Shown: positions 1 to 64,000 of the stretch, in pieces
Layout of the letters: the number at the start of each line of letters is the position of its first letter
Numbering within the stretch: position 1 is the stretch's first letter
Origin: Thermoanaerobaculia bacterium
Lineage (GTDB): Bacteria > Acidobacteriota > Thermoanaerobaculia > Multivoradales > J023
Assembly (NCBI GenBank): GCA_030431255.1
Contig: JAUIJL010000003.1
Location: forward strand, 372,001-436,000
Length of the DNA: 64,000 bases
Direction: 5' to 3'
Program-made: the position numbers and the translations under genes
The notes under the pieces: model-generated
Seen by the model: the letters and a program-made list of their open reading frames with translations, nothing else
Database searches by the model: none
Told to the model about the DNA's origin: nothing

Positions 1-1
1 C

Positions 2-1582
2 GGAGAGGCGATCGAGGTGTCGATCGCGGTGCTGGAAAAGGGCCAGGAGGTGGGTAGCCACGCGCTTTCCGGAGCGGTGGTGGATCCCAGGGCCTTTAAG
101 GAGCTGATGCCGGATACCTGGCAAGACGCCCCCTTCGAGGCGAAAGTGGAGGACGAGAAATTCCTCTACATGACGAAGAAGGGCGCGGTGTCGTTGCCGA
201 TTCCGCCGCCTTTGGTGAACAAGGGTAAGTATGTAGCGTCCCTGGGCAAGCTGCTGAAGTGGATGGCGCCGCAGCTGGAAGATATGGAGATCGATGTTTT
301 CTGCGAGTTCCCGGGTCAGAGGGTGCTGATCGAAGAAGGGGACGACGGCAAGAAGAAAGTCGTGGGTGTGCGCACCGGCGACCGCGGGCTAGATAAAGAC
401 GGCAAGCCGAAGAGCAACTACGAGCCCGGGGTGGATATCCATAGTCAGGTGGTGGTGCTCGGCGAAGGGCCCCGCGGCACCCTGGCGAAGCAGCTGGAAG
501 CCGAATTCAAGCTGGGCGAGGGCAAGAATCCTCAGGCCTACGCGATCGGCATCAAGGAGATTTGGGAGGTCCCCGAGGGGCGAATCAAACCCGGTGAGGT
601 GATCCACACCATGGGCCAGCCCCTGGGCTGGGACGTATTCGGCGGTGGCTTCATCTACGGCATGCAAGACAATCAAGTCATCGTCGGCTTGGTGGTGGGT
701 TTGGACTACAAGAATCCGCTCCTGGATCCCCACAATGAATTCAATCGATTCAAGACCAACCCGTGGGTCAAGCGCTTGTTGGAAGGCGGCAAGATGGCCT
801 TCTACGGGGCCAAAGCCATCCCGGAAGGTGGTTGGTTCTCGATGCCCAAATCCTGGGGCAACGGTTTCCTGATCTGCGGCGATTCCGGGGGTTTCCTCAA
901 CAACCAGAAGCTGAAGGGCGTTCACTTGGCGATGAAGAGTGGCATGCTGGCCGCTGAGACCATTTTCGAATCCCTGAAACGGGGTGAGGTCAACGAGGTC
1001 GGGCTGTCGCAATTCGAGCACAAAGTGGACCACTCGTGGATCCGGGACGAGATGTACCCGAGCCGTAACTTCCACCAGGCTTTCAACATCGCCGGCAACG
1101 CCGGGCTGATGGTGCAGACGGGTTTGGGAATGATCTCAGGCGGCCTGGGATTCGGTTTCTTGCCGCGTCTGGCAGGTCATCCGGATCACGAAGGGGCCAA
1201 AAAGCTCACTTGGCCCGAGGGTTGGAAGATGGAAGCTCCGGATCGCGTGCCGGTCGACAACGAGCTGACCTTCGACAGGCTCGGGGATGTCTACAACTCC
1301 GGCACGGGTCACGAGGAGGATCAACCCGTGCACCTCATCGTGCACGATCCGGAGCATTGCGTGACCGTCTGCGCCCACGAGTATCAGAATCCGTGTGAGC
1401 GCTTCTGCCCGGCGGCGGTCTACGAGATCGTCGACGACGACACTCATGCTACGGGCAAGCGATTGCAGATCAACGCTTCCAATTGCGTGCACTGCAAGAC
1501 CTGCGACATCGCCGATCCGTACCAGATCATCGATTGGGTGCCGCCCGAAGGCGGAGGCGGACCGAATTACAGCAAGATGTGA
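2..1582 (+). CDS. Electron transfer flavoprotein:ubiquinone oxidoreductase (5' partial)
   Basis: Passes electrons from reduced electron-transfer flavoprotein to the membrane quinone pool, linking acyl-CoA and amino-acid oxidation to respiration. The reading frame is open from base 2, so the gene runs off the left edge. The N-terminal GxGxxG FAD-binding segment (roughly 20-40 residues) is missing, and the ATG at 17 is internal. The segment LEKGQEVGSHALSGAVVDP near the left end, the central FAD/quinone-binding region and the C-terminal ferredoxin-like domain with its [4Fe-4S] ligands (CERFCPAAVYE, then NCVHCKTCDIADP) are all typical. The protein ends GGGGPNYSKM, as the family usually does. A strong terminator follows 34 bases after the stop. 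I am confident of the family; only the start is unseen. Confidence 0.95.
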   Translation, partial: GEAIEVSIAVLEKGQEVGSHALSGAVVDPRAFKELMPDTWQDAPFEAKVEDEKFLYMTKKGAVSLPIPPPLVNKGKYVASLGKLLKWMAPQLEDMEIDVFCEFPGQRVLIEEGDDGKKKVVGVRTGDRGLDKDGKPKSNYEPGVDIHSQVVVLGEGPRGTLAKQLEAEFKLGEGKNPQAYAIGIKEIWEVPEGRIKPGEVIHTMGQPLGWDVFGGGFIYGMQDNQVIVGLVVGLDYKNPLLDPHNEFNRFKTNPWVKRLLEGGKMAFYGAKAIPEGGWFSMPKSWGNGFLICGDSGGFLNNQKLKGVHLAMKSGMLAAETIFESLKRGEVNEVGLSQFEHKVDHSWIRDEMYPSRNFHQAFNIAGNAGLMVQTGLGMISGGLGFGFLPRLAGHPDHEGAKKLTWPEGWKMEAPDRVPVDNELTFDRLGDVYNSGTGHEEDQPVHLIVHDPEHCVTVCAHEYQNPCERFCPAAVYEIVDDDTHATGKRLQINASNCVHCKTCDIADPYQIIDWVPPEGGGGPNYSKM

Positions 1583-1888
1583 TTCTGCACACGCTGCAAA
1601 GCTAGTAGCAGACGAGAAGAAACCCAGGACGCCGCCGTTGGCGTGCCTGGGTTTCTTCTTTTCCGGCTGGTCGAGCGGGCTAGCCCGCATTTCTACCCAG
1701 CCTTCTGCTGCGGCACCGTATCCACTTGCATCTACGGCGTCAGAAGCGAATCTTGCTCCTCAACAACATACTAGTATGCCCGGGGCGCGCAGCCTGCATC
1801 GCAGAATTCGAATTATTCCTTGTATCTACAGGCGCGGCCGGCTGAGGCGTTTCCGGCGCCTCACGACGAAGTTGGTGAGAAATCCGGG
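1583..1888. other. Intergenic region between convergent genes
   Basis: 306 bases between the stops of ETF-QO (plus) and the DEAD-box helicase (minus). It holds the terminator at 1616-1662 and a second, weaker hairpin at 1843-1863 (7-bp stem TGAGGCG/CGCCTCA, no T-tract on either side) that may end the helicase transcript. I see no convincing small ORF in the remainder. Confidence 0.6.
1616..1662 (+). terminator. Rho-independent terminator after ETF-QO
   Basis: A perfect 13-bp stem GAAGAAACCCAGG / CCTGGGTTTCTTC (1616-1628 and 1646-1658) continues inward with ACGCC/GGCGT (1629-1633 and 1640-1644) around the loop GCCGTT. TTTT follows at 1659-1662. It lies 34 bases past the ETF-QO stop. Confidence 0.9.
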
Positions 1889-4417
1889 CTAGAGCAGACG
1901 TCGTCGCCGCATATTGCTCTTGCGCTTGGGGCGGAGCTCCCGGTAGGCGTCGACCCCATCGACCTCGCAACGTTCGATTTCATGGCCGATCAAGCGCTCG
2001 ATGTCCTTGATCATGACCTTGTCCAGCCAGGTGCCGATGGAGGACACCGTGCCGACCGCTTTGCCGCGGGCCGTTCGGCCCGCTCGGTGCACGTAGTCCT
2101 CCAAGCTCTCGGGCAGCCCGAAGTTCACCACGTGGGAGAGCTGAGGCACGTCGATTCCACGAGCGGCCACGTCCGTCGCCACCAGAATTCGGATCTTGCC
2201 CTCGCGAAAGGCCCGCAGGGCTCGCACCCGCTGGCTCTGGCTGCGATCGGAATGGATGCGGTCCACTGGCAAGCCGGCGAGCTCCAGCTGCCGGGCCAGC
2301 CATTCCGTGTCGAGCTTTCGGCGGGCGAAGACCAGGGTCGTGCCCTCTTCCTGCTTCAGCAGGTGTACCAGACAGCTCTTTTGATCGCCGTCCTTGACCA
2401 GATACAGGCGATGTTTGATGCCCGCGGCCACCCGATTCACCGGTCTGAGGTCGGCGGTGTAGGGGTCTTGAAGGAATCGCTGGGCTAGGCGCTCGATCGG
2501 CGGTGGCATGGTGGCGGAGAACATCAGGGTTCGCCGTTCGTTGGGAATGCTCTCGAGGATTTCTTGAATTTGTGGCAAGAAGCCCAAGTCGAGCATGTGA
2601 TCGGCCTCGTCCAGCACCAGCTCTTCCAGCTGATTGAGACGCACGTTTCCTCGCCGTAGGTGATCCGCCAAGCGGCCGGGGGTCGCCACAATGATGTCGG
2701 GCTTGCGCTTGAAGGCTTGGAGCTGGGGTCCGAATTTCACGCCGCCGATAATCACCGCGGTTTCCAGATCGTGGTTCTTGCCGAAGATGTCTAAGAATGC
2801 CTTGGTCTGGAGGGCGATTTCACGGGTCGGGCAGAGGATCAAACCCCGCAACCCGCGTCCATGGTGCAGTCGCTCCGCCAGGGGCAAGCAGAAGGCACCC
2901 GTTTTGCCCGAGCCGGTTTCCGCCAAGCCGATGACGTCGATACCTTCGAGGGCGATCGGAATGACCGCGGCTTGGATGGGGGTCGGGTGGTGGAAACCGA
3001 TTTCTTCAAGGGTCTCGATGAGCACGGGAGAAATGCCGATGCTTTCGAAGCTGTCCTCGGTGGTTTCCACTGGATTCTGGGGTATGGCGCCGGTGAACAG
3101 ACCATCGGCCACAGGATCGCTGTCGTCCACAGGATCCTTCTCATCCGCGGGAAGATCTCCGCTCGCGACCTGCTCGTCCTCTTTGCCTTCAACCGCCACG
3201 GCCTCTGTCTCGGGTTTCGGATCGTCGAGCTGGGGCGGACCGATCTCCGAAACTACCGCAAGATCTTCTGGAGCCGCCGCATCGTCGACAGGTCCTCGGG
3301 GCTTCTTCTTCAAGAGGGAGCCGAGGTCCAATCCTTCGTCGACCAGAGCACCCACGTCGATTTCCTCGGTCACGAGGCTCTGGGGATCCCGCAGGTCGCC
3401 GCCCGACGGTGGGTTTGTTGGTTGCGGTTGGGCTTCTTTCCGCTGGGCCTCTTGCAACGCTTTCAAAGTTTCGAGGTCCAGCTCCTCGGTAGCATTTCCC
3501 GAGGACTGCATGGCCAGCAGAGCTTCCTCTTCGGCCTGGGCCTGAAGCACGGCGGGATCCAGCTCTTCGGTTTTGGCCGAGATGTCGGCCACTGCGAAGG
3601 GACGGGGCTCGAGGGGAGCGGCGGCGAAAGACGGCACACCCGGGCCCTGGGCCTGTGGTGAAGGAATGGGAGGCGGTTCTGGAACGGGTGGAGGGCCCGC
3701 AAACGACGGCGAGCTCGTGCTCTCTTCATGGGGCAGGTCCGGCGTCTCTGATCCGGAAGCGGAGGGCTCGTCGGCTTCGGCTGCTGCCGGCTCGGTAGCC
3801 TTATCGGAGTCCTTTTTTCGCCGCGAGCCGCGACGGGAGCGTCGACGTTTAGTGACGACTTTTTCAGCAGGCTCGGAGGGGGTTTCGAGCGCGGCCTCGG
3901 TCTCGGTCTCGGCGTTCAGCGCCTCGGACTGGTCTTCCGGCGGAGAAGCGTCGAGGACCGGGTCTTGGGAATGGGAGTCGGTGTCCGACGACGGTGCGTC
4001 TCGGGTTTCGAATCGGTGTCCGGCCCGAGTGAGCACATCGATGGCCTTATTCAGCTTCTTGGACCGAACCAGCAGGTAGTCGGTGTCGAAGGTCGAAATG
4101 GTGATGAGACCAATGCGCGCCTCGGCCAGCGGCTGGGAGAGGGAGGCGAGCACGCTGATCAAGGTCATGTCTAAGGTGCCGATGACCCGAAAAGCGCTCC
4201 AGCCCCCTTCCACTTGAACGCCGCTGGGGATCAGAGCCTCTTCACAGATTAAGGAAAGCTCGTCGGGGCTTCGTGAGATGGAGTAGAAGGCGCTATTGTG
4301 AATCCATCGAGGGATTCGGGTCTCGGGGCTCAGGCGGCAGATGCCGAAGGTCTGGGGCAGAACCGCCAAGCGCAAGCCGGGTGGTGTCGTCGAATCGTCT
4401 TGGGGATGTGTCATCAA
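1889..4417 (-). CDS. DEAD-box RNA helicase with N-terminal ACT (CASTOR-like) domain
   Basis: 842 aa. Residues about 13-137 match the stand-alone ACT_7/CASTOR-like fold (motifs PDELSLICEE at 51-60 and STFDTDYLLV at 108-117), normally a separate small ligand-sensing protein. Residues about 140-450 form a Pro/Glu-rich disordered linker with a basic patch (KRRRSRRGSRRKK, ~190-202) and three TEE[LI]D motifs (~283, 310, 350). Residues about 455-842 are a complete DEAD-box core: Q-motif region PTPIQ, motif I AETGSGKT (499-506), PTREIA, DEAD (603-606), SAT (634-636) and HRAGRTAR, then a basic tail KRKSNMRRRRLL. The reading frame is unbroken across all three parts, so the fusion is not an obvious frameshift artefact. 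The helicase should remodel RNA; ligand control through the ACT domain is inference. Divergent from the symporter gene, with 268 bases between the two starts. Confidence 0.9.
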   Translation of the reverse strand: MMTHPQDDSTTPPGLRLAVLPQTFGICRLSPETRIPRWIHNSAFYSISRSPDELSLICEEALIPSGVQVEGGWSAFRVIGTLDMTLISVLASLSQPLAEARIGLITISTFDTDYLLVRSKKLNKAIDVLTRAGHRFETRDAPSSDTDSHSQDPVLDASPPEDQSEALNAETETEAALETPSEPAEKVVTKRRRSRRGSRRKKDSDKATEPAAAEADEPSASGSETPDLPHEESTSSPSFAGPPPVPEPPPIPSPQAQGPGVPSFAAAPLEPRPFAVADISAKTEELDPAVLQAQAEEEALLAMQSSGNATEELDLETLKALQEAQRKEAQPQPTNPPSGGDLRDPQSLVTEEIDVGALVDEGLDLGSLLKKKPRGPVDDAAAPEDLAVVSEIGPPQLDDPKPETEAVAVEGKEDEQVASGDLPADEKDPVDDSDPVADGLFTGAIPQNPVETTEDSFESIGISPVLIETLEEIGFHHPTPIQAAVIPIALEGIDVIGLAETGSGKTGAFCLPLAERLHHGRGLRGLILCPTREIALQTKAFLDIFGKNHDLETAVIIGGVKFGPQLQAFKRKPDIIVATPGRLADHLRRGNVRLNQLEELVLDEADHMLDLGFLPQIQEILESIPNERRTLMFSATMPPPIERLAQRFLQDPYTADLRPVNRVAAGIKHRLYLVKDGDQKSCLVHLLKQEEGTTLVFARRKLDTEWLARQLELAGLPVDRIHSDRSQSQRVRALRAFREGKIRILVATDVAARGIDVPQLSHVVNFGLPESLEDYVHRAGRTARGKAVGTVSSIGTWLDKVMIKDIERLIGHEIERCEVDGVDAYRELRPKRKSNMRRRRLL

Positions 4418-4685
4418 ATTCCGGGAGTTGGGGCAGACTTGGGTGAGGTGAGGCGGTAGCGACGACGCCGAGGGGCTCGGGTCGGCGGAAATCTAGCGCG
4501 GTAGGAGCAAACAACCTCGGGATCCTACCTCATCGGGGCGGTGCTTTGTAGTACGATACCTCTTTCTTTGGAGCGAGCTTTTTCAGACCTGGCCTCGGCC
4601 GCAGGTCCTGCTCGCCTTTCGCGTTAAATCCGAGAACGGTTCAAGGGCGGTGCCGAGGCGATGCAGCCGGCACGGAGGAGAATTT

Positions 4686-6038
4686 GTGAGCAGTGTTTCA
4701 CGTGGTCATTGGAACTCGAGGTTCGGTTTCATCCTCGCCGCGGCCGGCTCGGCCATCGGTCTAGGGAATATCTGGCGCTTCCCTTATACCGCGGGCGAAT
4801 ATGGTGGCGGCGCCTTCGTGCTGCTGTATTTGATCTTTGTGTTCGGCATCGGATTGCCCGTGCTGTTGGCCGAGCTCTCCGTCGGTCGATTCACACAAAA
4901 AAGCCCGGTGACGGCTTTCAAGGACCTCAAGCCCGGAACGAAATGGTCCTGGCTCGGTGGATTGGGGGTCTTGACGGGATTCGGCATCCTGTCGTTCTAC
5001 GCCGTGATCGCGGGCGTGACGGTCGGTTATATCTACTTGTCTCTCACGGGCAAGTTTTCCGCCGATGTCGATGCGGCGGCGGTTTTCCAGGGTTTCACCG
5101 CCGATGGTTTCCAGATGATCGCCCTATCGGGATTGTTCCTGGCGATGACCGCTTTGATCGTCCAAAAAGGGGTCGGCGGTGGTATCGAGCGAGCCGCCAA
5201 GATTTTGATGCCGACCTTTTTCGTCTTTCTGCTTTTCCTGGTCGGCCGCGCTTTGACCTTGGAAGGGGCCGGTGCGGGTTTGGAATTCATGTTCGCCCCG
5301 GATTTCTCGAAGCTCACCGCCGAGGGCGTGGTCAGCGCATTGGGACAGGCCCTCTTCAGCTTGTCCCTCGGCATGGGGGCGATGATCACCTACGGCTCCT
5401 ATCTTTCCGAGAACGAAAATATTCCCATTTCAGCGGTGAGCGTGGCGTTCTTCGACACCGGCATCGCGTTGGTCGGTGGCCTGTTGATTTTTCCGACCCT
5501 TTTCCACGCCGGTGTCGACCCCGCGGCGGGACCGGGTCTGGTCTTTGTGGTGATGGCGAGCATCTTTGATTCGCTACCCGGTGGCTCGATTTTCGGTGTG
5601 GTTTTCTACGGCTTGTTGTCGATCGCCGCTTTGACCTCGACCATCAGCCTTCTGGAGGTGATCACCTCCTATTTCATCGATGAGAAAGGCTGGGCCCGCT
5701 CGAAGGCCACCTGGACGGTTGCTTTCGCCTGTTTCCTGCTTTCGATTCCCAGCGCCTTATCCTTAGGCGCGAGCACCTTTTTCTCCGAGTTCTATGGCGG
5801 CGGATTCCTCAGCTTGATGGACAACATCTGGGGTAATTACTCCTTGCCGATCGGCGCGACCCTGCTGTGCTTCTTCGTGGCTTGGTCCTGGGGTGTTCCC
5901 AAGGCATTGGCGTCCATTGAAGCGGGAGGGCATCGCCTTCCGGCGGGCGCTGTGTGGGGCTTCCTAATTCGCTACGTCTGTCCCGCAGCGGTGCTTTTGG
6001 TGTTCGGAACCACCATCTGGCAGCAGATCTTCTCCTGA
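4686..6038 (+). CDS. Sodium-dependent transporter, SNF/NSS (SLC6-type) family
   Basis: 450-aa membrane protein of the LeuT-like neurotransmitter:sodium symporter family, expected to import an amino acid or similar solute with Na+. The N-terminal signature (SRFGFILAAAGSAIGLGNIW, then RFPY) contains the unwound TM1 binding segment, followed by about ten more hydrophobic helices ending in IRYVCPAAVLLVFGTTIW. I chose the GTG at 4686 because a strong Shine-Dalgarno GGAGGAG (4674-4680) sits five bases upstream. An in-frame ATG at 4650 lacks a site and adds a polar tail that does not belong to the family. The substrate cannot be read from the sequence. A terminator follows at 6071. Confidence 0.92.
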   Translation: MSSVSRGHWNSRFGFILAAAGSAIGLGNIWRFPYTAGEYGGGAFVLLYLIFVFGIGLPVLLAELSVGRFTQKSPVTAFKDLKPGTKWSWLGGLGVLTGFGILSFYAVIAGVTVGYIYLSLTGKFSADVDAAAVFQGFTADGFQMIALSGLFLAMTALIVQKGVGGGIERAAKILMPTFFVFLLFLVGRALTLEGAGAGLEFMFAPDFSKLTAEGVVSALGQALFSLSLGMGAMITYGSYLSENENIPISAVSVAFFDTGIALVGGLLIFPTLFHAGVDPAAGPGLVFVVMASIFDSLPGGSIFGVVFYGLLSIAALTSTISLLEVITSYFIDEKGWARSKATWTVAFACFLLSIPSALSLGASTFFSEFYGGGFLSLMDNIWGNYSLPIGATLLCFFVAWSWGVPKALASIEAGGHRLPAGAVWGFLIRYVCPAAVLLVFGTTIWQQIFS

Positions 6039-6070
6039 AGATTCCTCATTTCGCACGGCTCAGCCGTTTC

Positions 6071-6106
6071 AGGAGCCGACGATTGTATAAATCGTCGGCT
6101 CCTTTT
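6071..6106 (+). terminator. Rho-independent terminator after the NSS transporter
   Basis: Perfect stem AGGAGCCGACGATT / AATCGTCGGCTCCT (6071-6084 and 6090-6103), loop GTATA, then a T-run to 6106. It lies 32 bases after the stop. Confidence 0.92.
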
Positions 6107-6263
6107 CGTTTCGGATCTCGCAGAAATCTGAAGTCTAGAGAAACGTCCAATCGCCGCTGAGCATCGAATCATTCAAAGAGGTGATCGCACCTCCCCGAAA
6201 TTGATTTCAGCCACACCCTCACCGGAGCCCCCAGGCTACCCACGGTGCCCATAGGAGATCGCC

Positions 6264-6908
6264 ATGAATCATCGACGACGGATTGTTGTAGCGCTAGGGA
6301 TCGTGCTCGGCCTGGGAGTTGTGTTTTCCAGCGGCCAGACTGAAGGTAAGAGCGCCTCCTTGGAAAAGGCGGATGTGGAAGAGCGAGGCCTGGCGAGGGC
6401 TACCTTTGCCGGCGGGTGCTTCTGGTGCATGGAGCCGCCGTTCGACAAAATCGACGGCGTGCATGCCACCATTTCCGGCTACATCGGTGGCGAGAAAGAC
6501 AATCCCACCTATAAAGAAGTATCAGCCGGCATCACTGGACACACGGAGGCGGTGCAGATTGTGTACGACCCGAAGGTCGTGGATTACCAAAGCTTGTTGG
6601 ACGTTTTCTGGCACAACATCGACCCCACGGTGGAGGATCGGCAATTCTGTGATTGGGGGAGCCAGTACCGGACGGGCATCTTCTACCACGATGCCGATCA
6701 AGAGAGCGCCGCACGAGCTTCGAAACAAGAGTTGGTGGACTCCAAGCGCTTTCCGAGGGTGGTGACGGAGATCACCGAGGCGTCGACCTTCTACGTGGCC
6801 GAGACTTATCACCAGAATTACTATAAGAAGAATCCCGGCCACTATCAGCGATATCGCCGAGGTTGTGGCCGGGATCAACGGCTGCACGAGCTTTGGGGAG
6901 ATCAATAG
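6264..6908 (+). CDS. msrA: Peptide-methionine (S)-S-oxide reductase MsrA, exported
   Basis: 214 aa. Reduces methionine-S-sulfoxide in oxidised proteins. Residues 1-25 form an N-terminal signal (MNHRRR followed by a hydrophobic stretch), so this copy probably acts in the periplasm or is membrane-anchored. The catalytic motif GGCFWCMEPPFD follows at about residue 50. GYIGG, the ITGHTEAVQIVYDP segment, QYRTGIFYH and the C-terminal YHQNYYKKNP and RRGCGRDQRLHELWG, with the resolving cysteine, are all present. A GGAG site precedes the ATG. No MsrB domain is attached and no msrB lies in the window. Converges with the TPR gene, 36 bases apart. Confidence 0.95.
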   Translation: MNHRRRIVVALGIVLGLGVVFSSGQTEGKSASLEKADVEERGLARATFAGGCFWCMEPPFDKIDGVHATISGYIGGEKDNPTYKEVSAGITGHTEAVQIVYDPKVVDYQSLLDVFWHNIDPTVEDRQFCDWGSQYRTGIFYHDADQESAARASKQELVDSKRFPRVVTEITEASTFYVAETYHQNYYKKNPGHYQRYRRGCGRDQRLHELWGDQ

Positions 6909-6944
6909 CTCCGCGATCTCAATCCGGTCTCGATCCTACCGGGC

Positions 6945-8171
6945 TCAGAGCCTACCGTTGGCCGCCAGCTCGGCTTCCTTTTCCAGCTCCTTGATCTTCG
7001 TGTGGATCTCGACCTCACGGCGGTGGCGCTCTTCCTCCGCCAGATTGGCTTCGTGAATTCGCTGGGCCTCTTTGGCTTGGGCCACCCGCTCCTCAGCACC
7101 TGCCTGGGAATAATGAGTGATCGCTTCCGCGTATCGATCCAGCAATTGGAGCGTATATCCCAGCTCTTCGTGGGTGCGGACTTTCTGCTCCGCGTCAGCC
7201 GAGGCGAGGCTGCCTTGCAGGGTTTGCGCGGCCTGTTCCAGCTGCCCAGTGCGGCTCTGCTGACGGGCGAGCAGAAATACCGTGTCCCAGTCTCGGCTGC
7301 CAGCGTCAACCGCTTGTTGCAAGTGCTTTGCAGCGGCTTCGTGGTGACCCGCGCAGGCTTCGATGCGCCCCGCCAGCTTGAGATGTCGGCTCGAGGTCTC
7401 GAGCCCCAACAACTGGTCGGCCGCTTCCACCCAGGCACTGCAGGCCGCAGCCCTTTGGTCGCTGTCGGTGATGGCCTGGGTGCTCTGCAGCTCGAAGATC
7501 AGCTGCTTCGCCAGATAGGTCGAGTTTTTGGGTTCCAGCTCGTTGGAGGCCTTCAACAAAGCTCGAGTCGTCTCCGAATCCCCCAATCGCTCGGTGATGG
7601 ACGCCAGGAGATAGCGCAGCTTGGCGTCCTTTGGCGACATGGGCAAGAGGGTCTCCAAATCGCTCCGGGCACTCTCTAAATCGTCGGTTTGTCGGGCGGC
7701 CTCCGCGCGGAAACGCAGCCATTGGGCCCACAATTGTTCAGGAGCGCCTTCGGGCTTCGGACCCGCCAAGGTTTGGACGGCCAGCTCCGGTCGTTCCGCA
7801 TCCAGGGCGGCGCGTCCCAGGTCGAAGCGGGTCGCGACATCCGACGGGGACAGCTCCAATGCCTTTTGGAGCGAGCTGAGAGCTTGCTCCGGCTGGTCGA
7901 GCCGCAGCAACACTTGCCCGAGCATTCGATGGCCGCCGTACCAATCGGCTTTCTCCGCGGCGACCTGCTCGAAGTGACCCTTGGCCTCTTCCAGCTTTCC
8001 GGCTTTGAAGGCCTCTAGACCCGCTTGCCAGTCGGCTGCTGCGGGCATGGCGATGCCGAGCATCGAGAGGAACACGCAGAGCCATGCGCCGGCGGACAAG
8101 GCTCTCCATGACGAGAATTCGAACGATGTCGAAGAGGGCGAGCTTTGGAGGAAAGAGCTTCTTTTAGACAT
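6945..8171 (-). CDS. TPR-repeat protein with N-terminal signal/anchor
   Basis: 408 aa from the ATG at 8171, chosen because GGGAG precedes it at suitable spacing; the frame extends 16 codons further up without one. A hydrophobic segment (ALSAGAWLCVFLSMLGIAMP) ending in AAA acts as signal peptide or anchor. The rest is helical tetratricopeptide-type repeats (for example EAFKAGKLEEAKGHFEQV, then GQVLLRLDQPEQALSSLQKA), and the C-terminal 50 residues form a charged coiled coil. Such proteins usually scaffold envelope complexes; no enzymatic motif is visible. Its start is divergent from truC. Confidence 0.75.
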   Translation of the reverse strand: MSKRSSFLQSSPSSTSFEFSSWRALSAGAWLCVFLSMLGIAMPAAADWQAGLEAFKAGKLEEAKGHFEQVAAEKADWYGGHRMLGQVLLRLDQPEQALSSLQKALELSPSDVATRFDLGRAALDAERPELAVQTLAGPKPEGAPEQLWAQWLRFRAEAARQTDDLESARSDLETLLPMSPKDAKLRYLLASITERLGDSETTRALLKASNELEPKNSTYLAKQLIFELQSTQAITDSDQRAAACSAWVEAADQLLGLETSSRHLKLAGRIEACAGHHEAAAKHLQQAVDAGSRDWDTVFLLARQQSRTGQLEQAAQTLQGSLASADAEQKVRTHEELGYTLQLLDRYAEAITHYSQAGAEERVAQAKEAQRIHEANLAEEERHRREVEIHTKIKELEKEAELAANGRL

Positions 8172-8352
8172 GCGGGTCTCCCTGGCTCGGCAGTGCCGGT
8201 CCAATCGGTTAGAGTCCACTCAAGGAAGTGATTTCGGATCCGCCCGGGAGCCGACGGCGTTTTCCGTCGGTTATGGGCTTAGACCGGCCGACGCGACGGA
8301 TAGTTCCCACGATCCGCGTGATTTGTCGATTGCATCGCATCGTGACGTGCCG

Positions 8353-9120
8353 ATGCAGATCGAAGAGCGCGAGGTGCATTTGAGTCGGGATGAGCCTGAA
8401 GAAGAAGCGCAAGGGCTGAAGAGCTCCCTTGAGATCCTCCACCAGGACGAGCATCTGGTGGCGATCACCAAGCCATCAGGGATCTCCGTGCATCGGGGCT
8501 GGGATCGGGAAGGGCCGTTCGCGCTTCAGCTGACCCGCGACCTGGTCGGTCGCCGGGTGTTTCCAGTCCATCGACTGGATCGCCCGACCAGCGGCGTGCT
8601 GCTCTTTGCTCTGGAGACCTCGATCGTCGCAAGGTTGCAGGAGCAATTCCAGAACCAAGAGGTGGAGAAGACCTATCTCGCATTGGTTCGCGGAATTCCT
8701 CCGGCGTCGGGAACCATCGACCACCCCTTGCCCCGTGGGTTGGACAAGCCGGAGCGGGTTCCCGCGGTGACGGACTTCGAGCTCCTAGGGACGTTCGAGC
8801 GCTACGGTTGGGTGAAGGTTCGGCCCCGAACCGGGCGGACCCATCAGATTCGACGCCATATGAAACACCGCAGCTGGCATCTGATCGGTGATGTCCGGTA
8901 CGGCAAGGGAGAGCACAATCGAATCTTCCGCCGGCGATTCGGTCTGCACCGCTTAGCCCTACACGCTCTTGAGCTCGGTTTTCGGCATCCCGCGCACGAT
9001 CGACCGATGGTGATCCGCTCTCCGCTAACGGAGGACCTGGCGTCGCCCCTGCGGCAGATGGGCTTCGGGCCGGATCAATGTGCTGGGCCGGATCAGTGGC
9101 CGGATCGGATCAGTGGGTAG
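8353..9120 (+). CDS. truC: tRNA pseudouridine synthase C (TruC-type)
   Basis: 255 aa RluA-superfamily enzyme, expected to isomerise U65 of some tRNAs. The TruC-like opening LEILHQDEHLVAITKPSGIS, the catalytic motif HRLDRPTSGVLLFA with its Asp, RTGRTHQIRRHMKH and the late GKGEHNRIFRRRFGLHRLAL are all in place. The frame is open far upstream, antisense to the TPR gene, but homology begins only near residue 25 of this model. The ATG at 8353 is the nearest ATG, yet it has no clear ribosome-binding site, so a GTG or TTG a few codons later is possible. The 3' end overlaps aat by 11 bases, tail to tail. Confidence 0.85.
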   Translation: MQIEEREVHLSRDEPEEEAQGLKSSLEILHQDEHLVAITKPSGISVHRGWDREGPFALQLTRDLVGRRVFPVHRLDRPTSGVLLFALETSIVARLQEQFQNQEVEKTYLALVRGIPPASGTIDHPLPRGLDKPERVPAVTDFELLGTFERYGWVKVRPRTGRTHQIRRHMKHRSWHLIGDVRYGKGEHNRIFRRRFGLHRLALHALELGFRHPAHDRPMVIRSPLTEDLASPLRQMGFGPDQCAGPDQWPDRISG

Positions 9121-9865
9121 GCGAGGGGGCGGGTGACTCTTCGTCGGCCCAGGAGCCTTGACGGGTGGGTGCTTGTAGGGCGAATTCGAGAGCGTCGAGA
9201 AATTCGTGGCGGGAGCACTCCACAGCTCCGAGGCTCTCCAGGTGGTCGGTGTGGACTTGGCAGTCGATCAGCTCGAAACCCCACTCGGCCGCTTTCTGGC
9301 AAAGGGCCCACAGGGCGACTTTGGATGCGTTGTCCTCGCGGTGGAACATGGATTCCCCGCAGAACATGGCACCCAGGGAGAGGCCGTAGAGCCCACCCGC
9401 CAAGCGGTCTCCATTCCACACCTCGACGGAATGGGCGAAACCCAGCTGGTGCAGCTCCAAGAAACCCTGGCGGAGCTCATCCACGATCCAAGTACCGACA
9501 TCCCCGGCCCGCGGGGCCGCGGCACAGCCGTCGATGACCGCTTCGAAGTCTCGGTCAAAAGACACGGCGAACCGGCGACTCTTCAACGTCTTTCGCAAGC
9601 TGCGGCTGGTGTGGAAGCTCATCGGTTGAAGGATCAGCCTGGGATCCGGCGAGAACCAGGAGAAGGGTAGCTCGTCGCTGGGCCAAGGAAAGATACCGTT
9701 GGCGTAGGCGGCCAACAGCATTTCCGGTCTGTAGTCACCGCCGATGGCGACCAAGCCGTAATCGTCCGCTTCCCTGGGGTTGGGAAAGACCAAACGTCCC
9801 AGGGCGACGGGATCGAACCGCTCTTGTTTGCCGCCTTGCCGGGGTGCTGAGTCTTTTTTCTTCAT
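9110..9865 (-). CDS. aat: Leucyl/phenylalanyl-tRNA--protein transferase
   Basis: 251 aa. Adds Leu or Phe from aminoacyl-tRNA to the N-terminus of proteins beginning with Arg or Lys, marking them for ClpS/ClpAP degradation (N-degron pathway, cytoplasm). The family signatures are clear: FPNPREADDYGLVAIGGDY, AYANGIFPWPSDELPFSWFS, PDPRLIL, GTWIVDELRQGFLELHQLG, GLYGLSLGAMFCGESMFH and the C-terminal IDCQVHTDHLESLGAVECSR. I use the ATG at 9865 rather than the TTG one codon upstream because AGGG lies eight bases before the ATG. No clpS or clpA is in the window. Confidence 0.93.
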   Translation of the reverse strand: MKKKDSAPRQGGKQERFDPVALGRLVFPNPREADDYGLVAIGGDYRPEMLLAAYANGIFPWPSDELPFSWFSPDPRLILQPMSFHTSRSLRKTLKSRRFAVSFDRDFEAVIDGCAAAPRAGDVGTWIVDELRQGFLELHQLGFAHSVEVWNGDRLAGGLYGLSLGAMFCGESMFHREDNASKVALWALCQKAAEWGFELIDCQVHTDHLESLGAVECSRHEFLDALEFALQAPTRQGSWADEESPAPSPTH

Positions 9866-9949
9866 CAACCGCGCCCTTCACCATTCAACCCCGAGAATAT
9901 CAGGCCCGGCGGGCATTCGTGGGCCGGTTTGGAAGCCCGATGATCGATC

Positions 9950-9978
9950 TTGGGAAAGGGAAGCGGACCTGCTAAGAT
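9950..9978 (+). promoter_or_regulatory. Candidate housekeeping promoter for sucCD
   Basis: -35 box TTGGGA (9950-9955), 17-base spacer, -10 box TAAGAT (9973-9978) preceded by TGC, an extended -10. Transcription would start near 9985 and leave a leader of about 130 bases containing a 6-bp GC hairpin (GGGTCC/GGACCC, 10002-10017). Prediction from consensus only. Confidence 0.5.
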
Positions 9979-10117
9979 CGCGAACCCCGAGTGAGACGCA
10001 AGGGTCCCCGCGGACCCGCCTAGGCCTCCTGGCCCCGTCGGCTCACCATTTCGCGACACCCGTCGCGTCCCCATACAACCGAGACATCTCCGATCCCTTC
10101 CCATAAGGAGGTAGGTC

Positions 10118-11283
<1,166 letters not shown>

Positions 11284-11284
<1 letters not shown>

Positions 11285-12159
11285 TGTCGATTTGGGTTTC
11301 CAACGAAACACGATTGCTGGTTCAAGGAATTACCGGCAATGAAGGCGAGTTCCACGCCATCGGCTGCCGTGACTACGGCACCCAGGTGGTGGCCGGTGTG
11401 ACCCCCGGCAAGGGTGGACAAGAAGTCCAGGGCGTGCCGGTGTTCGACTCGGTCGCCGAGGCGCGGGCCAAAACCGAATGCAACGCCACCATGATCTTCG
11501 TGCCGCCGCCGTTCGCCGCCGACGCGATCATGGAGGCTGCGGCGGCCGGTGTCGAGCTCATCGTCTGCATCACCGAGGGCATTCCGGTCAACGACATGCT
11601 GAAGGTGAAAGCGTTCATGCGCGATTTCCCCGGTAGCCGTCTGGTGGGGCCGAATTGCCCGGGCGTAATCACCCCCGGCCAAGCCAAAATCGGCATCATG
11701 CCGGGCCACATTCACACCCCGGGCTCCGTGGGAGTGGTCAGCCGTTCCGGCACCTTGACCTACGAAGCCGTGTGGCAGCTTTCCAACGCCGGCTTGGGGC
11801 AGAGCTCCTGCGTCGGAATCGGCGGTGATCCGGTCAACGGCACCAACTTCATCGATGTGATGACTGCCTTTGCCGCGGACGACGACACCGAGGGCGTGAT
11901 TCTGATCGGTGAGATCGGTGGGTCGGCGGAGGAAGACGCCGCTCGCTGGATCCGCGACAACTATGAGAAGCCGGTGGTCGGCTTCATCGCGGGCCGAACG
12001 GCTCCTCCGGGACGCCGCATGGGCCACGCCGGTGCCATCGTGTCGGGCGGCGAAGGTGGGGCCGAGGAAAAGATGGCCACCATGCGCGAGTGTGGCCTGC
12101 ACGTGGTGGAGAGCCCGGGAGAAATGGGCGCCACCATGGCGAAGGCCCTCGGCAAGTGA
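11284..12159 (+). CDS. sucD: Succinyl-CoA ligase (ADP-forming), alpha subunit
   Basis: 291 aa. Binds CoA and carries the phosphorylated active-site histidine, seen in [20 protein letters not shown]. The N-terminal CoA-binding Rossmann region reads [20 protein letters not shown], followed by [20 protein letters not shown] and the [20 protein letters not shown] loop. Coupled to sucC by a one-base overlap and to the next gene by a four-base GTGA overlap, so the three are very likely one operon. Confidence 0.97.
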
Positions 12160-12884
12160 AACCCGCCTTGGGTCGCATTGGCGACCGGGGTTGGTTGGTC
12201 TTGATCGGCGGTGGCGAGTTCAGCTTTGAGGAGACGGATCTCGCCGACGCTGCCTGGTTGGCCAAGCTCGATCCCGAGGCTTCGATCGGCTTTGTGCCGG
12301 CGGCCTCGGGTTCCGAGGACTATGCCAATCACTTCGGAGTCTATCTCGAAGAATATTTCGAGCGCCGATTGGAGACTCTGCCGATTTACCGGGCCCGAGA
12401 CGCGCGGCGCGGTAAGAATGCCCAACGCCTGGACGGCATGGGCGGTGTGTATCTGGGAGGCGGCGTCGCCGATCACTTGGTGGAGGCACTCCTCGAGACG
12501 GTGTGTTTGGAAGCCATGGCCCGATGTTTGGATCGCGACGGCACCGTCGTCGCCATTGCCGCCGGCGCCCAAGCCCTCGGGCATACCTTCCGCGGTTTGT
12601 TCGGCGGCAAGATGCTCCCGGGTCTGAATTGGCTGAAGGGTGGGGTGGTCGAGACGAATTTCGACGCCTCCGAATCCAACGTCCATCGCGACCGTCGATT
12701 GCGGCGCCTCGTGACCCAAAAAGGGGTGCGTTGGGGCCTCGGCATTCCGGCCGGCTCTGCGGTTCTGATCGCCGCCGACGGTGGATATGAAGTCTTGGGC
12801 GACGCATGGTGGCTGGGAGGTCCGGATGAAGATCTGATCCCCCTGTCGTCCGATCGCCCCGAGCTGGCGGAATTTAAAGTTTAG
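12156..12884 (+). CDS. Peptidase S51/cyanophycinase-like protein lacking the nucleophilic serine
   Basis: 242 aa. Fold signs: [15 protein letters not shown] at the start, a conserved [19 protein letters not shown] centre and [20 protein letters not shown] near the end, as in cyanophycinase and dipeptidase E relatives (class I glutamine-amidotransferase-like fold). In active members the nucleophile elbow reads G-x-S-A-G-A; here it reads [10 protein letters not shown] with GCC (Ala) at the serine position, so hydrolysis by the usual mechanism looks unlikely. The GTG at 12156 is the start because it overlaps the sucD stop as GTGA and opens exactly before homology. Its place in the sucCD operon suggests co-expression with central metabolism; its role is unknown. 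Confidence 0.75.
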
Positions 12885-13002
12885 AACCCATTCCTTGGAA
12901 TCTGTTTTCGAGGAGAAGACTGTTCCTATCTCAGCTTTCAAAGAGAGCTGGGGCGCAAATTCAAACCGAGACAATCGGTCTATCTCGAAGGAGAAATACA
13001 AC

Positions 13003-13431
13003 ATGTCCATGACTTTGACCATCATCAAACCCGATGCGGTTGCCGCCGGAAACACCGGCAATATCCTCGCCAAGCTTCAAGAGAGCGGTTTCAAGATCCG
13101 CGGCTTGAAGATGATGCGTTTGACCGAGGCCCAGGCCAAGGCTTTCTACGAAGTGCACAAAGAGCGCCCGTTCTACGGCGAGCTGGTGAGCTTCATGACC
13201 AGCGGACCGGTGGTCCCCGCCGCCCTGGAGCTGGACGGCGACGACGCCGTGCCTACGTTGCGTGAGGTCATGGGCGCCACCAACTCGAAGGAAGCTGCCG
13301 AAGGCACCGTCCGCGCCCTCTACGGCACCGACATCGAGCAGAACGCCATCCACGGCAGCGACTCCGATGAGAACGCCGCCATTGAGCTGGCTTTCTTCTT
13401 CTCGCGCTCGGAGCTGTTGGGCGCGCAGTAA
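13003..13431 (+). CDS. ndk: Nucleoside diphosphate kinase
   Basis: 142 aa, standard length. Transfers the gamma-phosphate of ATP to nucleoside diphosphates through a phosphohistidine. Signature segments: TLTIIKPDAVAAGNTGNILA, FYEVHKERPFYGELVSFMTS, VMGATNSKEAAEGTVRALYG and the active-site NAIHGSDSDENAAIELAFFF containing the catalytic His. The ATG at 13003 has AAGGAGA eight bases upstream; the frame is open further up but without homology. Followed by a good terminator. Confidence 0.97.
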   Translation: MSMTLTIIKPDAVAAGNTGNILAKLQESGFKIRGLKMMRLTEAQAKAFYEVHKERPFYGELVSFMTSGPVVPAALELDGDDAVPTLREVMGATNSKEAAEGTVRALYGTDIEQNAIHGSDSDENAAIELAFFFSRSELLGAQ

Positions 13432-13467
13432 GAATTCTTGGATCTCTGGATCTTCAGGATCCGGACT

Positions 13468-13508
13468 AAGACCGAGCGACCTTTCTTGTGGGGTCGTTCG
13501 GTCTTTTT
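13468..13508 (+). terminator. Rho-independent terminator after ndk
   Basis: 14-bp stem AAGACCGAGCGACC / GGTCGTTCGGTCTT (13468-13481 and 13492-13505, one G-U pair), 10-base loop, then a T-run to 13508. Confidence 0.9.
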
Positions 13509-13576
13509 ATTTCAGGGGAATGGTGGGGATTGGACGGCAACCACAGATGAAAAATCTCCGAATGAAGGGGCTGCCT

Positions 13577-13585
13577 TGATAGAAT
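13577..13585 (+). promoter_or_regulatory. Candidate extended -10 for the Ser/Thr kinase (leaderless geometry)
   Basis: TGATAGAAT (TG-n-TAGAAT) ends six bases before the GTG start codon at 13592, so transcription would begin at or next to the start codon. No -35 match and no ribosome-binding site at proper spacing were seen. Confidence 0.4.
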
Positions 13586-13591
13586 GCTAAC

Positions 13592-16234
13592 GTGCCCAAT
13601 TCACGACCTCTTCCTGAGTCCGAGGTGAGCAGCTCGCCGAGATCCAGCTTGCCCCCAAGATCTCTTGACGGGGCCTCCGACCCAGTCCCATCGGGAACGC
13701 TCGACGGTCTCGAGGCGCCTGATCGTCCTCCCTTGATCGGCAGGCGTTTCGGCCATGTTCGCATCGATTCTTTGATCGATCGCGGCGGCATGGGAGAGGT
13801 GTATCGAGGTTTCGACGAGGCCTTGGAGCGAAGGGTTGCGGTCAAGGCGATTCGGCCAGAGCAACGTCCCCATGAGCAAGCTCGGCATCGCTTTCATCGG
13901 GAGGCACGCTTGCTCTCTAAGCTCGAGCATCCCAACATATGCCGGATCTACGACCTCTATGAAGGAGACTCGGAGACCGGGGATCTATTGATCCTGGAGC
14001 TGGTGGAAGGGCGCAAGCTCGGGGACGTGTTGAAGCGGGGATTGCGTTTCGAGCAAAAGCTGCGTATCAGTGAAGAGATCTCATCGGCCTTGGAGGCCGC
14101 CCACCGATTGCGAATCGTGCATCGAGATCTCAAACCCGGCAATGTGATGATCAAAAGCTCGGGCCGAGTGAAGGTCTTGGATTTCGGCCTAGCACGTTCC
14201 CTGGATTCCTCGGATCCCCCGTCATCGCCCGCCTTTCGAGGGTTGTCGAGCCCCGGAGAGCTCAGCGAGCCGGATTCTGAGAGTGGGATCGACGACCAAA
14301 CCAACCACAAATTCATGGTGGGAACTCTGGCGTTCATGAGCCCGGAGCAGGCGGTCGGCGAGACTTTGACGGAAGCCAGCGATCTCTATTCTTTCGGCCT
14401 CATACTCCAATGGTTGTTCACGGAAGTCTCTCCCTACGGCGAGGACGTCAGCCGACTGGATCTGCTGCGGCGCGTGCTGCAGGGTGACACCGTGCCGACC
14501 CGGACTCCGGATCCGGACCTGACGCTGTTGATCGAGAGCCTGAAGCATCCGAACCCGAGTCATCGGCCTACGGCGCGGGAGTGTACAGAGCAGCTACAAG
14601 CGATCTCCGGCAAGCCGATCCGACGGCGATTTCGCCGAACGTTGATCTCGGTGGTTTGTGTGTTGGTCTTCTTGGCTTCGGGGGTATTCTGGCTCAATCA
14701 TCAACGGGTCGAGCGGCGGGAAGAGCTGACCCTGGCTTTCACCCACGAGGCCAAAGACGTGGAATGGCTGATGCGCATCGCCCATTCTCTGCCACTACAG
14801 GAGCTGACACCTCACCAAGCGAGGATTCGCCGCCGGATGGGCTCCATGCAAGGTTTGATGCAGATCGCCGGGGGTTTGGGGCAAGGGCCCGGAAATTTTG
14901 CCCTCGGCAAAGGGCACCTGGCTCTGGGCGAAATCGAAAGAGCGGATCGCTATTTGGCCGCGGCTTGGGAGGCCCAATACCGGCATCCGGAGGTGGGATT
15001 CGCCTACGCGATGGTGAAGGCCAAACAACTCGAGGATGCCCGTGCGGAGAACGCGATGATCGGGGATCCGACCTGGCGAAGCTATCGTCGGCAGTGGATG
15101 GAGCGCCATTTGGCCGAGCCCGCTCTGTCATATTTGCGTGTGGCCCAGGGGCCGGGAGGGGGCCCATCTACGTTTGTCGAGGCCCTGATCGCTCTTTTCG
15201 AGCGGCGGTGGTCGGACGCAGCCGAAGGATTTCTGGAGACCCGTCGACGGGAGCCGTGGCTGTACGAGGCCAGCCAGTGGAACGGGGAGCTCGAGATTTA
15301 TATCGCTCAGGAGCACCTGGACGCCGGAGAATGGACGGAGGCTCAGGAGGCTTTCGAGCGCGCCGCGGAGCACCTTTTCGAGGCGCTGAAGGTCGGATCC
15401 AGCGACGCCCGCCTGCATCTGTCGGTATGTCGCTTGTGGAATCTGGTGCTGTCTTCGTCGATCGCCTCGTCCGACGTCGGCTTACCCGCCTACGAGTGGT
15501 CGGCGGCGGAGCTCTACGCGCGGGCGGAATCCGCCTGCGAGCTTTCGATTCGGGTGAGCCCGCAGCTGACCGCCGCGTTGTTGGAGTCCGCCCGTAGCCA
15601 GGGTTGGTTGGCAGAGCATCGAGCTTCCGAGGGCAGGATTGCCGAGGCCAAAGAGACCTTGCGGCAAGCCCTCCAAGACCTGCCCGATTTGTCGCAGGGA
15701 GAAGATCGGGCCACGAGCTTTCGCTGGCAATCTTGGGCCTATGGTCGGATGGCTGTGCTCAAAGGGCTTGAGGACGAAGATTCGATCCAGAACCTCTTTG
15801 CCGCCGTAGAGCAAGCTGAGCGAGCGCGAGCTGCGGATCCAGATGATCCGGGCGGCACTTGGCTTCAGGTGGACGCCCTAAGGCGCTTGGCCCTTCGATT
15901 GCTGGAGAAAGACGAAGATCCACGCAAAGCTTGGAACCGCATAGAGGACACCTTGCGCCAGGCACTCAAGGAAGATCGAAACTTGACCGCTGCCTATTTG
16001 GATTTAGGCCGCTTGCAGCTGACCCGGGCGAAATGGGAGATGGCGTCGGGTTTGAAGCCCGATGCGGCTCTCGCCGCGGGCCGAACCGCCGCCGCTAAAG
16101 CACAGAATCTAGAACCGGGTAACGAGCACGCCGGAGACCTGCTGGACGAGATCGATCTCACTCGGGCTCGCTACCGCGACGGCTCGAATGGGCAAGAGCC
16201 GACCCGAGAACAGATGGAGGAAGAGTCGGAATGA
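13592..16234 (+). CDS. Membrane-anchored Ser/Thr protein kinase with TPR-like C-terminal domain
   Basis: 880 aa. Residues about 55-335 are a bacterial Hanks-type kinase domain: P-loop RGGMGEVYRG (64-73), VAVK lysine at 85, HRDLKPGN at 177-184 with catalytic D179, DFG at 197-199 and the activation segment ending MVGTLAFMSPEQ. One transmembrane helix lies at about 349-367, after a basic stop-transfer RRRFRR. The remaining 510 residues are helical TPR-like repeats that by topology lie outside the cytoplasmic membrane. The start is a GTG with no Shine-Dalgarno; homology permits it. It overlaps the next gene by four bases (ATGA), implying that the kinase and the gamma-glutamyltransferase-family protein are made together. 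Its substrates cannot be inferred. Confidence 0.88.
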   Translation: MPNSRPLPESEVSSSPRSSLPPRSLDGASDPVPSGTLDGLEAPDRPPLIGRRFGHVRIDSLIDRGGMGEVYRGFDEALERRVAVKAIRPEQRPHEQARHRFHREARLLSKLEHPNICRIYDLYEGDSETGDLLILELVEGRKLGDVLKRGLRFEQKLRISEEISSALEAAHRLRIVHRDLKPGNVMIKSSGRVKVLDFGLARSLDSSDPPSSPAFRGLSSPGELSEPDSESGIDDQTNHKFMVGTLAFMSPEQAVGETLTEASDLYSFGLILQWLFTEVSPYGEDVSRLDLLRRVLQGDTVPTRTPDPDLTLLIESLKHPNPSHRPTARECTEQLQAISGKPIRRRFRRTLISVVCVLVFLASGVFWLNHQRVERREELTLAFTHEAKDVEWLMRIAHSLPLQELTPHQARIRRRMGSMQGLMQIAGGLGQGPGNFALGKGHLALGEIERADRYLAAAWEAQYRHPEVGFAYAMVKAKQLEDARAENAMIGDPTWRSYRRQWMERHLAEPALSYLRVAQGPGGGPSTFVEALIALFERRWSDAAEGFLETRRREPWLYEASQWNGELEIYIAQEHLDAGEWTEAQEAFERAAEHLFEALKVGSSDARLHLSVCRLWNLVLSSSIASSDVGLPAYEWSAAELYARAESACELSIRVSPQLTAALLESARSQGWLAEHRASEGRIAEAKETLRQALQDLPDLSQGEDRATSFRWQSWAYGRMAVLKGLEDEDSIQNLFAAVEQAERARAADPDDPGGTWLQVDALRRLALRLLEKDEDPRKAWNRIEDTLRQALKEDRNLTAAYLDLGRLQLTRAKWEMASGLKPDAALAAGRTAAAKAQNLEPGNEHAGDLLDEIDLTRARYRDGSNGQEPTREQMEEESE

Positions 16235-18189
16235 GTGAGCTAAGCCAGGGCAAACGAGCTTCAGTCGGGATCCGGAAGAATGACCCGAGGAGGCTTCGGT
16301 GCTGCCGATCGATCGGAGCTCCCGCGCTCGCGGCCCTGCTCGCCGTGCCGCTCCTCAGCTTGCCGGCACCTCCGGTGGATGCCCAAAGGACGGCCAAACC
16401 ACCCTTGCACGGCAATCATTGGATGGCAATTACCGGCAAGCCCTTGGGTGCGACCGCTGGTGCGATGGCCTATGGTGAAGGCGGCAATGCGGTCGACGCG
16501 GCCTGCGCCATGTTGGCGGCCACCTCCACCATGTGGGACACCTTGGGTTGGGGGGGCGAGACGCAGGCGTTGATCTACGTGCCGGGGGAGAAGAAAGTCG
16601 TCGGCATCAATGCTCTCGGTGTGGCCCCCACCGGCGCCACTGTCGATTTCTTCCGCAAGAAGGGTATGTTGTATCCGCCGGAATTCGGACCCCTTGCCGC
16701 GGTGACCCCCGGAACTCCGGGTGGGCTGATGGTGATGCTCGCGGAATACGGCAAGTTATCATTGGCCCAGGTGCTCAAACCGGCGATGCAAATGGCCGAA
16801 GGTTATGCCATCGAGGCCGCTCAAGCGGACAATATGGAGCGTCGGCGATCGATCATCGAGCAATGGCCGAGCTCTCGTAAGGTCTTTCTGCCCCATTGGA
16901 AAGAGGGCTCAGAAGAGCGGGCGGCACCCAAGGCGGGCGAAATTTTTCGGCAACCGGATTTGAAAGCGACCCTCGAGAAATTAGTGGTGGCGGAACAGCA
17001 GGCTTTGGCTGCCGGTAAAAGCCGAAAAGAGGCCATCTATGCCGCTTACGATCGTTTCTATCGCGGCGATATCGCCCGGGAGCTGGTGAGCGCCACCCGC
17101 GAAGCCGGCGGGCTGATCACACTTGAGGATTTGGATAAGTGGCAGGTCTACATTGAGGAGCCGGTCTCGACTTCTTACCGGGGTATAGAGGTCTATAAGC
17201 TGACCCACTGGGTCCAAGGCCCAGTGATGCTGCAAGCGCTCAACATGTTGGAGCAAGCCGATCTCCAAGCTATGGGTTACAACAGCACTCGCTACATACA
17301 CACCCTGTACCAGGCGATGAACAAGGCCTTTGCGGATCGCGACTTTTACTACGGCGATCCCTATTTCCCACCCGAGGAGCCGATCGAAGGTTTGTTGTCG
17401 AAGGATTACGCCAAACAGCGTTTCTCGGAGATTGATTGGCAACGCAACGATGAAAACGTGACCCCCGGAGATCCCTATCCATTCCAAGGTGGAACCCATC
17501 CCTTCCGCCAATTGCTCGACCAATGGACGCCCATTCCGCCCGCAGCGATGGGGGAGGGGGAAGACGGCTTCCAACAGGCCTCGGTGACGCGTGAGGAAGC
17601 GTTTCGCGCCGGAACCACCTCAATCCAGGCTGCCGACGAGCAAGGTTGGATCGTCTCCATCACCCCGTCGGGAGGATGGGTGCCGGCTTTCATCGCCGGC
17701 TCGACCGGCATCGGCCTTTCGCAGCGCATGCAGAGCTTCGTGCTCGATGAAGGGTTGAATCCCTACAATGTGGTGGAGCCCGGCAAACGGCCTCGGGCCA
17801 CCTTGACCCCGGGCATGGCGCTCAAGGACGGAAAGCCCTACCTGTCGTTCGCCGTGCAGGGCGGCGATACCCAAGATCAAAACCTCCTGCAATTCTTCCT
17901 CAACATGACCGAGTGGGATATGACGGTCCAGCAGGCCGTTGAGGCGGCCAACATCACCAGCTATCAGATGCAAAGCTCCTTCGGCGCCCATGAAGCGGAG
18001 CCCGGGCGCTTGGTGGTGCGCGAGGACGTGCCGGCTTGGGTCCGCGCCGAGCTGCGGCGTATGGGTTATAAGGTCGAGACTCGCCCCCGGACCTCCGGCC
18101 CGATCACCGCGATCTACTTCGACCAGGAGAACGGCACCCTCTGGGGGGGCGCCTCCGACTTTGGCGAAGACTACGGCATCGCGTGGTGA
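16231..18189 (+). CDS. Gamma-glutamyltransferase-family N-terminal-nucleophile hydrolase, exported
   Basis: 652 aa. An Arg-rich start, then a hydrophobic helix (APALAALLAVPLLSLP) and cleavage-like VDAQ near residue 52, indicates export. The large-subunit region contains GATAGAMAYGEGGNAVDAAC and PGTPGGL. The likely autoprocessing site is GTTSIQAADEQGWIVS with T462 as the N-terminal nucleophile of the small subunit. Further on, PGKRPRATLTPGMALKDGKP and a FAVQGGDTQDQNLLQF stretch match the family. It may split glutathione or another gamma-glutamyl compound or act as an acylase; the segment after the nucleophile differs from classical GGT (TTHxSV), so the substrate is open. Translationally coupled to the upstream kinase. 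Confidence 0.85.
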   Translation: MSELSQGKRASVGIRKNDPRRLRCCRSIGAPALAALLAVPLLSLPAPPVDAQRTAKPPLHGNHWMAITGKPLGATAGAMAYGEGGNAVDAACAMLAATSTMWDTLGWGGETQALIYVPGEKKVVGINALGVAPTGATVDFFRKKGMLYPPEFGPLAAVTPGTPGGLMVMLAEYGKLSLAQVLKPAMQMAEGYAIEAAQADNMERRRSIIEQWPSSRKVFLPHWKEGSEERAAPKAGEIFRQPDLKATLEKLVVAEQQALAAGKSRKEAIYAAYDRFYRGDIARELVSATREAGGLITLEDLDKWQVYIEEPVSTSYRGIEVYKLTHWVQGPVMLQALNMLEQADLQAMGYNSTRYIHTLYQAMNKAFADRDFYYGDPYFPPEEPIEGLLSKDYAKQRFSEIDWQRNDENVTPGDPYPFQGGTHPFRQLLDQWTPIPPAAMGEGEDGFQQASVTREEAFRAGTTSIQAADEQGWIVSITPSGGWVPAFIAGSTGIGLSQRMQSFVLDEGLNPYNVVEPGKRPRATLTPGMALKDGKPYLSFAVQGGDTQDQNLLQFFLNMTEWDMTVQQAVEAANITSYQMQSSFGAHEAEPGRLVVREDVPAWVRAELRRMGYKVETRPRTSGPITAIYFDQENGTLWGGASDFGEDYGIAW

Positions 18190-18234
18190 CGCGCGCGATT
18201 GTCGCTGTGAATCCCCGTTCGGAGGGCTCCATCC

Positions 18235-18264
18235 CTGGCGGGGAAATCGGGGCAAAGGTATACT
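18235..18264 (+). promoter_or_regulatory. Candidate promoter upstream of ribA
   Basis: -10 box TATACT (18259-18264) with a weak -35 CTGGCG (18235-18240) at 18 bases. The start point would fall near 18271, inside the hairpin at 18265-18287, leaving a leader of about 130 bases. Confidence 0.35.
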
Positions 18265-18287
18265 GAGGACCCCCCGGAAGGGTCCTC
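18265..18287 (+). other. Perfect 8-bp hairpin between ggt-family gene and ribA
   Basis: GAGGACCC (18265-18272) pairs with GGGTCCTC (18280-18287) across a 7-base loop. No T-run follows, so it is either a factor-assisted terminator of the upstream transcript or a leader structure of ribA. Confidence 0.5.
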
Positions 18288-18317
18288 TCCGATTGCTCCG
18301 ACCCGGACCGAAACCGG

Positions 18318-18331
18318 TTGATCATGATCAA
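18318..18331. promoter_or_regulatory. 14-bp perfect palindrome upstream of ribA
   Basis: TTGATCATGATCAA reads the same on both strands and lies 72 bases before the ribA start, downstream of the candidate promoter. It has the form of a homodimeric repressor site. I do not recognise the cognate regulator. Confidence 0.35.
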
Positions 18332-18402
18332 TGTTGACCATGGTCGGCTCTCGATCACCTCTTTGAGCCTCGTTCAAGAGCGGCTTTGTTGAAGAATTTG
18401 CT

Positions 18403-19053
18403 GTGAAGACCTCTAAAGACTCTGCCACCGAGCTGGAGATTGCCGTCGCGACCCAGGCCCGACTCCCAACCCAATACGGCGAGCTGATTTCCCGCGTTTT
18501 TGTCGATGCCATGACCAAGGCCCACCATGTGGCCCTGGTCATGGGAGACGTCGGCAACGGCGAGCCCGTGTTGACTCGGATCCATTCAGAATGTCTGACC
18601 GGCGACGTGTTCGGATCTCTACGCTGCGATTGCGGGCTTCAGCTCGATCAAGCCCTGGAGCAGATCTCGACCGAGGGCCGCGGCGTTCTCCTCTACCTTC
18701 GCCAGGAAGGGCGGGGGATCGGTCTCTACAATAAGATCCGGGCCTATGCCCTCCAGGATCAGGGCTTGGATACCGTGGAAGCCAACGAGCATCTTGGATT
18801 TCCGGCCGACGCCCGGGACTATAAGGTGGCCGCTCAAATGCTGGAAGCCTTGAACGTCAAGCGTTTGAAGCTGCTCACCAACAATCCCAAGAAGCTGGAG
18901 GCATTGGCGGATTACGGTCTCGAGGTCACCGAGAGGGTGCCCCTGGTCATCCCACCATCGGCGGAAAATCGTGACTACTTGGCCACCAAGCGTCGCAAGC
19001 TGGGTCATATGCTGTCTCCGGATAGCCCAGTCTCCACCGGTAGCGAAGAATAA
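18403..19053 (+). CDS. ribA: GTP cyclohydrolase II
   Basis: 216 aa, stand-alone RibA (no DHBP synthase domain). Opens GTP to 2,5-diamino-6-ribosylamino-4(3H)-pyrimidinone 5'-phosphate, the first step of riboflavin synthesis. The zinc cysteines are visible in [20 protein letters not shown]; the [20 protein letters not shown] loop and the [19 protein letters not shown] segment also match. GTG start at 18403. No FMN-riboswitch-like element was recognised upstream. Other rib genes are not in the window. The FHA-EAL gene follows after 20 bases. Confidence 0.95.
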
Positions 19054-19073
19054 ACGAAACCTGAGCCGCTCCC

Positions 19074-20210
19074 ATGGACACCTCCACCGGATCCCCGACC
19101 TGGTTTTTGGAAGGGTTCGTCGATGACCGACGCGAGATTTGGCGTACGGAGGTCGCGGCATTTCCGTTCACGGTAGGACGGATCGAAGGATCGAGCTTGC
19201 GACTGGCTGCTCCGGAGGTTTCGAGCCGTCATGCGGAGCTGATTTCACGCACCGGCGATCTTTGGCTTCGAGACTTGGGCAGTAAGAACGGCTCCTACGT
19301 CAACGGTTTGAGAGCCACCGGCGAGACCCAATTGCGATCCGGCGACGTGCTCAGATTCGCCACCTGGGAATTCAGGCTGATCCATGACGAATCTGCCGCC
19401 CGCTCGATCACCCAGACCCTGGTGCTGTCGACCCAGATGCCCGGGAATCTCGCCAAAATGGTGATGGAAATGCGCGAGATCCTTGCCCTGGGGCGGGTGA
19501 CCGCTTACTTCCAGCCCATCGTCCGCCTGAGCGACGGCGGTTTGTCCGCATTCGAGGCCTTGGGGCGGGGACTGGATGCGGAAGGGCGGCCGGTTCCCCC
19601 TGGGCATCTATTCGATCTAGCGGTGGGATTACGCCAAGAGGCTCAGCTCTCGGTGCAGCTACGGGAGAAGGCCCTAATACAAGCCAAAGGGCTGGCCGAG
19701 GCATCGGTGGGCGGTGATCGCCCGATCATCTTCGTCAATACCCATCCGGCCGAGCTCGCCAACGGTGTCGCGGCTTTGTTGGGCTCGTTGGAAGAGCTGG
19801 TGGAGGCCGCACCTTGGGCACAGATGGTGCTCGAGATCCACGAGGCCGCGGTGGCGAGCAGCTTGATCCTCAAGGAGCTGGGAGAGGGTGTCGCCAATCT
19901 GGGCATCGACTTGGCCTTCGACGATTTCGGTACCGGTCAAGCTCGCCTCCTGGAGCTGGTGGATGTCGCTCCGAGATTCCTGAAGTTCGATCGCGCCTGG
20001 ATCTCCGGGGTGCATCTGGCCGGCAGCGCTCGCTTGGAAATGCTGGAGCGTCTGGTGACCATGGTTTCCGGGCTGGGGGTAGCGACCCTCGCCGAGGGAG
20101 TGGAGAAAGAAGAGGAGGCCGAAGTGTGCCGGCAATTGGGCTTTGATCTCGCCCAGGGGTACCACTTCGGCCGTCCCGCTCCTGTCGAGTCCTTCCTCGA
20201 CCCGACCTGA
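19074..20210 (+). CDS. FHA-domain cyclic-di-GMP phosphodiesterase (FHA-EAL)
   Basis: 378 aa, soluble. Residues about 30-104 form a forkhead-associated phosphothreonine-binding domain with GR (35-36), SRH (51-53) and LGSKNGSYVNG (69-79). Residues about 140-375 form an EAL domain. Its catalytic set appears intact: E161 in FEALGRG, the Asn in FVNTHP, the Glu in LEIHEAA, the DD pair in AFDDFGTGQA, the Lys in FLKFDR, the Glu in LAEGVEKE and the Gln in AQGYHFGRP. No GGDEF partner is present in the protein or the window. Phosphothreonine-gated c-di-GMP hydrolysis would follow if a Ser/Thr kinase supplies the mark; one is encoded nearby at 13592-16234. That link is inference. Confidence 0.9.
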   Translation: MDTSTGSPTWFLEGFVDDRREIWRTEVAAFPFTVGRIEGSSLRLAAPEVSSRHAELISRTGDLWLRDLGSKNGSYVNGLRATGETQLRSGDVLRFATWEFRLIHDESAARSITQTLVLSTQMPGNLAKMVMEMREILALGRVTAYFQPIVRLSDGGLSAFEALGRGLDAEGRPVPPGHLFDLAVGLRQEAQLSVQLREKALIQAKGLAEASVGGDRPIIFVNTHPAELANGVAALLGSLEELVEAAPWAQMVLEIHEAAVASSLILKELGEGVANLGIDLAFDDFGTGQARLLELVDVAPRFLKFDRAWISGVHLAGSARLEMLERLVTMVSGLGVATLAEGVEKEEEAEVCRQLGFDLAQGYHFGRPAPVESFLDPT

Positions 20211-20263
20211 GACGGCGAGCACGGCGGATCCACATCTACGTCTCCGCCCGCTGACCACCGCCT

Positions 20264-21946
20264 TTAGTGGATCAGCTTCTTATATTTGATCCGGTGGGGT
20301 TGATCTGCCTCATGGCCGAGGCGACGTCGGCGATCTTCCTCGTAGGCCTGATAGTTGCCTTCGAACCAAACCGCTTCGGAATCCCCCTCGAAGGCCAAGA
20401 TGTGGGTGGCGACGCGGTCCAAGAACCAGCGATCGTGGCTGATGATCACCGCGCAGCCGGCGAAGCCGTAGAGGGCCTCTTCCAAGGCGCGCAGGGTATC
20501 GACATCCAAGTCGTTGGTCGGCTCATCGAGCAGCAGGAGATTGCCACCGGCCTTGAGGGTTCGAGCCAAGTGCACCCGGTTGCGCTCACCGCCGGAGAGA
20601 TCCTTCACGCGCTTCTGTTGATCGCCGCTTTTGAAGTTGAACCAAGAGGTGTAGGCCCGCGCGGAGATCTCACGGTTGCCGTAGGGCATGGGATCTTGTC
20701 CGTCGGAGCAAACCTCCCAAACCTGTTTGTCGCCCGGCAGAGAATCGCGGCTTTGATCGACGTATGCGATTTCGACGGTTTCGCCGATGGAAAGGGTGCC
20801 GGAGTCGGGGCTGTCTTGCCCGGTCAACAGCCGGAAAAGAGTGGTTTTACCTGCGCCGTTCGGACCGATGATGCCGACGATGCCCGCCGGTGGCAGTCGG
20901 AAGGAGAGGTCCTCGAACAACAATTTGTCACCGAAGGCCTTGGTCAGCCCCTCGGCTTCGATCACTTTGTCTCCCAGGCGCGGTCCGGGCGGGATGTGGA
21001 TTTCGCGGGTTTCCCGCCGATCGAGATCCATCTCCTGATCTTCTTGCAACAATTGCTCGTAGGCGTTCAAACGAGCCTTACCCTTGGCCTGTCGAGCTTT
21101 CTGGGACATGCGAACCCATTCGAGCTCTTGTTGCAAGGTCCGGCGACGGGCTTTCGCTTCCCGCTGCTCTTGACCCAGGCGCTCCTCTTTCTGCTCCAAC
21201 CAGGAGGAATAATTGCCTTCGAAGGGAATACCCTGGCCGCGATCGAGCTCGAGAATCCAACCCGCGACGTTGTCCAGGAAGTAGCGATCATGGGTGATCG
21301 ACACCACGGTGCCCTGGTAGTCCTTGAGGTGCCGTTCCAGCCAGGCCACGGATTCCGCGTCCAAATGGTTGGTGGGCTCGTCGAGCAGGAGCAGGTCCGG
21401 CTGCTGCAAGAGAAGGCGGCAGAGGGCGACGCGCCGCTTCTCACCGCCGGAAAGCAGGCTGACGTCCGCGTCCCCGGGGGGCAAACGCAGGGCATCCATG
21501 GCGATTTCCAGCTGCCGATCCAGATCCCAAGCATTCAGGGCGTCGATCTGATCCTGGACCCTGGCTTGCTCGTCCATCAGCTGGGTCATCTCGTCGTCGG
21601 TCATTTCTTCACCGAATCGAGCGTTGATTTCATCGAACCGCTCGAGCAGGGCTCGGGTCTCGGCCACCGCTATCTCCACATTGCCGAGCACATCTTTGCT
21701 CTCGTCGAGCTGGGGCTCTTGGGGCAGATAGCCGACCGAGGTGCCCTTGGCCGGCCAGGCCTCGCCGTCAAAGTCTCCCACCTCGCCCGCCATGATCTTG
21801 AGCAAGGTGCTTTTGCCCGAGCCGTTGACGCCGATGACGCCGATCTTGGCTCCGGGAAGAAAAGACAGCCAAATGTTCTTAAGGACCTCACGTCCAGGGG
21901 GATAGACCTTTCGCAGGCCTTTCATGACATAGATATATTCGGCCAT
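20264..21946 (-). CDS. ettA: Energy-dependent translational throttle protein EttA (ABC-F)
   Basis: 560 aa, typical length. Ribosome-associated ABC-F ATPase that binds the E site and gates entry into elongation according to ATP/ADP ratio. Two ABC cassettes: Walker [10 protein letters not shown] (39-47) and GPNGAGKTT, signatures [14 protein letters not shown] and [13 protein letters not shown], Walker [13 protein letters not shown] and [12 protein letters not shown]. Between them lies the charged P-site tRNA-interaction linker ([19 protein letters not shown] onward). Convergent with the FHA-EAL gene, 53 bases apart, with no clear terminator between. Confidence 0.95.
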
Positions 21947-22062
21947 CGGTTCCTCTCAGGCTCGAAGGTTGTTTGAATGGAAGGCGGTCGAGACGCCGCC
22001 GGGGCGGATTATCGCCGATCCCGGGTTTGGATCCAAGGGGGAGCTGGATCGTTGGGCGGCTC

Positions 22063-23034
22063 TTACGACTCGGTTTCCTCGGGTTTGCCGAGGCTGAAGA
22101 TAATGGTGGTGCCGAGGCCTTTCCCCGCGGATTCCGCGCGAATCCAGCCCTGATGGTAGTCGGCGATGCGTTGGGCGTGTGCGAGCCCCATGCCGGTGCC
22201 TTCGGAGCTCGCGGAGAAGCGCTCGAAGGGGCCGAACGCTTTTTGAAGCTGCTCGGCCTCCAGGCCGGCCCCGTGGTCTCGGACGAAAATCTCGTCCCGA
22301 CCATCGGCTCCGGGCCTTCGACCTACTTCTACCTCGGGGCGGTGCCCTTCGTTGGAATAGCGCACACTGTTGTCGAGCACGGCACGGAAGAGCTGCTGGA
22401 CCCTGGCCCGGTCGACCTCCCAGGTCGGTAGATCCTCGGCGACCCGAACCGTCGCGCCTTGCTGCTCGACCAAGTCACGGATTTCGTAGAGGGCGTCGTT
22501 CACCACCTCGGCGAGTGGCGTCGGAGTTGCGGGCTCGTTGAACCGGCCGATGCGAGAGAGCTCGAGGAGGTCGTCGAGCAATCGTCGCATCCGCTGAGTA
22601 GCTTGCAGGATGTGCTCGAGGTCCTCCTCGACCGCCTCGGACTTCCCCTCTTCGACATCCATCTTCAAGATGTCCGAAAAACCCTGGATGGTCAGCAAGG
22701 GGCTGCGGAGGTCGTGGGAAACAATGTAGGTGAACCGTTCGACCTCGGCGTTTTTGGCGTCGATCTCCGCGCGCGCCGCTGCGGCCTCGGCCCTGGCTTC
22801 CGCCACTTCTTTCTCGAAGGCATCGATGGGGTCGGAGGAGCCGGAGGTCGACGATACGCCACGGGAGATGACGGCGACTGCGATCGAGGCTTGTAGGATC
22901 ACCGCAAGGCCGAAAAGCAAGTGCCCGAAACCCTGAGCCATGGGTAAGAACGACACCACAAATAAGGCGGTGGTCGCCAGCGTTGCGCCGGCCGCCAGCC
23001 TGCTCAGTTGGCGATGGGACGGCTCAACGCCCAT
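22063..23034 (-). CDS. Membrane sensor histidine kinase, orphan
   Basis: 323 aa. Two transmembrane helices at about 13-31 and 37-56 with almost no external loop, then a coiled coil (EKEVAEARAEAAAARAEIDA, ~74-93) and an HisKA domain with H107 in FTYIVSHDLRSPLLTI. The HATPase_c domain follows, with N box DNSVRYSNEG, G1 box VRDHGAGLE and G2 box EGTGMGLAHAQ. The lack of a periplasmic domain suggests sensing in or near the membrane, or through a partner. No response regulator gene is adjacent. Divergent from the DAC fusion gene across 180 bases, so the two may share control. Confidence 0.88.
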   Translation of the reverse strand: MGVEPSHRQLSRLAAGATLATTALFVVSFLPMAQGFGHLLFGLAVILQASIAVAVISRGVSSTSGSSDPIDAFEKEVAEARAEAAAARAEIDAKNAEVERFTYIVSHDLRSPLLTIQGFSDILKMDVEEGKSEAVEEDLEHILQATQRMRRLLDDLLELSRIGRFNEPATPTPLAEVVNDALYEIRDLVEQQGATVRVAEDLPTWEVDRARVQQLFRAVLDNSVRYSNEGHRPEVEVGRRPGADGRDEIFVRDHGAGLEAEQLQKAFGPFERFSASSEGTGMGLAHAQRIADYHQGWIRAESAGKGLGTTIIFSLGKPEETES

Positions 23035-23214
23035 GGGCTGTCGCTCCCTCGATTCGTAGTCTCATCGCCGTCACTATATCGGATGGCCAAGGTTCGGAAA
23101 AAGCGCGCGCCGTTGCGCGGATCGTTCCCGGGCGATCCCGGGAAGCCGTCGCGGCAGAAGGCCGAGCCAGACGATATTTTCGGGTTAGGATAGGGCCGAA
23201 TTCTCGAGCAATTT

Positions 23215-26166
23215 ATGGAAGCGCCCCGCACGACTCTCAACAAAACGGTTCTCGATGCCATGGACCGATTCAGTGCCGAAACCTGCTTCAGGATTTGGCG
23301 CGCCGGCAGATATCGAGATGTTTCTTACCGCCATTTCCGTCGACGGGTCTTCAGGCTGAGCCGGATTTTGACCCATCGAGGGCTTGAAGGGGAGCGGTTG
23401 GCGATTTGGGCCGCCAGCTCTCCCGAATGGATGGTCACCTACATGGCCGCCGCGCTCTCCGGAGTGGTGGTGGTGCCCTTGCGTCGCTCCTTACCGGCCA
23501 AGGCCATCCGACACATGTTGGAAGATGGGGAGATTTCCTGGGTAGCGGTGCAGTCCGGGCAGGAAGCCGTGTGGATCGGTGAGCTGGCGGACGGTCTGCC
23601 GGCCCTGCGGGGGGTGCTGGTGCTGGAGGACCCCAAAGTCGATGATCCGGTCCACGACGAAACCATACCGGGAGATCTAGAAGTCGCAGGCCTTTCCGCT
23701 TGGGTCGCGGATCGGCTGACCCGGGAGCAATTGGCTGAGGTTCAAGGAAAGGCGGTGGGTTTGCCGTCAGAGGCCATCGCGGGCATTCACTACACCGCCA
23801 CCTTGGAGGGGAGCCCGTTAGGGGCGGTGTTCGACCAAGGCCAGCTGGCCCTGGCCTTAGAGAGCATCCGCGGCTGGCTTCAAACCGAAGCCGACGACCT
23901 CGCGTTCTCGGTGTTGCCCTGGGACTATCCGCCGAGCCTGATGATGGCCCTGCATTATTTCGTTACCGGCGTGCCTAACGTTTTGGCGCGATCTCGGGAT
24001 TTGGCTCGCGAGGAGATCCAGCAGGTGAGCCCGACGCTGGTAGTCACGATTCCCCACGCGCTCGAACGGGCCTACGAGGACGTCCTCGATACCAACATCC
24101 GTCCCTTGCCGTCTTCATCCCAAGAGATCTTTCAATGGGCCTTGGCCACGGGCAAGAAGCTGCAGGCGGCGGGCTCGCAGGCCTCGGACGAGCTGAGGGA
24201 GCGGTACGCGCGGGCGGACCGAACGTTTTTCAGCGGAATCCGCGGAGCTTTCGGTGGACGCTTCCGCTATCTCTTCTGTACCGGTGCCACCTTGCCCAGA
24301 AATTTGGCGGAGTCCCTCCGGGCCGTGGGTTTGATTCCGGTCAATATGTACAGCCTCAGCGAGATCGTGGGATTCCCGGCGGTCAACCGCCCCGATAGCC
24401 GGCGTTTGGACGCTTGTGGACCGCCGACGGCGGGCTTTGAGATCCGTCTGGCGGACGACGGCGAAGTGTTGATCGGCGGTCCGTTGGTGATGCGCGAGTA
24501 TTGGCGGCACCCGGAAGAGACCAAGAGCACGCTATTGGATGGACGCTGGTTTCGCACGGGGGACTACGGCCGTTTCGACGACAGGGGGCACCTCTTTCTC
24601 ACCGGTCGCAGGGGAGAGACGCTCTTGCTGTCGACCGGCTCGCGGGTCACGCCGACTTTCTTGGAGAAGATGCTGACCGATAGCCCGCTGGTGGATCAAG
24701 CGGCGGTCTTCGGCGAAGGGCGACCCTATGTGGTGGCGCTCTTGGTGCCGGACCTGGATCAGCTGGCGGAGCATCTGCGAGCCGAAGACGGTGAATCGGT
24801 GGATCTCCACACCAGAGCCGAGTCGGACGCAGGGGGATTGACCTGGTTCTGGGAAAGCGATCGGGAAAGTGGCAAGGGATTGACCACGACCGCCCATCCG
24901 AAGGTCAAGCAAGTGCTGGACAACCTGATCGCTCAGATCAACAGCCGGGTCGATGAGAGCCAGCGGATTGTTAGATATTGCCTGGTCGCCCAGCGGCTCT
25001 CTCCGGAGTCGGATCGATTGGTGGAGGTGTTGGCCCAGAATAGATCCCAGCTGGCTCAGCAATTTGCCGAGCAGCTGCGAACCATGTACCCCGAAGGCCT
25101 GCAGGAGTCGGAGCAGGAGATCACCCAGGTCCAGGTGGGGCCGGAGCGTCTGCGTGAGCTTTTGGAGAAGGAGTCCATTCTAGACGCCTGGACTGCCGAC
25201 GCAGGGATCGGTTTTCTCTTGAGCCTGGCTCGTCAGCATCGGATCGATACCCCCTCGGTGATTCACATTTGTGATGCGGCAGCCGCCGTTGCCCAGATGG
25301 AAAGCGAGGAAAAACCCATGTCGACGGCGCTGATCGTCGGCGACCCCATGCGCATTCACCGTCTATTGCGCGCCAGCCTAATTCAGTTGCATCGGCATGA
25401 GCACATTCGACGGATGCGCTCAAAGCTGGTGGAGCTGGCCAAATTGGTGGACGGCTTGGTGTTGGCTTACGTCATAGACCGGCACGGATTCGTGCGCGGG
25501 ATATGCCGTCTGGATCTCGAGATCAAGGACACTCCGATGGCCCTCTTCGGGCCGCGATTTCGCCTCCATGCGGAGGTGTCTCGCCGTTCCGACTCCGTGG
25601 TCTTTTTCGTGCCCAAAGGTGGGCGTCAGGTGCGGATTTTCGCCCGCGGGCAGCTGGTGGGCAGGTACTCCAACGGCGATTGGATGCCGGAACGGGCCTC
25701 GGTGCTGGCGGGAACCCTCGACGAGCTTTCCACCGAAGGCAAATTCGACGCGGCTTTGGTGGCGCGAATTCTGCGCTGCGCTTTCCGCATGTCGGAGGAC
25801 AATCACGGGGCGATCTTCATGATCGGCGATGCGGATCGTATCCTGGCCAAGTCCGACAGCCCCGACATCAGCCACTTCGCCTGGATTTCGAGCGCGCCCG
25901 TGGCGTCGCTCTCCGACGAGGAGCTGATCAATTTCGCCAAACAAGACGGCGCCACGGTGATCGACAGCGAAACCGGTCGATTCCGCAGCTGCATGGTGCT
26001 GTTACGGCCCGACGCGACCACCCGAGCCGATGTCGGGCGGGGGAGGGGCGCGAGACATTCGAGCGCTTCGAAGATGAGCGCCGAAGCTCAAGCCATGGCC
26101 ATCACGGTCTCCCAAGACGGTCCGATCACCGTCTATGACCGCGGGAAAAGAGTCCTGGCCCTCTAG
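23215..26166 (+). CDS. Degenerate acyl-CoA-synthetase-like domain fused to diadenylate-cyclase-like (DAC) domain
   Basis: 983 aa. Residues about 5-600 follow a FadD15-type AMP-forming long-chain acyl-CoA synthetase: IWAASSPEWMVTYMAAALSG, YSLSEIVG (~379-386), WFRTGDYGRF (445-454), and GRPYVVALLVPD. The ATP-binding P-loop, normally YTSGTTGxPKG, reads YTATLEGSPLG (193-203), with its Lys replaced by Leu, and the C-terminal LTPTxK catalytic-lysine stretch is replaced by LSPESDRL. Adenylation is therefore probably lost. Residues about 640-840 form a linker or sensor region (VFFVPKGGRQVRIFARGQLV). Residues about 845-978 resemble a DisA_N/DAC domain with DGATVID (911-917) for the DGA motif and GARHSSASKMSAEAQ (945-959) for RHR, followed by ITVSQDGPITVYDRGK. 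Known DACs make c-di-AMP from two ATP. Whether RHS is active is unknown. Confidence 0.78.
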   Translation: MEAPRTTLNKTVLDAMDRFSAETCFRIWRAGRYRDVSYRHFRRRVFRLSRILTHRGLEGERLAIWAASSPEWMVTYMAAALSGVVVVPLRRSLPAKAIRHMLEDGEISWVAVQSGQEAVWIGELADGLPALRGVLVLEDPKVDDPVHDETIPGDLEVAGLSAWVADRLTREQLAEVQGKAVGLPSEAIAGIHYTATLEGSPLGAVFDQGQLALALESIRGWLQTEADDLAFSVLPWDYPPSLMMALHYFVTGVPNVLARSRDLAREEIQQVSPTLVVTIPHALERAYEDVLDTNIRPLPSSSQEIFQWALATGKKLQAAGSQASDELRERYARADRTFFSGIRGAFGGRFRYLFCTGATLPRNLAESLRAVGLIPVNMYSLSEIVGFPAVNRPDSRRLDACGPPTAGFEIRLADDGEVLIGGPLVMREYWRHPEETKSTLLDGRWFRTGDYGRFDDRGHLFLTGRRGETLLLSTGSRVTPTFLEKMLTDSPLVDQAAVFGEGRPYVVALLVPDLDQLAEHLRAEDGESVDLHTRAESDAGGLTWFWESDRESGKGLTTTAHPKVKQVLDNLIAQINSRVDESQRIVRYCLVAQRLSPESDRLVEVLAQNRSQLAQQFAEQLRTMYPEGLQESEQEITQVQVGPERLRELLEKESILDAWTADAGIGFLLSLARQHRIDTPSVIHICDAAAAVAQMESEEKPMSTALIVGDPMRIHRLLRASLIQLHRHEHIRRMRSKLVELAKLVDGLVLAYVIDRHGFVRGICRLDLEIKDTPMALFGPRFRLHAEVSRRSDSVVFFVPKGGRQVRIFARGQLVGRYSNGDWMPERASVLAGTLDELSTEGKFDAALVARILRCAFRMSEDNHGAIFMIGDADRILAKSDSPDISHFAWISSAPVASLSDEELINFAKQDGATVIDSETGRFRSCMVLLRPDATTRADVGRGRGARHSSASKMSAEAQAMAITVSQDGPITVYDRGKRVLAL

Positions 26167-26243
26167 ATAGCGCCGCGCGCAGAACGCCGCGCCGACCCAC
26201 CGAGAAAGCGTTCCTGGACGGGATCTAGATAGCTGGAATCACG

Positions 26244-27002
26244 TTAAGCAACCTCGACATCCCAGAATCTGTAGAGCCTCAGATGGTGGAGCAGGGCTCG
26301 ACGCAGCTTGATGGGCATGGCCCCGGGCTCTTGGGAGCTGAGCAGGCAGTTGACCTGGAGGTAGAAAGCCACTTGGCCGTCGAGGGGTTTGACGTTCTCC
26401 GCCATCAGGGCGACGAAGGTCCTCCGTCGCACGTCGAAGGGGAGCTTGTAGATGGGCTCTAGGGGCTTGCACGGAGGAGCCGAGGCTTTGGTCATGCGCA
26501 CCAGGAAGATCGCTGCTTCGTTTTCTTGGAGGTGCTCACAGGCCTCGGCTACGTCGGAAAAATTTCGTACTTCCTCCATGCCGATTTTCTGCAGGTTCTT
26601 GGTGATCTCTTGGTCCGCTTCCAGCTCGTGATTGACCACGTAGGCGATGGGAGGGATGCCCTCCATCAGCTTGAGATCGGTGGATCGAAGGGGAGTGAGC
26701 CGGGTGAATGTGCCGGTGTCGACGAGGGGGTCTCGCTCGGATCCCGGAGACTCGGCGCGCGGCGGGTCGGCGGGAGCGCTCGGCGCGGGCGATGGCGCGG
26801 CGGGCGAAGCGGGAGCGACGGGCGCTGGAGCGGCCGGAGCCGCAGCCGCCTGCGGTGGGGCCGCAGCGGGCGCGGCTCCCTGGGTAGGATCGACCACGAT
26901 GCGACCTTTGCAGGCCGGGCAAGCAATGGAAAACGCCCGCTGAGGCACCTTCTCGTCCGGCAGATTGAATTGCTGGCTGCATTCGCCGCAAGAAATATTC
27001 AT
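26244..27002 (-). CDS. Zinc-ribbon protein with C-terminal receiver-like domain
   Basis: 252 aa. Residues 1-35 hold an MJ0042-type zinc ribbon with C5/C8 and C28/C31 (SCGECSQQF and ACPACKG). A low-complexity Ala/Pro linker covers about 44-85. Residues about 115-250 resemble a degenerate receiver fold (IAYVVNHELEADQEITKNLQ, then EVRNFSDVAEACEHL) without an obvious phosphoacceptor Asp. The ATG overlaps the stop of the PilT/PilU-like gene by four bases, so it is co-translated with the motility ATPase. A function in type IV pilus regulation is inference; I do not recognise the family by name. Confidence 0.7.
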   Translation of the reverse strand: MNISCGECSQQFNLPDEKVPQRAFSIACPACKGRIVVDPTQGAAPAAAPPQAAAAPAAPAPVAPASPAAPSPAPSAPADPPRAESPGSERDPLVDTGTFTRLTPLRSTDLKLMEGIPPIAYVVNHELEADQEITKNLQKIGMEEVRNFSDVAEACEHLQENEAAIFLVRMTKASAPPCKPLEPIYKLPFDVRRRTFVALMAENVKPLDGQVAFYLQVNCLLSSQEPGAMPIKLRRALLHHLRLYRFWDVEVA

Positions 27003-28231
27003 ATCCGTCCTCCGGGTCCACCGGGCGCTTGGGAAGGCATGGCTGGGGCAGCCGGCGAGCTCGCCGGTGGAGCCGCTGCCGGGGCCGGCCCTTCGGCGAA
27101 GGTCTGGGCTTCACCGACGCCGACACTCTCCACCTCGGCGGCGAGATCCGCCAGCTGGAGCTCCATATTTCCGGGGTTGGTGGCATATCCCAAGCCGGTC
27201 TCCCGCGAGATGGCGCCGCTGCGGATCATGCCTTCCAAAACCGTGTCGAAGTCCTGCATACCTTCTTGATCGCCGTCCTTGATGGCTTCGAGCAAGGAAC
27301 GGCCTTCACCTTCGCCCTTGAGCACGTAGTCTCGGGTGCGGAAGGTCGACTTCATGATCTCGATCGCGGCCATTCGACCCCCACCCTGCTTGGGCAGCAG
27401 GCGTTGGGAAATGACGTATTTGAAGGTCTGGGCGAAGCGGGTCCGCACCTGTTGGTGTTGCTCTTGGGGAAAGACGCCGATGATCCGGTCGACGGTTTTC
27501 GAAGCGTCGATGGTGTGGAGGGTCGAGAGCACCAAGTGGCCGGTCTCCGCCGCTTCAAAGGCGGTTTCGATGGTTTCCAAATCCCGCATCTCGCCGACCA
27601 GGATCACCTTCGGCGCCTGGCGTAGGGCGGCGCGCAGCGCGAGAGCGAAGCTCGGACAATCCGCGCCGATCTCCCGCTGGTTGACCGTCGACTTCTTATT
27701 TGGGTGGAGATATTCGATCGGATCCTCGGCGGTGACGATGTGCACGGATTGGCTTTCGTTGATCTCGTTGATCACCGCCGCGAGGGTCGTCGATTTGCCG
27801 GATCCAGTCGGCCCCGTGACCAGCACGATGCCGTTCTTGAGGCCGCAGATGTTGCGCAGCTCCTCGGGAAGATTGAGGTCTGCGAGGGTCGGCACACCCT
27901 GGGGAATGACCCTCAACACCGCTGCCAAGCTGCCCCGTTGGTAGAAGATGTTGACCCGAAATCGCGTGACACCGGGGATGGCGTAGGAAAGATCCACCGA
28001 GCCCCTGCGCTTGAGGTCCACCAGATGCTTGCGCTGACCGCGCATCAGCCCCATGGCGATGGCTTCAGTGTGGTATGGCGTCAGCTCGGGAAGGCCCTTA
28101 ATCTCCACAGCTACGAGCTTACCGTCGAGCTCGACCTGGGGCGGTCTCCCGGAAGACAGATTCAAGTCGGAAATATTCTTGCCTGCCTTCAGCATTCGCA
28201 TCAGCAGGTTGTCGACCTTGAAATTGATCAA
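26999..28231 (-). CDS. PilT/PilU-like type IV pilus retraction ATPase
   Basis: 410 aa. Hexameric secretion-superfamily ATPase that powers pilus retraction. Walker A GPTGSGKSTTLAAVI, Asp box TAEDPIEYLHPNKKSTVNQR, Walker B KVILVGEMRDLETIETAFEA and His box TGHLVLSTLHTIDASKTVDR are all present. The C-terminal GMQDFDTVLEGMIRSGAI resembles PilU more than PilT (which has AIRNLIREGK-like sequence). A Pro/Ala-rich tail of about 50 residues (AEGPAPAAAPPASSPAAP) follows the catalytic domain, and a similar linker occurs in the partner gene. No pilus structural genes lie in the window. Confidence 0.88.
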   Translation of the reverse strand: MINFKVDNLLMRMLKAGKNISDLNLSSGRPPQVELDGKLVAVEIKGLPELTPYHTEAIAMGLMRGQRKHLVDLKRRGSVDLSYAIPGVTRFRVNIFYQRGSLAAVLRVIPQGVPTLADLNLPEELRNICGLKNGIVLVTGPTGSGKSTTLAAVINEINESQSVHIVTAEDPIEYLHPNKKSTVNQREIGADCPSFALALRAALRQAPKVILVGEMRDLETIETAFEAAETGHLVLSTLHTIDASKTVDRIIGVFPQEQHQQVRTRFAQTFKYVISQRLLPKQGGGRMAAIEIMKSTFRTRDYVLKGEGEGRSLLEAIKDGDQEGMQDFDTVLEGMIRSGAISRETGLGYATNPGNMELQLADLAAEVESVGVGEAQTFAEGPAPAAAPPASSPAAPAMPSQAPGGPGGRI

Positions 28232-28401
28232 GTCACGGCCTCCACCGTTGGTCCAACTGAAAGTCCAGAGAATCAGCTAGGGGGAGGCGATGATAGCAGG
28301 TCTGCTGATCACAATCTCAGGGGCACGACCGGCGGAGAGTCGACTTGGAGCCGATCTCTGATTGGGCGGCGAAGAACGCCCGATTGGCACGAATCCGAGG
28401 G

Positions 28402-28668
28402 TCAGGGGGCCAAATTGGCGATGCGCCTCAAGGTCAGAGCCAAGATGGAGGTCAGCAGGGCGACGACCAGGGCGCGGGGATCGTAGGTGGCTAAGCCGCC
28501 GAAACCGAGGGTCGTGCTCAAAAGCCCGCCACCGATGGCGGCGCCGATCGCCAGCAAGACGCTGCTGCCCAGGCCGAGGGAAGGGCGGCCAGGAAGCAAC
28601 CGTGCGGCCAAAAGGCCGACGATCAGGCCCAGGGCGATCCAGGAAAAAAGGCCGAGAAATAAGATCAT
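28402..28668 (-). CDS. GlsB/YeaQ/YmgE-family small membrane protein
   Basis: 88 aa with three hydrophobic helices rich in glycine (IALGLIVGLLAARLLPGR, AIGAAIGGGLLSTTLGF, LVVALLTSILALTLRR). This is the pattern of transglycosylase-associated/GlsB stress-response membrane proteins, including the conserved G-x-x-A-G/R-L-x-P-G-R turn after helix 1. Often induced by envelope stress; its biochemical role is not established. Divergent from polA across 157 bases. Confidence 0.8.
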   Translation of the reverse strand: MILFLGLFSWIALGLIVGLLAARLLPGRPSLGLGSSVLLAIGAAIGGGLLSTTLGFGGLATYDPRALVVALLTSILALTLRRIANLAP

Positions 28669-28810
28669 GAGGGTCTCCGCAGTCGTGCTCCGATCGACGA
28701 TCCAGCCGGATAGGCTCCAGGGAATCAGACGTCACGCTTCACACTCGTCAACCGGAAGCGCACGATAACCGATTAGCAAAACATATGCCCGGACCAGAAG
28801 CTCTCGGGCC

Positions 28811-28819
28811 TGCTACGAT
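28811..28819 (+). promoter_or_regulatory. Candidate extended -10 for polA (leaderless geometry)
   Basis: TGCTACGAT (TG-n-TACGAT) ends six bases before the polA ATG at 28826. The predicted start point coincides with the A of the ATG. There is no ribosome-binding site. Confidence 0.4.
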
Positions 28820-28825
28820 GCATCC

Positions 28826-31540
28826 ATGACTGAGACTGAAGCTTCCAATTCGTCCCCAGGGTCCGACACCGCACCGTCCGGCGAGCGTCCGCGGATCTTC
28901 TTGATCGACGGTTTCTCAAATATTTTTCGCGCCTTCTATGCCATCCGGAATCTCTCGAGCTCCCGCGGAGAGCCGACCAACGCGATTTTCGGGTTCTTGC
29001 AGATCCTTCGCAAGCTGCTGAGGGAGGAAAAACCTGCCTACTTGGGCATTGCCATGGACACCTCCTCGGACACCGTGCGAAAGGAGAAGTTCGAGGACTA
29101 TAAGGCCAATCGTAAACCGATGCCCGAGGACCTGAGGCCCCAGATTCCGGTCATCCGTGAGCTCATCGACGCCTACGGGATTCCGATGGTGGAGATGCAC
29201 AAATACGAGGCCGACGACGTGCTCGGAACCTTGGCGAGCAAGGCGACCGCCGCCGGCTTCGAGGTCATTCTGGTCTCGCCCGACAAGGACCTCATGCAAT
29301 TGGTGGGCGATGGTGTGCTCATGCAACACACTGGGCGCGACAAGCTCTACGACGCCAAGGGTATCGAGGAGGATTTTGGCGTGCCGCCACGGCAAGTGGT
29401 GGATGTGCTCGCCTTGATGGGGGATTCCTCGGACAACGTGCCTGGGGTCCCGGGCATCGGAGAGAAGGGCGCCAAGACATTGATCGCGGAGCACGGCTGC
29501 CTGGAAGCTCTGCTCGAGGCCGCGGATTCGGTCAAACGCAAGGCCTACCGAGAAGGCCTGCAGAATCATCGCGACAAGGCTTTGTTGTCCAAAGAGCTCG
29601 TCACGATCCATCGCGATTTGGACCTGGAATTCGATCCCCAGCGATTTGTCGTGGAAACGCCGGATTGGGCCGCTCTCCTCGAGATTTGTCGACGCCTGGA
29701 TTTTCATCAGCTCGCGCGGGAGATCGAAGAAACCCAGGGCGCGGAAACACCGCCTCCGGCACCAGCCGAGGAGCTCATGACTCCGGCCGCCTTCACCGCG
29801 TTCGCCGAAGGCGTGGGGGACCGGCTCGCGGTGGCCATGTTGGGCGAGGCCTTGCACGAGACCCGGGTGCTCGGTCTCTCGTTCGCATGTCCTGGAGACC
29901 AACCGGACGACGATTGGGCGGCGGCCTACGTCGATTTCCGGCGCGACGGGCTGAAAGAGGCGGTGGTTGCCCAGCTCGCGCTGTGGATCGCCGATCCCGG
30001 CTTGCAGGTGCTCGGTCATGACCTAAAAGAAGTCATACGCCTGTTGGGACCGCGGCCCGACGTTCAATGCAAGCTGCTCGACGTCATGCTGATTTCGTAT
30101 TTGGCCCGCACGGCTCTGCGCAACCATGATTTCCCGTCGGTGGTGGCGGACCGACTGCATTTAACTCCGATGTCGCTGGCCGACGCCGGCTTCGGCAAAG
30201 GTGAGCTGCCGATGACGGGCGATCAGCGCCTCGCCGTCTACGCCGCCGAGCGGACGATCCTACCGTCGCGGATGTTGGAGGCCGTCACGGACGATCTATC
30301 GGGGCAGGGTCTGGACCAGCTCTATGCCGACCTCGAGGAGCCGTTGATCCCGGTGCTCTCGACCCTGGAAGAAAACGGCATCTTGATCGACACGGAGTTC
30401 TTGACCGAGATGTCCGCGGAGCTGGCGGAGGAGCTGGCCTCCGTGGAAGAGAAGATCTATGACATCGCCGGGGAGCGCTTCAACATCCAATCCCCGAAGC
30501 AGCTGGGCGAGATCATGTTCGTCAAGCTCGACTATCCGGTGCTGAGAAAGACCCGGAAAACCAAGAGCTATTCCACCGGTGCCGAGACCCTGGAAGAGCT
30601 CGCCGCTCGGGGTTACGACCTGCCCGAGAGGATTCTCCATTTCCGAGAGATCGCCAAGCTCAAGTCGACTTATGTCGATGTCTTGCCGGCTTTGACCGGT
30701 GAGGACGGGCGGGTCCACACCCGTTTCAATCAGGCCGTGGCGGCCACCGGCCGGCTTTCCTCGGCCCATCCGAATCTTCAGAACATTCCGATTCGAACCG
30801 AGCGCGGGCAACAGATTCGGAAGGCCTTCGTCGCCGCGCCGGGGCAAATACTGGTGGTGGCGGACTACAGCCAAATCGAGCTGCGGGTGCTGGCCCATGT
30901 GGCTCAGGAATCGGTGATGATCGAAGCGTTCAACCGGGGTGAGGACATCCATGCTTCGACCGCGGCGATTGTATTCGGGGGATCTCCCTTGCTGGTGAGC
31001 CCGGACCAGCGGCGCATCGCCAAAGTGATCAACTTCGGCATCATCTACGGCATGACGGCGTTCGGCTTGGGTCGTCAGCTGGGGGTATCCCGGGCCGAGG
31101 CACAGCGGTTTATCGACACCTATATGGAACGCTACCCTGGAGTTCGCGGTTATACGGAGAAAACCTTGGACGGGGCCTTCGAGACCGGACGGGTAGAAAC
31201 CCTTTACGGGCGGGTGCGGGAGCTTCCGGACATTCGGAGCCGAAATTGGAATTTGCGTGAGAACGCCAAACGCATGGCCATCAACGCTCCGATCCAAGGC
31301 ACCGCGGCGGATCTGCTGAAGAAAGCGATGATTTCTGTCTCTGATCGCCTGCGCCGAGATCTGCCTGAGTGTAAATTACTGTTGACCGTGCACGACGAGC
31401 TGGTGCTCGAAGGCCCGGAGAGCCTATCTGAGCAGCTGATGGCCTGTGTGCGAGAGGAAATGGAGGGGGTGGCCGAGCTGAGCGTGCCTCTGGTGGTCGA
31501 CGCCGGCGCCGGTCGTTCTTGGTACGGCACCAAGTCCTAG
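28826..31540 (+). CDS. polA: DNA polymerase I
   Basis: 904 aa. Fills gaps and removes RNA primers in replication and repair. The 5'-nuclease domain (about 22-300) has FLIDGFSNIFRAFYAIRNLS, YEADDVLGTLA and MGDSSDNVPGVPGIGEKGAK. The polymerase domain (about 520-904) has motif A VVADYSQIELRVLAHVA, motif B RRIAKVINFGIIYGMTAFGL and motif C LLLTVHDELVLE. The middle 3'-5' exonuclease-like domain lacks the DxE of Exo I, and the Exo II and Exo III acidic residues are not evident (GHDLKEVIRLL, YAAERTIL), so proofreading is probably absent, as in Taq-type enzymes. Start ATG 28826 without a Shine-Dalgarno. Confidence 0.96.
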   Translation: MTETEASNSSPGSDTAPSGERPRIFLIDGFSNIFRAFYAIRNLSSSRGEPTNAIFGFLQILRKLLREEKPAYLGIAMDTSSDTVRKEKFEDYKANRKPMPEDLRPQIPVIRELIDAYGIPMVEMHKYEADDVLGTLASKATAAGFEVILVSPDKDLMQLVGDGVLMQHTGRDKLYDAKGIEEDFGVPPRQVVDVLALMGDSSDNVPGVPGIGEKGAKTLIAEHGCLEALLEAADSVKRKAYREGLQNHRDKALLSKELVTIHRDLDLEFDPQRFVVETPDWAALLEICRRLDFHQLAREIEETQGAETPPPAPAEELMTPAAFTAFAEGVGDRLAVAMLGEALHETRVLGLSFACPGDQPDDDWAAAYVDFRRDGLKEAVVAQLALWIADPGLQVLGHDLKEVIRLLGPRPDVQCKLLDVMLISYLARTALRNHDFPSVVADRLHLTPMSLADAGFGKGELPMTGDQRLAVYAAERTILPSRMLEAVTDDLSGQGLDQLYADLEEPLIPVLSTLEENGILIDTEFLTEMSAELAEELASVEEKIYDIAGERFNIQSPKQLGEIMFVKLDYPVLRKTRKTKSYSTGAETLEELAARGYDLPERILHFREIAKLKSTYVDVLPALTGEDGRVHTRFNQAVAATGRLSSAHPNLQNIPIRTERGQQIRKAFVAAPGQILVVADYSQIELRVLAHVAQESVMIEAFNRGEDIHASTAAIVFGGSPLLVSPDQRRIAKVINFGIIYGMTAFGLGRQLGVSRAEAQRFIDTYMERYPGVRGYTEKTLDGAFETGRVETLYGRVRELPDIRSRNWNLRENAKRMAINAPIQGTAADLLKKAMISVSDRLRRDLPECKLLLTVHDELVLEGPESLSEQLMACVREEMEGVAELSVPLVVDAGAGRSWYGTKS

Positions 31541-31571
31541 CCGGCTGCCGTCCAGCTCGGCCCGGGAGCGA

Positions 31572-31985
31572 TCAATCCGGGTAGATGAACTGCACTTCTT
31601 TGCCGATTTCGGGCAGCAGCGACCGATGCACCGGGCAGGTCAAAGCACCTCGTTCGAGCTTCTTGCGGTGCTCTGGTGTCAACCCTGCCGGCATGTGGAT
31701 GTCCACCGGTAGGCGGTCGATGCGGCGGGGCGGCTCCGGTGTCATGTGTTTTCGCACCGAAAATCGGCAATCCGAAAGGTCCAAGCCGTCCCGTTCTGCA
31801 ATGATGCCCATGATCGTGACCATGCAAGCGCCGAGGGCGGCGGCAACCAGATCGGTGGGAGAGAACGAGCTGCCGTCACCGTGGTTGTCGACCGGCGCGG
31901 CCGTGTAAATCTCGGATCCCGAAGGGCCGTGCTGCATCTCGACCCTCAATCCTTTTGAGTACTTTCCCGTGATTTCGACCGACAT
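31572..31985 (-). CDS. OsmC-family peroxide-reducing protein
   Basis: 137 aa. Predicted thiol peroxidase acting on organic hydroperoxides. The two redox cysteines sit in AAALGACMVTIMGIIAERDG and LTCPVHRSLLPEI, and the SFSPTDLVAAALGAC run is the family hallmark. AAGGAA precedes the ATG. Convergent with polA, 31 bases between the stops. Confidence 0.9.
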   Translation of the reverse strand: MSVEITGKYSKGLRVEMQHGPSGSEIYTAAPVDNHGDGSSFSPTDLVAAALGACMVTIMGIIAERDGLDLSDCRFSVRKHMTPEPPRRIDRLPVDIHMPAGLTPEHRKKLERGALTCPVHRSLLPEIGKEVQFIYPD

Positions 31986-32197
31986 GGGTGGGGTTCCTTA
32001 TAGCTAAATTGAATCTGTGAGTGAAATCGAGCGCGATTCCCCTATTGTGCCATTTTCTCGCCACATTTCGACCCTATATTGATGGTCGTTCTGAACAGAG
32101 AGCGGTTACCTCGGAGAGGCGGCGGGTCGAATCTGCGGGCCAGACCCGGTAAAGGCAATCCGGTAACGGGCGGAAAGACAGCTAAGGGACACAGTCA

Positions 32198-32425
32198 ATG
32201 GTGGTATGCAGACGAGCGGTCAAGCAGCGACGGGATGATTTAGAGCTTTCGGCGCAGATTCCTGGAGAGGCGCCCGAGCATTTTGCGGCCGGCGGACCAG
32301 CGGCCGGCGGACCGGCGGCCGGCGGGCCGGTGTTTTTTCCCCGGCGCCATCCGTCGGCTTTGGCCGAGCAGTTGCTGGCGGACCTGAGCGGCTCGGGTGG
32401 TGCCGACAGCTCCCTGATCCTCTGA
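32198..32425 (+). CDS. Doubtful small ORF containing AAGGP repeats
   Basis: 75 codons. AGGGA lies eight bases before the ATG, which is acceptable as a ribosome-binding site. The peptide has a charged start (VCRRAVKQRRDDLELSAQ), three AAGGP units encoded by the minisatellite, and HPSALAEQLLADLSGSGGAD at the end. No recognisable family. It could equally be non-coding. Confidence 0.25.
   Translation: MVVCRRAVKQRRDDLELSAQIPGEAPEHFAAGGPAAGGPAAGGPVFFPRRHPSALAEQLLADLSGSGGADSSLIL
32285..32329. repeat. Tandem repeat, 3 x 15 bp
   Basis: Three consecutive copies of GCGGCCGGCGGACCR (the third has GGGCCG at the end), period 15, so translation-neutral in length. GC content is near the maximum. Confidence 0.85.
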
Positions 32426-32584
32426 GCTTTCGTGAGTGACCCTGTGAGCCCTCCGTGACCCTGTGAGCGCGATGGTACGGAGCCTGACGTCACCGAGCTC
32501 GACTGGACGACACGAAGCTCCGGGGCTCTATCAGTGGCGTGGCTTCTCGCACATATGAAGGGTCTGGCCTTCCGAGGCTGTTCC

Positions 32585-32773
32585 CTATTGGCCAGAGGGC
32601 CGCTTGAACACCATCGCGATGTTGTCGGTGGCACCGCTCTTGAAATTGACGGACGTCAATCCCACCAGCTCCCATCCTTCGTCTCCCAGCTCATTGAGCT
32701 GGACAGAGGCGTCGGGATCCAATCGATAGTTTTCGCTTCGAACATTGATGATCTTGTACTCCCAGCGTGTCAT
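32585..32773 (-). CDS. DUF4177-type small protein
   Basis: 62 aa. The pattern MTRWEYKIINV at the start, LNELGDEGWELVGLT in the middle and a final MVFKRP is typical of the DUF4177 family of small beta-rich proteins of unknown function. AAGGAG lies seven bases before the ATG, supporting real translation. Isolated gene with long intergenic regions on both sides. Confidence 0.8.
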   Translation of the reverse strand: MTRWEYKIINVRSENYRLDPDASVQLNELGDEGWELVGLTSVNFKSGATDNIAMVFKRPSGQ

Positions 32774-32924
32774 TGGGCTGCTCCTTGAAGCACACGGATG
32801 ACCGGGTGACGAACTGGAGCAAAAACATCATGTTTCTGCTGAGCCGATCTGCAATCGTGGATTGGCTCAAAACGGTTTTTCTGGGTTTTGCCCGCAATGG
32901 TTGCCTGAAAAAGACAGAACTTCT

Positions 32925-32964
32925 GGGACAAAGCTTGCCGGAACAAAGTTTTTGGGAACAAAGT
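32925..32964. repeat. Degenerate direct repeat, GGRACAAAG units at 15-bp period
   Basis: GGGACAAAGC (32925), GGAACAAAGT (32940) and GGAACAAAGT (32955) are spaced by exactly 15 bases, with unlike sequence between. Confidence 0.6.
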
Positions 32965-33158
32965 GTAGCGCTCCGAGACCATGCCAGGATCGACTGCGGT
33001 GTGGGCCGCAGGCGAAGGGAATGATGCATTGAAGGTGTCGCCGAAGATCTCCGCGGAGATCGGCGCTGGTGGTGGCTCGGGTTTGAACCCCGATACCTAA
33101 ATCCCGAGCCGCCCCAACCCTCCACCCCATCCGGCAACTCCGAGGTTGCCCGGCACGG

Positions 33159-33208
33159 TTGCGAAGTCAGACCCTACTCTATATACAATCGCCATCCTGG
33201 AGTAGGGT
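33159..33208 (+). promoter_or_regulatory. Candidate promoter with overlapping 9-bp inverted repeat operator
   Basis: -35 TTGCGA (33159-33164) and -10 TACAAT (33184-33189), 19-base spacer. A perfect inverted repeat ACCCTACTC (33171-33179) / GAGTAGGGT (33200-33208) brackets the -10 and the expected start point near 33196. It would drive the glycosyltransferase gene at 33301 and the genes after it. Binding by a dimeric regulator is inference. Confidence 0.45.
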
Positions 33209-33300
33209 GATTTTGGCTGAAGATGGCCCGTCGCCCGATCCGAGGAAAGCTCGAAAGCCGGCAGAAAAACCTAAGGCGAGTCCTTTGAGGTCCTGTGAGG

Positions 33301-34053
33301 ATGTCGAAACGCCAGCATGAAAACGGTGCCCGTGGCCGCTCGAACAAGCTCTACATTTTCACCAAGCCGGCGATTCCGGGTCGGGTCAAGACCCGTCTCG
33401 TCGGTGAGCTCAGCGCGCAGCAGACCGCTCTGCTCCACGAGGCGTTTTTGCTCGATGTTTGTCGAGCCGTGGGGCAGGGAAACTTTGAGCTGACGTTGGC
33501 CTGGGCATTGGAGGTGGACGAGGCGGTGCCCGAAGGGGTCGGAGCGGACAGGATTCCAGGTCTTCGGCAGCAAGGAGAAGGCTTGGGGGAGCGTCTCTAC
33601 CTTGCTCTGGCGCAAGGAGCTGAAGACGGATCCCATGTGGCCGCCCTGGGCAGTGATCACCCCGAGGTTTCCGAGCAGACTTTGAACGATGCTTTCAACC
33701 GGCTCGAGGCAGGGGCAAACGGCAGCGATCGGCCCGAGGAACCGGCGGACGTGGTCTTGGGTCCGACACCGGATGGAGGTTATTTTCTGATCGCTATGAG
33801 GGCTTCCTCGGTGTCGTCGAGGATCTTCCAAGACATCTCTTGGAGCACATCCGAGGTGCTGGAACAGACCTTGGATCGCTGTCGCGAGCTGGATTTACGG
33901 GTCGAGCTCCTACCGATGGGGCATGATGTGGATGTGGCGGAAGATCTGGAGGGGCTGATCGCTAGACTGAGCTCGAAAGAAGGGGGTTGTCCAGCGACCC
34001 GCGAGATCTTGACCGCGTGGGGGCGATTGGCCCCGGCCGGAGTGAATTCATGA
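33301..34053 (+). CDS. DUF2064/TIGR04282-type glycosyltransferase
   Basis: 250 aa GT-A-fold nucleotidyl/glycosyltransferase of the DUF2064 group. Diagnostic features are KLYIFTKPAIPGRVKTRLVG at the nucleotide site, the GLGERLYLALAQGAEDG stretch, AALGSDHPEVSEQTLNDAF with its metal-binding DxD-like acid, and VVLGPTPDGGYFLIAMR. Some relatives lie in arsenosugar clusters; nothing here supports that. ATG 33301 is preferred to the GTG at 33295 because GAGGT sits nine bases before it. Overlaps nnr by four bases (ATGA). Confidence 0.85.
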   Translation: MSKRQHENGARGRSNKLYIFTKPAIPGRVKTRLVGELSAQQTALLHEAFLLDVCRAVGQGNFELTLAWALEVDEAVPEGVGADRIPGLRQQGEGLGERLYLALAQGAEDGSHVAALGSDHPEVSEQTLNDAFNRLEAGANGSDRPEEPADVVLGPTPDGGYFLIAMRASSVSSRIFQDISWSTSEVLEQTLDRCRELDLRVELLPMGHDVDVAEDLEGLIARLSSKEGGCPATREILTAWGRLAPAGVNS

Positions 34054-35606
34054 GGGTTCTGACCGCGGCTCAAATGCAGAGTGTGGATCGTCGTGCCATT
34101 GACGAGCTTGGAATTCCGGGATTGGTGTTGATGGAAAACGCGTCCGTCGGTGTGGCCGACGCCGTCGGGGACCGATTTCCTGAGGCGACCACCGTGCTGA
34201 TCCTCTGTGGCCCCGGCAACAACGGTGGAGACGGTTTGGCATTGGCCAGGATTCTGGATGCGAGGGGATACGGAGTCAGCACGTTCTTGGTCAGCCGAAC
34301 CGGCAAGCTGTCCGAGGACGCCGCGAGTCAGCTGGCAATTCTAGAACGGGCTTCGAGACACGTGGAAAGGGTGACTCCGGAAACGCCCCTGGAGCCGATC
34401 CTGCGGCAAGCTGAGGCGTCGGATCTGGTGATTGACGCGCTCTTCGGGACCGGGCTGTCGAGGCCGTTGGAAGGTCATTTCGCGGAGCTGGTCAAGGCTT
34501 TGGATCGGGTGTCGACCCCCAAGCTGGCGGTGGATCTGCCGAGCGGCCTGGACGGCAGCCGCGGCTCGATTCCAGGTCCGCACTTGCGGGCGGAGCTGAC
34601 GGTGACCTTTGCCGCTCCCAAGATCGCCCACCTTTTGGCGCCGGCGTGCGAGGCCGTGGGGGAGCTGGCAGTGGTCGATCTCGGCATTCCGCCCGAGCTG
34701 GTCGAAGAAGCCGACGGCAATTTGCACCTCAGCACGGAAGCTTCCATTCGCTCCCTGCGGATTGAGGACGATCCATCCGCCCATAAGGGTGACCACGGAC
34801 ATTGCCTCTTGGTCGGAGGATCGCGGGGGAAATCCGGCGCGATGGTATTGGCGGCCCGAGCTGCCGTACGGGGCGGGGCGGGTTTAGTGACGGCGGCGGT
34901 GCCCGATTCTTTGGTGCCGCTGGTCGACGGCGGCAGCTGGGAGTCGATGACGGTCGGCCTATCCGAGACGCCGGAGGGTGAGCTGGCGGTGGGCGCGACT
35001 CGAGATTTGCAACGGCTTCTCGAGAAGAAGTCGGCCATGGGTCTGGGACCCGGTTTGGGCGTGGGGGAGGGCAGCCGATCGACGGTGACCGAGCTAGTCT
35101 CCGAATCCACCCTGCCTCTGGTGCTCGATGCCGATGCGCTCAACGTTTTGGCCGGAAATTGGCAGCTCTTGCGGGATCGGAAAGGGCCCACGGTGTTGAC
35201 TCCCCATCCGGGTGAGGCGGCTCGTTGGCTCGACGTCACCGCGGGGCAGATCCAGCAGGATCGATTGGCCTGGGCCGGTGAGATGGCGGCTCGGTCGGGA
35301 TCGGTGGTGGTGCTGAAGGGCTTCCGGACTTTGATTGCCGAGCCCGCTGGAAGCCTTTGGATCAATCCAACGGGCAATTCGGGCATGGCCACCGGAGGAA
35401 GCGGTGACGTGCTCACGGGCTTGCTGACAGCGCTGCTGGGGCGGGGCTACGATCCACTGGCGTCGGCTTTGTTGGCGGTTTACGCCCATGGAGCCGCCGG
35501 AGATATCGCCGCCGACCGCCACGGCCGGGTCGGTCTTGCCGCGCGGGATTTGATCACCGCGCTCAAAGAAGTTTGGAGCGGATGGGAGGCGCTGGATGCT
35601 CGGTGA
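34050..35606 (+). CDS. nnr: Bifunctional NAD(P)H-hydrate epimerase / ADP-dependent dehydratase
   Basis: 518 aa. Repairs hydrated NADH and NADPH. Residues about 1-210 are the YjeF_N epimerase domain (MQSVDRRAIDELGIPGLVLM, LCGPGNNGGDGLALARIL). Residues about 225-510 are the ribokinase-like dehydratase (GGSRGKSGAMVLAARAAVRG, VLTPHPGEAARWL, GNSGMATGGSGDVLTGLLTA). The ATG at 34050 overlaps the previous stop and has GGAG upstream. In many bacteria nnr precedes tsaE, as here. Confidence 0.95.
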   Translation: MRVLTAAQMQSVDRRAIDELGIPGLVLMENASVGVADAVGDRFPEATTVLILCGPGNNGGDGLALARILDARGYGVSTFLVSRTGKLSEDAASQLAILERASRHVERVTPETPLEPILRQAEASDLVIDALFGTGLSRPLEGHFAELVKALDRVSTPKLAVDLPSGLDGSRGSIPGPHLRAELTVTFAAPKIAHLLAPACEAVGELAVVDLGIPPELVEEADGNLHLSTEASIRSLRIEDDPSAHKGDHGHCLLVGGSRGKSGAMVLAARAAVRGGAGLVTAAVPDSLVPLVDGGSWESMTVGLSETPEGELAVGATRDLQRLLEKKSAMGLGPGLGVGEGSRSTVTELVSESTLPLVLDADALNVLAGNWQLLRDRKGPTVLTPHPGEAARWLDVTAGQIQQDRLAWAGEMAARSGSVVVLKGFRTLIAEPAGSLWINPTGNSGMATGGSGDVLTGLLTALLGRGYDPLASALLAVYAHGAAGDIAADRHGRVGLAARDLITALKEVWSGWEALDAR

Positions 35607-35623
35607 GCATGGGAGATTCTGGG

Positions 35624-36124
35624 ATGCATGATGCCCAAATCGTCAAGACCTGGACGACCTCTGACGAATCGGGGACCGAAGAGGTGGGCGCTGAATTGGC
35701 CGGCTTGCTCCCCTCCGGCACCACGATTCTTTTGGCGGGGGATCTGGGAGCCGGCAAAACGGTGCTGGTCCGAGGCCTGGGGATTGCCCTGGGAATTGAT
35801 CGCCGTGAGGTGCAATCACCCTCCTACGCGTTGATCCACGAGCACCACGGGACCCGGGACAGCTTGGTCCACGTCGATCTCTATCGCTTGGATCCTGAGG
35901 ACATCCCTGCCCTCGGCCTCGATGAGCTGCTCGCCGGTCCTGGATTCAAGGCCATCGAATGGGCGGAGCGCCTGGTGGAAGCTCCACCGGATTCCGTATG
36001 GATTCGCATCGAAGCGCCGGACGATCAAGGGCAGCGGCGGATCGTGCTCAGGGCTGATTCCCTCGGCTCGAGCTCCATCACCGGGCTTCGGTCGGGTCAC
36101 ATGCCCAGCCCCCAACGGGCCTGA
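35624..36124 (+). CDS. tsaE: tRNA threonylcarbamoyladenosine biosynthesis ATPase TsaE
   Basis: 166 aa. Partner ATPase of the TsaBD complex that makes t6A at position 37 of ANN-decoding tRNAs. Walker A LLAGDLGAGKTVLVRGLG, then VQSPSYALIHEHHG, VHVDLYRLDPEDI and FKAIEWAERLVE are characteristic. I place the start at ATG 35624, with GGGAG eight bases upstream; ATG 35609 and TTG 35573 are in frame but lack sites. The C-terminus runs about 15 residues beyond the core fold. tsaB and tsaD are not in the window. Confidence 0.93.
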   Translation: MHDAQIVKTWTTSDESGTEEVGAELAGLLPSGTTILLAGDLGAGKTVLVRGLGIALGIDRREVQSPSYALIHEHHGTRDSLVHVDLYRLDPEDIPALGLDELLAGPGFKAIEWAERLVEAPPDSVWIRIEAPDDQGQRRIVLRADSLGSSSITGLRSGHMPSPQRA

Positions 36125-36130
36125 TACCAT
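36122..36130 (+). promoter_or_regulatory. Candidate extended -10 upstream of hbd
   Basis: TGATACCAT (TG-n-TACCAT), with an expected start near 36137 and a 65-base leader. It overlaps the tsaE stop, so hbd may have its own promoter inside the gene run. Confidence 0.3.
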
Positions 36131-36201
36131 CGCGCCGTCATTAGAAGAGACATCAAGGATCGGCCGGTAAGGGCCTATGCATCCGAGGAAGGAGCCTCTG
36201 A

Positions 36202-37059
36202 GTGGACATTCAGCAAGTCGGAGTATTAGGTTGCGGTTTGATGGGTGCGGGCATCGCGGAAGTGTGTGCCGCCGCCGGCTATGACGTCTTGGTGCGGGAG
36301 GTCAGTGACGAGCTTTGGGAGCGAGGCCGGGCACGGATCGAAAAGTCGTTGGAGAAGCAGGTCGGCAAGGGGCTGCTCAGCCCCAACGATAAGGCTTCTG
36401 TGCTGGGTCGCATCCACGGCGTCATGGAGCTCGGCAAGCTGGAAGGCTGTGATTTGGTGATCGAGGCCATCGTCGAGAATATCGACGATAAACGCCAGGT
36501 GTTCGTTGCCCTCAACGAGCATCTCAAAAGCTCCGCGATCCTCGCCAGCAACACCTCTTCCTTGACCATCACCCAATTGGCGATGACCAGCGGGCGTCCC
36601 GATCGATTTATCGGTTTGCATTTCTTCAATCCAGTGCCGAGAATGCAGCTGGTGGAAGTGGTGAGGACCTTGGTGTCGAGCTCAGAGGTGGTCGAGCAAG
36701 GGATGGAATTTGTTCGATCCTTGGGCAAGGAGCCCGTGGAATGTCGCGACAACTCGGGATTTATCGTCAATCGTCTTCTCGTGCCCTATATGCTCGATGC
36801 CATTCGAGCCCATGAAGAAGGCGTCGGCTCGATCGAAGATATCGACAAGGCCATGCAGCTCGGTTGCGGTTATCCCATGGGTCCCTTCACCTTATTGGAC
36901 TTCGTCGGCCTGGACACGACGCTCTACATTGCCGACATCATGTTCGACGAATATCGTGAGAAACGCTTTGCGCCTCCGCCGCTGCTCAAGCAGATGGTGC
37001 AGGCCGGGCGGCTCGGCCGGAAAAGCGGTCGGGGATTCTATTCATACGACAAGAAGTAG
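36202..37059 (+). CDS. hbd: 3-hydroxybutyryl-CoA dehydrogenase
   Basis: 285 aa. NAD(P)-dependent oxidation of 3-hydroxyacyl-CoA, or the reverse reaction. Rossmann motif GVLGCGLMGAGIAEVCAAAG at the N-terminus, catalytic HFFNPVPRMQLVEVV, then SGFIVNRLLVPYMLDAI and GCGYPMGPFTLLDFVGLDT. The start is a GTG at 36202 with AAGGAG eight bases upstream. Together with ETF-QO at the left edge it suggests active fatty-acid or butyrate metabolism. The short single-domain form fits Hbd or PaaH rather than FadB. Confidence 0.92.
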   Translation: MDIQQVGVLGCGLMGAGIAEVCAAAGYDVLVREVSDELWERGRARIEKSLEKQVGKGLLSPNDKASVLGRIHGVMELGKLEGCDLVIEAIVENIDDKRQVFVALNEHLKSSAILASNTSSLTITQLAMTSGRPDRFIGLHFFNPVPRMQLVEVVRTLVSSSEVVEQGMEFVRSLGKEPVECRDNSGFIVNRLLVPYMLDAIRAHEEGVGSIEDIDKAMQLGCGYPMGPFTLLDFVGLDTTLYIADIMFDEYREKRFAPPPLLKQMVQAGRLGRKSGRGFYSYDKK

Positions 37060-37095
37060 CCCGCCTTCATCCGGCGTAGAGGTTCGACAGAACTT

Positions 37096-38079
<984 letters not shown>

Positions 38080-38213
38080 AGCTCTTTACCCCCCCCGAGG
38101 CGACATCGTTCGGGGTGGGTTGGCTGAAAAGACGGTGATTTCGCGGGCGGCCCGAGGGAGGAGTCGCTCGGTTCAGGCATGGTGTAGAATACGGTTCCTC
38201 CCTCACTCAAATT

Positions 38214-40811
38214 ATGGGCACACCTAAGAACAGCGGCAAGACCTCCGCATCGAAGAGCACCCGACGTAGCTCCAGAAACACATCATTGCGTCGGCCCCCC
38301 GACAAGGGGCTGCCTTTGGTGCGTCACCGACTTCGCCAGGCTTGGTTCGGCCTGCTGGAGGCCCGGGGATTTTGGATCGGGCTTTTCGTCGTCGTCGGCA
38401 CGTGGATGTTTTTGCCCCAGGGAATGATCTTCGAGCCCAGGATCGAGCCCGGTACCATCGCTCCCAGAACGTGGATCGCCGACCGCGATCTTCAAGTGAC
38501 CGACGAAGCAGCCACCCAATCGCTGCAAGAAAGGGCTTCTCAGGAAGTTCTACCGGTTTACGACAACGATCGAAGCTTGCAGGCGGACCGACGTCGTCAG
38601 TTGGCGGCCTTATTCGCCCGCGGTCGTGAGCTACTGCAAGCGGATGCGGAAAAACTCGAGAGCGACACGAAGCCCCGCCGGGACGAAACCCTGGAGGCCG
38701 ACGGCCAGGCCAGCGGCTTGCAGCAGCGACTTGCGGAAGCCAGCTCGCTCAAGCTCAATGACGATCAGTTGCAGCTGATTGTTAGGGACGGATTTTCCAG
38801 CGAGCTCGAGGATCGTTTGGGTAGCCTGTTGGCGAGAATCTTGCGCCAAGGCGTCGTGGCGGATAAGGAGCTTTTGCTCGAGCACCGAGTCCGGGGCATC
38901 ACGGTTCGGGAGCTTCCCTCCGGCAGGGAATCGAAGGAATTGGATCTCTTCCGATTCCTCGACTATCCCGACCAAGTTCGGGAGGCGATCGACGACGATT
39001 TTCGGGCCTGGGGTGGCTCGAGCGCCGCTCAGCGAAAAGCTATGGCCGAGCTGATTCTGGCCAATGTCGCGCCCAATCTGAATTTCAACAACAGCGAAAC
39101 CCTCAATCGAAGACGGCAAGCCGCTGATTCCGTGGGATCCGTGACCCACACCTTCGGTAAGGGCGAGGTGATCGTGCGGCGGGGTGGTCGCATCGACGCC
39201 CTGCAAGCGCGTGCCTTGCGATTGCAGGCCGGTGAGCAGGACGTTGTCGCTCTGTTGTTGACGGTCATCGGAAACCTCTTGCTGCTGGGATCGGTCGCCT
39301 TCTTGATTTGGTTGGCCCTGGGGGGAGATCGACCTACGGATCGAAGCCGGGAAAGGATGCTGGGGGAGTGTTTGTTGCTGCTGACCCTGGCGCTGACCGG
39401 TGCCCAATTCGGAAATTTCGTGGCCGATGCCCTGGCTGGTGCCATTGAACGAGAGCCTTTCAACGCTGCGACCGGCTACGCTCTGGCCCTGCCGTATGCC
39501 GCGCCCGCGTTGATCGCAGTGTTGCTATACGGGCGAAATATCGCCTTGGTGATTTCCCTTTGCTTTTCGATCGTCGTGGGACATATGGTGGGCACGGACG
39601 CCCAGTGGAATACAGTCGTTTATGGCTTGGCGAGCTCTTTCGCGGCTATCTTCGCCCTCGGCAACGCCCATTTCGGACAGCGCAGCATGATGACCCGCGC
39701 GGCATGGGTGGTCGGTGTGGTCAATGTGATCAGCGCGTTGGCCCTGGTCGCCATGCAGGGGGGAATCGACGGTGGCGCGCCGGCTCTGGGGTTCCAGCTC
39801 CTATGCGGCTTGATCGGTGGGTTCCTCTCGGCGGCGGTCACGAGCTTCTTGGTGCCTATTTTCGAGTCTTTGCTGCGGGTTACCACCTCGATCAAGCTGA
39901 TCGAGCTGGCCAATCCGAATTTGCCCCTCTTACGGCGCTTGGCATTTGAAGCCCCGGGAACCTTTCAGCATTCGTTGGCGGTCGCCAACCTTTCGAAAGC
40001 CGGAGTGGAGGCGGTGGACGGGGATTCCGTGCTCATCCACACTGCGGCCCTCTACCACGACATCGGCAAGCTGGTCCGCCCTCAATACTTCATCGAGAAC
40101 CAACAGCTGGGGGGCAATCCCCACGACAAGATCCAGCCATCCATGTCGGCCTTGATCTTGATCAACCATGTCAAGGAGGGATTGGAGCTGGGAGAAAAAT
40201 ACGCTCTGCCGGCCCCGATCCTCGATTCCATCGAGCAGCATCACGGCACACGGTTGATCAAATATTTCTACAGCCGTGCGAAAGAGCGATGCGATCCCGA
40301 TACCGACGAGATTCGCGAGGACGAGTTCCGTTACCCCGGGCCCAAGCCCCAGAGCAAAGAGATGGGTGTCTTGATGCTGGCGGATGCCGTCGAGGCCGCC
40401 AGTCGAACCCTTGTCGAGCCCAGCACCCAAAAAATTCGCGCCGTGCTCAGGGCGGTTTTCGATGATTGTTTGAACGATGGCCAGCTCGACCAGACCGACC
40501 TGACCCTCGGGGACCTCAAACGGGTGGAAGAGGCTTTCCACCGAATTTTGACCAACATCTACCATCGGCGAATCGAATACCCGGGATTCCAATTCAATCG
40601 GCGGCCGCGTTCCGACGAGTCACGGACCTCGATCACTCGACCGCAGATGCCAGTCCGCTCCGACGAGGCAAAAGACTCGGACGGCCCCGAATCGGAGGGT
40701 CGGAAAGGCAAGCCCCAAAACACTGGCGGCAATGCCAAGGGCGATAAGGAGCGAGCAGGCAAAAAAGAGCCTACGCCAGCCGAGCCGATTTCCGCTAAGA
40801 TAGGCCGGTGA
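38214..40811 (+). CDS. pgpH: 7TM-HD cyclic-di-AMP phosphodiesterase (PgpH-type)
   Basis: 865 aa. Membrane enzyme that hydrolyses c-di-AMP to pApA in characterised relatives. A transmembrane helix at about 52-72 leads into an extracytoplasmic 7TMR-HDED domain (about 75-355). A cluster of seven helices follows (from VVALLLTVIGNLLLLGSVAF), then a cytoplasmic HD domain (about 575-780): GTFQHSLAVANLSKAGVEAV, HTAALYHDIGKLVRPQYFIE with HD at 615-616, and a downstream LDSIEQHHGTRLIKYFYSRA. The last 70 residues are basic and Pro-rich (RKGKPQNTGGNAKGDKERAG), unlike most members. Lies between phoH and ybeY, as in many bacteria. Confidence 0.93.
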   Translation: MGTPKNSGKTSASKSTRRSSRNTSLRRPPDKGLPLVRHRLRQAWFGLLEARGFWIGLFVVVGTWMFLPQGMIFEPRIEPGTIAPRTWIADRDLQVTDEAATQSLQERASQEVLPVYDNDRSLQADRRRQLAALFARGRELLQADAEKLESDTKPRRDETLEADGQASGLQQRLAEASSLKLNDDQLQLIVRDGFSSELEDRLGSLLARILRQGVVADKELLLEHRVRGITVRELPSGRESKELDLFRFLDYPDQVREAIDDDFRAWGGSSAAQRKAMAELILANVAPNLNFNNSETLNRRRQAADSVGSVTHTFGKGEVIVRRGGRIDALQARALRLQAGEQDVVALLLTVIGNLLLLGSVAFLIWLALGGDRPTDRSRERMLGECLLLLTLALTGAQFGNFVADALAGAIEREPFNAATGYALALPYAAPALIAVLLYGRNIALVISLCFSIVVGHMVGTDAQWNTVVYGLASSFAAIFALGNAHFGQRSMMTRAAWVVGVVNVISALALVAMQGGIDGGAPALGFQLLCGLIGGFLSAAVTSFLVPIFESLLRVTTSIKLIELANPNLPLLRRLAFEAPGTFQHSLAVANLSKAGVEAVDGDSVLIHTAALYHDIGKLVRPQYFIENQQLGGNPHDKIQPSMSALILINHVKEGLELGEKYALPAPILDSIEQHHGTRLIKYFYSRAKERCDPDTDEIREDEFRYPGPKPQSKEMGVLMLADAVEAASRTLVEPSTQKIRAVLRAVFDDCLNDGQLDQTDLTLGDLKRVEEAFHRILTNIYHRRIEYPGFQFNRRPRSDESRTSITRPQMPVRSDEAKDSDGPESEGRKGKPQNTGGNAKGDKERAGKKEPTPAEPISAKIGR

Positions 40812-40865
40812 CCTCGACTCGTACGCTTTATCCGCGCGCTACCTTCCGTCAACCCACTGCTCACC

Positions 40866-41438
40866 TTGAATGACTCCGACCCTGCCCCTAGATTGACCAC
40901 CCCGCGGCCGAGCGATCTCGGGTGCGAGCTTCAGCTGCAAAACCCTTGCAGTTATAAAGAAGCGTCCGCCCGCCGGATTCGACCCTGGTTGGCCCCTATC
41001 GTCGAGGATTTGGCTCCCAACGCCGGCGGTCTATCCATTCGTTTCGTCAGTGATCGAGAAATGCGGCGTATCAGCCGTGAATTTCGCGGTAAAGATACCA
41101 CCACAGATGTGCTGTCGTTCGTCGGAGATTTCGCTCCGATACCTTCAAATGGCAGCGGAACTGACGAGGGTGATGAGCCAGTCGCGTTTGCCCAGCCAGT
41201 GGTCGACGGACCCGAGCCTGACGCAGGTCCCTATTTGGGCGATATCGTGATCTCGGTGCCGACCGCGCGGCGCCAGGCGGAGCAAAGAGGTCATGCCGTG
41301 GAGCGCGAGCTCAAGATCCTCCTATTGCACGGTTTGCTCCATTGCCTCGGCTACGACCATGAAACCGATGATGGAACCATGGAACGGGTCGAAGCGGAGC
41401 TACGAACTAAATACGGCATCAGCGCCGGGGAGGGGTAG
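40866..41438 (+). CDS. ybeY: Endoribonuclease YbeY, rRNA maturation factor
   Basis: 190 aa as modelled. Single-strand RNase needed for 16S rRNA 3'-end maturation and 70S quality control. The zinc motif HGLLHCLGYDH (H-x3-H-x5-H) and FRGKDTTTDVLSF are clear. Between the latter and YLGDIVIS there is an acidic insertion of about 35 residues that is short or missing in typical YbeY. The start is unsure: TTG 40866 begins the frame, and TTG 40892 is another option; no strong ribosome-binding site decides. The stop TAG shares a base with the next gene's GTG. Confidence 0.88.
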   Translation: MNDSDPAPRLTTPRPSDLGCELQLQNPCSYKEASARRIRPWLAPIVEDLAPNAGGLSIRFVSDREMRRISREFRGKDTTTDVLSFVGDFAPIPSNGSGTDEGDEPVAFAQPVVDGPEPDAGPYLGDIVISVPTARRQAEQRGHAVERELKILLLHGLLHCLGYDHETDDGTMERVEAELRTKYGISAGEG

Positions 41439-42727
41439 TGGCGGCTCTTCAAGCTTGGTGGATGGTCTCGACTGCGGTGATCATGACGATTTCGGCGCTC
41501 AGCGCCGTGGTTTCCGCTCTCTTCGAGCGCGGGGGACACATCAGGATCCGCCATTGGGCGAAGCAGGCCGGCGGATCGGTCAGCACCCTCTACGCTTCCC
41601 GCACCCATTTCGAGGCTTTCCGCTATTTGCTGACCCTTCTGTCGCGCTTCCTGCTGCTGGCAGTTTTGCTGTTGCTTTGGAACGGGCAGTCCGGTCCTAC
41701 CTCAGAAAGGTCGGGGCTTTCGGTCTCTCTGATCCCCCTCCTGGTCATGATCGGATATCTGCTCACTACGGAGTGGTTGACGCGATACCTTTCGAGGCGC
41801 CATGCCGAACGGTCTTTGGCGATTCTCACTCCGGTTTATCGCAGCCTGTATTTCTTGTTCCGGCCGCTGATTTGGACCCTGGCTCCAGTGGTGCGTTTCG
41901 CTGAAAAAGCCCAATACGAGGAAGATGAGGACGAAGCTTCCGAGCACGAAATCGATGCGTATATCGATGTCGGACGGAGGGAAGGCATCCTGGAGCCCAA
42001 AGAGGGGGAGATGGTGCGCTCCGTGGTGGATTTCGGGGATACCCAGGTCCGCAGCGTCATGACTCCCAGGGTTGAGATCAACAGTGCCTCGGCGGACGCA
42101 AGCTTGGAAGAGCTCGCCAATCGGTTCTTCGAAACCAAGAACTCGCGGCTCCCCCTTTTCCGCGGATCGATCGACGATATCGTCGGCATTCTGCATATCC
42201 GTGATTTATTCGAAGCCATGCATTCGGGACGGAGCGAGCTGCTGGTGGATGAGATCTGCCAACAGCCCTTTTATGTTCCTGAAAGCAAACCGCTGCATGC
42301 TTCACTGGAGGAGCTGCAGGCGAGAAGACAGCAAATGGCGATCGTTGTCGACGAATACGGTGGGGTGGCTGGATTGGTCACGGTGGAGGATTTGGTCGAG
42401 GAAATTGTCGGCGACATTCGCGACGAGCACGAAGATCACGAAGGCCATGAGACCCTGGCTGACGGCAGATGGCGCCTCAGCGGTCGAGCCTATTTGGAGG
42501 ATTTCAAGGAGCTCGTCGGGCTGGAGATCGACATAGATGATCTGCCCTATGAGACCTTGTCCGGCCTGATCTGCGGACAGCTCGGATATGTGCCCAAGGT
42601 GGGCGAGCGTTTGAGCTATTTGGGTTTGGAGCTCTTGGTGGAAGAAGCCGACGACAGACGGGTGACCCAAGTCGCCGTCGCCAGAGGTCCGATCACCAAG
42701 TCCTTTACCGCCATGGTGGAATCTTGA
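41438..42727 (+). CDS. CorC/HlyC-family CBS-domain protein (putative ion transporter)
   Basis: 429 aa. The N-terminal 150 residues hold a membrane region with about four helices (WWMVSTAVIMTISALSAVVS, LLTLLSRFLLLAVLLLLW, LIPLLVMIGYLLTTEWL). Then come a CBS pair (SVMTPRVEINSASADASLEE to VDEYGGVAGLVTVEDLVEEI) and the C-terminal CorC_HlyC domain (GRAYLEDFKELVGLEIDI). Such proteins are tied to Mg2+ or Co2+ efflux. GTG start overlaps ybeY by one base. Twelve bases separate it from era. Confidence 0.9.
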   Translation: MAALQAWWMVSTAVIMTISALSAVVSALFERGGHIRIRHWAKQAGGSVSTLYASRTHFEAFRYLLTLLSRFLLLAVLLLLWNGQSGPTSERSGLSVSLIPLLVMIGYLLTTEWLTRYLSRRHAERSLAILTPVYRSLYFLFRPLIWTLAPVVRFAEKAQYEEDEDEASEHEIDAYIDVGRREGILEPKEGEMVRSVVDFGDTQVRSVMTPRVEINSASADASLEELANRFFETKNSRLPLFRGSIDDIVGILHIRDLFEAMHSGRSELLVDEICQQPFYVPESKPLHASLEELQARRQQMAIVVDEYGGVAGLVTVEDLVEEIVGDIRDEHEDHEGHETLADGRWRLSGRAYLEDFKELVGLEIDIDDLPYETLSGLICGQLGYVPKVGERLSYLGLELLVEEADDRRVTQVAVARGPITKSFTAMVES

Positions 42728-42739
42728 TCTAGGAATCCG

Positions 42740-43660
42740 ATGAAAGAATCTAGCGAGCAACCTCTGCGTTCGGGCACTGTGGCATTTGTCGGTCGTCCCA
42801 ATGCCGGCAAGTCGACCCTGATGAACCGTTTCTTACCGGAGAAGCTGGCCATCGTCTCGGCGAAACCTCAGACCACCAGGAACCGCCTGGTGGGCATCCT
42901 CTCCGAGGATCGGGGTCAGATGGTTTTTTACGATACTCCCGGGGTGCACAAACCCCAGCATCGTATGAACCGGGCGATGATCAAGGCCGCTCAGGAAGCC
43001 CTCAACGAGGCTGATGTGATCTGTTTGTTGGTGGACGCCGGCCAACCCTTCGGCGGCGGTGACGAATTCATGCTCTCTTGGATAGGCGATTCCGAAACGC
43101 CCAAGATTTTGCTGCTCAACAAGATCGACCGGGTCGAAAAGGCCAAGCTCTTGCCCCGGATAGCTCGTTATGCGGATACTGGTCTCTTCGAGGAAATCAT
43201 TCCGATCTCGGCCCTCAAAGCAGATGGCACAGACATCGTGCTCGATACCCTTTGGCGCTATCTTCCCGAAGGCCCCGGGGCCTATGATCCAGAGCTTCTC
43301 ACCGTGCATCCCGAGCGTTTTCTGGTCTCGGAACGGATTCGAGAAAAAGTTCTCGCCCAAACCGGAGACGAGCTCCCCTTTGCCACCGCGGTGGTGATTG
43401 AAGGCTGGGAGGAAAAAGGGGATCTGGTGGTGATTCACGCCTCGATACTGGCGGAACGAGACGGCCAGAAGAAGATCTTGGTGGGCACCGGCGGTCAACG
43501 GATCAAAGCGATTGGGGCGGCGGCCCGCAGCGATTTGGAAGCCTACCTGAGCTGCCGTGTCTACTTGGACCTAAAGGTTAGGGTAGAGCGCAACTGGCGT
43601 GAAAACCGCAGAATTTTGACCGAGCTGGAACGCGACGTCTATTCCGCCGGTTTGACCTGA
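42740..43660 (+). CDS. era: GTPase Era
   Basis: 306 aa. Essential GTPase that binds the 3' end of 16S rRNA in 30S assembly. G1 GRPNAGKST, G2/G3 region KPQTTRNRLVGILSE and DTPGVHKPQHRMNRA, G4 NKIDR, and a C-terminal KH domain (IVGTGGQRIKAIG-like: LVGTGGQRIKAIGAAARSDL). Ends the phoH-pgpH-ybeY-corC-era run; 13 bases then separate it from the opposing sensor gene. Confidence 0.96.
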   Translation: MKESSEQPLRSGTVAFVGRPNAGKSTLMNRFLPEKLAIVSAKPQTTRNRLVGILSEDRGQMVFYDTPGVHKPQHRMNRAMIKAAQEALNEADVICLLVDAGQPFGGGDEFMLSWIGDSETPKILLLNKIDRVEKAKLLPRIARYADTGLFEEIIPISALKADGTDIVLDTLWRYLPEGPGAYDPELLTVHPERFLVSERIREKVLAQTGDELPFATAVVIEGWEEKGDLVVIHASILAERDGQKKILVGTGGQRIKAIGAAARSDLEAYLSCRVYLDLKVRVERNWRENRRILTELERDVYSAGLT

Positions 43661-43673
43661 CCGTACTCAGCCG

Positions 43674-46600
43674 TCATCGGTGAGATGGATGTCCCTTCAC
43701 GGCCGAGAGGGCGACCAGGGCTTGCTCGACTTCTTGGTGCAGCCTTTTCAGGATTGGAATAGCTTTTCGTCTGGCGGATTCCGGATCCTGGGTGGTCCGA
43801 GCGAGTTGCTCCAATGAGCTGCAGGTCTCGGAAACAGTGTCCGCACCGAGGGTGGAGCTCGAATTCTTAAGGCTGTGGGCGACCCGGCGCCAGCTGTACA
43901 AATCCGCCTCGTGCACCGCCCGCTGAAGCTCTTTGAGCTGTCCGGGAACCGTGTCCAAGAAGAGTGAAATCACCTGCGCGGCGAGGGATTCCCTATCGCC
44001 ATGGTCGTCGAGCTGTCGAATCAGGTCCAGCTTGCGCAGGTTGAGGGCTCCGCGGACCTCCTTGGGCTGCTCGACCGGGGTAGCGGGCTGATCCGAGAAC
44101 GGCGTTTGTCGGCGGAGCTGTGCACGCCTTCTGCCCTCGGCGGTCGTCGGCAACCATTGCTCGATTTTGTCTTGCAGGTCCTCAATACGAAACGGCTTGG
44201 CCAGCAAATCGTCCATGCCCGCTGTGATGCACATCTTGCGCTCATCCTCGCTGGCTAAACCGGTGAGCGCGATCACCGCCGGCTGATCCTCGGCGGGAAG
44301 GGTGCTCCTCAGGCGCCGAGTCGCTTCGGTGCCATCCATTTTCGGCATGCGGATGTCCATCAATACCATCGGGTAGGTGTGCTCGGCGAAGGCCTCCAAC
44401 ACCAGGCTGCCGTTGGGAACCACGTCGGCTTGGTAGCCCAATCGTTCGAGCATCCGCCGTGCGACCATTTGATTCGAGGGGTTGTCCTCGGCAATCAAAA
44501 TTCGAGCATCAAATTCCCGCTGCGGTCTCTTCGATGGCGGCGCGTCTCCTGTGACGCCCGTCTGGGCTCGGCCGGCGGCGCCCCCACGCTCCGGCTCGCC
44601 GTAGACGAAGCTCAGGTTGAGATGCTCGGCCATTTTTTCGAATAGAACGTTCTCATGGTAGGGCTTGGTGACGACGTCGTCGCAGCCCGCTTCCAAGATT
44701 CCCCGCTGGTCGTCCTCAAATGCCGAAGCGGTCAGGGCCAGAATCGTCGTCCGACCCGTGACCAGCTTCGCTTCCTCTCTGCGGATGTTCCGAGTGGCTT
44801 CATAACCGTCCATCACCGGCATGCGCATGTCCATCCAGATCAAGCTCGGTCGCCACTCCCGCCAGCGCTCCACGGCTTCTAGGCCGTTCCTGGCGGTGCG
44901 GACGGGGAATCCGACGCCTTCGAACAATCTTTTGAGCACAGCGCGGTTTTCCGTGTTGTCGTCGGTGATGAGAATCTTGGGCGGTTTTTCCTCGAGACCG
45001 AGGGCCACCACTCGACGATCTTCTTTCTTGGCCAGCTCGGGATCCGCGGTGGGCAAGGGGAGGGCAAAGGCGAAAGTGGATCCCTCGCCCGGCCGGCTAT
45101 CGACCCTGAGGGTGCCACCCATCAGCTCTACAAGCCGTTCGCTAATGGCAAGGCCCAGGCCGGTGCCTTCTTTTTCGGCCCGCCCTGCCGCGGTTTGTTG
45201 AAACGGCTCGAAGAGCTCGCCGAGCTCGTTTTCCGGAATACCGACCCCGGTATCGATGACCGCAAAATCGATCAGATGGGATTTCATGCCGACCTTCAAG
45301 GTGACGGCTCCGCGGTTCGTAAACTTCACCGCGTTTCCCATCAGATTCAGCAGCACTTGGATCAGACGTCCGCTGTCACCTTCGACCGCCTGAGGGACGG
45401 AGTCTTCGATCTCAATGCTCAGGTCCAGGGACTTTTCCTCGGCCTTAGGGCCGACCATCTCACCGACGTCTCGGCACAATCGATGGAGCAGGAAAGGCTC
45501 TCGGGCGAGCGTCAGGCGCCCGGCCTCGATTTTGGCCAGGGAGAGCACGTCGTTGATCAGTCTCAAGAGGTGATCACCGCTGCGCAGGATGACCTTTAGG
45601 CTCTCCCGATGGCCGGCGGTCAGCTGGGGGTCACGTTCCATGAGCTGGGCGAACCCCAGAACCGCGTTGAGGGGTGTCCTCAGCTCGTGGCTCATATTGG
45701 AGAGGAAGATGCTCTTCGCTTGATCTGCTTCCTGGGCCTTGCGTCTTTCCTCTAGAGCCTCCTCGAGCGACTTCAAGGCCCTCCTCTTGGCGTCGAGAGC
45801 CGACCCCTCGGAGGCCTTGAGCTGAAGCACGGTGTCTTTAAGCTCGCCGGTCCTGAGATCCACCAGCTGCCTGAGCTCTTCGCTGCGCCGTTCCAGGGCG
45901 CTGAGACGCCATCTCACACCGGTGTAAATCAACCCGGCACCAAAGGCGGCGTACAAACACCAAGCCCACCAAGTCTCCCAAGGCGCGTACTCCACAAAGA
46001 TCGGCACCTGCAGGCCGGTCTCGTTCCACACCCCTTCGCTGTTGGCGGCCTTGGCCCGAAATGTGTATGAGCCCGGGTCGAGATTGGTGTAGACCACCGG
46101 CCGGTTTTCCTCCAGCTCGAGCCAATCCTTATCGAAGCCTTCGAGCTTGTAGGAAAAGCGATTCTCTTCGGGGGCCCAAAAATCAAGCGCCGCCAAGCCG
46201 AAGCTGAGGGAGGAGTCTTCGTAGGAGAGCTGGATCGGAGTCTGTTTGGAAAGCTCCTTGGGCACCGGAACGGCCCGATTGCTGATTTCGAGATGGGCGA
46301 TCGCCATCGGAGGTGGCGGGGTTTTGAGCTCGAGGTTTTGGGGGAAGATTCGGTTGAATCCATTGATTCCGCCGAAAAACAGGGCGCCGTCACGGTCTTG
46401 GAAGTAGGCCCCGTAATTGAACTCCCAATCCTGAAGGCCGTGGCGCGGCTCGAAGTGTCTGAACGTCTCGGTTTCTGGATCGAAGCGGTGCAGGCCGCGG
46501 TTGGTGCTCAACCAGATGCCGCCATCGACATCGGAGAGGATGCCGTAGACCGTATTGTTGGGGAGGCCGTGGGCTTCGCTCCAAGAGCGAAACTCCGCTT

Positions 46601-48413
46601 TACCGGCTTCGAGGTCCAGGGATTCCAATCTGGCAAAACCGGCGCTCAGGGTGCCGATCCATAGCCGGCCGAGAGCATCCACGTGCAAGCAAGAGACGGA
46701 TTCCGCAGGCAACGAGCTCGGGTCGTCCGCGGAGTTGCGGAAGTGGGTCACCTTTCCGGTCTCGAGATTCAGATGGTCCAGGCCGGTGTTGTAAACCGCC
46801 AACCAAAGACTGTCGGGACCCGCTTCGGCAATCCTCGGGATGCGATCGGAACCCAAGCCGCTGCGCCCTGGTCCCATCCCGAAGACCCTGAAGGTCTCGG
46901 TCTCTGGGATGAATTGCGCCAAACCCCCGCCCGAGGTGCCGACGAATACGGTTCCGTCGCTGTTCTCGAAGAGGCTCATGATTTTGTTGTCCGGCAGGCT
47001 TCCCGGATGTTCGGAGTCGGGCAGGAAGACGGTGAAGGTTTCTGCGCCCGGAGGCAATAGGATCAATCCCTGCCTTTGGGTACCGACCCAGAGACGGCCC
47101 TCACGATCTCCCAGCAGGCTCATGACGCGAATGTCGCGAGGAAATCCAGGGAGGGTCCCCGGCTCTGGGAAAGGTCTCAGCTCATCGGTTGGGGCTCGTC
47201 GCCTCAACAAGCCCCCAAAGGTCCCGATCCAGAGGTCCTGGTCGGGAGTGCCGGCAAAGGCGTAGATGGAGGGCGCTCCGTCGGTTTGGTCTGCTGGATA
47301 TCGACCGAGAGCTAGGCTGGCGGGATGCCAACGATCCACTCCTCCCTTCAGGCTGCCGATCCACAACATACCCCCTTGATCTTCGAGCACCGAGTAGAGC
47401 TCGTTGTCGGACAAGCTGTGCGGGTCCGCGCTCCGCTCCCGATAGGCGTGAAATCCCCCGGTTTCGGGAAGAAATAGGTAGAGGCCGTTCGAGGTCACGA
47501 TCCACATCCGCCGACCGCGATCGAAGAAGATCTTATTGATCCGCATGCTGGACGAGGGCTCGTCCTCGAGACTCAGCCACTCGACCCGGTCGACATCGTC
47601 GACTCGCCCGACCCGCTGGCCGGCGGCAGCCCACAACTTTCCGTCCGGGTCCAAGGCCAAGGCGGTGATTCGACTCCGCTCAAACGGCCGCGCAACGCCG
47701 GCCACCGGGCGACCGGCAATCCACTGCACGCGACCGATACCGCCGAGGTGGGAGAACAGCACTTGACCTTCGGGATCTTTGACGAAGTGGTTGACCCGCT
47801 TCAGGGTCGCGGGCTCCTGCTGCCAAAAGGGCAGGGAGATCAAGGACCCGTCGAGGATATCCAGCAGAAATAGGCCGTTCATGCTGCCTATCCACAACTC
47901 GTGGTCGCTGTTCCACAAGGTTGCCAAAATCTCGCCGACATCTAACCGCTGACCGTCGGCCAGGGACTTGACCACATGGCGAAACTCACCGGTCTCTGGA
48001 TTGTAGGAGTCCACCGTGCCGGCGTCGGTGCCGATCCAGAGCCGGCCGCTGCGATCTTCGTTGATCGATTTGATGCGGTTGTCGGAGATCGAGGTCGGGT
48101 CGTCGGGGCGGTTTCGGAAGTGAAGGAATCTGGCGCCGTCCCAACGGTTTAGGCCGTCCTGGGTGCCGATCCACATGAATCCCGCCGAGTCTTGAAAAAT
48201 CGCATGAACAGAGGCTTGGGAGAGCCCTTCTTCCGTGCTGAGATTCTCGAAGCGGAGATAGGGAGCCTGAGCCGTGGCAGGAAACACATGGCAGCAAAGG
48301 GCCCACGCCCAAAAAAGACAGGGGAGTATGGGTGTCCTCTGATGGAGGACCGGCTGGCAGAGTATTTTTCGCATACCGACCGGCCGGATGGTACCACAGG
48401 AAGAGGAAACCAT
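43674..48413 (-). CDS. Hybrid two-component sensor: Reg_prop propeller, Y_Y_Y, HK, REC, REC, HPt
   Basis: 1579 aa. A hydrophobic signal at about 28-49 is followed by two-component-regulator propeller repeats from about 55 to 695 (recurring D-x-x-G-x-LWIGT blades such as RSGRLWIGTDAG and LGRLWIGTLSAG). Next come a Y_Y_Y domain (about 735-810, YKLEGFDKDWLELEENRP), a transmembrane helix (812-833) and a coiled coil. HisKA has its His near 909 in SHELRTPLNAVLGF; HATPase_c spans about 1010-1120. Two receiver domains carry acceptor Asp near 1194 (WMDMRMPVMDG) and 1352 (LMDIRMPKMDG). A histidine phosphotransfer domain has its His near 1512 (AHSLKNSS). There is no DNA-binding domain, so the phosphoryl group must leave to an unlinked regulator. 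ATG 48374 is an alternative start nearer the signal peptide. Confidence 0.93.
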   Translation of the reverse strand: MVSSSCGTIRPVGMRKILCQPVLHQRTPILPCLFWAWALCCHVFPATAQAPYLRFENLSTEEGLSQASVHAIFQDSAGFMWIGTQDGLNRWDGARFLHFRNRPDDPTSISDNRIKSINEDRSGRLWIGTDAGTVDSYNPETGEFRHVVKSLADGQRLDVGEILATLWNSDHELWIGSMNGLFLLDILDGSLISLPFWQQEPATLKRVNHFVKDPEGQVLFSHLGGIGRVQWIAGRPVAGVARPFERSRITALALDPDGKLWAAAGQRVGRVDDVDRVEWLSLEDEPSSSMRINKIFFDRGRRMWIVTSNGLYLFLPETGGFHAYRERSADPHSLSDNELYSVLEDQGGMLWIGSLKGGVDRWHPASLALGRYPADQTDGAPSIYAFAGTPDQDLWIGTFGGLLRRRAPTDELRPFPEPGTLPGFPRDIRVMSLLGDREGRLWVGTQRQGLILLPPGAETFTVFLPDSEHPGSLPDNKIMSLFENSDGTVFVGTSGGGLAQFIPETETFRVFGMGPGRSGLGSDRIPRIAEAGPDSLWLAVYNTGLDHLNLETGKVTHFRNSADDPSSLPAESVSCLHVDALGRLWIGTLSAGFARLESLDLEAGKAEFRSWSEAHGLPNNTVYGILSDVDGGIWLSTNRGLHRFDPETETFRHFEPRHGLQDWEFNYGAYFQDRDGALFFGGINGFNRIFPQNLELKTPPPPMAIAHLEISNRAVPVPKELSKQTPIQLSYEDSSLSFGLAALDFWAPEENRFSYKLEGFDKDWLELEENRPVVYTNLDPGSYTFRAKAANSEGVWNETGLQVPIFVEYAPWETWWAWCLYAAFGAGLIYTGVRWRLSALERRSEELRQLVDLRTGELKDTVLQLKASEGSALDAKRRALKSLEEALEERRKAQEADQAKSIFLSNMSHELRTPLNAVLGFAQLMERDPQLTAGHRESLKVILRSGDHLLRLINDVLSLAKIEAGRLTLAREPFLLHRLCRDVGEMVGPKAEEKSLDLSIEIEDSVPQAVEGDSGRLIQVLLNLMGNAVKFTNRGAVTLKVGMKSHLIDFAVIDTGVGIPENELGELFEPFQQTAAGRAEKEGTGLGLAISERLVELMGGTLRVDSRPGEGSTFAFALPLPTADPELAKKEDRRVVALGLEEKPPKILITDDNTENRAVLKRLFEGVGFPVRTARNGLEAVERWREWRPSLIWMDMRMPVMDGYEATRNIRREEAKLVTGRTTILALTASAFEDDQRGILEAGCDDVVTKPYHENVLFEKMAEHLNLSFVYGEPERGGAAGRAQTGVTGDAPPSKRPQREFDARILIAEDNPSNQMVARRMLERLGYQADVVPNGSLVLEAFAEHTYPMVLMDIRMPKMDGTEATRRLRSTLPAEDQPAVIALTGLASEDERKMCITAGMDDLLAKPFRIEDLQDKIEQWLPTTAEGRRRAQLRRQTPFSDQPATPVEQPKEVRGALNLRKLDLIRQLDDHGDRESLAAQVISLFLDTVPGQLKELQRAVHEADLYSWRRVAHSLKNSSSTLGADTVSETCSSLEQLARTTQDPESARRKAIPILKRLHQEVEQALVALSAVKGHPSHR

Positions 48414-48487
48414 TCGAGGCGGCTTATTACCGACCCCAACCGCGATGTATGTTCGAGAAATAGTCTAGATGCGATGGAATCGGCGAT

Positions 48488-48510
48488 AAAAATGGGGCCC
48501 GAAGGCCCCA
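48488..48510 (-). terminator. Rho-independent terminator after the subtilase
   Basis: Read on the minus strand: TGGGGCC, TTCG tetraloop, GGCCCCA, then TTTTT. It lies 52 bases past the subtilase stop and before the sensor gene on the same strand, so the two are probably separate transcripts. Confidence 0.9.
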
Positions 48511-48561
48511 CCGATGTTGCTGTGAGCTGCGGGTGCTGCTCGGAAGAGGGCACCCGGTTGC

Positions 48562-50382
48562 CTACTCCTGCTGGATCGGAGGAGCGGTGGTCAGAGGTCG
48601 CTCACCCCAGTTGGCCGGAGGTGGAGCCTGACCCGGGAACCCGACGACCGCGGGGGTGCCGAAGATCTCGGGATACGTTGAAATCCAAGCATTCTCGTTG
48701 ACCCAGGGGTTGTTGTTGAGCCAAGTGTATTCATTGACCCACGGGTTGTTGGTGGGAGTCGGCGCGGCGCCGTCCCACAGGTTGTAATCGACGTCCGGAA
48801 GCTCGTTGACCCAAGGATTGTTTTCGACCCCGACCCACGGGTTGTTGGTCGAGAACACCACGCCTTCAGTCGGCACATAGCTGCCGTCCCAGAGGAAGTG
48901 GGGCTCACCGTTGACCGTAATGTAGAGGTTGCCGTCGTCATCTTGGCGAACCGGTCCACCCCAGTGTTGGTCGTCGTCGAGGTCCGCGGCGACATCCAAT
49001 CCGTTGTTGCCGCAGCCGACCTCGTCGGACAGCACGGCTGAGATGGCATTGATCAAACCGGCCCCCTGTTGGAGCGGGTTGTAGGCGTCGTCGCCGGCCG
49101 CGTCGACAGCTACGAGCGCGGAGGAGGTCAGCTTGCACTTGACATCGTCCGGGTTGAGGCTGGGGTCGAGCTGCAACAGCAGAGCCACCACGCCGGTGGT
49201 GACGGCGGTGGCCTGCGAGGTGCCCGAGAGTTGGTAGAAGCGCGGCGGAATAGACCACTCCGGAAACATCTCGCCGAGGTAAGAATCGGCGGGTAAGGCG
49301 GCGGTAATGTGACCTCCGTAGGCGACCAAGTCGGGTTTGATCCAGCCGGTCGCGGTGGGGCCTGCGGAGGAAAAGGAGGTCAGCCGGTCGTCGGACGGAT
49401 CATAGGGCGAGTAGCTATCGGTGATGGCGCCCGCAGTGATCACATAGGGATTGTTGCCCGGCACTCCGATGGTGAACGGATCCGGACCGGAGTTGCCGGC
49501 GGAGGTAACGACCACGATCCCCGCCCTCCAGGCGGACATCACGGCCCTGTTCAGGGGATCGTCCCAATAGAAAGACTGCGGAGCTGCGCCGAAGGAGAGA
49601 TTCAAGACCCTGATGTCGTAGGTGTCTTTGTTGGCAACGACCCAGTCCAGACCACGGATCACATCGGAGTAAGTGCTCAAACCCGAGGCATCGAAGGCTT
49701 TGACGGAAACCAGGTCGGCTCCCGGTGCCATGCCGCGGTAGAGGCCGAAAGCTCGGCTCGAATCCATGATCACGCCGGTCACGTGGCTACCGTGTCCGTT
49801 GTCGTCGTTGGTGACGCCTTTCGACCAAGTGGAGACGACTTCGTCGGTCAGTGCGTCGTATTGGGCTAGGACCCGTGACTCTCGGTCACGATTCTTCTTC
49901 AGCCCGTCAACCCTCCAATAGCCGGTGTCGACAACCGCCACGGTCACGCCGTCTCCGTCGAGACCGAAGGCGTGAAGGATGGCGGCACCGGTTTGGGCGG
50001 GGTAATGGGTGTAGGTGTCGAAGGATTTGGTGTTGGAAGGCTGATCACCGGGGACCGAAGCCATCTCGACCTCTCGGTCCTTCCACACCTTTTTGGTGCC
50101 TGGATGCCGGGCGACCTGAGCCACCTGATCCCGGGTCAGCAAAGCGGCGACCCCTCGGATAATGCCGAGCTCGTGGGTCACGCTGCCGCCGACGGCTCGA
50201 ACCGTCTCACGGGCCTCCTGGGCGGAGCTTCCAGTGATGATCCACGTGGTCTGTGAGGTGTCGGTTTGGGCATCCGCCGCCAACGTCGTTGGCGCAGGTG
50301 CCAACAAAGTTGCCGCTGCAAGAAGAATGACTAGGGCGTTCGCCCGTGAGGACCGTAACCGAGGCTTCAAATTCCAACTCAT
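48562..50382 (-). CDS. Secreted subtilisin-like (S8) protease with C-terminal NNPWVNE repeats
   Basis: 606 aa from ATG 50382, which has GGAGGTGG upstream; the frame opens 17 codons earlier without a site. Signal peptide at about 1-38 (ANALVILLAAATLLAPAP, then TLAA). An I9-like propeptide (TTWIITGSSAQEARETVRAV) follows. Catalytic triad: Asp in VAVVDTGYW, His in DDNGHGSHVTGV, Ser in LSGTSQATAVTTG. After the protease domain, a Cys-containing stretch (KCKLTSS, VGCGNNG) and an acidic segment lead to four NNPWV[NG]E units. No sortase or type IX sorting motif is visible at the C-terminus (APPIQQE). Likely a secreted or surface nutritional protease. Confidence 0.9.
   Translation of the reverse strand: MSWNLKPRLRSSRANALVILLAAATLLAPAPTTLAADAQTDTSQTTWIITGSSAQEARETVRAVGGSVTHELGIIRGVAALLTRDQVAQVARHPGTKKVWKDREVEMASVPGDQPSNTKSFDTYTHYPAQTGAAILHAFGLDGDGVTVAVVDTGYWRVDGLKKNRDRESRVLAQYDALTDEVVSTWSKGVTNDDNGHGSHVTGVIMDSSRAFGLYRGMAPGADLVSVKAFDASGLSTYSDVIRGLDWVVANKDTYDIRVLNLSFGAAPQSFYWDDPLNRAVMSAWRAGIVVVTSAGNSGPDPFTIGVPGNNPYVITAGAITDSYSPYDPSDDRLTSFSSAGPTATGWIKPDLVAYGGHITAALPADSYLGEMFPEWSIPPRFYQLSGTSQATAVTTGVVALLLQLDPSLNPDDVKCKLTSSALVAVDAAGDDAYNPLQQGAGLINAISAVLSDEVGCGNNGLDVAADLDDDQHWGGPVRQDDDGNLYITVNGEPHFLWDGSYVPTEGVVFSTNNPWVGVENNPWVNELPDVDYNLWDGAAPTPTNNPWVNEYTWLNNNPWVNENAWISTYPEIFGTPAVVGFPGQAPPPANWGERPLTTAPPIQQE
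48691..48850. repeat. Four degenerate coding repeats (NNPWV[NG][EV])
   Basis: On the minus strand the subtilase tail encodes NNPWVGVE, NNPWVNEL, NNPWVNEY and NNPWVNEN. On the plus strand the copies appear as variants of TTGACCCAnGGNTTGTT. They come in two pairs with different spacers. Confidence 0.8.
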
Positions 50383-50806
50383 AAGGCCACCTCCGACTGC
50401 GTCACTCGAAGCTCCGAGACCGAAGAGCACCAAGGCTCTCTGAGGCGGTCGCAGGTCCCAGGATCTTCAAGTTGAATAGGGGGGACGCAGAATCGATTTT
50501 GTTCGCAAGAGCGCACCGCCAAATCATAGATCCTGAGCATAGCAATATTCGCGCCAACATTGGTTGTCAGTGATGAAATTAATGGTCTCGAGATCTCATC
50601 TTTATCGCTCTGGGTTGTTGCGGCATGCGCTCGCACAAGGCGCCGAATTGCGCCCAATAGGTTGAGGTCCTGCCGCCTCTTGACGACTGGTATGATTCGC
50701 GGGACCAAGACAGCCGGAATCTAGCCGGCCGGTGAGTCGTAGATGGCTATCGTGGAAGGCTGATGTCCAGGGTCTTCTGAAAGGGTGATTTGTACGAGGA
50801 AACCTT
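50383..50806. other. Divergent regulatory region, subtilase / PAS histidine kinase
   Basis: 424 bases between two divergent starts. The centre (about 50500-50620) is more AT-rich than its surroundings. An extended -10-like TGGTATGAT at 50688-50696 points toward the kinase and would give a leader of about 100 bases. No ORF or stable hairpin was recognised. Confidence 0.4.
50688..50696 (+). promoter_or_regulatory. Candidate extended -10 for the PAS histidine kinase
   Basis: TGGTATGAT (TG-n-TATGAT); no good -35 at standard spacing. Confidence 0.35.
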
Positions 50807-52255
50807 TTGACTGGAAGGGCTCACAGCGACGATCTGATCCGGGCCATGACGCAACGGGCCCCGATCATCATCTTCGCTCTCGACGGCGAGGGCAAAGTCA
50901 CCTTCACCGAAGGCCAAGGGCTCGAGGAGCTGGGCCTGATGAAGGATCGGACGCTCGGCCGCTCGGTTTTCGACCTCTACAAGGCTTATCCCGAGGTTTC
51001 CGATCCGTTGGCCAAAGGTTTGGCGGGGGAGGAGCTCAACTGGTCGGTGGAGGTCGAAGGAACGAGCTACGAGGTCGTGGTGACGCCACTGACCGGTGGT
51101 GGGCTGGTAGGGGTAGCGAGGGACGTCACCGATCAGCTGAAGGCGGAGAGAGCCCTCAAAGCCTCGGAGGCGAAATTCGCCGCCGCCTTCCGGCACAGCT
51201 TGGATTCCGTCCTGCTGACCGCGGTTCCGAGCGGTGAAATTCTGGAGATCAACAAAGGCTTTTCTCTGATCACCGGCTATGGGCGCCGGCAAGCGGTGGG
51301 CAAGACCACTCTCGAGCTGGGCATTTGGGCGGATCCGTCCCAGCGAGAGCAAATGTTCGCGACGCTGAGGAAAAACGGCAAGCTCGAAGGTGAGGAAGCC
51401 TCGATACGAAGCGCCACTGGGCAGATTCGCGAGTGCCGGCTTTGGGGTGAGGTGTTGGAGATTGAAGAGGTCCCTGTGCTCCTGACCGTGGTTCGGGACG
51501 AGACCGAGCAGAGGTCCGCCGAGCGGGAGAGAGTCAAATTCATCGCCGAGCTGGAAGCGAAAAACCGCGAGCTGGAGCAATTCGCGCTGACGGTCGCCCA
51601 TGATCTCAAAGCGCCGCTGATCTCGATCCAAGGTTTGATCGAGCTCGCCACGGAGGATCTGCGCGCCGACGATCCGGGCTCCGCGGTCGGCAATTTGAAA
51701 CGCATCGAGTCGGCGACCCGCCGCATGTCCGACCTGTTGAGCTCCGTCTTGGCGCTGTCCCGCGCCGGGCTCGTCTTCGACCGACTCGAAAGGGTAGATC
51801 TCCAGGAGGTGGCTCGAGAGGCGGTAGAGCAATCCGCCGCGGTGGCCAAAGAGAAGTTGGTCATCGATATCTCCGAGTCCCTAGGGACAGCGGTGGGAGA
51901 TCGAATTCGGCTTTTACAGGTCTACCAGAACCTCATTTCCAACTCGGTCAAATTCATGGGCGATCAAAAGCGGCCCCGGGTGGAAATCGGTGCTCGCCAG
52001 GTAGGGCAGGAGCGGGTCTATTTCGTCCGCGACAATGGAGCGGGCATTGAAGCTGATGACCTCGATCAAATCTTCGACCTCTACTTCCGACGCCGCCATC
52101 GTTCGGTAGAAGGAAGTGGCATCGGCTTAGCTTTGGTCCATCGGATCGTCGAGGCTCACAACGGCAGGGTTTGGGCCGAATCCGCCGGGCCGGCCACCGG
52201 CTCTACCTTCTGCTTCACCTTGGGATTCAACGAGGCCGATCCCAGCCCGAGCTGA
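50807..52255 (+). CDS. Cytoplasmic PAS-PAS sensor histidine kinase, orphan
   Basis: 482 aa, no transmembrane helix. Two PAS-like domains (about 12-108 and 120-238; for example FIIFALDGEGKVTFTEGQG-like start and SVLLTAVPSGEILEINKGFS). HisKA has H265 in FALTVAHDLKAPLISIQGLI; HATPase_c has N box NLISNSVKF, G1 VRDNGAGIE and G2 VEGSGIGLALVH. The start is TTG 50807, with GAGGAAA upstream. There is no receiver domain and no adjacent regulator. Its last 100 bases overlap the end of the first MutS-like gene on the other strand. Confidence 0.88.
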   Translation: MTGRAHSDDLIRAMTQRAPIIIFALDGEGKVTFTEGQGLEELGLMKDRTLGRSVFDLYKAYPEVSDPLAKGLAGEELNWSVEVEGTSYEVVVTPLTGGGLVGVARDVTDQLKAERALKASEAKFAAAFRHSLDSVLLTAVPSGEILEINKGFSLITGYGRRQAVGKTTLELGIWADPSQREQMFATLRKNGKLEGEEASIRSATGQIRECRLWGEVLEIEEVPVLLTVVRDETEQRSAERERVKFIAELEAKNRELEQFALTVAHDLKAPLISIQGLIELATEDLRADDPGSAVGNLKRIESATRRMSDLLSSVLALSRAGLVFDRLERVDLQEVAREAVEQSAAVAKEKLVIDISESLGTAVGDRIRLLQVYQNLISNSVKFMGDQKRPRVEIGARQVGQERVYFVRDNGAGIEADDLDQIFDLYFRRRHRSVEGSGIGLALVHRIVEAHNGRVWAESAGPATGSTFCFTLGFNEADPSPS

Positions 52256-53907
52256 GATCGGTCCGGGCCGAGGGCGAAGAGTGGGCTCGGCGATTTGGGG
52301 CGAATGGGACCTTTCCGACGTCGAAGTGATTGGGAAATGGCGTCGAAGGTCACGCCCATTCTCTCCGCCATCAGGGCCGCTAGAGAGGTGTCGGCGACCC
52401 CCGGGATGAATTGGTAGGTCGACCGTTGATCGGGGTCGATTTCCACCTGCAGGAAGCGCAGCTTCTCGATGGGAGGTCGTTGCTCCAGATCGCGGGCGAA
52501 ATCCAAAAAATGGGTGGTGATGAAGGCCATGGGATCCGCTTCGTCCAGCAGCCGGAGCACCAAAGAGAAGACTTCTGTACCCTCTGAGGGATTGGTGCCG
52601 GAGCACAGCTCGTCGAGGATGATCATCGACGGCATTTGCATGGCGTCAAACATGGATCGGATTCTCTCCAGCTCACGGCCGAGCCTGCCCTCCGCATGGG
52701 CGACGGCTTCGTGCTCGATCAAAGAGACGAACATGCCTTCTGCCTTGACCAACCGAGCTTCGGCGGCTGGGACGTAGAAGCCGCCTTGGCCCAAGAGCTG
52801 AGTCAGCCCTAGGGCTTGAAGCAATCGGGTCTTGCCGCCGGAATTCGGACCCGTGATCAATGTGACGGATTGGGCGTCCTGCTGATGAATCCGGGCCGGA
52901 GTCGGGACGCCGCCGTCGATGGCCAGCAGGGGATTGAAGACTCCCTCCAGGCGGAGCCGTCCGCGATCCTCGACGGTGGCCAGGCTCATGGTGAGACCCC
53001 GAGAGGCCATGCGCTCTTTCCATTGGTGGAGCGCCAGGTAGATCTCCAATTGACCGAGCAGCTGCCCCAGGCCCATCAGCGGAGTCGCCAGCCTGTCGTA
53101 GACGTCTTGCACCAACCGGCTCATGATCGCTTCGTCGTGGAGTCGAAGCCCGTGCCAGAGCATCGCCTTGGCCTTCGAGACCCATCGCTTCAAAGGGGAT
53201 TGGTAGAAGGGATTCTGGTCGTTGGCATGGAGGCCCGTCACTTCCAAGTCGGTGATTTTTCCTGTGGCACCGACCCGCAGATTGATGCTTACGGAGGCTC
53301 GGTGGGAATCGTAGCTCACCAAAGCCTTGACGATTTCGTAGGCCTCGGAAGCCTGTAGCTCACGCCCGACCTGCTCCAGCCTTCGGAGACCTGAGCGCGA
53401 CGCGGAGAAGCCAGACACCATGTCGTCGATGACCTGTTGAACCAGCCGGAAGAGATCGATCCGAAAAGCGTCGATGTCCAATCGTGCCAGCCGGCCCGGC
53501 ACCTTGAACATGTTGATGAGGTCGTAGATTTGGGCGTAGAGGTGCTCGACCCGCCTCAGCATGCTCGGATCTTCGTCCAGCTCCTTGAGAATCTCTTGGC
53601 GCAGGGCGATGGAGTCGAAGTCCGAAGGGGGCTCCACCAAGACCCGAAAGTGAAATTCCGGGTTGATAGCGTATTTCTTGCCTTCCAGGGAGACTTTGAG
53701 ATGACCTGCGATCAGCTCTCGAAGGAAGAGGTCCTGGGCGAATTGATCGGGCTGCCAGCCGTGACCGGCGGATGTTTGTGCGAGCGCTGCGTCGATTCCC
53801 GGTGCGTCTCCTCGGCCGGTAAACGCAAGGCCGAAAAGCTCGTGCAGCTGTTGATGGTCGACATCGAGACTGGGAGTCGAGTTGAGCAGATCTGGGGCTC
53901 GAAGCAT
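52156..53907 (-). CDS. MutS-family ATPase without mismatch-recognition domain (copy 1)
   Basis: 583 aa. Residues about 345-530 are a MutS-type ABC ATPase: P-loop ITGPNSGGKTRLLQALG (353-360 for GPNSGGKT), FVSLIEHEAVAHAEGRLGRE, Walker B MIILDELCSGTNPSEG (DE 432-433) and ITTHFLDFARDLE. The CSGTNPxEG signature is nearer MutS2 than MutS1, but no Smr nuclease domain follows. Residues 1-340 are helical (lever/core-like) with no domain I. Expected to bind branched or paired nucleic acid or to act as a structural ATPase; the substrate is unknown. ATG 53907 chosen for AAGGAGGAC upstream; the frame is open to 54591 without homology. Paralogous to 60775-62556. Tail overlaps a histidine kinase gene by 100 bases. 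Confidence 0.82.
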   Translation of the reverse strand: MLRAPDLLNSTPSLDVDHQQLHELFGLAFTGRGDAPGIDAALAQTSAGHGWQPDQFAQDLFLRELIAGHLKVSLEGKKYAINPEFHFRVLVEPPSDFDSIALRQEILKELDEDPSMLRRVEHLYAQIYDLINMFKVPGRLARLDIDAFRIDLFRLVQQVIDDMVSGFSASRSGLRRLEQVGRELQASEAYEIVKALVSYDSHRASVSINLRVGATGKITDLEVTGLHANDQNPFYQSPLKRWVSKAKAMLWHGLRLHDEAIMSRLVQDVYDRLATPLMGLGQLLGQLEIYLALHQWKERMASRGLTMSLATVEDRGRLRLEGVFNPLLAIDGGVPTPARIHQQDAQSVTLITGPNSGGKTRLLQALGLTQLLGQGGFYVPAAEARLVKAEGMFVSLIEHEAVAHAEGRLGRELERIRSMFDAMQMPSMIILDELCSGTNPSEGTEVFSLVLRLLDEADPMAFITTHFLDFARDLEQRPPIEKLRFLQVEIDPDQRSTYQFIPGVADTSLAALMAERMGVTFDAISQSLRRRKGPIRPKSPSPLFALGPDRSQLGLGSASLNPKVKQKVEPVAGPADSAQTLPL

Positions 53908-54047
53908 GGGGTCCTCCTTGTTGATCCAAGGGTTGGACCCTCGCAGACCTGGCTGGGTTCCCACTCTGGGGTCATTGCCGGTGGGTGAGGGCTGAGAACC
54001 GGGAAAGTAGGGCCCGGCGTCGGAATCCGGCCGAGCTTCCGAGGGGA

Positions 54048-56165
54048 TCAATAACCCGAGAGCTGATCGATGACTTGCGCCAAGCTCTCGGTGAGATGAC
54101 CCAGTAGGCCGTCGAGCCGTTGCATCGCCTCGGGCACGGTGCCGGCGAGCTCGGTGGGGGAGAAGGACGGTTGGGTGAGTGTCCGGCAGTCCGCTGCGAG
54201 CTGAGGGATATCGACCGAGACCATGCCCGCAACCGCACCGCCGTCCAGCTGGGGCACGAGCTCGTTGAGCAGGGAGGCAACGAACGGCTGCATGGACTGA
54301 ACCATGGCGGGAGGGATCGCTCGTTTTTGTTTGAGCAATCTCTGGATCAGCTGGAACGATTTGTATTGGGAGCCCGATCGCAGACTGTCGAGGGAATCCC
54401 TCAGGCTGCTGGCGGTATGAAATGCTCGTTCCCGATCGGCGGTCGACAGCTCGCCGCTGCCTCCGGCACCCGGCGGGGTGATGGTTTCGCTGAAGGGCTC
54501 GTCGAGGGAGTCCAGCTCGTCTCCCAGGGTGCTGCCCGACAACGGCCCGGAGAGTGTGCTCAGCTCCTCTTGGAACGAGCTGGTGTCCCACAGCTCGCGG
54601 TCGAGCCGGAGCGGCTCAGGCGGCCCCGTGCCCTCGACTTTGGGTAGGGCAGCCGGTGCGAAAAGCATATCCGGCCCCGAAGACTCCTCCGGGGGATCGA
54701 AGGGGGCGAAGGCGGGATTCTGCTCGGGCGGTGGAGGCTCGTCGACCGGACGTTTGCCGAAATCGTGGTCGACCTCGATGGCCATCGGGTCGAAGGATGT
54801 TTGCGGCTTTGCCGGCGGGGCCGAGGTGGCTGTCCCTGCGGCCGTTTCCGGGGTGCCGACTTCCTCAATCGACCCCAGGAGCTCGGACATCTCATTCTCC
54901 GAAGGAGTCGCTTTCAGCTCCTTGCGGACGGTTAGAGACGCCCGTTTGAGGACCGAGCCCAACAGCAGCTCGAGAAACGTGCTGAGATCCTCGTCATAAA
55001 GCAGCACGATCAACGAGTGCAGGTGGGGAGGAATCTTGGCGCGGTCCGGATGGGGTTTGATGTCGTGGCCGAAACGCCATCGGTCAATGGAGGAATTCTG
55101 ATCTTTCTCCACCGCCACCACATGAAAAATCTCCTCGACTTGGGCGTCGCCGACAATGCTCTTGAGGTTGTCGGTATTGAGCACGGTGGCTAGCTCGGTG
55201 GCCTTTTGGATCATCAACGGGAAGATATCTTCCCGCTCTTGTCCCGGGGCCAGGGGCACGGTGCCCCAGGTCATGTTGTGGAGCGTGGTGAGCTCGTTGA
55301 CCCGTGCCGCCAGCAGGCCCTCACGGCGTTGGATTTGGTGGTAGTCACCGGAGTAAAGGGCGCGGCGGCTGGATTCCCGCATCAGCTTGCCGAGATTTCC
55401 CAGCAGGCTGTAGAGCGGTGTCAGCGAATATTGGTCGACCCTTTCTCCCTGCTTCCAAGTCTCTACCAGCTCAGCCAGAGGAACTTGCTCGAGAAGATTC
55501 TGGATGTTCTCGGTGACCTCACTGAGGGTGGCCACAAGCCGTTCGTTGCGCTCGAATTCTTGGGCCTTTTCAGGGAAGAGCACCGGCTCGATCTCGACCC
55601 CACGCCACTTGCCGGCGGCGATCAGGCTGGCGGCGGCACCCATGATGGAGCTCGTATATTTACCCTTTAGGTCGGCGGACAGCTCACAGGTGTAGTCGCG
55701 TTCTTCCTCGCTCGGGTCCCTGGGCAGCTCTTGCTGAAATCGTTCGATCAACGAGTGAAGCTTGGCCATCTCCTGCTCGACACTCATGTGAATGCCGTTG
55801 AAAAAGAAGTCGACGTCGTCGAGCAGCTCGGCCACCAACGGGTCGGACATTTGCTCCAGCTGATCCAGAAGGTCGCCGACCCGCTGCGGAATGCCCTCGA
55901 TCACCGCCAGCAGCAGAGACGCTTTGCGCAGAAATTCCTCGGTCAGGGTGGGAGGATAGTAGAGGTCGTCCCAGGGCGCGGCTTCCTCGAGATCGTCCAA
56001 GATTCGACGGACCATGCCGTAGATCTTCTGTCCGACCGGGCCGACTAGATCGAATATGCCCTCGCGGTTGTCGGGCACCGGCGGCGGCTGCACGCCGAAA
56101 TGGGGGGTACCTTGAGTCACTTTCGCTTCCATGGAGGACAATGGGATTCCCAACGCAACGGACAC
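54048..56165 (-). CDS. Unidentified 705-aa protein upstream of MutS-like copy 1
   Basis: 705 aa, soluble, no signal peptide. Residues about 25-450 are mostly helical and acidic (for example RVGDLLDQLEQMSDPLVAEL, then DDVDFFFNG), with a conserved-looking core around EREDIFPLMIQKATELATVL and FHVVAVEKDQNSSIDRWRFG. Residues about 460-590 are Pro/Glu/Ser-rich and probably disordered. The last 110 residues are helical again (FQLIQRLLKQKRAIPPAMVQ). I recognise no family or catalytic motif. The ATPase gene begins 140 bases downstream on the same strand, so joint expression is likely. The start is unsure: GTG 56165 opens the frame and ATG 56132 is possible; neither has a strong ribosome-binding site. 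Confidence 0.75.
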   Translation of the reverse strand: MSVALGIPLSSMEAKVTQGTPHFGVQPPPVPDNREGIFDLVGPVGQKIYGMVRRILDDLEEAAPWDDLYYPPTLTEEFLRKASLLLAVIEGIPQRVGDLLDQLEQMSDPLVAELLDDVDFFFNGIHMSVEQEMAKLHSLIERFQQELPRDPSEEERDYTCELSADLKGKYTSSIMGAAASLIAAGKWRGVEIEPVLFPEKAQEFERNERLVATLSEVTENIQNLLEQVPLAELVETWKQGERVDQYSLTPLYSLLGNLGKLMRESSRRALYSGDYHQIQRREGLLAARVNELTTLHNMTWGTVPLAPGQEREDIFPLMIQKATELATVLNTDNLKSIVGDAQVEEIFHVVAVEKDQNSSIDRWRFGHDIKPHPDRAKIPPHLHSLIVLLYDEDLSTFLELLLGSVLKRASLTVRKELKATPSENEMSELLGSIEEVGTPETAAGTATSAPPAKPQTSFDPMAIEVDHDFGKRPVDEPPPPEQNPAFAPFDPPEESSGPDMLFAPAALPKVEGTGPPEPLRLDRELWDTSSFQEELSTLSGPLSGSTLGDELDSLDEPFSETITPPGAGGSGELSTADRERAFHTASSLRDSLDSLRSGSQYKSFQLIQRLLKQKRAIPPAMVQSMQPFVASLLNELVPQLDGGAVAGMVSVDIPQLAADCRTLTQPSFSPTELAGTVPEAMQRLDGLLGHLTESLAQVIDQLSGY

Positions 56166-56546
56166 GAGAGAAGACGCGACCAGGAAAACAGCCCGCTCGG
56201 CTCTGAAGCGGGTCGCCCCGGAGCGGGCGGTTCAACCAACGGAGGGCGGCGGTCGACACCGCATGTCGTTCTCGTCACTTTGTCTATCATGACCGCTCGC
56301 GCGGGACCAGTAAAGGGAGATTTGGAATTCTTCCTCCGAGGACGGCGGCGAGAACACGAGACGCGAAGAGCCGGCGGGCAGCTTGCGATCACGCCTTGCG
56401 GAAGGAAGGTGGAGATACATCCGAAGAGGCCTCGGAAACGATATATTTAGAAGCACGAAACCTTCGAAATCGTTGGCTCCGATCGCGGGTGACCGCCGTC
56501 CGCGCTGTAGGGCCAACGCTGCCGATTTACCAAACGGGAGCTCTTC
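56166..56546. other. Divergent upstream region, 705-aa protein / MBL-fold hydrolase
   Basis: 381 bases between two divergent starts. AT-rich patch ATATATTTAG near 56450 could be a -10 region for the plus-strand gene. No ORF, repeat or strong hairpin was seen. Confidence 0.35.
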
Positions 56547-57458
56547 ATGAGACTGACCATTCGCAGCATCGCGCTTTGTACGGCGCTCGTCCTAACAGCC
56601 GTTCCGTCCTTTGGCCAGCAGGACTTTTCCAATGTCACCATCGAAACGACCAAGGTTGCCGACGGCCTCTACATGATGGTCGGTGCAGGTGGCAATTTGG
56701 GTGTTTCCGTCGGCGAGGACGGGGTCTTTCTGGTCGATGACCAATACGCCCCGCTGACCGACAAAATCCGCAAAGCCATCGCTGCCGTGACCGACCAGGA
56801 GATTCGCTTCGTGGTCAATACCCACTGGCACGGTGATCACACCGGCGGCAACGAGAACCTGGGCTCCGGTGGAGCGGTGATCGTCGCCCACGGCAACGTC
56901 CGAGAGCGAATGTCCACCGAGCAATTCCTGGCTCTTTGGCAACAGACGGTCCCCCCTTCACCCAAAGCCGCCCTGCCGGTGATCACCTATGACGACTCGG
57001 TAACCTTCCACCTGAATGGACAGACGATCCATGCCTTCCACGTTCCCCCGGCGCACACCGATGGCGATTCGGTGGTGGTCTTCAAGGAGCTGGACGTGAT
57101 CCACGCGGGTGACCTCTTCTTCAACGGTCTTTATCCATTCATCGACGTCGGCAGCGGTGGCCACATTGACGGCGTCATCAAGGCTGTCGAAACCATTGCC
57201 GGCCACGCCGGCGAAAAGACGAAGATCATTCCCGGTCACGGACCGCTGGCCGACAAGAGCGACCTGATGGCCTACCACGCCATGTTGGTGGCGGTTCGGG
57301 ACGCGGTGAAGCCGCTGGTGGAGCAAGGGAAGTCCAGGGACGAGGTGATCGCCGCCAAGCCGACCGCCGCTCTAGACGAGAAGTGGGGTCAAGGCTTCCT
57401 CAAGCCGGACGTCTTTGCCGGCATCGTTTTCGACGGTTTGACGGCCGACAAGAAGTAG
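56547..57458 (+). CDS. Exported MBL-fold metallo-hydrolase
   Basis: 303 aa. Signal peptide MRLTIRSIALCTALVLTAVP with cleavage near SFGQ. Metal motif VNTHWHGDHTGGNENLG (HxHxDH) binds two zincs; the third-metal His lies in FHVPPAHTDGDSVV, then the Asp in VIHAGDLFFNG and the final His in IIPGHGPLADK. This resembles the SoxH/quinoprotein-relay and subclass B3-like group rather than a proven beta-lactamase. GGGAGC precedes the ATG. The aldehyde dehydrogenase gene follows after about 95 bases with a hairpin between. Confidence 0.9.
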   Translation: MRLTIRSIALCTALVLTAVPSFGQQDFSNVTIETTKVADGLYMMVGAGGNLGVSVGEDGVFLVDDQYAPLTDKIRKAIAAVTDQEIRFVVNTHWHGDHTGGNENLGSGGAVIVAHGNVRERMSTEQFLALWQQTVPPSPKAALPVITYDDSVTFHLNGQTIHAFHVPPAHTDGDSVVVFKELDVIHAGDLFFNGLYPFIDVGSGGHIDGVIKAVETIAGHAGEKTKIIPGHGPLADKSDLMAYHAMLVAVRDAVKPLVEQGKSRDEVIAAKPTAALDEKWGQGFLKPDVFAGIVFDGLTADKK

Positions 57459-57469
57459 CCGTCCGCCTA

Positions 57470-57493
57470 CGCCTCCGGCGAGGGTCGGAGGCG
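57470..57493 (+). other. Perfect 8-bp hairpin between MBL hydrolase and aldehyde dehydrogenase
   Basis: CGCCTCCG (57470-57477) pairs with CGGAGGCG (57486-57493), 8-base loop, no T-run. Might limit read-through or protect the upstream mRNA end. Confidence 0.45.
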
Positions 57494-57552
57494 CGCCCAT
57501 CCTGGGTGATGTTAGAGTCGAAGCTAGGTTGATCAGCACTGAGGGCTTCACC

Positions 57553-59031
57553 ATGGTTCCACCGGTTGCCACCGCCGAGGCAGAAACACCATCCACCTAT
57601 GGAACGGCATCCCCGCCGCCGAATATCGAAACGACAGTCGATGCGCTTTTGGCCGCTCAGCGGGCCAATAGGTGGGCTGTCTCCTCGAGCTCGGCCAGCG
57701 AGCGTATCGGCAAGATTCGTCGCATTGCCGAGTGGGTGGAGCAACATCGAGACGCCATTCTCCAGGCCGGGTATGACGACTTTCGCAAGCCTGCCACCGA
57801 GGTCGAGCTGACGGAAATCTATCCCGTGCTGACCGAGGCACGGCATGTCTGTCGGCACCTTAAGCGTTGGATGCGTCCGAAATGGGTCAAGCCGTCCCTC
57901 GCGATGATCTCCACGCGATCACAGATCCAATATGAAGCGAAAGGGGTGACCCTCATACTTTCGCCTTGGAACTACCCGTTCAACTTGACGGTAGTTCCGT
58001 TGATTTCGGCGATCGCCGCGGGAAATTGCGCGATTCTCAAACCGTCGGAAATGACTCCGGCCATGTCGGGCTTGGTGGCACGCATGGTCACCGAGCTGTT
58101 CGACCAGCACGAGGTAGCGCTGCTCGAAGGGGATGTCGAGGTCGCCCAGGCCTTGCTCGCTCGCCGTTTCGACCACATCTTCTTCACGGGCAGCCCCCAG
58201 GTGGGAAAAATCGTGATGGAAGCGGCTTCGCGGCATCTGACCACCGTCACCTTGGAGCTGGGTGGCAAGTCACCGGTGGTGGTCGACGAGTCCGCCCACT
58301 TGCAGGACGCCGCCGACAAAGTGGCTTGGGGAAAGCTCATCAATCAAGGGCAGACCTGCATCGCTCCGGACTACGTGCTCGTGCATCGCAAGGTCTTTGA
58401 AGCGTTTAAGGACGCCTTGAGCTCCACGATTCAAAAATTCTACGGGCACGACAGCGCGGCTCGGCGGCAGTCGCCGGATCTGGCGAGAATCGTCAACGAG
58501 CGTCACTTCCGCCGTCTCAGACGGCTTCTGGACGAATCCGTAGCCCAGGGGGCCAAGGTCGCTTTCGGAGGAGAAACCGTTGCCGAGGAGCTGTGGATTG
58601 AGCCCACATTGCTGGAACAGGTGCCGGAGGGCGCGCCGGCGATGCAAGAGGAGATCTTCGGTCCGATTCTGCCGCTAGTGCCCTTCGACGATCTCGACGA
58701 TGCTCTCGCCAAGATCCGTTCCAAGGAAAAACCTCTCGCGTTGTACGTGTTTTCCAGCCGTTCCGACGCCGTTCGCAAAGTTCTGCAAGGCACCTCGTCC
58801 GGTGGCGCGTGTGTCAATGAGGTGGCGTTGCACTTTTTGCACCCGAACCTGCCTTTTGGTGGCATCAACCACAGTGGTCACGGAAGCTCACACGGCGTGT
58901 ACGGCTTCAAAGCCTTCTCCCACGAGCGGGCAGTGCTGAAGCACACCCGATTCAGCGCTCTGAAAATGATGGCCCCCCCATACACGGATTGGGTAAAGAA
59001 GCTGGTCGGCTTGACGGTCAAATTTCTATGA
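57553..59031 (+). CDS. NAD(P)-dependent aldehyde dehydrogenase, ALDH3-like
   Basis: 492 aa. Oxidises aldehydes to acids. Cofactor and catalytic motifs: LSPWNYPFNLTVVPLISAIA, KPSEMTPAMSGLVARM, FTGSPQVGKIVM, the general-base Glu in LELGGKSPVVVDES and the nucleophilic Cys in NQGQTCIAPDYVLVH. The late SSGGACVNEVALHFLHPNLP and GGINHSGHGSSHGVYGFKAF match class 3 (fatty/aromatic aldehyde, coniferyl aldehyde) enzymes, which often end in a hydrophobic tail, here VKKLVGLTVKFL. ATG 57553 has GAGG nine bases upstream and is preferred to TTG 57529. Confidence 0.92.
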   Translation: MVPPVATAEAETPSTYGTASPPPNIETTVDALLAAQRANRWAVSSSSASERIGKIRRIAEWVEQHRDAILQAGYDDFRKPATEVELTEIYPVLTEARHVCRHLKRWMRPKWVKPSLAMISTRSQIQYEAKGVTLILSPWNYPFNLTVVPLISAIAAGNCAILKPSEMTPAMSGLVARMVTELFDQHEVALLEGDVEVAQALLARRFDHIFFTGSPQVGKIVMEAASRHLTTVTLELGGKSPVVVDESAHLQDAADKVAWGKLINQGQTCIAPDYVLVHRKVFEAFKDALSSTIQKFYGHDSAARRQSPDLARIVNERHFRRLRRLLDESVAQGAKVAFGGETVAEELWIEPTLLEQVPEGAPAMQEEIFGPILPLVPFDDLDDALAKIRSKEKPLALYVFSSRSDAVRKVLQGTSSGGACVNEVALHFLHPNLPFGGINHSGHGSSHGVYGFKAFSHERAVLKHTRFSALKMMAPPYTDWVKKLVGLTVKFL

Positions 59032-59078
59032 GCGATAGCTAGTTGCGACACCACGGTCACGCTTCTGTCGATCGTGAC

Positions 59079-60905
59079 ATGAGCCGCGGAGCGCGGCACG
59101 GACCCTCTCCGAGCAAGTTGCTCAGCATCAGTGTTCTATCTCTGGCTTTCTTGGCTCCTCATGCTCTTTTAGCTGACTCGGGCAGCCCGCCTCCCGCCGA
59201 AGCCATCAAGATCGAAGAAGTGAAGATCAACGGCTTGCCCTTGGGTAACGGGCGCCGGCTCCCCGACCTAGAGCTCGAGCATTCCTGGGACGGCGAGGTG
59301 CTGCGAATCGCGTACTCACCTCACACCGCGGTGTCGCTCACACTGGCTCCCGTAGAGGTGGCTCCCACGACGAGCCCTCCCGGGACCGCCGAGAGCCTTA
59401 AGCTTGGACGTTATCGATACGAGTTCCTGGAATCCGGCTCCCAGCCGGTGGAGCTCGAGCCCGGCGAGCGGACCATCCGTTTTCGCGGCCTGCCGATTGG
59501 GCATCGGATCTTACGAATCGAGAGGATCTCGGGCGACCGGCTAAGAGCCCGGGACATCGAAATACGCATCGTCGCTCCCTTCTGGCGATCCCCTCCTTTG
59601 ACCTGGGCTTACGGAGCGCTGCTCCTTTGGGTAGCTTTCGGTCTAGGCAAATGGATATGGGCTCGTCGACGCCGGACCTCGGACCTGACGCTGGAGGTCC
59701 AGAGGATGCAGGGCCAGAAGCTCGAAAGCTTGAGCACCCTTGCGGGCGGTGTGGCCCACGATTTCAACAATCTTCTGGTCGGTATTTTCGGCTATGCGGA
59801 GCTGGCACGTTTGGAAGTGGAGGAGCACTCCAAGCTCAGCGGTTATTTGGACCGGATCGAGGAGTCCGCCAATCGGGCTGCTGAGCTGGCCCGCCAGATG
59901 TTGTTTTATTCCGGCAGGGGAAGCTTCACGGTCGCTCCGCTCTCACTCTCCGACTTGGTTCGCGAGGTCGCCAGGGAGCTAGGGTCGAGCCTTGCCGGCT
60001 CGACCAGCATCCTTTTGGAGCTGGAGCGTCACTTGCCGCCGATCGAAGGCGATGCGGTGCAGCTCAAGCAGATGGTCAGGAATCTGATCCTGAATGCCGC
60101 GGAGGCCCTAGACGGCAAACCCGGCATCATCGTGCTGGCCACCGGTTTCATGGTGCGGAACGGCGAAACCGGCGGGGCGCCGGGCGAAGCGGCGCCGAAA
60201 GGGAATTGCGTTTTCTTAACTGTCGACGACACCGGCAAGGGCATAGAGAGAGAAGATATCGATCGCATCTTCGATCCGTTCTTCAGCACGAAGTCCTCCG
60301 GTCGGGGCCTGGGTCTGCCGGTGGTCCAGGGGATTGTGCGGGGCCACAACGGGTTCTTGAAGGTGTCCAGCACTCCGGGAAGGGGCTCGACCTTCAGGGC
60401 CCTTTTCCCGGCAGTAGAACGGGAGAAGGTGGAGTCCGACACCTCGATAGACAGACCGCCACGGACCGAGCCGTGGACCGGACGAGTGCTGGTGGTCGAT
60501 GATGAGCAAGCGGTCCGATCGGTGGCGGCGAGCTATTTGGAGCGTCTCGGCTTCGATGTGGTGACGGCGGACAGCGGCGAGCAAGGTCTCGAGATATTCG
60601 ACGACGGCTCAGGGGCCATCGATTGGGTGCTCTTGGACATCTCCTTGCCCGGGTTGGACGGCGTGGAGGTCGCTCGTCGGCTCCGCCGGTCGGTCCCTGA
60701 GATCCCGATCATCATGTCGAGCGGATTCGACAAGGAGGAAGCCTTCAGGGGCCGTCAGAGCCCTGCGGACGGCTTCATCGAGAAGCCTTATCGCCAAGCG
60801 GATCTGGAGCGTGTGGTGGAAGAGGTCTTGCATCGGTTTGCAGCCGAGCCCTCGCCTCCCGAGCCGCCTGCTGATCCATCAGCTGAGACAGCTGGTCGAA
60901 GGTGA
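59079..60905 (+). CDS. Sensor histidine kinase with Y_Y_Y-like ectodomain and C-terminal receiver
   Basis: 608 aa. Signal peptide (KLLSISVLSLAFLAPHALLA). The ectodomain (about 45-170) looks like a Y_Y_Y domain without propeller blades, ending IVAPFWRSPPLTWAYGALLL into the transmembrane helix. HisKA: LAGGVAHDFNNLLVGIFGYA. HATPase_c: NLILNAAEAL, VDDTGKGIE, GRGLGLPVVQGI. Receiver: VLVVDDEQAVRS with acceptor Asp in WVLLDISLPGLDG and the conserved Lys in FIEKPYRQ. ATG 59079 places the signal peptide correctly; TTG 59043 starts the frame. Its last 131 bases overlap the end of the second MutS-like gene, tail to tail. Confidence 0.87.
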   Translation: MSRGARHGPSPSKLLSISVLSLAFLAPHALLADSGSPPPAEAIKIEEVKINGLPLGNGRRLPDLELEHSWDGEVLRIAYSPHTAVSLTLAPVEVAPTTSPPGTAESLKLGRYRYEFLESGSQPVELEPGERTIRFRGLPIGHRILRIERISGDRLRARDIEIRIVAPFWRSPPLTWAYGALLLWVAFGLGKWIWARRRRTSDLTLEVQRMQGQKLESLSTLAGGVAHDFNNLLVGIFGYAELARLEVEEHSKLSGYLDRIEESANRAAELARQMLFYSGRGSFTVAPLSLSDLVREVARELGSSLAGSTSILLELERHLPPIEGDAVQLKQMVRNLILNAAEALDGKPGIIVLATGFMVRNGETGGAPGEAAPKGNCVFLTVDDTGKGIEREDIDRIFDPFFSTKSSGRGLGLPVVQGIVRGHNGFLKVSSTPGRGSTFRALFPAVEREKVESDTSIDRPPRTEPWTGRVLVVDDEQAVRSVAASYLERLGFDVVTADSGEQGLEIFDDGSGAIDWVLLDISLPGLDGVEVARRLRRSVPEIPIIMSSGFDKEEAFRGRQSPADGFIEKPYRQADLERVVEEVLHRFAAEPSPPEPPADPSAETAGRR

Positions 60906-62556
60906 CCCCAAGCCGTTGAGCCGTTTCCTGTGCCAGGGAGCTGGCCGCCACGCCGGGAATGAATTGATAGGTGGAGGTGGCTTCCTTGCCCGGCTCCACC
61001 TGCAAGAATTGCAGGCGGGGCAAAGGACGCTCTTGCTCCAAACTCCGAGCGAAATCCAAGAAGTGGGTGCTGACGAACGCGCCGGCTTTCATCCGTTCGA
61101 GCAAGCGCAAAACCAGGGAGAAGATCTCTACGCCTTCGGCCGGATTGGTACCGGAGCACAGCTCGTCCAAAATCACCAAAGACGGCGAGCCCACATGGGC
61201 GAAGAGACTCCGAATCTTCAGCAGCTCCCGGCCGAGGCGACCCTCGGCTTGGTCGGCGGTTTCGGTTTCCACCAAGGAGACGAACATGCCGCGAACAATC
61301 GGCAGCTTGGCGTAAGAAGCGGGAACATAAAGACCGCTCTGGGCCAACAGCTGGCTGATTCCCAGGCTCTGGAGCAGCCGCGTCTTGCCTCCGGAATTCG
61401 GGCCGGTCACCAGGGTCAGCGCGGAGTCGTGGTCGAGCGCGAGACCACAAGGCACGGGCTGGAGCTGCTCGCCGAGCAGAAGCGGGTTGCTGAGATCCCG
61501 GAGCTCGATTTTAGAACCGACTTCCAAATCCGCTAGAGAGGCGGGCAAATCAGCCGAGCGCAGTCGATCTCTAAATCCGATAGAGGCCAGGTACAGCTCC
61601 AAATGCGCGGCGATCTGTACGAGGGACACCAAAGATGGAGCGACTTCCTCAAAAACCCGGTGAAGCACTCCTTGAACAATGGCTTTCTGGCTGAGATTAG
61701 AGCCGACGAAGAAAGCTTTGAGACGAAGCCACCATTGCCGGGTCATGGATTGGAAGAGGGGGTTATCCCTATTCTCCACCATGTCGAGGAGGCGAAGGTC
61801 CTTGATCTCTCCGTCGGCACCGATATTTAGCGACAGAGTGAGGGTCGTGCGGCGGGCCTCGTATTCGAGCAAATCGCAAAGACGCTGGTAGAACGGAGCG
61901 CTCTGCATGGATTTTCCGCTTTCGTGCAAGCGCAGCAGGCCGGATCGCGCGTCGCCGAACCCCTCGGTCATCTGATCGATCACCGCTTTCGATTCCCGCA
62001 AGATGTCGAGGCGAAAGGCGTTGATGTCCAGCTGTGCGGCGTGGTCCGGTGCCTTGAACATGTCCAAAAGTGTCGACAGACGTCGATAGAGAGCGCGACA
62101 CTCCCGAAGCAATGCCGGCTCATCCTCCAGCTCGCGCAGAATGTCCTGTCGAAATGTGATCGCCTCGACGCTATCCGGAGGGTTCGAGATCGTCGACCAA
62201 AGGAATGCGTGGTTGATGGGGAAACGCAAGCCGTCGATCTCAACATGGAACGAGGAGCGAATCAGCTCCGCCAAGAAGAGGTCGTCGGCAAATAGCTCCG
62301 GTTGCCAGCGGCCGTCCGACGCGGCGGAAAAGCAGTGGTCCAGCCCCTGGGCGCCCTCCTTACCTAGATACGACAGCTCGAGGAGCCGCTCCACCTGATC
62401 AGGGTCCAAGGACAACCGCTGGTCGAGGTGGATGAGGTCGGGAAGGGCGAAGACGGGGGCTCCGGGGCCGGCGACCATAGGGCGGCGTTTTTCTTTGCGA
62501 GCCTTCACCCAATCGAGGCTGGGCGATTCGATCTGAGAGCTAGGTATCCATGCCAT
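60775..62556 (-). CDS. MutS-family ATPase without mismatch-recognition domain (copy 2)
   Basis: 593 aa, a clear paralogue of 52156-53907 over its whole length. Shared landmarks: WQPELFADDLFLAELIRSSF, RQDILRELEDEPALLRECRA, LSLNIGADGEIKDL, P-loop VTGPNSGGKTRLLQSLG (~372-381), MFVSLVETETADQAEGRLGR, VILDELCSGTNPAEGVEIFS, STHFLDFARSLEQE and STYQFIPGVAASSLA. The tail after the ATPase is short and Ala/Arg-rich. The ATG has only a distant GGAG. Unlike copy 1 it has no co-oriented partner upstream; a 217-aa unknown gene lies divergently beyond a structured intergenic region. Function unknown. Confidence 0.82.
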   Translation of the reverse strand: MAWIPSSQIESPSLDWVKARKEKRRPMVAGPGAPVFALPDLIHLDQRLSLDPDQVERLLELSYLGKEGAQGLDHCFSAASDGRWQPELFADDLFLAELIRSSFHVEIDGLRFPINHAFLWSTISNPPDSVEAITFRQDILRELEDEPALLRECRALYRRLSTLLDMFKAPDHAAQLDINAFRLDILRESKAVIDQMTEGFGDARSGLLRLHESGKSMQSAPFYQRLCDLLEYEARRTTLTLSLNIGADGEIKDLRLLDMVENRDNPLFQSMTRQWWLRLKAFFVGSNLSQKAIVQGVLHRVFEEVAPSLVSLVQIAAHLELYLASIGFRDRLRSADLPASLADLEVGSKIELRDLSNPLLLGEQLQPVPCGLALDHDSALTLVTGPNSGGKTRLLQSLGISQLLAQSGLYVPASYAKLPIVRGMFVSLVETETADQAEGRLGRELLKIRSLFAHVGSPSLVILDELCSGTNPAEGVEIFSLVLRLLERMKAGAFVSTHFLDFARSLEQERPLPRLQFLQVEPGKEATSTYQFIPGVAASSLAQETAQRLGVTFDQLSQLMDQQAAREARARLQTDARPLPPHAPDPLGDKASR

Positions 62557-62602
62557 AGGGCTTTGGACTCCAAAAGGGGCTGAAGGGTTCCACGACCGGT
62601 CC

Positions 62603-62620
62603 CCGCACGGGACCGTGCGG
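62603..62620 (-). promoter_or_regulatory. Hairpin/palindrome in the leader of MutS-like copy 2
   Basis: CCGCACGG (62603-62610), GA, CCGTGCGG (62613-62620): perfect 8-bp inverted repeat 47 bases before the ATG. Could be an operator or an mRNA leader hairpin. Confidence 0.4.
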
Positions 62621-62733
62621 AGGTAGGGAGTCTCTCACAACCCGCTTTCGAGATCCCAGGCTTTGAGGGCTGGGGGCATACGGCGGTGCGGGGCTCGGTA
62701 TGCCGAGACAATCGTCGGTCCAAGCCGTCGGCT

Positions 62734-62790
62734 TTGGGTGGAAATGCGGTCGGTGTTGGGTGGAAATGCCGTCGGTTTGGGCGGAAATGG
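62734..62790. repeat. Tandem 22-bp repeat, 2.6 copies
   Basis: TTGGGTGGAAATGCGGTCGGTG (62734), then a copy with two changes (62756) and a partial copy TGGGCGGAAATGG (62778-62790). Confidence 0.75.
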
Positions 62791-62822
62791 AAACGCCCGT
62801 CTGCCGAGGCTGACGGGCGTTT
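62791..62822. other. 11-bp perfect hairpin, terminator-like
   Basis: AAACGCCCGTC (62791-62801) and GACGGGCGTTT (62812-62822) with a 10-base loop. The stem closes with A/T runs on both sides, so it could end transcripts in either direction, yet no annotated gene points into it. Confidence 0.5.
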
Positions 62823-62835
62823 GTCGGGCGGATGT

Positions 62836-62926
62836 TGGGATGTTACGTATGGGGGGAGATCCGCCTCCTTTTAAGCGCCGGCCAACGTTGCGACTCTGCG
62901 GTTTGAGCTCTGTCCGTAACATCCCA
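62836..62926. repeat. 11-bp inverted repeat, 69 bases apart
   Basis: TGGGATGTTAC (62836-62846) and GTAACATCCCA (62916-62926). The right arm is itself part of TAACATCCCATGTTA (62917-62931), a shorter palindrome. Confidence 0.55.
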
Positions 62927-63320
62927 TGTTAGCTGAAGCGGGAACGACCGAAGCCGCTCTTGGAGGCAGGATGAGCCGGAACGTTATCTCGGCGCTTATT
63001 GCTCTTGTCGGCGACCTTCGGCGGAGAGCCTTGGGTCCACACTGAGCTTCGATGCAGTGTCAAACTAAGAATAGGGCTTCGTGGGGATTTAGAAAATCCG
63101 TCGGATACTGATGTCGCTGTACGATTTCGTCCTACAAGGTCGCTGCAGATGGCCGTCGTCGGTCGGCCGTGAGAGCCGATCGAATCGCTGTCGAGCTAGG
63201 ATTCGATGGCCAAATCCGGTGAGAGCAGACGGAGGAATGGTTGTCCTCATGGGCTGGACCGGGTCCGCGCCGGATCACTAGAATGGGCTTTCGAAGTTCT
63301 ACCCTCCAGGGAGAAACCTT

Positions 63321-63974
63321 TTGACCCTTACCGCCTCCGAAACGGGGACCTTCATCGAGTTTCCCGATCGCTTGGGTGTGCTCCACCGGCTTCGATCCAT
63401 CGAAGTGTATGAGGTCGGTATGGAGCCGCTTTTTCAGCTGGTCGCCGACCGCCTGGAAAACCAAGCCTATGACCGCTCGGCGTTCGTGTTCATCCTGCTC
63501 GAGCTGATCTACGAGCTGGATCTGGACACCATTACCTTCAGCGATATGTTGGGGCGGCTGGTTTTTGCCTTGACCAAGGATCTCGAGCTCGTGGGTGAGG
63601 CTTTGGAAGCGTTCGCAGAAATTCAGCAGACCCTGGAGCTCAAGCCGGACGCCGAAGCCAATGGAGGCTCAGGGGAGCCGGAAGTCGAGGTCGATCCCTG
63701 GTCCACCTCGGAGCACGAAAAAATCTGGCAAACGACTGTCGATCACGAACGTTTGATGCTCGAGCTGCAGCAGACCCAAAAGCATACATTGGATTGGGGG
63801 CTGGGAGCTCGGCTCTCGATTGAGATGGCCCTGGCTCGGCCCTCGAGGCAGAACGTTCGTCAGACGCTGCGGGACATCTCCAAGCTCAGGCGAGCTCTGA
63901 CCCGATTTGAAGAGCTGCTGCGCGAGTCGGAAGAGCGATTGCTGGAAGCGATCGGTGTCCTAGGACAGGACTGA
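63321..63974 (+). CDS. Unidentified 217-aa helical protein
   Basis: 217 aa, acidic, no signal peptide or membrane helix. The first 30 residues look beta-like (ETGTFIEFPDRLGVLHRLRS); the rest is helical (ELIYELDLDTITFSDMLGRL) with an acidic, Gly-rich break at about 112-128 and a coiled-coil C-terminus (ISKLRRALTRFEELLRESEE). I considered ScpA because of the size and helical build, but the ScpA N-terminal signature is absent. TTG start with GGGAG seven bases upstream. Divergent from MutS-like copy 2; function unknown. Confidence 0.65.
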   Translation: MTLTASETGTFIEFPDRLGVLHRLRSIEVYEVGMEPLFQLVADRLENQAYDRSAFVFILLELIYELDLDTITFSDMLGRLVFALTKDLELVGEALEAFAEIQQTLELKPDAEANGGSGEPEVEVDPWSTSEHEKIWQTTVDHERLMLELQQTQKHTLDWGLGARLSIEMALARPSRQNVRQTLRDISKLRRALTRFEELLRESEERLLEAIGVLGQD

Positions 63975-64000
63975 AGATCTTGCGAGAGATTCCGACGGAA

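Follow-up and report, generated by a model that had tools for sequence, protein, structure and literature searches.

To our knowledge, the signals controlling diadenylate cyclases (DACs) are mostly unknown, and c-di-AMP has hardly been studied in Acidobacteriota and Chloroflexota. The described enzymes DacZ/CdaZ, CdaS and CdaA (PF02457) carry their DAC domain, with its DGA and RH motifs, at the C-terminus, preceded by an N-terminal regulatory part, which in DacZ/CdaZ is a PK_C-like domain lying directly before a single DAC. In DisA the DAC is N-terminal. A DNA-binding domain at the C-terminus of DisA is described in the available sections of PMC7288161; according to the same sections, DAC catalysis requires two facing domains, and it is the facing domains of a dimer that are meant there by 'two DAC domains'. 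The protein analysed here is encoded in a window of 64,000 nucleotides (the whole stretch of DNA analysed) and, like DacZ/CdaZ, CdaS and CdaA but unlike DisA, ends in its DAC, with nothing after it. It differs from the former three in that its putative input domain is a degenerate ANL (acyl-CoA-synthetase-like) domain, in that an apparently dead second DAC lies between input domain and DAC, and in that the DAC motifs RHR and (V/I)SEE are replaced by RHS and VSQD. A search of the 983-residue protein for a PK_C domain gave none at E ≤1, the N-termini of DacZ proteins being of very low sequence conservation (PMC6741144, sections available). We favour, at roughly an even chance of being right, the reading that this is a signal-gated accessory c-di-AMP synthase composed of an ANL sensor, a maintained pseudo-DAC (DAC1) and a catalytic DAC (DAC2). 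Literature searches found no description of an ANL-DAC fusion or of inactive DAC domains, nor any paper under DACN-type names; a 2023 review of DAC architectures by Galperin, 'All DACs in a Row', lay outside these searches and may list an AMP-binding/DAC architecture.

From the N- to the C-terminus, the order of domains is ANL, DAC1 and DAC2, all within one 983-codon frame (Table 1). The single frame had been noted in a preliminary description of this DNA, as had the joining of a degenerate synthetase fold to a real DAC domain in one chain, and both observations stood, the latter being borne out by Pfam and by the retention of the fusion in 20 copies; the number of parts had been set too low, however, since the degenerate DAC1 had been overlooked. 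The searches proposed there returned PF02457 at residues 857–978 (E = 1.4e-18; 67 bits for the whole protein and 54.8 for DAC2 alone, with a curated cut-off of 27), AMP-binding (PF00501) at residues 28–430 (E = 2.5e-37, 129 bits), together with AMP-binding_C_3 at 469–513, and 19 more full-length copies, each with AMP-binding and DAC in one frame. Structure prediction, also proposed, was of partial use: a model of residues 632–983 gave a DAC fold at the C-terminal end, while the full-length model was poor past residue 525. The confidence of the full-length and 632–983 models was middling (mean pLDDT 65.6 and 65.7, respectively), and the arrangement of DAC1 relative to DAC2 is therefore unreadable from them. 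Searching the PDB with the protein sequence gave weak matches, the best to DisA (E = 0.026), and a further PDB sequence search found nothing useful. A frameshift, a split gene or an assembly error is ruled out by the identical one-frame layout of the 19 further copies. More generally, a chance fusion or an artefact of assembly or annotation has a negligible probability: nothing in the 983-residue protein speaks for it, and it is refuted by 20 full-length copies from two phyla whose ANL domains form one clade (support 100/100). Two relatives (G411 and G341) do lack the ANL part internally, which indicates that some copies in these draft genomes are broken or misassembled.

Table 1. Features of the fused gene and of one further gene in the window (residues refer to the 983-residue protein)
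Feature	Residues	Position in window	Strand	Basis
Whole gene, ANL - DAC1 - DAC2	1–983	23215..26166	+	Frame; Pfam; same layout in 19 other copies
ANL domain, catalytically degenerate by its motifs	~28–615	23296..25059	+	Pfam; Foldseek; motif counts
Degenerate P-loop YTATLEGSPLG	193–203	23791..23823	+	Canonical pattern in 0/20 copies and in 24/26 ordinary synthetases
A5 remnant YSLSE	379–383	24349..24363	+	Tyr 20/20; Glu 19/20 (Asp in one); Gly 0/20 (Gly to Ser)
A7 Asp, ribose-binding position	450	24562..24564	+	Kept in 20/20 copies and 26/26 ordinary synthetases
Helical segment, ANL-to-DAC1 joint	632–697	25108..25305	+	Conserved in C-terminal alignment; model helices, low pLDDT
DAC1, putative pseudo-diadenylate-cyclase domain	698–813	25306..25653	+	Sub-cut-off Pfam; profile-profile; residue table
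DAC1 DGL replacing DGA	746–748	25450..25458	+	Asp746-Gly747 20/20; Ala 0/20
DAC1 GPRFR replacing GTRHR	779–783	25549..25563	+	Pro780 20/20; Phe782 20/20; profile-alignment register
DAC2, diadenylate-cyclase domain	857–978	25783..26148	+	Pfam DAC; VIA Z 12.5 to DisA
DAC2 DGA	911–913	25945..25953	+	20/20 copies
DAC2 GARHS	945–949	26047..26061	+	Gly, Arg, His, Ser 20/20; Ala946 19/20, Ser in one
DAC2 VSQD, equivalent of (V/I)SEE	965–968	26107..26118	+	Ser966, Asp968 20/20
PgpH-type 7TM-HD protein, flanked by PhoH and YbeY; likely a phosphodiesterase for c-di-AMP		38214..40811	+	Pfam 7TMR-HDED, 7TM-7TMR_HD, HD; genome search

The ANL domain was assigned by its PF00501 profile match and by its fold (Foldseek against ANL enzymes, best E = 1.7e-29). 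Its described counterparts are the long-chain acyl-CoA synthetases (FadD15/FadD11-like, PF00501), with which the fused domains share the fold and 50 conserved columns, including Tyr379, Glu383 and Asp450, in a comparison with 24 control synthetases picked by P-loop pattern. They differ from these enzymes in the loss of the P-loop, the A4 His and mostly the A10 Lys, in conserved residues of their own (W236 in 18/20 copies, GFP at 386–388 in all 20) and in forming a clade apart from ordinary synthetases, in a tree built with 12 of the 24 controls picked by P-loop pattern. Motifs were counted against all 26 control synthetase loci, chosen by similarity alone. The A4 His was absent from the 20 copies and present in 25 of the 26 controls; the A10 Lys was kept in five copies (in four as part of a GELTPSMK motif) compared with 22 controls, its place being taken in the 983-residue protein by Ala607. 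The P-loop Lys persisted in seven copies, and Arg465 was lost in seven. In the 983-residue protein the P-loop reads TATLEGSPL, retaining Thr194, Gly199 and Pro201, and the three altered sequences quoted in the preliminary description were all found (YTATLEGSPLG at 193–203, GSR at 475–477 and LSPESDRL near 594–601). Judged by the P-loop (A3) and the A10 Lys, the domain does not qualify as a working enzyme.

The roles of the A5, A7 and A10 motifs were taken from PMC8388817, the available sections of which report activities 1,000-fold lower for a P-loop Gly163 mutant, 500-fold lower for A4 His207, only 4-fold lower for P-loop Lys169 and unchanged for the A5 Tyr; because the last two effects are mild, the A5 Tyr and the P-loop Lys weigh little as evidence. 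The positions of Gly163 and His207, according to our own placement of these numbers, are both changed in the 983-residue protein. Across the 20 copies, the motifs assigned to phosphate handling are lost and the residues assigned to the adenine/ribose side (Tyr379, Glu383, Asp450) are kept, which suggests that it is the nucleoside side of the pocket, not the acyl side, that has been retained. This fits the earlier proposal of a synthetase half that has probably lost catalysis and may be a sensor; the fatty acid or acyl-adenylate put forward there as its ligand would be no more than a candidate. These three residues, along with the occasional A10 and P-loop lysines, could also belong to a bifunctional protein whose ANL domain can still adenylate an acid of some uncommon kind or pass on an adenylyl group, either supplying or opposing DAC2; with the canonical P-loop and the A4 His gone from every copy, the A10 Lys gone from 15 (including the 983-residue protein) and the Gly163 and His207 positions changed (the published mutants vary in effect; PMC8388817, as above), we regard such a protein as very improbable.

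DAC2 was identified by its PF02457 score, by the DGA motif and the Arg-His of GxRHRxA in all copies (the third residue being Ser in all 20) and, on a middling-confidence model, by its fold: the last ∼145 residues of the 632–983 model matched DisA and CdaA structures (Foldseek E = 4.1e-6), and comparison with M. tuberculosis DisA using VIA gave a Z of 12.5 with an rmsd of 3.0 Å over 120 residues. DGA and RHS had been correctly located at 911–913 and 947–949 in the preliminary description, and both lie within the Pfam match. The residues D911, G912, A913, R947, H948, S966 and D968 were invariant in the 20 copies and match the ATP- and metal-contacting side chains of CdaA given in the available sections of PMC7288161, except that the metal ligand is Asp where CdaA has Glu. 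Compared with CdaA, Thr946 is changed to Ala in 19 copies (Ser in one), Arg949 to Ser in all 20 and Glu967 to Gln in 19 (His in one). The RHS sequence is not by itself a sign of a dead DAC, since other putative DACs compared have RHA, RHT or RHM and the third residue of RHR is not among the CdaA ATP contacts listed in the available part of PMC7288161. Judged by its key residues, DAC2 is apparently intact and may be a working DAC; with these residues present in 20/20 copies, the earlier suggestion that both halves might be pseudo-enzymes becomes the weaker branch. The pseudo half of the cyclase is DAC1. Two Anaerolineae DACs of 306–316 residues (L087 and L115) share with the fused family a GD-ended first motif (GAIFMLGD or GSIFMLGD) and a non-Arg residue after RH; they have, however, one DAC and a different N-terminal part, and the fused-family profile matches only their DAC2-like part. 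We take these two proteins to be DacZ-like. Among the 14 control genomes of the DAC search, E. coli gave no match.

DAC1 is more distant from known DACs. The Pfam DAC profile (positions 8–118/119) matched residues ∼698–813 of the 983-residue protein with 19.3–19.6 bits (E = 7e-4 to 8.5e-4), below the curated cut-off of 27; a match at E ≤1 was obtained in four of 11 members, and the DAC1 pieces of three other members matched no Pfam family at E ≤10. Profile-profile comparison with 20 non-family DACs (a subset of 21 loci chosen by a DGA...GxRH pattern) nevertheless gave a score of 39.4 (P = 5.7e-6), the best of 100 column shuffles reaching 19.2, and hhalign of DAC1 against DAC2 gave a probability of 12.9 (P = 0.0022) at the first setting and of 55.6 (P = 1.2e-4; 0/100 shuffles as high) under tighter limits. 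The VIA match list was filled by DAC2 matches and says nothing on the DAC1 fold. The Ala of DGA, the Thr and His of GTRH and the Ser and Glu of SEE were each found in 0/20 copies, Pro780, Phe782 and Pro800 (the last in 19/20) occupying the Thr, His and Ser positions; Arg781 occurs in four copies. The register of the GPRFR motif is not certain: shifting it by two residues yields an Arg-His pair (783–784) in 12/20 copies, absent from the 983-residue protein, but the profile alignment does not pick this register. As aligned, DAC1 has lost most of its presumed ATP-binding residues. The mean pairwise identity was 69.9% for DAC1 (640–825), 69.1% for DAC2 (842–983) and 45.2% for the ANL domain (20–615); since DAC1 has lost its motifs and yet is as conserved as DAC2, it appears to be kept by selection rather than decaying.

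All 14 genomes examined for a strong DAC (≥135 bits) contained one; a fused copy is present in 11 of them, and since the separate DAC of those 11 genomes is CdaA-like, the fused protein looks like an accessory synthase. The same finding would suit a pure receptor, in which both DACs are inactive as synthases, DAC2 serves to bind ATP or CdaA-made c-di-AMP, and the protein acts on a partner as a ligand-sensing scaffold. The DAC2 changes at 946, 949 and 967 are consistent with such a receptor, as is the example of DAC1, a dead DAC that this lineage keeps under selection. We consider the receptor possible but doubtful, given that the DAC2 Asp, Arg, His, Ser and acidic metal-ligand residue are invariant, unlike those of DAC1 in the same chains, and that a non-Arg third residue after RH occurs in other DACs too. 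The presence of two DAC domains in each of the 20 chains, equally conserved, could otherwise mean that DAC1 always pairs with the DAC2 of its own chain and that only one half-site of this pair works, producing pppApA, pApA or another adenylyl product instead of c-di-AMP. The need for facing domains in catalysis (PMC7288161, sections available) agrees with this, but no precedent was seen in the list of papers returned for 'two DAC domains', and we think it unlikely.

For the accessory synthase, we infer a mechanism in which catalysis would fall to DAC2, one ATP-loaded DAC2 from each of two chains having to come face to face to form c-di-AMP. DAC1, a maintained pseudo-DAC predicted to be unable to bind ATP normally, would pair with the DAC2 of the same or of another chain and either (i) hold it in an unproductive state or (ii) scaffold the productive pair. 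The ANL domain, having lost acyl activation, would sense an adenosine-containing ligand (AMP, acyl-AMP or a CoA-like molecule), and a swing of its C-terminal subdomain, directly attached to the DAC pair, might pass its state on. In this specific form, with a catalytic DAC blocked or licensed by its own dead twin and an abandoned synthetase reporting an adenylate- or CoA-type metabolite through a domain swing, the proposal is tentative and may well prove wrong. The architecture points to a type of c-di-AMP switch that has not been studied before. If true, central or lipid metabolism would be linked directly to c-di-AMP in two phyla, and DACs would have, in a dead partner maintained by selection, their own counterpart of the pseudokinases. 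The natural ligands of the enzyme fold that forms the putative input domain are known, and a stand-alone DAC pair offers a ready control.

This stand-alone DAC1-DAC2 relative without an ANL domain has 349 residues (G902); its existence indicates that the two DACs can stand as an independent unit, with the ANL domain as an added input. Among 61 genomes drawn around its genome, only the protein itself was recovered, with no second stand-alone relative. The 20 full-length copies came from one Acidobacteriota family (Thermoanaerobaculia; four copies) and from Anaerolineae (Chloroflexota; 16 copies), and the numbers of relatives are lower bounds, mostly five candidates having been scored per genome. 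Left out of the 20-copy counts were G411 and G341, G179 (cut by a contig end) and G902, although the C-terminal tree does include G902 and G411; the first copy of G148 has X residues near its N-terminus. A genome contig scan with two peptide patterns, which reach only close relatives, returned 10 loci, all in Acidobacteriota or Chloroflexota, and a plasmid collection and viral contigs yielded no relative. The c-di-AMP module is common to the two phyla, and one acidobacterial family seems to have acquired it on two occasions.

Besides the PgpH-type gene of Table 1, the same organism encodes TrkA_C domains; we count both in favour of the accessory synthase. A promoter scan of the fused gene found no sigma-70-like site. 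Neighbouring genes were surveyed as longest frames, in flanks whose lengths differ between loci, and none was common to most loci beyond broad signalling families. One cluster of histidine-kinase, receiver and GAF proteins was represented within six genes of the fused gene at 12 of the 20 loci, a raw count without background control.

The preliminary description had reported a single frame in which an adenylating fold is followed by a diadenylate-cyclase (DAC) domain, and this was confirmed: the gene, which lies in a 10.2-Mb draft genome from the class Thermoanaerobaculia (Acidobacteriota), is a 983-residue coding frame in which Pfam recognised the acyl-CoA-synthetase-like (ANL) half and a C-terminal DAC, DAC2 (see table). 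The middle region of this protein, when searched alone against Pfam, gave a second DAC profile match (positions 8–118 of 119; 19.3–19.6 bits; E 7e-4 to 8.5e-4, under the curated cut-off). At E 1, a DAC match was obtained for this region in four of 11 members, and middle-region pieces from three relatives yielded no DAC match at E 10. Profile–profile comparison of the middle region (20 members) with 20 DACs from outside the family gave a score of 39.4 (P 5.7e-6), the maximum in 100 column shuffles being 19.2; the score against DAC2 of the same proteins was 31.9 (shuffles ≤20.8), and an ANL segment, used as a control, gave P 0.15. In addition, the predicted helix/strand order was nearly repeated twice across the middle region (DAC1) and DAC2, with one extra listed strand in DAC1. 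Given these profile scores and this repeated order, the protein can be read as ANL–DAC1–DAC2.

Features of the fused protein, its neighbourhood and its relatives
Feature	Position	Strand	Remarks
Fused gene	window 23215-26166	+	
AMP-binding	residues 28-430		Pfam
AMP-binding_C_3	residues 469-513		Pfam
DAC	residues 857-978		Pfam
FHA–EAL protein, 378 aa	window 19074-20210	+	3 kb upstream
Zinc-ribbon protein, 252 aa	window 26244-27002	-	
PgpH-type 7TM-HD gene	window 38214-40811	+	between phoH (37096-38079) and ybeY (40866-41438)
Hybrid two-component protein, 1579 aa	window 43674-48413	-	
Usp-type gene	L128 4862-5758	-	G148; confirmed by Pfam
Usp-type gene	L129 5231-5689	-	G148
SLC12-like cation-chloride cotransporter	L034 6544-8943	-	G001; frame overlaps fused gene's end
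Stand-alone DAC1–DAC2, 349 aa	L142 7490-8536	-	Chloroflexota genome (G902)

The ligand contacts listed for CdaA in section 7 of the review PMC7288161 are Leu31, Asp71, Thr102, Arg103, His104, Ser122 and Glu124, together with main-chain contacts. At these positions, the Asp, Arg, His and Ser were each present in DAC2 of all 20 fused copies; the metal-binding Glu was replaced by Asp in 20/20 and the Thr by Ala in 19/20. DAC1, in the register of the profile alignment, retained the Asp-Gly and showed Thr to Pro (20/20), His to Phe (20/20) and Ser to Pro (19/20) substitutions. Moving the register by two brought an Arg-His pair into place in 12 of the 20 (it is absent from the window's protein), the SEE motif being lost either way. 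Mean pairwise identity was nevertheless 69.9% for DAC1, against 69.1% for DAC2 and 45.2% for ANL, which argues that DAC1 is maintained by selection. The RHS motif of DAC2 is by itself no proof of inactivity, since other DACs, judged by their sequences alone, carry RHA, RHT or RHM.

For the ANL half, 26 synthetases picked by similarity alone served as controls. The canonical P-loop was found in none of the 20 copies (24/26 controls), the A4 His in none (25/26) and the A10 Lys in five (22/26). The family retained Tyr379 (20/20), Glu383 (19/20) and Asp450 (20/20), Arg465 was present in 13/20, and the window's P-loop region keeps Thr194, Gly199 and Pro201. As described in the review PMC8388817, motif A5 serves to position ATP, ribose contacts come from the Asp of A7 and the Arg of A8, and the Lys of A10 interacts with the alpha-phosphate; mutation lowered activity 1,000-fold at P-loop Gly163 and 500-fold at A4 His207, but only 4-fold at P-loop Lys169, and left it unchanged at A5 Tyr304. 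Taken with these roles, the motif counts indicate that the phosphate and acyl side is mostly gone and the nucleoside side mostly retained. Since the family has conserved residues of its own (W236 in 18/20; L242 and GFP 386-388 in 20/20), the site fits an altered rather than a decaying one.

The fused protein was present in four of the seven genomes of the window's family, and among 148 genomes of the class full-length copies occurred only in those same four. Sampling of 396 acidobacterial genomes gave at least two with a match, both of the window's family, two others having weak DAC matches only. A contig scan returned 10 loci, seven of them in Chloroflexota. For the class to which G153 (Anaerolineales) belongs, 396 genomes were searched and at least 14 scored 390 bits or higher (seven already known, some with two or three copies). 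Among 400 Chloroflexota genomes at least two matched, G153 with a fused and G902 with a stand-alone protein; readable full-length copies totalled 20. Their ANL domains formed a single clade separate from 12 ordinary synthetases (support 100/100). The tree of the C-terminal part, with 22 rows, kept the two acidobacterial pairs apart, and well-supported branches forced two label changes; the ANL tree forced just one. The C-terminal topology suggests that a single acidobacterial family acquired the protein twice, Chloroflexota being the presumed source. In two further members (L131 and L137, in G411 and G341) the ANL part is internally missing, through either true deletions or assembly faults.

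The G902 protein consists of DAC1–DAC2 without ANL (DAC2 was the sole domain detected by Pfam), so the DAC pair can exist as an independent unit, the ANL part having been gained or lost. Its gene sits between lspA and an rluD-type gene, both of which also follow the fused gene of G446 at a short distance.

DAC catalysis requires two facing domains (PMC7288161). Each chain carries one dead and one apparently intact DAC, such that a DAC1–DAC2 pair would form one competent site and a two-chain DAC2–DAC2 pair two. The simplest gate would be a switch between these pairings driven by a ligand in the ANL half. The C-terminal subdomain of ordinary ANL enzymes rotates (PMC8388817); here it is joined straight to the DAC pair and would relay the ligand state. 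The structure models were too weak to show DAC pairing. The earlier interpretation, a fatty-acid or acyl-adenylate sensor gating c-di-AMP synthesis or else two pseudo-enzymes, was borne out in part: a gate run by the altered synthetase may stand, and an acyl ligand or an inactive C-terminal DAC sits less well with the residues retained. The protein belongs to a known kind, DACs with an input domain, and is unusual on two counts: its input is a retired metabolic enzyme, and one of its DACs is a pseudo-domain that has been maintained. No report of the fusion was found in the literature searched, the chief review of DAC architectures lying outside that search.

All 14 genomes examined, 11 of them with a fused copy, encoded a strong DAC scoring at least 135 bits; six further genomes of the G153-class set, with matches of at least 600 bits, lie outside this count. 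G902 has a strong DAC too. The PgpH-type product is likely a c-di-AMP phosphodiesterase, and the window's genome gave 24 TrkA_C matches (23 above cut-off). Neighbours of the fused gene differ between loci. G151 and G154a have a SpoIIE-type phosphatase gene immediately upstream; in G446 and, judged by similarity, G419, SpoIIE/STAS genes occur no more than four genes away; Ser/Thr kinases adjoin the fused gene in G148a, G149 and G467; and Usp-type genes follow it immediately in two of the three fused loci of G148 (Anaerolineae). In G001 it is followed by the SLC12-like cotransporter gene, and K+ handling is known to be under c-di-AMP control. KdpD of S. aureus binds c-di-AMP through its Usp domain (PMC4686210, abstract), but according to a section heading of that paper the Usp proteins of this species other than KdpD2 did not bind it. 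As raw observations, uncorrected for a background rate, these links are hints only.

The 402- and 378-aa frames L085 and L086 (G003, G006) encode a third DAC type, a CdaA-like protein that is extended at its C-terminus and carries a GGTRHAAAL motif. Within the window, the 252-aa protein, whose gene adjoins that of a T2SSE-type (PilT-like) ATPase, has an N-terminal zinc ribbon, beyond which no Pfam match exceeded the cut-off, and a Pro/Ala-rich stretch. The FHA–EAL protein fuses a phosphothreonine reader to a c-di-GMP phosphodiesterase-type domain, and the hybrid two-component protein combines Reg_prop propellers, Y_Y_Y, HisKA, HATPase, receivers and Hpt.
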